Positions 1 through 16,265 of a stretch of DNA of 16,265 bases are shown piece after piece (the first letter of the stretch is position 1; every line of letters begins with the position of its first letter). A program made the position numbers and the translations under genes. The DNA is from Thalassiosira profunda (lineage: Eukaryota; Bacillariophyta; Thalassiosirophyceae; Thalassiosirales; Thalassiosiraceae). The stretch is from the NCBI GenBank assembly GCA_036939355.1, contig JALLAP010000294.1, positions 1 to 16,265 of the forward strand, in the 5' to 3' direction. The notes under the pieces are model-generated. The model saw only the letters and a list, made by a program, of their open reading frames with translations, was not told where the DNA came from and made no database searches.

Positions 1-250
1 CAATGATGGATAGCGCTGCAGTGCAAGGGCTGGAGGAGGGCTCCGCCGCTCGCCCGGCTCTGGGACAACGAGCTTGCTGCGGCGCAGGGATGAGGGAGGT
101 GAAAAAAGGAAAAAGTAAAAAGTGGAAAAGTCACCCAGCGACGATGCACGATAGCGGCCACGCACACCACCATCACCACTTCCTCCTCGCGCCCTCCCCC
201 TCCTCCCGGCCGCTCCAGACTCCTGACGCACCGTTGCATTGCATTGCAGC
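1..250. other. 5' flank of the formiminotransferase-like gene
   Basis: No gene is supported here. The open frames are compositionally biased (runs of CACCATCACCACT-type and CCTCC-type sequence) and encode nothing recognisable. The stretch probably holds the promoter and 5' UTR of the gene starting at 251. A TTGCATTGCATT motif at 234-245 ends five bases before the ATG and recurs upstream of the nuclease gene. Confidence 0.4.
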
Positions 251-1375
251 ATGTTGCCCCCCGCAGCCCTCGTGGCCTGCAATATCTACGTCACGGCGGC
301 GGCGTCGCAGTCCTCGACACTGCTCAGTTTGCTTGGGCGCGCCCAAAATCGATGCCGTGAGATCCGCAAAGATGACGCCGCTCACAACAGATGCACATCG
401 AAGGGTGATTCGCCAGAAAAGGAAACGATGGCGCCCGTGGCCATGATACATGCCTACGCGGACGTGCCCTACGATCGATCGTCGTTTCATCTCGCCGGAA
501 CGCCCGAATGCGTGTCAGATGTGGCAACTGGGCTGTTATGCAATGCTCTGAAAGAGATTGAGATGGATTGCAATAATGGAGGTGGGAGCAGCGAACCAGG
601 AGGAGGCAGCGCTCGGCATCCATTTGTGGGTTTGGTGGATCATGTATCGGTCATGCCACTGTCTCATCTAACCAAGGAATGTGATGCAGCCGCAAATGCA
701 GCCCGACAAATTGGAGAGCGGGTATCAGAAACGAAGTTGGTCAACGTCCATTACTACGGGAGGGCATGCCCCAACAACACACCACTGGCAACTGTGAGAC
801 GAGAGAGAACTTCCTTCTTTAATTCTGGGTGTGCTATTGGAGAGAATGGCAAAATTCTTGAGACGAGCAGGGCGCCCAAAGGAGATACAACCATCGGTGC
901 ACCGGGCACCTTCGTAGAAAACTTCAACGTTCGTTTGACGTCTAACGTCAGCTTTGACCAAGCAAAGACACTGACGCAATTTCTGAGAGGGAGAAACATT
1001 GATAAAGGATATGGAATTGCGGGAGTCGAAGCGCTGACATTGCCCTACGTGAGAAGTCCGTCCGAGGGAGGTAAGGTGTACGAGGTGGCATGCAACTTGA
1101 CGAAACCCAAAGAAGGAGGCGCGGACGAGATTCGGACGCAGTTGGGGAAGTGGATTGATACGCAAACGCAGCTGCTATCCGAGACGAGTGAGGGCAGTGA
1201 ATCACACGCCTTTGGCTACGACTATTTTGTGGAAGATGCATACCCCGTCGGAACCACGGAAGAGCAGTGCAGGAAGGTCCTTTCCGGAAAGAGGTTCGAC
1301 CATACTGACGCAGCTGCTTGGGATGAGTACGACAACGCGGTGCTCCAGAAGTTCCAGCGACTTTTGCAACACTAA
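251..1375 (+). CDS. Formiminotransferase N-terminal-subdomain-like protein, 374 aa, single exon
   Basis: The protein resembles the plant-type stand-alone formiminotransferase subdomain, which is related to the N-terminal half of FTCD (formimino transfer from formiminoglutamate to tetrahydrofolate). The opening segment LVACNIYVTAAAS matches the family's first strand. IHAYADVPYDRSSFHLAG (about 66-83) matches the second conserved block, and HPFVGLVDHVSVMPL (123-137) carries His123 at the position of the catalytic histidine of FTCD. A second subdomain with NFNVRLTSNV and VEVACNL-like YEVACNLTKP follows. No cyclodeaminase domain is present. The ATG at 251 is preferred because it starts right at the first strand; the frame remains open four codons upstream, but without an ATG. 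A Gly/Ser-rich loop lies at about 109-121. The actual substrate of the stand-alone family is uncertain. Cytosolic location is assumed, since no clear targeting peptide is visible. Confidence 0.85.
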   Translation: MLPPAALVACNIYVTAAASQSSTLLSLLGRAQNRCREIRKDDAAHNRCTSKGDSPEKETMAPVAMIHAYADVPYDRSSFHLAGTPECVSDVATGLLCNALKEIEMDCNNGGGSSEPGGGSARHPFVGLVDHVSVMPLSHLTKECDAAANAARQIGERVSETKLVNVHYYGRACPNNTPLATVRRERTSFFNSGCAIGENGKILETSRAPKGDTTIGAPGTFVENFNVRLTSNVSFDQAKTLTQFLRGRNIDKGYGIAGVEALTLPYVRSPSEGGKVYEVACNLTKPKEGGADEIRTQLGKWIDTQTQLLSETSEGSESHAFGYDYFVEDAYPVGTTEEQCRKVLSGKRFDHTDAAAWDEYDNAVLQKFQRLLQH

Positions 1376-1379
1376 TAAA
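1374..1379 (+). terminator. AATAAA poly(A)-like signal overlapping the stop codon
   Basis: AATAAA begins inside the TAA stop of the formiminotransferase-like gene. It is the only canonical hexamer in the 49-base gap before the convergent neighbour's stop codon. Its use in polyadenylation is inferred from position only. Confidence 0.35.
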
Positions 1380-1424
1380 ATACTCCACTTCCTCAATCTC
1401 CTCTTTCCCCAATTTATCACAACT

Positions 1425-1721
1425 TCATTCCCTTTTCAACATGTCTCTCAGAGATGCAACCCCCCTGTTCCACGTAGACGTGATATCTGCTGTGGACCCA
1501 ACATTTACCGTAGGTGCCAACGAAGTCACGTTTTTCTTCGCCGCATTTGCAATCGGATCGGCCGTCCCCTTCCTCCACCCCCGCCACTGATCTTCCGCGT
1601 ATTCCTGCAGCGCCCATTTGGTTGTGAGCCGTCGCCGGTGTGACAGCTCTCTATGGATGAGGAGGAAGCCGGACCCGGCGACCAGGGACCCCACCAGCGC
1701 CGATGGGAGGTGGAGGCCCAT
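1425..1721 (-). CDS. Small single-pass membrane protein, possible MICOS MIC12/MIC13 (QIL1)-like subunit, 98 aa
   Basis: The start is the ATG at 1721. It is followed at once by a hydrophobic segment with small residues (about residues 6-23, PSALVGSLVAGSGFLLI), then a basic/aromatic stretch and a C-terminal motif STWNRGVASLRDML (83-96). One membrane helix with glycine packing followed by a WN-x-G-type amphipathic motif is the layout of the mitochondrial cristae-organising MIC12/MIC13 family. This rests on motif and topology only, so the name is tentative. The frame extends upstream to another ATG at 2000, but that part is Pro/Thr/Ala-rich low complexity and is probably 5' flank. The stop codon lies 49 bases from that of the convergent formiminotransferase-like gene, so the 3' UTRs probably overlap. 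An unconserved hypothetical protein remains the main alternative. Confidence 0.55.
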   Translation of the reverse strand: MGLHLPSALVGSLVAGSGFLLIHRELSHRRRLTTKWALQEYAEDQWRGWRKGTADPIANAAKKNVTSLAPTVNVGSTADITSTWNRGVASLRDMLKRE

Positions 1722-2296
1722 GATAATTGCAATGGATTGATAGCCGGCGTTGGATGATGTGTTTTGGATTAGAGGTTTGTTTTGCAGATCCGTTGAGGTT
1801 CTGCCCCGGGCGCCAGATATGCAGGCACAACCACGGCGAGTGGATAAATGATGCGCAGCGGACGGAGGGGAGCAGGTCAGCAGGCAGCCGGCAGCCGCGG
1901 GGGTGGCGGTGCGGCGCGCCGCGGGGTTTGGGGTTTGGGTTGTGGGATTTGGTGGCACGATAAGTGTCGTACAAAAGAAGATCGGTTCACCAAGTGGCAT
2001 TTGAAGGGTCTGTCTACGATCAATTTAGTCGAATGAGATCAACTACAAGTAACACTGGAAGAGGAACTGAGCGCCAATTGATGTCGAGGTAGTCTTTACA
2101 GAGTGGCGGTCGCTATGCCGGCGGAGCATACGACATCAGCTGCCTCGACTTGCATCAGTCAATGTATAGTTTCTTGTGTTTGTACGCTGGCACCTTTTCT
2201 TTGTACGTCTCGAACAGTCTCCTAACTTCCTCGCAGTAACTCCTCCTGTGTCGGTTCTGCAATATGTGGCAGTGAAACGCCCTCCACTCCCCTACT
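1722..2296. other. Intergenic region upstream of the small membrane protein gene
   Basis: No gene is supported in these 575 bases. The left part is GC-rich (1860-1925). It is followed by a G-run motif at 1923-1946 and then by ordinary mixed sequence. The region must contain the promoter of the gene starting at 1721 and the 3' UTR of the gene ending at 2297. The longest open frames are low in complexity and lack recognisable protein features. Confidence 0.4.
1923..1946 (+). promoter_or_regulatory. Canonical G-quadruplex motif, telomere-like G/T repeats
   Basis: Four G-runs at 1923-1926, 1930-1933, 1937-1939 and 1944-1946 are separated by TTT, TTT and TTGT loops. This satisfies the standard G3+N1-7 quadruplex pattern on the + strand, and the TTTGGGG spacing is telomere-like. 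It sits about 200 bases upstream of the small membrane protein start. Function is unknown. Confidence 0.5.
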
Positions 2297-3430
2297 TCAG
2301 ACTCGACACCACCTCCATGGGACACACGGCCAAGCTACGCGCTCCGCGGTCATCGGGTAACTGACAAATTGCTGCATCTTCTTCTTGGCATCCTCGTCGA
2401 GGGAGGAGTAGTCGATCGTGCCGTCGGACTTGAGGCGAAGCTCGTTGAGGTTCTCGAGCCACAACTTGTCGCCGGCTGCGTCCTTCGATTGCTCCGCCCA
2501 TTGCTGCCTCAGCTCGGCCATATCAACGGCGGCAGTCGCCGGCCTCCCCCTGCATCCGGACTCGTGGGCAACCGCCTTGTCGTAGGTACCAAAAACGACC
2601 TCGCGGCAGATGTCGCACCGCCATACATTTGGCATCGCCTTGGCGGCGGGGGCGGGTCCATTCGACTCGGTCCTCGTCTTCGCTTTGGACGCTTTTTCAC
2701 GAATGACGTGCTGGAGGTATTCGTCATACAACCGGTTTCTGGGGCAGCCATTCTTCTTCATGATTGTGGCCAATCTGGAACTGACGAGAGTCGACGACCC
2801 TTCTAGAATAGCAGGGTCCTTCGCAATCTCAGCGACTGTTTTCGAAGCCATGCATTTCTCTCTTTCCGAGAGGTCTCGACTCCGAGTCGCAGCGGCCCTC
2901 GCGGCCACCTCGCTCCCCAAACGGCAATGACGTTTGATCAAAGGCAACAGTTTCGCCATATTGGGGTTTGCTCCGATGTCATCGATTTCACCCTGGCTCA
3001 AATGTGTCGAGCGTTTCAAGTAGCTGAAAGTCGTATTTGCCACCTGCTGCATCACATCGTCGAAGTTCTTTCCGCGGCTCTTGGCGAAGGTGGTCACAGC
3101 GCCCGTGAGCTCGGACTGCTGCTCGCCATTGAGCATTCGGCTGGCGAGTTTGCTCAGCATGCGACCGTACTCTCCCCATTGCTCTTCATTGTCGACCTGC
3201 GCTTTCCGGCACCTCTCCAGCTCCTCCATCACAACAGAGACGTGCTTTCCATTGCTCTCGGCGAGGCTGGTCGCGGCGGCCACGAACTCGTCTGACTGTC
3301 GCTCGAGATTGAGCCGCATCCGCTTGGCAAGGTTTTGCAACTCGCTCATGTAGTTAGATCGATCTCTTTTGCGACTCTTGCCCACCAAAGACAGCAGCGT
3401 GAAATCACAGGCCAAGTTTTGGCAGAATTG
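2297..3430 (-). CDS. XPG-like nuclease paralogue, C-terminal part only, with C2HC zinc finger (5' truncated at assembly gap)
   Basis: From the first complete codon next to the N at 3432, the frame encodes QFCQNLACDFTLLSLVGKS, which is also present in the nuclease encoded at 9171-12281. Two helical repeats of that protein's type follow (starting near 3331 and 3148). After these the sequences part. This copy continues with a region of unknown function, a C-x2-C-x13-H-x3-C finger (WRCDIC...VAHESGC, about 2552-2617) and a short charged tail with SDGTIDYSSLDEDAKKK. The whole nuclease half is missing because homology stops exactly at the N; beyond it an in-frame TAG appears in unrelated sequence. 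No ATG matches a real N-terminus, so the true start lies in missing sequence. It may be an intact gene cut by the assembly or a genuine fragment. The finger suggests nucleic-acid or protein binding, which is inferred. Confidence 0.7.
   Translation of the reverse strand, partial: QFCQNLACDFTLLSLVGKSRKRDRSNYMSELQNLAKRMRLNLERQSDEFVAAATSLAESNGKHVSVVMEELERCRKAQVDNEEQWGEYGRMLSKLASRMLNGEQQSELTGAVTTFAKSRGKNFDDVMQQVANTTFSYLKRSTHLSQGEIDDIGANPNMAKLLPLIKRHCRLGSEVAARAAATRSRDLSEREKCMASKTVAEIAKDPAILEGSSTLVSSRLATIMKKNGCPRNRLYDEYLQHVIREKASKAKTRTESNGPAPAAKAMPNVWRCDICREVVFGTYDKAVAHESGCRGRPATAAVDMAELRQQWAEQSKDAAGDKLWLENLNELRLKSDGTIDYSSLDEDAKKKMQQFVSYPMTAERVAWPCVPWRWCRV
2552..2617 (-). other. C2HC zinc-finger segment of the paralogue
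   Basis: CDIC followed 13 residues later by HESGC gives a C-x2-C-x13-H-x3-C spacing, compatible with one zinc ion. The complete relative at 9171-12281 has nothing equivalent and carries a linker-histone-like domain at its C-terminus instead. Confidence 0.6.
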
Positions 3431-3431
3431 G
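3311..3431 (-). repeat. Dispersed direct repeat copy 1 (121 bp, shared with 10182-10302)
   Basis: By eye this stretch differs from 10182-10302 at only three positions, and identity runs right up to the N at 3432. Similarity falls off leftward (3241-3310 has many more mismatches). It is coding in both copies, for the conserved block and the start of repeat 1. Confidence 0.85.
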
Positions 3432-3432
3432 N
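3432..3432. other. Assembly join (single N)
   Basis: The left side ends in the middle of a nuclease-paralogue coding block. The right side shows no similarity to the corresponding nuclease sequence (10303 onward). The single N therefore most likely stands for a gap of unknown size or a false join. Confidence 0.75.
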
Positions 3433-3433
3433 A

Positions 3434-3541
3434 AAGCTAGCCAAGGAGTTTTTGAAGATCGAGGGATACCTCGTTAATGGAGAAGGTGGCGGCATAGGAT
3501 CTGGCGGTGGCGGTTCTGCCCATCAGATGCCGCTCAGCTGA
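3434..3541 (+). CDS. 3' end of an unidentified + strand gene (5' truncated at gap)
   Basis: Right of the N, the + frame reads KLAKEFLKIEGYLVNGE, then a Gly/Ser-rich stretch and ends HQMPLS-stop at 3541. Codon choice and composition look like a natural protein C-terminus, and it would converge with the LRR gene 153 bases away, as the other gene pairs here do. The segment is only 35 residues, so coding status is tentative and the product is unknown. Confidence 0.35.
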   Translation, partial: KLAKEFLKIEGYLVNGEGGGIGSGGGGSAHQMPLS

Positions 3542-3694
3542 AAAGAAACCTATTTGCTTCTGAATAGCAGCAGCAAATCAATTGTGGCACGAAACACATT
3601 GAGGCGAACTGTACTATTAGTGATTTTGGGGTTGACGAAACAGATGGGTCTGTTGATAGCTAAAAACAGCAGCCCAATCATTGCAGGCGGACAC

Positions 3695-5434
3695 CTACGC
3701 TCTCTTTCGCTTCTTCATCCCTGGGTTCTGACTAAAGAACAACTCTGGCAGCCGGGCGAGAAGCCGGTACGTGATTGCAAAGCCAGCGTCGTCTCTCACG
3801 TACCCAAGCCAAGCCAGCACTCGCGGCAAAAGCTTGAACTCCATGTTGCAGAGCAACTGGATGTTGTCCCCGTCCGGATGCACCACATGCGTTCGAAGAA
3901 TCTTGGTGCGCGCAACTGCAACTTTGTCGCTGTCTCCGTTCAGCTGCAATAGATCCTTGAGTCTAGAAGGACCGGCTTCAAGGTAACCGGAAAGCCCGAG
4001 ACTTTCCAGGATATGATTAGACGCATGAGTGCGAGATGGGCTCGAGGTTTCGCAAAGAAGGCCACAGAATATGCCCCAGTTGTGGATGGGATTTGCAGCG
4101 AGGTCCAGAATTGAAAGGCAAGTATTGTGAGCCAACGCCGAGCAAAGCATCGTGGCACCCACGTCGTTCACTCCAACTGCTTCGAGGAAAAGCTCTTTTA
4201 ATGCACACCCAGATGACCGCAAACAGTCAGAGATCACTCGTATTTCAGTTTCGCCCATGTCTCCCGTCCAGCTGAGCGATAGCGAATTCAGTGTGACGTT
4301 GCTAGTTGCAAACTCGTGCACAAAGTCACGGGGAATTCGATTGCCTCCAATGTCAATGGTCGTTGGAATGGAGGCGTAGCGCCAAAACTTAAACTCTCGC
4401 CAAGCTCCGGCGGTGATTGCATCGTTGTTCGCCAGATTCAGATCGAGGAGAGATGTGTTCTCGGCCAATGCCATCTCCAAGAGAATGAAGTTCGAGTCGC
4501 TGAGTTGACAACTGTTCAGATCAAGGCTCTCCAACGCACAGGAGCTGTGACTCAAGTATTTTGACAAAGACCTGCATCCCAGCGCGCCCAGCTCCAGCCC
4601 CTCCAAGCACAGCGTCCTCAACTTTCCATTGTTTGCGACCATCTTGAGAAAGAATGAGATCGCTTCATCGTCCATCGACGTACGTCCGAGATCGAGCGTA
4701 TGAACATTGGACGTATGCGCACTGAGAACTCTAGCCAATGCATGCATCGCACCCCAACCAACCTTTGTACCGGTCAAGGAGATATTCTTCAGATATCTTT
4801 GTTCCGCCAAAGCTTCCAGCACCCGCTGCTTCGCGAGTGGTGGGCACTCGGTGTCGACAAGGCCTATCACCTCTAACGAATTGCTCTTACACCGCAGATG
4901 CTTAAGCTGCGCCATATTACCAAAATCGATTGTGCAGTGCACAAACTCGATGCGACGAAGATTGCCGTTGTGCGAGAACAACGGAGCCAGCGATTGCAAT
5001 GCCAATTCTGTCAACTCTGTATCAAAGGTGCAAGCGAAGATGGTCAAACCCTCGAGCGAACGATTGCATGACAATGCATGGCAGAAATGCACGAGGTTGC
5101 TGCTTCTACTGAAGCTTTCCGGATCCTCTCCGAAGCCATGGGACATCATTCCCCTGCCGAAGCCCCGTATCGTCATTTCTTTCAAGACAGTGTTCGACCC
5201 GAAAGCGTTCCCGCACTTCACCCAATCGACAGTGTTGGCATCATCACCAAAAAAACCTTCGTCATTCCACCAACTTGCCGTTGCATGTTTTAGGTTGCCG
5301 TTGCGCCTGATCCATTGCATAGAGTGTTCATTCAACGAACTGGTCTCGTTATCGGAAGCATCGTCATTGCTAGTCGACGAGTCGCCGTCGTACTCGGGCC
5401 GCCGGGCATCGGCTAACTCGTTGGGGCCTTCCAT
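3695..5434 (-). CDS. Leucine-rich-repeat protein (ribonuclease-inhibitor-like), 579 aa
   Basis: The start is the ATG at 5434, followed by a short acidic, Ser/Asp-rich leader (DGDSSTSNDDASDNETSS, about 17-34). From about residue 80 to 450 there are repeated LxxLxLxxxxL-type units of about 28 residues, for example LKNISLTGTKVGWGAMHAL, VHTLDLGRTSMDDEAI, LRTLCLEGLELGALG, LESLDLNSCQLSDSN, LLDLNLANNDA, LKELFLEAVGVNDVG and LSILDLAANPIHNWG. This spacing is the RI/NLR type of LRR, which folds as a horseshoe for protein-protein interaction. The C-terminus (LLPRVLAWLGYVRDD...LLARLPELFFS...KKRKRA) is helical with a basic tail and resembles tails of other diatom LRR proteins. No signal peptide, membrane segment, NACHT or kinase domain is visible. 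Likely intracellular; partner unknown. It is divergent from the MYND gene across 430 bases. Confidence 0.85.
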   Translation of the reverse strand: MEGPNELADARRPEYDGDSSTSNDDASDNETSSLNEHSMQWIRRNGNLKHATASWWNDEGFFGDDANTVDWVKCGNAFGSNTVLKEMTIRGFGRGMMSHGFGEDPESFSRSSNLVHFCHALSCNRSLEGLTIFACTFDTELTELALQSLAPLFSHNGNLRRIEFVHCTIDFGNMAQLKHLRCKSNSLEVIGLVDTECPPLAKQRVLEALAEQRYLKNISLTGTKVGWGAMHALARVLSAHTSNVHTLDLGRTSMDDEAISFFLKMVANNGKLRTLCLEGLELGALGCRSLSKYLSHSSCALESLDLNSCQLSDSNFILLEMALAENTSLLDLNLANNDAITAGAWREFKFWRYASIPTTIDIGGNRIPRDFVHEFATSNVTLNSLSLSWTGDMGETEIRVISDCLRSSGCALKELFLEAVGVNDVGATMLCSALAHNTCLSILDLAANPIHNWGIFCGLLCETSSPSRTHASNHILESLGLSGYLEAGPSRLKDLLQLNGDSDKVAVARTKILRTHVVHPDGDNIQLLCNMEFKLLPRVLAWLGYVRDDAGFAITYRLLARLPELFFSQNPGMKKRKRA

Positions 5435-5864
5435 CGCTCCGCCAAAGCTCTCGGCAAATGAGAGTGATGCTTAGCGGCGTCGGGGCTAGGCAGTGCGCAG
5501 GGAGACGGCCCTTCGCTTGCAAAGCGCGAGGTCCTGTCCGTGCGCGAGCGGAGGGGCCCTATGTATCGGTGTCGTACGTAGGTATGGTATGTATTTACCT
5601 TCACCTCACGTCTTTCCGCCGGACTTGCAAGTGGAAGTCTCTCCGCCACAAGGGCGGCCGTTGGTCACTGCCGCAAGGAGACTTTTGCCTTGGGCCGGCC
5701 GCGAATCGAGGGCGGAGGCACGTCGGCGCACGAAGTCGGTTGTTTGCAGTGCCGGTCGTCCATCGACGGAGTCGTAGCATTGCCATCTGCCCCCTCGCCG
5801 CCAGTTGAAGCATTGCAATCTGGCCCTCGTCACCAGTTGATGGTATTGTTGCGCGGAGGGCGCG
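5435..5864. promoter_or_regulatory. Divergent promoter region between the LRR and MYND genes
   Basis: These 430 bases separate two start codons on opposite strands, so both promoters should lie here. Open frames across it look like composition shadows. It contains a degenerate tandem dimer at 5776-5840 directly upstream of the MYND gene and a TCGTACGTAGG stretch near 5571. No TATA box is convincing. Confidence 0.5.
5776..5840 (+). repeat. Tandem imperfect repeat, two units of 33 and 32 bp
   Basis: Unit 1 (5776-5808) and unit 2 (5809-5840) both begin AGCATTGC and end CCAGTTGA, with a C-rich middle. They are head to tail without a spacer. The second unit ends 24 bases before the MYND gene ATG, so the array probably lies in its promoter or 5' UTR. 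Confidence 0.75.
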
Positions 5865-6746
5865 ATGAGCACCAACGAAAGCTGTGCCGCGTGCGGCAAG
5901 GGCAGCGACGACCTCAAGACGTGCAAAGCGTGCAAGATGGTGAAGTATTGCGGAAGGGCGTGCCAAGCTGCCGACCGACGACGGCACAGAAAGCTGTGCA
6001 AGCAACAAGCGTCTCAGCTCTTTGAGAACGCCTTGTTCGCCCCTCCTCAGACTCCGGAGTGCCCAATCTGCTTCCTCCCGTTCCCTCTTGGTTCAGGAAT
6101 GGCGACCTTTCAGCAGTGTTGCGGTACCGCCGTGTGTAACGGATGCATCTATGCGGTTGCCATCAAAACCAGGCCCCCTCCTTGTCCGTTTTGCCGCGCC
6201 CCGGCTTCGTGTTCAGGCGCTGAAGTCGTCCAACGTTTGGAGCAGCGAATGGAGGTCGGTGATGCTGAAGCAATGAACGAGATTGCTTGCAAATACCTCG
6301 AAGGAGACAGCGGATTGCCACAGGATACGAAAAAAGCAATGGAGCTCTTCGAGAGAGCTGCAACCCTCGGCAGTATGGAATCGCACTTCAATTTGGCAAA
6401 TGTGTACTACCACGGAATGCACTCCTACGAAAAGGATGCCACCAAAGCTAGGCATCACTACCAAATCGCAGCAATTGGAGGTAACGTCAAAGCCAGGCAC
6501 AACCTTGGCTGCCTTGAATGCAGCGTAGGCAATGCGGACAGAGGCATGAGGCGCATGATGCTTTCTGCCAAAGCGGGAGACGACACGTCTCTCAATGCCA
6601 TTGGCAGCGCGTTTCGCAGTGCCCTCTTGAGCAAAGAGGAGTTTGAGGGCTGCCTGCGGGCGCACAAGAATTCGCAAGACGACACGAAAAGTGAGAACCG
6701 GGAATTGGCAGCGAAGCACCTCGACGATTTGATTCAAGGTCGCTGA
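5865..6746 (+). CDS. MYND + RING-like + Sel1-repeat protein, 293 aa
   Basis: The N-terminal MYND finger is complete: C7, C10, C20, C23, C29, C33, H41, C45, with typical spacing. A RING-like module follows at 66-110 (CPIC...QCCG...CNGC...CPFCR), in a variant form that lacks the usual central histidine. Residues about 132-241 form three Sel1/TPR-like repeats, such as AMELFERAATLGSMESHFNLANVYYHG and ARHHYQIAAIGGNVKARHNLG. MYND fingers bind proline-rich peptides and Sel1 repeats are scaffolds, so an adaptor role, perhaps in ubiquitin signalling, is an inference. The same architecture is greatly expanded in Thalassiosira genomes. The start is the first ATG before the finger. The stop lies 22 bases from that of the convergent plastid-protein gene. 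Confidence 0.9.
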   Translation: MSTNESCAACGKGSDDLKTCKACKMVKYCGRACQAADRRRHRKLCKQQASQLFENALFAPPQTPECPICFLPFPLGSGMATFQQCCGTAVCNGCIYAVAIKTRPPPCPFCRAPASCSGAEVVQRLEQRMEVGDAEAMNEIACKYLEGDSGLPQDTKKAMELFERAATLGSMESHFNLANVYYHGMHSYEKDATKARHHYQIAAIGGNVKARHNLGCLECSVGNADRGMRRMMLSAKAGDDTSLNAIGSAFRSALLSKEEFEGCLRAHKNSQDDTKSENRELAAKHLDDLIQGR

Positions 6747-6768
6747 GGTATTTCAGTGAAAGATATCT

Positions 6769-8814
6769 CTACTGCCTAGCCACCAATAGAGCCATAATCT
6801 TCTCCATTTCGTCGCTCAGCTTCTGATCCTGGCGTGCTTGATAGTCCAATAGCCTCGATGCAATATCATCGGGCAGACTGTCGACGGACCTCTCCAACCG
6901 GTCGAGACGCACCTCGACCTCTATGATTCGAGACCCAATTCGTTCTTCTTCAGTTTGTCCGGTGGAGGACGCAGCGACGTCGTTGCCATTGGTCAATGCT
7001 CCCAAGTAGTCTGCAACCGCCTCTGCCGAGGTTGGCGCCGGCATGTATCCCTCGCTCAAAGCATCCAAATAGCTAGTGAACGCCGCACCCGCCTTGCCCT
7101 TCTTCGCCGGAGAGGCGTTGGACCCCAGCGAATCGAGGTATCCAACGATGGCCTTTACCTCTCCATCCGTTGCTACTGCTCCAGTGCTCGCCAACGAATC
7201 CAGATATCCCTTGATAGACTCAGAACAACCCTCAGTGATTTGTCCAGGCTCGCAGAATTCTAGCTCATCCTCTGAAGAGATGGCAGATGTGCTTTCATCC
7301 CGCCTTCGATCACTGGTGTATTCCGGAGTTGTAGGTTGAGACTGCGAAATAGTCTCTTTGGCTCTGGTTGGCTGCACACCATCAAATGCAGTCGACGCTT
7401 TCGTTTCCTCGTAAAGTTGTTCCGCCTCCTCTCCCGAACTCCCAGAGTCAGAGCCTTTGAATCTGCGCATGATATTCTCCTCGACCCAAGGGACGGTGCT
7501 TAGCGCCAGTCCGATCCGTAGCGGCACGGCTAGACGCGCAACATTAACAAATGCAAATGCCTCGAGCCCAACCTGCTTCACTTCTTCCGCGTCCGACAAG
7601 TTGGGCCAATGCCCAGTGACTTTCTGATAGCTCACGACGCAGACGGGGATCGAGACTCCCCAGAAAGCCGCCTCCCACAAGGCGTAGCTGACCGCCCCTG
7701 CCGGCCCCGCATCCTTCACTTTCTGGAGGAGGTTCTTCGACTCGTCCGTGCCCTTTTCGTTGCCCGCGTCTTTGCTTTTGCTGTCGTCGTTTTGATTGAG
7801 GAAGATCCCTAGCGCCGAGAATAGCGATACTCCAATGATAACAAGAGGAACCAAGCCGTAGTCTTCAACGTCCAAATTCATACTCGGTAGAGAGAGTGGA
7901 TTGGTTGTTGTCGTTGGCTGTGATTTGACCAGCTCGGATGCGGTGGCAGCGGGTGTTGTTGTGTCCTTTGTCGGTGCTGTTGTGGCTGATGCTTCCTTCT
8001 TCGCGGCATCCGACGATGCAGCGGGCGCCACATTTTTCTCCTTAGCGGCAGCGGCAGGAGGGGCCTCATTTACTCCCGATGCTGCAGATTGCTGTGCGTC
8101 TCCAGAACTAGTTGCTTGTGCAGTTTCACCTGCTGGAGCAGGAGGTTTTGCATCCGCAGCTTTGTTGGGAGAGCTTCCTCCTTCGATGTTCACTTTCATC
8201 GGCCGAGCCCCACGACCACCAAGATCTGTGAATCCGTTGAGCTTTATCGGAGGCGCGGAATCCTCGCTGGCACTCGCTGCAGAATCTTGCACGCTGGCTT
8301 CCCCGTTGATTGGCTCTGCCCGCTCCGACGCAATGCCGAAATCCGTAAACCTACGACGCGTCGGTGTTGGCGGCGGCGTCTCTGCAGTCTCTGCCGTTGC
8401 ATCGGTTGATCCTCCAGCTGTTTGCATCTTCAACATGTAATACTTGTTTGCAAGTGGGGTGTCCGCCGACGGAGTGAAAGTCGACATATCAACGGCCTTG
8501 TCTGACGATGCCACCACTTTGCCCGTTGTGGGCGAGCTGGCGTCGCTTTTGGCGCCAGTACTGGTACCATCGCCGCCCGTCTTGAGTTCCAGCGGCGCTG
8601 CAAACTTCTCGAGCCTGTCGTCCGGGGGCGCATCCCCCTCGCCTGCCGACGTCACGACGTTAACTCTTTGGCCGCGCCGCTCAAACAGCCGTCTCCTCGC
8701 ATGATAGGGCGACGATGGTCGCAAGAGGCTTCCCTGCGGCTGGAAGGCATGCACCACATTTGCAACATGTGGATGACTCAGCGCCACCGCGAGCGCAAGT
8801 GCCGCCACTCTCAT
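6769..8814 (-). CDS. Plastid-targeted membrane protein with FAM210/DUF1279-like region, YLDSL motif repeats and coiled-coil tail, 681 aa
   Basis: Residues 1-23 form a signal peptide ending VVHA, followed by FQPQ. This is the Phe-led ASAFAP-type site of complex-plastid import in diatoms, with a basic Ser/Arg transit-like stretch behind it. Residues 60-305 are disordered, rich in Ala/Pro/Ser/Thr, with a twice-occurring FTDFG/FTDLG motif (156-160, 195-199). A helix at about 319-340 and two more hydrophobic segments at 375-398 and 418-446 (EAAFWGVSIPVCVVSY; VARLAVPLRIGLAL) resemble the DUF1279/FAM210 membrane fold; this family call is moderate. After an acidic linker come four YLDSL-like motifs (537, 559, 582, 603) and a C-terminal helix, probably a coiled coil (621-681). 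Likely in a plastid membrane; function unknown. The start at 8814 is fixed by the signal peptide. Confidence 0.8.
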   Translation of the reverse strand: MRVAALALAVALSHPHVANVVHAFQPQGSLLRPSSPYHARRRLFERRGQRVNVVTSAGEGDAPPDDRLEKFAAPLELKTGGDGTSTGAKSDASSPTTGKVVASSDKAVDMSTFTPSADTPLANKYYMLKMQTAGGSTDATAETAETPPPTPTRRRFTDFGIASERAEPINGEASVQDSAASASEDSAPPIKLNGFTDLGGRGARPMKVNIEGGSSPNKAADAKPPAPAGETAQATSSGDAQQSAASGVNEAPPAAAAKEKNVAPAASSDAAKKEASATTAPTKDTTTPAATASELVKSQPTTTTNPLSLPSMNLDVEDYGLVPLVIIGVSLFSALGIFLNQNDDSKSKDAGNEKGTDESKNLLQKVKDAGPAGAVSYALWEAAFWGVSIPVCVVSYQKVTGHWPNLSDAEEVKQVGLEAFAFVNVARLAVPLRIGLALSTVPWVEENIMRRFKGSDSGSSGEEAEQLYEETKASTAFDGVQPTRAKETISQSQPTTPEYTSDRRRDESTSAISSEDELEFCEPGQITEGCSESIKGYLDSLASTGAVATDGEVKAIVGYLDSLGSNASPAKKGKAGAAFTSYLDALSEGYMPAPTSAEAVADYLGALTNGNDVAASSTGQTEEERIGSRIIEVEVRLDRLERSVDSLPDDIASRLLDYQARQDQKLSDEMEKIMALLVARQ
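6985..7212 (-). repeat. Array of four YLDSL-type short motifs
   Basis: GYLDSLAS, GYLDSLGS, SYLDALSE and DYLGALTN recur with spacings of 22, 23 and 21 residues, separated by small and polar residues. Only the motif cores are conserved, which is the pattern of a multivalent short-linear-motif array and not of a folded repeat. Confidence 0.75.
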
Positions 8815-9170
8815 TTTCGTGCTCTCGCTGCGTTATCCCAGCCAGCGCGACGCAGGCAAAAGAGATGAGTTATGAGCCGAAGAGCTTGGTTTGAGCGCCG
8901 CGTCCGCCGACCTGGCGTGGCGTGGTTGTGACGACGCAAGGTCGAGTCGACGTCGACGGAAAAGGAAAAAGTTGAATGAATGACGCGAGGGGAGATAAGT
9001 GACATGCACCGTAAACACGTGCTTGCACGGGATAAGCAACAACTGCTCAGTGCGCACAGTACCTAGAGGAGCCGCGCCATCTCGACATTGTTTTCTGGAT
9101 CCATTTCGGCGCGTGGGCTTGGGCGGGGGATGAATTGTTTGGCAACGAATCCTACGAAAAATTACACAAC
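8815..9170. other. Intergenic region, promoter side of the plastid-protein gene
   Basis: These 356 bases separate two genes on the minus strand. They must hold the 3' UTR of the nuclease gene and the promoter and 5' UTR of the plastid-protein gene. A GTCGACGTCGAC palindrome lies near 8946-8957. No RNA gene or further coding region is evident. Confidence 0.4.
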
Positions 9171-12100
9171 TCAACCGACGCTCTGGCTCTGGCTGCCCGC
9201 GAACGAGTACGTCGACTTGGTCTGCATGAGCTCGCCATCTCTAACCATCTTTCGCAGCATCGGATTGAATGCGCCGCCATCGAACTGCTCGCCCACTGCT
9301 GTTCGTACGTGTTTCTTCAAAGTTGGAGCAGTACCGGCAAGCTTCTCTCGGCTCTCGATTGCAGCAATGATCAATGGTCTGTACACACCGGCACGTTCCT
9401 CCGCGGCGCGCTGCTTCTGGGCCTCCTTCTCAGCCCACTCCGCCGCGGCGCGCTGCTTCTGGGCCTTTCTGTACGCCCGTTGCTGTTCGATCAGCGACAA
9501 CACAACATCAACTTTTGGGTATTCTTCGACGGTGTCAATTGTGTCGTCGTCCGCAAGTTTCAACCAGCTGTAAACCACATTTGCCGCGTCCTGCATCACC
9601 TCGTCGACGTCCTTTTCAAAGCGCTCAGCGAGACTGGCTACGGCGTTCACGAACCCAACCGTCTGATGCTGGCCGTCGTACATTTGGCTGGCGAGCGTGC
9701 TCAGCGTGCCACCGTATTCTCCAAAGCGTTCCTGTCTTTTCCGGCAGTTCTCCATCTGCTCCAGCACGACCGCATCCTCCTTGTCGTAGCACTGGCCGAA
9801 CGCAGCAACCTCGCTTGCGAGGGCCAACGACATGGGTCCATCTGCAGGAAGCTTGCTGGCGAGAGTTTGCAGCGCGCCGCCGTGCTCTCCGTTGCTGTCC
9901 TGTGCTTTCCGGCAGTTCTCCATCTGCACCAGCACGACCTCATCCTCCTTGTCGAAGCGCTGACCGAACGCAGCAACCTCGCTTGCGAGGGCCGGGGACA
10001 TCGGTCGGTCCGAAGGTAGCTTGCTGGCCAGAGTTTGCAGCGTGCCAATACGCTCACCGTTGTCAGCCTGCGCTCTCCGGCATCTCTGAAGCTCCTCAAT
10101 CACGACAGCGACTTGCTTTCCATTGCTCTCGGCGAGGCTTGTCGCGGCGGCCAAGAACTCGTTGGTCTGCTGTTTGACATCGAGCCGCATCCGCTTGGCA
10201 AGGTTTTGCAACTCGCTGCTGTAGTTAGAGCGATCTCTTTTGCGACTCTTGCCCACCAAAGACAGCAGCGTGAAATCACAGGCCAAGTTTTGGCAGAATT
10301 GGCGCAGGACGGGTGCCTGCTGACTGTTGCAGATCCCCATCGTGCCAGCTTCGAGCCCAGCCACGAAATTGGCGATGGCCGAGATACCGAAGCAGTGCCT
10401 TTTGAGGCCGAACGGGTCTTGGACACTTCCAAAGTAGGCTCTGTTCAGCACCCGTCCGGTCCCGCCTCCCATCATGACAAAGCATACCCTTGTGGCCAAC
10501 AGTTCACCAAGATAGGCGCCAGCGTCCCCTTGGAAGATTGTCGAATACTGGAGGAAGCGGTGTACCAGAATGCCGGATGTATCCAGGCTTGCATGCTCGC
10601 CATAGCGAACTATTTCGCTGGGTCGGAAGTGTCTGCCACCTATGACCGCAGCCTCCTCCCTGGCCGTGTCGGTGCCAGCGCCAGCGTCAGCCTCGTCGAT
10701 ATAAACGGACCTCATCACAGTCGGATTTCTGCTCGTATCCACAAAGTACGCGGTATCCTCGTTCCTGAGTGGAACGTCTCGCTCGTCTGGCATTGCCTTC
10801 AAGGCGTACAATGAGAAGCCGTCGCCATGGTCCTTCTGCAACTGCTGAATAGCAAGTACCGTCCACTGAATAACGTGTTTCTCATCGACAGGCGGGCGAC
10901 CTTCTTCCTCATTGATCCGTCTATAAGCCTCTCTATTCGATTCAAACACTCTCTCCTTCTTCTCCCAGTCGACGACCACAGGATCAAGACGATTGGCATC
11001 TCTGCGTCGATCGATGCTCCGCTCAAGCTCCTTCAGCGCATCGCTGAACATGCCAGACAGCGCTCCGCGCCGCCTTTCACTCATGTGATTGAGCTGTCTC
11101 GAAAGAGACTCACTCTCTCTGCTGATTATTCGTGCATCATCCTCAAGCTGCCCGGCATCGTCGCGTGCCGCGACGACTTCGATCCAGGGCCGCGTGCTGG
11201 GGTGGAGGAAGCCATGAGCGATAGCTTTGCTAATCTGGACGTCGCGAACGGGATGCCCAACCAATTTGGCAACTGCCTCCTCCCTTTCAGGTGCTGGCTG
11301 GTGGAGGTATTCGATTGTTTCTGTCGCCGCGTCGAACGCCCTTTGGTGGTTGAATGTAGCCCAACCTCCATTCCACTGTTGCTGAAAGTCCGTGGGCACG
11401 ACGGCGCCTCTGACCAACTCTGCTGCTGCAATGAGACGCTCAATATTGCACGGGTCGCTCTCGTCCCAGCTCTCTCGGACGAGTTTGGGCGCCTTCTTCC
11501 AACCAATTTTGAAGATGCCAGCGCTGAAGTCGCATCCAACCACCAAGCAGACGGCAATGAGCTGGCCTCTCGAGAGGCCAAAGAAGATGTGACGTTCGTC
11601 GCCGACCGCTTCTGCAATGACGTACATCGAGCCTTTGAGGACGCCATGCCCATCGGTTTTGATAATCATCACCACAGGACAGCCATATGGTATCAGATCC
11701 GAGTCATTGCAGACGACGAGGTCCACCGACAGGGCGAGCTTTGCAAGCTGGGCATCGGCTTCGTTGGGTGCTTGGATGAAATCCCAGGAGCCATCTGACA
11801 TAGCTTCGATGATTGCATAGGTGACAGCGTCAATGGATGCGTCGACAGCTCCAGCAAACAACTTATGGAGTTCTTTCCCATCAACATCTATGCCGTCCTC
11901 CTCGCGTTTCTTTTGGTGAGCGATGGCATCGCTGAAACTTTTCATTCGATCCGTGCGGCGGCGTTCGCCCTCGGAAGATTTGGACATCAATGCCTCTCCA
12001 TCCAGAACAAACGTTGCTTTCCCCACAAGGCTTGCTATTATGGTCGCCCATTTGACAATGTAGTCGACCAACGGCTGCCAAAGCTCCAGTGGCACGGGCT

Positions 12101-12281
12101 GGCCGGGCTGGGTATCATTTTGGAGGCGAGCTATTGTTTCCACATCAAGGCAGCGTTTTCCTCTATGCCGGAGGACAGCGAGATCGTACGCGATGCTCTT
12201 GTCGCGATATTTTTCGTCCTCCAGGGATTCGATTGGGGCCGATTTGGCAATGGTCCCAAGAAATCCTTTTGCAGCGCCCAT
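9171..12281 (-). CDS. XPG/FEN1-family nuclease with helical repeats and C-terminal linker-histone-like domain, 1036 aa
   Basis: The N-terminus MGAAKGFLGTIAK aligns with the MG-x-x-G-L start of FEN1/EXO1 enzymes, which fixes the ATG at 12281. The frame stays open six codons upstream, but only with GTG. The acidic metal-binding residues are all present: D33 (IAYDLA), D94 (VLDGEA), E174 and D176 (NEADAQLAKL), D193 and D195 (NDSDLIPYGC), and D251 (GCDFSAG). An active structure-specific 5' nuclease is therefore likely. Residues about 300-690 are unrecognised. Four helical repeats of 56-57 residues begin at 694, 751, 807 and 863. An Ala/Lys/Glu/Gln helix with a 14-residue duplication follows. Residues about 966-1036 (VYRPLIIAAIE...FNPMLRKMVRDGELMQTKSTYSF) resemble the histone H1/H5 globular winged helix. 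No intron is visible. It is probably nuclear, acting on DNA or chromatin. Confidence 0.85.
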   Translation of the reverse strand: MGAAKGFLGTIAKSAPIESLEDEKYRDKSIAYDLAVLRHRGKRCLDVETIARLQNDTQPGQPVPLELWQPLVDYIVKWATIIASLVGKATFVLDGEALMSKSSEGERRRTDRMKSFSDAIAHQKKREEDGIDVDGKELHKLFAGAVDASIDAVTYAIIEAMSDGSWDFIQAPNEADAQLAKLALSVDLVVCNDSDLIPYGCPVVMIIKTDGHGVLKGSMYVIAEAVGDERHIFFGLSRGQLIAVCLVVGCDFSAGIFKIGWKKAPKLVRESWDESDPCNIERLIAAAELVRGAVVPTDFQQQWNGGWATFNHQRAFDAATETIEYLHQPAPEREEAVAKLVGHPVRDVQISKAIAHGFLHPSTRPWIEVVAARDDAGQLEDDARIISRESESLSRQLNHMSERRRGALSGMFSDALKELERSIDRRRDANRLDPVVVDWEKKERVFESNREAYRRINEEEGRPPVDEKHVIQWTVLAIQQLQKDHGDGFSLYALKAMPDERDVPLRNEDTAYFVDTSRNPTVMRSVYIDEADAGAGTDTAREEAAVIGGRHFRPSEIVRYGEHASLDTSGILVHRFLQYSTIFQGDAGAYLGELLATRVCFVMMGGGTGRVLNRAYFGSVQDPFGLKRHCFGISAIANFVAGLEAGTMGICNSQQAPVLRQFCQNLACDFTLLSLVGKSRKRDRSNYSSELQNLAKRMRLDVKQQTNEFLAAATSLAESNGKQVAVVIEELQRCRRAQADNGERIGTLQTLASKLPSDRPMSPALASEVAAFGQRFDKEDEVVLVQMENCRKAQDSNGEHGGALQTLASKLPADGPMSLALASEVAAFGQCYDKEDAVVLEQMENCRKRQERFGEYGGTLSTLASQMYDGQHQTVGFVNAVASLAERFEKDVDEVMQDAANVVYSWLKLADDDTIDTVEEYPKVDVVLSLIEQQRAYRKAQKQRAAAEWAEKEAQKQRAAEERAGVYRPLIIAAIESREKLAGTAPTLKKHVRTAVGEQFDGGAFNPMLRKMVRDGELMQTKSTYSFAGSQSQSVG
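9174..9386 (-). other. Linker-histone H1/H5 (H15)-like domain at the nuclease C-terminus
   Basis: The segment starts with VYRPLIIAAIESREKLAG and ends with FNPMLRKMVRDGELMQTKS and TYSF. The helix-helix-helix-wing order, the L-K-x-x-V-x-x-G-x-L-x-Q-x-K signature and the length of about 70 residues agree with the H1/H5 globular domain. The assignment is by eye from signature residues. Confidence 0.65.
9401..9466 (-). repeat. 42-bp tandem duplication in the nuclease coding region
   Basis: The 24 bases at 9401-9424 recur identically at 9443-9466, a period of 42 bases (14 codons). The encoded AQKQRAA-type helix is duplicated just before the linker-histone-like domain. Confidence 0.8.
9540..10202 (-). 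repeat. Four tandem 168-171-bp coding repeats
   Basis: Leucine codons opening each unit (LAKRM, LASKL, LASKL, LASQM) end at 10202, 10031, 9863 and 9695, giving periods of 171, 168 and 168 bases. The two middle units are the closest, sharing MS-x-ALASEVAAFGQ, DKED and QMENCRK. The outer two are diverged. Predicted structure is amphipathic helix pairs. Confidence 0.85.
10182..10302 (-). repeat. Dispersed direct repeat copy 2 (121 bp, shared with 3311-3431)
   Basis: This is the partner of the copy at 3311-3431, in the same orientation at an offset of 6871 bases, with three mismatches. It lies inside the intact nuclease gene, where the coding sequence continues upstream without interruption. Confidence 0.85.
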
Positions 12282-13376
12282 TGCAACCACGAAGCCCACA
12301 ATGCATTAATGCATGAATGCAATGCAAATGATGCACGAAAATGGAGACGCAGCAGCGCAGGGACGCAGCGACCAGAGATAGTGCTGGGCGAGGCTCAGAT
12401 GAGTTCTCGGGGTTGGGACGCGTCCGATTCGTCCGCAGGGGCGCAGGGCGTGGGCAGAAGGCGCGGCGATGGTGGCGTCGTGCAATCCACAGACACGTGC
12501 AGTGCCGGTGCAGGGCAAGCTGGGCGACCCTGCAGATGTGCTGGGTGGTCACTAATGCATAGTAGAGGCTGGTCGGCGCAGCAGCGACCCCGTGGAGGTG
12601 TTGGGCGGGCGCGGGCGCGCAGAGGGGGTTGGTCGGCTTGTGGTGCAGGACGGGAGGGGTGCGCCATTTTTTGGTTGGGGGGCGCATGGGGCGCGCCCCC
12701 CGTTGAAGTTAAGCTGGTGCATGCAAGGTGCAGGAGAGCGATGCGAGGCCTCGCTTCCCCCGCCCGAGCACGCCAAGCTCTCCGCCTCCGACTTCATCTC
12801 CGCCGCCATGATCGTCGTCTGCACGAGCAACAATCCCCCTATTTAGGCGCCCCCGGCGCTGCAATTCAGGCAACCCTTCCACGATTGTTGCGGGGGGCAT
12901 CAAACGACACCGATTGCTGGCGGCCCTTCCCTTTCGGGAGGCCACCACCTCGCGTCGCCGTGGTAGGGGCGACGCTGGGAGGTGGGGGGATCATCGACAG
13001 GGCGGGCGATAGTTGCCGCCATTGTCGTACTCGTCGTCGGTGGCGAGATCCGCTCGTTGTCGCCCTCGGCGGAAGGTGATTGCAAGCAGCGAGCTGTTGA
13101 TGTCGTCGGCGCTGTCGTTGGGCGCGCCGATGGCCGCTGCACGAAATATCTGGGGATCGACAGCTTGTCGAACCAGCAGATCGTGCCGCTGCCGATGCTG
13201 CTCATGCGATGCACCCGCCGCCTTCGCCTGAACCTGGTGTTGGATGTTTGTGTTTGTGTTTTGGTGCACGAGGGCTCGAGGAGCCCTTTTTGCCGTCTGA
13301 CCTTCGCCCGCCCCTCCTCCCTCCCCCTCCCACTCTTCGCCAACCCGTTGAGCCTCGTACAATACCTCTAGCAGGG
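12282..13376. other. GC-rich spacer between the nuclease and ATP synthase gamma genes
   Basis: These 1095 bases lie between two divergent start codons and should hold both promoters. The part next to the nuclease gene carries a palindrome and an ATGCA-rich cluster (12301-12334). The middle (12400-12900) is strongly G-rich or C-rich. The minus frame from about 13362 to 12991 has a fairly natural amino-acid composition (for example DDINSSLLAITFRRG) but no ATG, so no gene is called. A CT-rich tract (about 13305-13340) precedes the ATP synthase gamma start. Confidence 0.4.
12301..12314. promoter_or_regulatory. Perfect 14-bp palindrome upstream of the nuclease ATG
   Basis: ATGCATTAATGCAT is its own reverse complement and lies 20 bases upstream of the nuclease start codon. 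It is followed by further ATGCA-type elements, including TTGCATTGCATT read on the minus strand at 12316-12327. A transcription-factor site or a 5' UTR element is possible; no factor is identified. Confidence 0.4.
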
Positions 13377-14967
13377 ATGGCGCTTATCGGGATCGCCGCA
13401 CGGCAAGCCTCGCGGGCAGTGCCCCGGGTGGCCTCCAGGTCAGTTTGTCGCGGGGCGTCGCGTTGGTTGGATCAGCGGCGGCGGAGGAAAGGTCGACCCG
13501 AGCCCCGGGAGGAAGTGCCGATGAAAAATTTGGGCGGCCTCGTAGCTGCTGGCCAGGGGAGGCTGCTCCTCTGCCTTGTGGCGTCCGAGCAGCCCGTCGC
13601 AACCCCAGGGGGGCGGTAACTTTTGGGCGTGCAGCCCGGCCGAGTAGTGAGGGGCTGGCTTCGGATGAGCGGTGGCGTTCACCTCATAATATTTTGGGGA
13701 GAGGGCCTGTTCATCTCCATCCTCTTCGATAGAGGGGGGAAGAGGAGCGGCAGGCAGCAGACACTCTTTGCATCTCTGCCAGTAGCTCGCCCTCCAGGCC
13801 CATCATATCTACTCGGATGCTCTGAGCGATATTTGTGCATATGTTGTTGACTTGGTTGGGCCCTCCGTCCTCATCTGCTCTTATCTGGATACTCTCTGCC
13901 TTACCTTCGTCTCACCTACANGACTTGGTTGGGCCCTCCGTCCTCATCTGCTCTTATCTGGATACTCTCTGCCTTACCTTCGTCTCACCTACAAATTGTT
14001 CCTTTATCTCTTGAATGCAGGGCCGTTATTGCCCGTGGCATGGCTACGGAAAAGCAGAGTGAGTTGCTTCACATCCCCTTGTGAAGATGTGCCAGCTGTT
14101 GTCCCCGGTCAGCTAACCCGCTTCACCCCACCTACAGTTTGGAACCAAATCCAATCTACCAAAAACATCCAGAAGATCACCTCTTCGATGAAGATGGTTT
14201 CCGCCGCCAAGCTCAAGGGTGACGAGGCGCGCCGCATGACCGCCATCGCCTTCAACACGTGGGCCGAGGCCCTCAACGGCGCGCCCAAGATGGTGGAGGA
14301 CGCCACCTTCGAGGAGCTCCCCCAGAAGGTCCTCATCGTTCCCGTCTCCTCCGACAAGGGATTGTGCGGCGGAGTCAACTCCTTCATCACCAAGGGCGTC
14401 AAATCTTGCGTCAAGGCCCTCGCCGACCAGGGCAAGGAGGCCGACATCGCCGTCATCGGGGACAAGGGGCGCGGCCAGCTCCGCCGCGTCTACGGCGACG
14501 AGATCAAGCTCAGCTTGACCGAGCTCGAATCGCCCGGGAACTTCACCCTCGCGGGGGCCATCGCCAGCGAGCTCATCGCCGCCGGGGCCGCCGACTACGA
14601 CGCCGTCGTCATCATGTTCAACGCCTTCCAGAACGCGGCGACGTACCACCAAATGTACAAGGTCGTGAAGCCGTTTTCGGGGGAGGGCGACGAGGAGCCG
14701 CTGCTGGCGTACGAGTTCGAGCCGGATACGAAGTCGGAGGTGCTGGTGGACCTGCAGGAGTACCTGCTCACGTCGGAGATTTACCACTCGCTGATGGACG
14801 GGGCCGCGGCCGAGCAGGGGTCGCGGATGACGGCCATGGAGAACGCGTCGAAGAATGCCGGGGAGATGATCGAGTCGCTGACCCTCCAATATAACCGTGC
14901 CCGTCAGGCCCGGATTACCACCGAGCTTATCGAGATTATTTCGGGAGCGTCTGCCCTTGAGGATTAA
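13377..14967 (+). CDS. ATP5F1C: Mitochondrial F1Fo-ATP synthase gamma subunit, three exons (13377-13438, 14021-14058, 14138-14967), 309 aa
   Basis: Gamma is the rotor shaft of F1 and couples proton flow to ATP synthesis in the mitochondrial matrix. The exons join to 930 bases, exactly 310 codons with the TAA. Exon 1 starts at the first ATG and encodes MALIGIAARQASRAVPRVAS, a basic amphipathic mitochondrial presequence. Exon 2 adds AVIARGMATEKQ. Exon 3 begins within the Ile codon of IWNQIQSTKNIQKITSSMK. Family hallmarks are SMKMVSAAKLKG near the N-terminus, SSDKGLCGGVNSF in the middle and the C-terminal NASKNAGEMIESL and ELIEIISGASALED. The absence of a signal peptide and of the redox-regulatory cysteine insert of plastid gamma supports the mitochondrial form. 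All intron borders are GT-AG. Intron 1 contains an assembly gap that does not touch the coding sequence. Confidence 0.95.
13439..14020 (+). other. Intron 1 of the ATP synthase gamma gene (apparent length 582 nt)
   Basis: The donor is CCAG|GTCAGT and the acceptor TGCAG|GG, splitting an Arg codon in phase 2. Open frames inside are not needed by the family alignment. The length is inflated by a 72-base sequence present on both sides of the N at 13921, so the real intron is probably about 509 bases. Confidence 0.85.
13849..13993. repeat. 72-bp direct repeat flanking an N: probable unmerged contig overlap
   Basis: 13849-13920 and 13922-13993 appear identical base for base, with the single N at 13921 exactly between them. 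This is what results when two contigs with overlapping ends are placed side by side. A real tandem duplication is less likely, because both copies end precisely at the N. Confidence 0.85.
14059..14137 (+). other. Intron 2 of the ATP synthase gamma gene (79 nt)
   Basis: The donor is GTGAGT at 14059 and the acceptor is CCTACAG ending at 14137. Removing it restores the Ile-Trp-Asn-Gln reading expected for the family and keeps the frame. Confidence 0.9.
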
Positions 14968-15345
14968 AGAAGATGGGGGAAATTGGAGTGTCCGGGGAAT
15001 CTCGGAGTTGGAACTGATGTGATCCGTGACGAAGGCTAGAGGGGAATGAAGTTCATTGCTGCTAGCCAGGTTGAGGTTTGCGCATAGAGGGGGAATTCAG
15101 AGTGATTGTAACATAGTAGAACCCCTCATTGAATGTGAAGTTGGGCTTTGACGTCCGAAGAGAGTCCTTCAAGAGCCTTGCTCGAGGAGTAAAGTCGTAC
15201 GCAGTATCGTACCATACGTAGGCAGGTGCATATCGCTCTGTGTGTTGCCTGTTGCCTGTTGCACTTTCAACTTTCAACTTTGCAACCACTGGAACAGTAC
15301 AGGACACCTCAACTCACCCTCACCCTCGACGCCTACCCATCAAAG
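14968..15345. other. Intergenic region between ATP synthase gamma and the zinc-finger gene
   Basis: These 378 bases should hold the 3' UTR of the left gene and the promoter and 5' UTR of the right one. They contain short tandem repeats at 15244-15286 (GTTGCCT units, then CTTTCAA units) and two TCGTAC copies near 15196 and 15208. No canonical AATAAA is seen near the ATP synthase stop. No gene is supported. Confidence 0.4.
15244..15286 (+). repeat. Short heptamer tandem repeats in the 5' region of the zinc-finger gene
   Basis: GTTGCCT occurs twice plus a variant, followed directly by CTTTCAA twice plus a variant. The tract ends 59 bases before the ATG at 15346. It is probably simple-sequence variation in the 5' UTR. 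Confidence 0.6.
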
Positions 15346-16265
15346 ATGGCCAAGAAGGGCAAGAAGAAGAGGTCGGGTGGCGGCCGCGGGGGCGGGCGGG
15401 GGGCTGCTGTGGAAGCGCCGGCCCCTTTGTTCGCCAACGCCCCGGGCTCCCCCCCTGAACTCACGGCACGTGGCAACCCGACCCTGCCACATTCCATCAG
15501 CCTCGAGAGCAACCTCGGCGTCCCGTGTTGGACGCTCGACGAGCTGCCGTGCGGACAAAAGACGGGCTGGCCCAACTGTCACGTCTGCGGCAAGCCCAAC
15601 TCGTCCAAGTTCTGCCAGCGTTGCGTGGATTGGGGTGAGTAGCTGATGGTCTGATGATTAGTTGCAGTAAAAAGTGTCATCCGTGCACTCACCTAATATT
15701 GTGGTACGCTGCCGTCCACAGGCTTGCCATTGGAGATAACGTGTTCTCCCGAGTGTGCCAATAATGACTACGAAGGGCACGTAAAAAGGCTGCACGAGCC
15801 GGAGGGAGAGTGGGCCGCGGCCAAGGGCGCCGTGATGAGAAAGGCCCGGATGGGTGGAGACGGGATGGGCCCGATGGCTATATATCAGAATATCTTTGCG
15901 ATGATTGAAGAAAACTACCCACACCCCCGTGACCGTAACAACGAGAGGCAGAGAATGGGAAAGCAGGGCAAACAGTGGGTGCGCGACGCCAAGGAATTCG
16001 AGGATCGGCTTGCCGAGTTTGGGGAGAGTAGCGGCGAGGAAGACAGCGACGGCAACTTGATCATCGAGACTTCTCAATACACCAAATCTGACGGAGGTGA
16101 GGACAGCGGGGAAGAGGAGAATGGAGACGGAGACGATGGAAAGATCTTTGCCAAGCCAGTGGAGCTAACCGCTTCCGAGTATGATGCTCTTGGCGCCCGA
16201 GTGGAGGACATCCAAGAAGATGCAATGGACGTGATTCTGTCCCACCTCGCCCTCACCGAACTGGA
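15346..16265 (+). CDS. MYND-like zinc-finger protein, 5' part (exon 1 15346-15634, exon 2 from 15722, continues past the window)
   Basis: The ATG at 15346 opens a basic leader (MAKKGKKKRSGGGRGGG). A zinc-binding module follows: C78-x2-C81-x8-C90-x2-C93, then C104-x3-C108-x7-H116-x4-H121, a MYND-like order with His in place of the last Cys. The first exon runs into TGG G|GTGAGT, and splicing to CACAG|GC at 15722 restores WGLPLEIT, which brings the second half of the finger into frame. This frame then stays open to 16265. After the finger come a helical segment (about 125-190), a strongly acidic stretch (SSGEEDSDGN, then GGEDSGEEENGDGDDG) and an ordered-looking C-terminal part still open at the edge. 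The specific family is not recognised. A nuclear or ribosome-assembly role would be a guess from the basic leader and acidic tract. Confidence 0.75.
15635..15721 (+). other. 87-nt intron in the zinc-finger gene
   Basis: The donor is GTGAGT and the acceptor is TCCACAG. Reading through would hit a stop within a few codons, while splicing leaves the frame open to the window end and completes the finger. Confidence 0.85.

Follow-up and report, generated by a model that had tools for sequence, protein, structure and literature searches.

An open reading frame of Thalassiosira profunda that joins a predicted EXO1-like nuclease core to a linker-histone-type domain

On the minus strand of the window (the whole 16,265-nucleotide stretch of Thalassiosira profunda DNA analysed here), positions 9171..12281 hold one open, coding-like frame that joins a nuclease core to a linker-histone-type globular (GH1) domain. 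This 1,036-codon frame runs from an ATG at 12281 to a TGA at 9173-9171; an intron-free reading suffices, the translation contains no X, and the chance of so long an open frame is about 1e-17 on base composition alone. With the gene divided into 14 consecutive segments of 74 codons, its own frame has the highest codon-usage score in 13 of them, including the GH1 segment, and the exceptional segment (residues 519-592) is a near tie, at 0.00 vs 0.01 on the opposite strand. A gene read on the plus strand in register with 9171..12281 was rejected for its internal stops, the other plus-strand frames being only listed. An earlier, sequence-only reading of this locus had given no strand. The features are listed below, where P0002 is an MMETSP EXO1-like transcript protein and L044 is one archaeal FEN1 from a prokaryote scan, both used in alignments.

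9171..12281, minus strand: whole gene, single open frame, 1,036 aa (frame listing, translation, codon-usage score)
11166..12281, minus strand: predicted Rad2/XPG-type nuclease core, EXO1-like, residues 1-372 (P0002 alignment; PDB phmmer)
11529..11783, minus strand: XPG_I region, residues 167-251, with E174, D176, D193, D195 and D251 (PF00867 and residue check)
11466..11531, minus strand: putative helix-two-turn-helix region, residues 251-272, DFSAGIFKIGWKKAPKLVRESW (alignment with EXO1, P0002 and L044; the label follows from this EXO1-type alignment and not from a motif search)
10194..11165, minus strand: central region, residues 373-696, with no Pfam match at cut-off (Pfam search)
9522..10193, minus strand: four 56-residue repeats, residues 697-920 (units set by eye)
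9384..9506, minus strand: Lys/Arg/Glu/Ala-rich linker, residues 926-966, pI 9.8 (composition)
9198..9383, minus strand: predicted GH1 domain, residues 967-1028 (PF00538, own-genome copies, profile searches)
2297..3544, minus strand: truncated related copy, matching from residue 624 on (window self-comparison)

An XPG_I match and seven acidic ligands place the core, as judged from its sequence, in the Rad2/XPG (FEN1/EXO1) family. The Pfam search with the whole protein gave XPG_I (PF00867) 44.2 bits (E 2.7e-11, cut-off 24.9), and the genome scan gave the window gene 49.2 bits; XPG_N scored below its cut-off (14.6 bits vs 22), and M1, D33 and D94 align with P0002 and archaeal FEN1. All seven acidic residues (D33, D94, E174, D176, D193, D195 and D251; 7/7) are present and, together with K101 and R108, align with P0002 and L044, the counterpart of D176 in L044 being E. 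The earlier proposal of a FEN1-superfamily nuclease with these metal ligands is thus borne out by the residues and by the XPG_I profile, the XPG_N profile staying under its cut-off. The encoded nuclease is presumably active.

Within this family, EXO1 and not FEN1 is the closest match to the core by score. Residues 1-372 share 29% identity over 370 columns with P0002, which a search with residues 1-330 aligned over 98% of that segment (E 5.7e-18) and which is itself EXO1-like (241 bits to EXO1 vs 83 to FEN1). The best PDB match obtained with phmmer is likewise EXO1 (47.8 bits, E 5.9e-12), followed by the flap endonuclease 1rxv (32.3 bits), the remaining FEN1 chains (19.8 bits or less), XPG chains (17.3 bits or less) and GEN1 (9.2 bits, E 2.5). 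A tree of eight rows agrees, placing the window protein among the EXO1s on a long branch of 1.85, with support of 93/93 (94/98 at the inner fork; both short of the tool's star). The placement is nevertheless loose: AU tests leave the two rival placements tried unrejected (p 0.0575 and 0.0587), and the best NCBIfam match is not an EXO1 model but archaeal FEN1 at 52.5 bits, far under its cut-off of 352. The original FEN1-type label holds for the superfamily, with EXO1 rather than FEN1 the nearer by PDB score. The genome also holds other FEN1-, EXO1- and XPG-like genes, another EXO1-like one being C1081, and the window gene is therefore an extra, fast-evolving paralogue.

The case for the GH1 domain is built from its relatives. 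PF00538 matched the C-terminal 77 aa at 17.3 bits (E 0.0055), under its cut-off of 22.4, with SelB-wing_2 as the second Pfam match; the whole-protein Pfam search did not list PF00538 at E<=10, nor did the genome-wide PF00538 scan list the window site at E<=1. A sub-cut-off match alone proves nothing, because one of the 14 control genomes (E. coli) gave such a match too. A copy elsewhere in the genome, at C160:9466-9669, shares 58% identity with the window domain (E 5.1e-15) and itself passes the PF00538 cut-off with 23.9 bits. When profiles were built from five and from nine own-genome copies, histones H1 came first among the PDB matches of both (E 2.4e-5 and 3.7e-6, respectively); 10 of the 11 chains at E<=0.01 in the five-copy search are histones, the remaining one being a cytochrome, as are the first 10 of 28 rows in the nine-copy search. 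Eight of the nine copies match PF00538 at E<=1, with weak matches of some to ANAPC2 (E 0.0045, one of nine) and DUF5817_CT (three of nine). On these profile comparisons, the C-terminal domain is homologous to the linker-histone globular family. The H1/H5-like domain that had been noticed from the sequence alone is confirmed through its copies, where the linker-histone model applied to the single sequence fell short.

Comparison with C160 yields a dN/dS of 0.29 for the domain (bootstrap 0.14-0.56), and comparison with C1111 yields 0.48, with an interval that includes 1 (0.22-1.05). Basic residues (K/R) are kept at six of the nine H1.0/GH5 positions compared (42, 52, 55, 73, 74 and 85) and lost at three (K40, R47 and K69); PMC9635857 names positions 25, 94 and 97 in addition to these nine. 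Several further genes of this genome carry GH1 relatives, GH1 and the repeats also turn up in other architectures, and GH1 is a shuffled module here.

The repeat finder alone recovered only the two middle 168-nt repeats, which are 83% identical at the DNA level; stretches related to the repeats lie at C87, C94 and C68 in the same genome, and the dN/dS of the repeats is 0.59. From residue 624 on, the protein has a diverged copy 6.9 kb away in the window (2297..3544), which carries an in-frame TAG and lacks both the nuclease core and a GH1 match. Within it, 251 nt (3181-3431) are 89% identical to 10052-10302, and its tail has a Cys/His stretch labelled C2H2-like by eye. A scan of the 1,036-aa protein for PIP-like and other short motifs gave nothing dependable. 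The AlphaFold model of the whole protein is weak (mean pLDDT 44.5), as is that of the last 85 residues (mean pLDDT 62.7), which shows three helices and no beta wing. Foldseek searches with these weak models returned FEN1 as the three best matches for the full-length protein (E 0.0018 to 0.076) and no chain for the C-terminal part.

A whole-protein search of a set of 5.8 billion proteins, in which scores were computed for just the 7,998 candidates with the most words in common, recovered no relative of the fusion (0/7,998); it also missed P0002, found with residues 1-330, and its reach is therefore limited. A C-terminal search of the same set found no fusion relative among 315 candidates, in proteins of about 570 to 1,810 aa. 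Viral contigs yielded no match when scanned with the protein, with the nuclease pair or with the set of five GH1 copies, which leaves a giant-virus origin unsupported here. A plasmid search with the ATP synthase gene was likewise empty. A six-frame, exon-by-exon search of the genome recovered no silicic-acid transporter, taken by itself a weak argument against a diatom in spite of the DPC2 neighbour. The sequence-only reading knew of no described 5' nuclease with a linker-histone fold, and our literature search agrees, with no nuclease and linker-histone-type fusion among the matches listed.

On balance, we think it probable that the gene product is an additional, divergent 5' nuclease of EXO1 type, made by a eukaryotic alga and tethered to DNA through GH1. 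In such a protein the core would be followed by helical-looking repeats, the basic linker and a GH1 domain of winged-helix type, which we infer to be a second, sequence-independent DNA-holding site. GH1 might bind duplex, linker or crossed DNA beside a lesion or branch point, leaving the N-terminal core to thread the 5' strand and cut it, and the repeats could act as a spacer or a protein-binding surface. By analogy with the chromodomain of GEN1, the tether may make the enzyme more processive on chromatin or increase its local concentration there, and targeting of the nuclease to nucleosome entry/exit DNA is possible.

DNA resection by nucleases is generally regarded as limited by nucleosomes and H1. 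A more speculative extension, which we regard as rather unlikely, is that this Rad2/XPG nuclease uses a built-in linker-histone fold to resect or cut chromatin DNA by gripping linker DNA, in a lineage that freely shuffles GH1 as a DNA-holding cassette among chromatin and repair proteins. A fusion of this kind would offer a natural case for testing whether a 5' nuclease can act on packaged DNA with the aid of a chromatin-binding fold.

There is a real but minor chance that local domain shuffling produced a genuine frame that is either young or in decay: a repeat-GH1 cassette would have become joined to an EXO1 paralogue, and the product would have no settled function of its own. The long branch of an extra paralogue beside other EXO1-, FEN1- and XPG-like genes, the nearby stop-bearing copy with its 89% identical segment, the recurrence of GH1 and repeats in other architectures, the dN/dS of the repeats and the lack of an orthologue in the protein-set searches are all consistent with this; however, every named catalytic residue is kept in a diverged frame, the 1,036 codons are stop-free with coding signal in nearly all segments, and both GH1 pairs have a dN/dS below 1, one interval reaching 1.05. 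We consider improbable the strict chromatin-directed nuclease first envisaged, with GH1 sitting at the nucleosome dyad and linker like H1 and the nuclease acting at entry/exit DNA. The GH1 homology and the basic residues at 52, 73 and 85 fit it, but K69, K40 and R47 are lost, only eight residues without K or R follow GH1, linker histones are described as unable to place GH1 correctly without their lysine-rich tail, and GH1 also occurs in non-H1 proteins (both PMC9635857). It is very improbable that the C-terminal domain resembles linker histones only superficially and belongs instead to another winged-helix family or serves protein-protein contacts: the sub-cut-off PF00538 match with SelB-wing_2 second, the ANAPC2 and DUF5817_CT matches and the weak C-terminal model would suit it, but histones top both profile searches and eight of nine copies match PF00538. 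Least credible is an artefact in which misassembly, or a frame change that was overlooked, fused two genes. The assembly is fragmented (1,366 contigs), and elsewhere in the window a 72-nt stretch is duplicated around one unread position, but the translation is free of X, the coding signal runs from nuclease to GH1 and the 168-nt repeats are just 83% identical.

Among known systems, EXO1 shares with the window protein the core over residues 1-372 and the catalytic acids, PDB 5uzv having HKG at the place of H39-R40-G41; the window protein differs in its low identity (29% to P0002) and in the repeats, charged linker and GH1 added after the core. With linker histones H1/H5 it has the globular domain family in common, but it lacks their tripartite make-up and lysine-rich C-terminal tail, and the absence of that tail led us to reject a true linker histone H1. 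GH1-Myb and GH1-HMGA proteins likewise carry GH1 beside another functional part in a non-H1 protein, where its linker function is called uncertain, although the partners there are Myb or AT-hook and no nuclease is named (PMC9635857). The single precedent found for a chromatin-type domain on such a nuclease is GEN1/Yen1, in which a Rad2/XPG core is extended by a chromodomain serving as an additional DNA contact (PMC5039027). The window protein has GH1 in place of that chromodomain, and GEN1 is a far poorer match to its core (9.2 bits, E 2.5) than EXO1 is (47.8 bits).

The gene under study reads on the minus strand from an ATG at 12281 to a TGA at 9171 as a single open frame of 1,036 residues, with no intron required, on a complete 16,265-base contig (C293) of the 21.8 Mb assembly. 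A random sequence would stay free of stops over this length with a probability of approximately 1e-17. Scored against the codon usage of other genes, 13 of 14 segments favoured this frame, which bears out the sequence-only reading that a nuclease and a linker-histone-type domain share one frame.

All seven acidic residues previously proposed as metal ligands of the nuclease proved correct on residue check and, together with K101 and R108, align with both P0002, an EXO1-like protein from MMETSP transcripts, and an archaeal FEN1, in which the position aligned with D176 is a glutamate. The XPG_I family was matched by the whole protein (E 2.7e-11) and by residues 1-300 alone (E 4.9e-12), with XPG_N scoring under its family cut-off. 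Among solved structures, a sequence search identified EXO1 as nearest (47.8 bits), ahead of the flap endonuclease 1rxv (32.3), other FEN1 chains (at most 19.8) and GEN1 (9.2). P0002, which is itself EXO1-like (241 bits to EXO1 versus 83 to FEN1), aligned over 98% of residues 1-330 with 29% identity. Counting against EXO1 kinship, archaeal FEN1 was the top NCBIfam model, its 52.5 bits falling far short of the cut-off. An eight-row tree grouped the window protein, on a long branch (1.85), with EXO1s (support 93/93 and 94/98, neither starred), and AU tests against placement with FEN1 or with sequences from contigs C1024/C38 returned p values of 0.0575 and 0.0587; kinship of the nuclease core to EXO1 is therefore favoured by these comparisons, short of proof.

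The genome contains nine XPG_I places, eight of them above cut-off, including an EXO1-like gene on C1081 (E 2e-19; all five listed chains EXO1), a 78-aa exon piece on C243 nearest to Rad2/XPG (E 9.6e-15) and a gene on C362 that reads as FEN1 from its own sequence and its tree position beside archaeal FEN1. The gene under study is thus an extra gene beside the genome's other XPG_I genes.

For the C-terminal domain, a linker-histone (PF00538) match to the last 77 residues was present, as the sequence-only reading anticipated, but its single-sequence score of 17.3 bits (E 0.0055) did not reach the cut-off of 22.4. This lone match proves nothing, since it is sub-cut-off, the window's C-terminal place is absent from the matches of a genome-wide PF00538 scan at E<=1, and one of the 14 control genomes, E. 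coli, also gave a sub-cut-off match. The linker-histone-like assignment is instead upheld by relatives in the same genome, on C1111 (78% identity), C160 (58%) and C1060 (57%). The C160 copy clears the PF00538 cut-off (23.9 bits), and its protein carries two GH1-type stretches (E 2.2e-17). A five-copy profile searched against the PDB retrieved histone H1 (1yqa, E 2.4e-5) and H1.0 (6hq1, E 8.9e-4); at E<=0.01 it listed 11 chains, 10 of them H1 and one a cytochrome. With nine copies, eight of which match PF00538 singly at E<=1, the best E was 3.7e-6 and H1 or H5 filled the first 10 of 28 rows. Homology of the C-terminal domain to the linker-histone globular domain (GH1) is established at the level of sequence profiles.

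AlphaFold models neither confirm nor refute these folds. The whole protein, modelled from a four-row alignment, had a mean pLDDT of 44.5, and a Foldseek search with this low-pLDDT model gave FEN1 as its three leading matches, with E values from 0.0018 to 0.076 and rmsd >10. The last 85 residues alone (pLDDT 62.7) formed three helices and no wing, and a Foldseek search with this model returned no match.

Nuclease and GH1 are separated by a central region in which no Pfam match reached cut-off, by four 56-residue repeats (residues 697-920; units delimited by eye, of which the repeat finder detected two) and by a linker that is basic and rich in K/R/E/A. Repeat-like stretches occur on C87, C94 and C68 within proteins with other parts, the C68 protein having a sub-threshold Myb match, and repeat-bearing proteins also contain Cys/His stretches labelled C2H2-like by eye. 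The C218 protein combines GH1 copies with a PDZ match slightly under cut-off. GH1, repeats and Cys/His stretches have the look of shuffled modules in this lineage. Unusual GH1 architectures include the loci L006 (C160) and L018 (C218), which pair GH1-type domains with a C2H2-like stretch. At L015 (C73:20994-21167), a 245-aa frame has GH1 (48.8 bits) in its first half and resembles an FKBP-type isomerase in the remainder. At L005 (C1060), an HMG-box frame overlaps a GH1 copy lying in another frame with one TGA.

The window contains these further features:

239-1375, plus strand: formiminotransferase N-domain protein
2297-3544, minus strand: truncated, related partial copy of the 3' portion of the gene (251 nt share 89% identity with 10052-10302)
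3695-5434, minus strand: leucine-rich-repeat-like protein (sub-threshold match)
5865-6746, plus strand: MYND and Sel1-repeat protein
6769-8814, minus strand: match to diatom pyrenoid component 2, DPC2 (PF25195, E 1.6e-30)
13849-13993: perfect 72-nt direct repeat flanking one position translated as X

The partial copy contains an in-frame TAG and has a different tail with a C2H2-like Cys/His stretch also present in the C94, C68, C160 and C218 proteins. The direct repeat immediately precedes the gene for ATP synthase gamma and resembles an assembly join. The MYND, linker-histone and DPC2 genes suggest a eukaryotic genome, and the DPC2 match makes a photosynthetic stramenopile the probable source, although a six-frame, exon-by-exon search of the genome found no silicic-acid transporter.

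Pairwise dN/dS was 0.48 (0.22-1.05) for GH1 versus C1111, 0.29 (0.14-0.56) for GH1 versus C160 and 0.59 (0.40-0.82) for the repeats versus C87; comparison with the partial copy, 6.9 kb away, gave 0.44 (0.21-0.91). These estimates, which do not bear on the nuclease core, fit constrained yet fast-moving proteins.

The best-supported reading of the gene product is an EXO1-type 5' nuclease with a second, terminal DNA-holding site. Of its steps, the catalytic residues, the unbroken frame and the GH1 homology are shown; beyond these, the nuclease would be active, and GH1 would bind DNA and tether the nuclease to it. No linker-histone/XPG nuclease fusion was found among titles and abstract openings, a coverage mostly outside subscription journals, nor was a second genome with the fusion found in whole-protein and C-terminal searches of a protein set, both of limited reach. 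We rate the gene as a member of a known nuclease family with a new domain architecture, a rating that rests on one assembly.

Targeting to nucleosome entry/exit DNA, as suggested previously, is a narrower claim. Of nine H1.0/GH5 basic positions compared, K/R is retained at 42, 52, 55, 73, 74 and 85, the match at 42 hinging on gap placement, and is lost at 40, 47 and 69. Because of these lost residues and the missing tail, such targeting becomes less likely. Identification of the product as histone H1 was rejected, as only eight residues follow GH1, none of them K/R. Linker histones are described as having a long basic tail after the globular domain (PMC9635857), whereas the product studied here has no such C-terminal tail; GH1-Myb and GH1-HMGA of plants are described in the same source as GH1 proteins distinct from H1 (PMC9635857).
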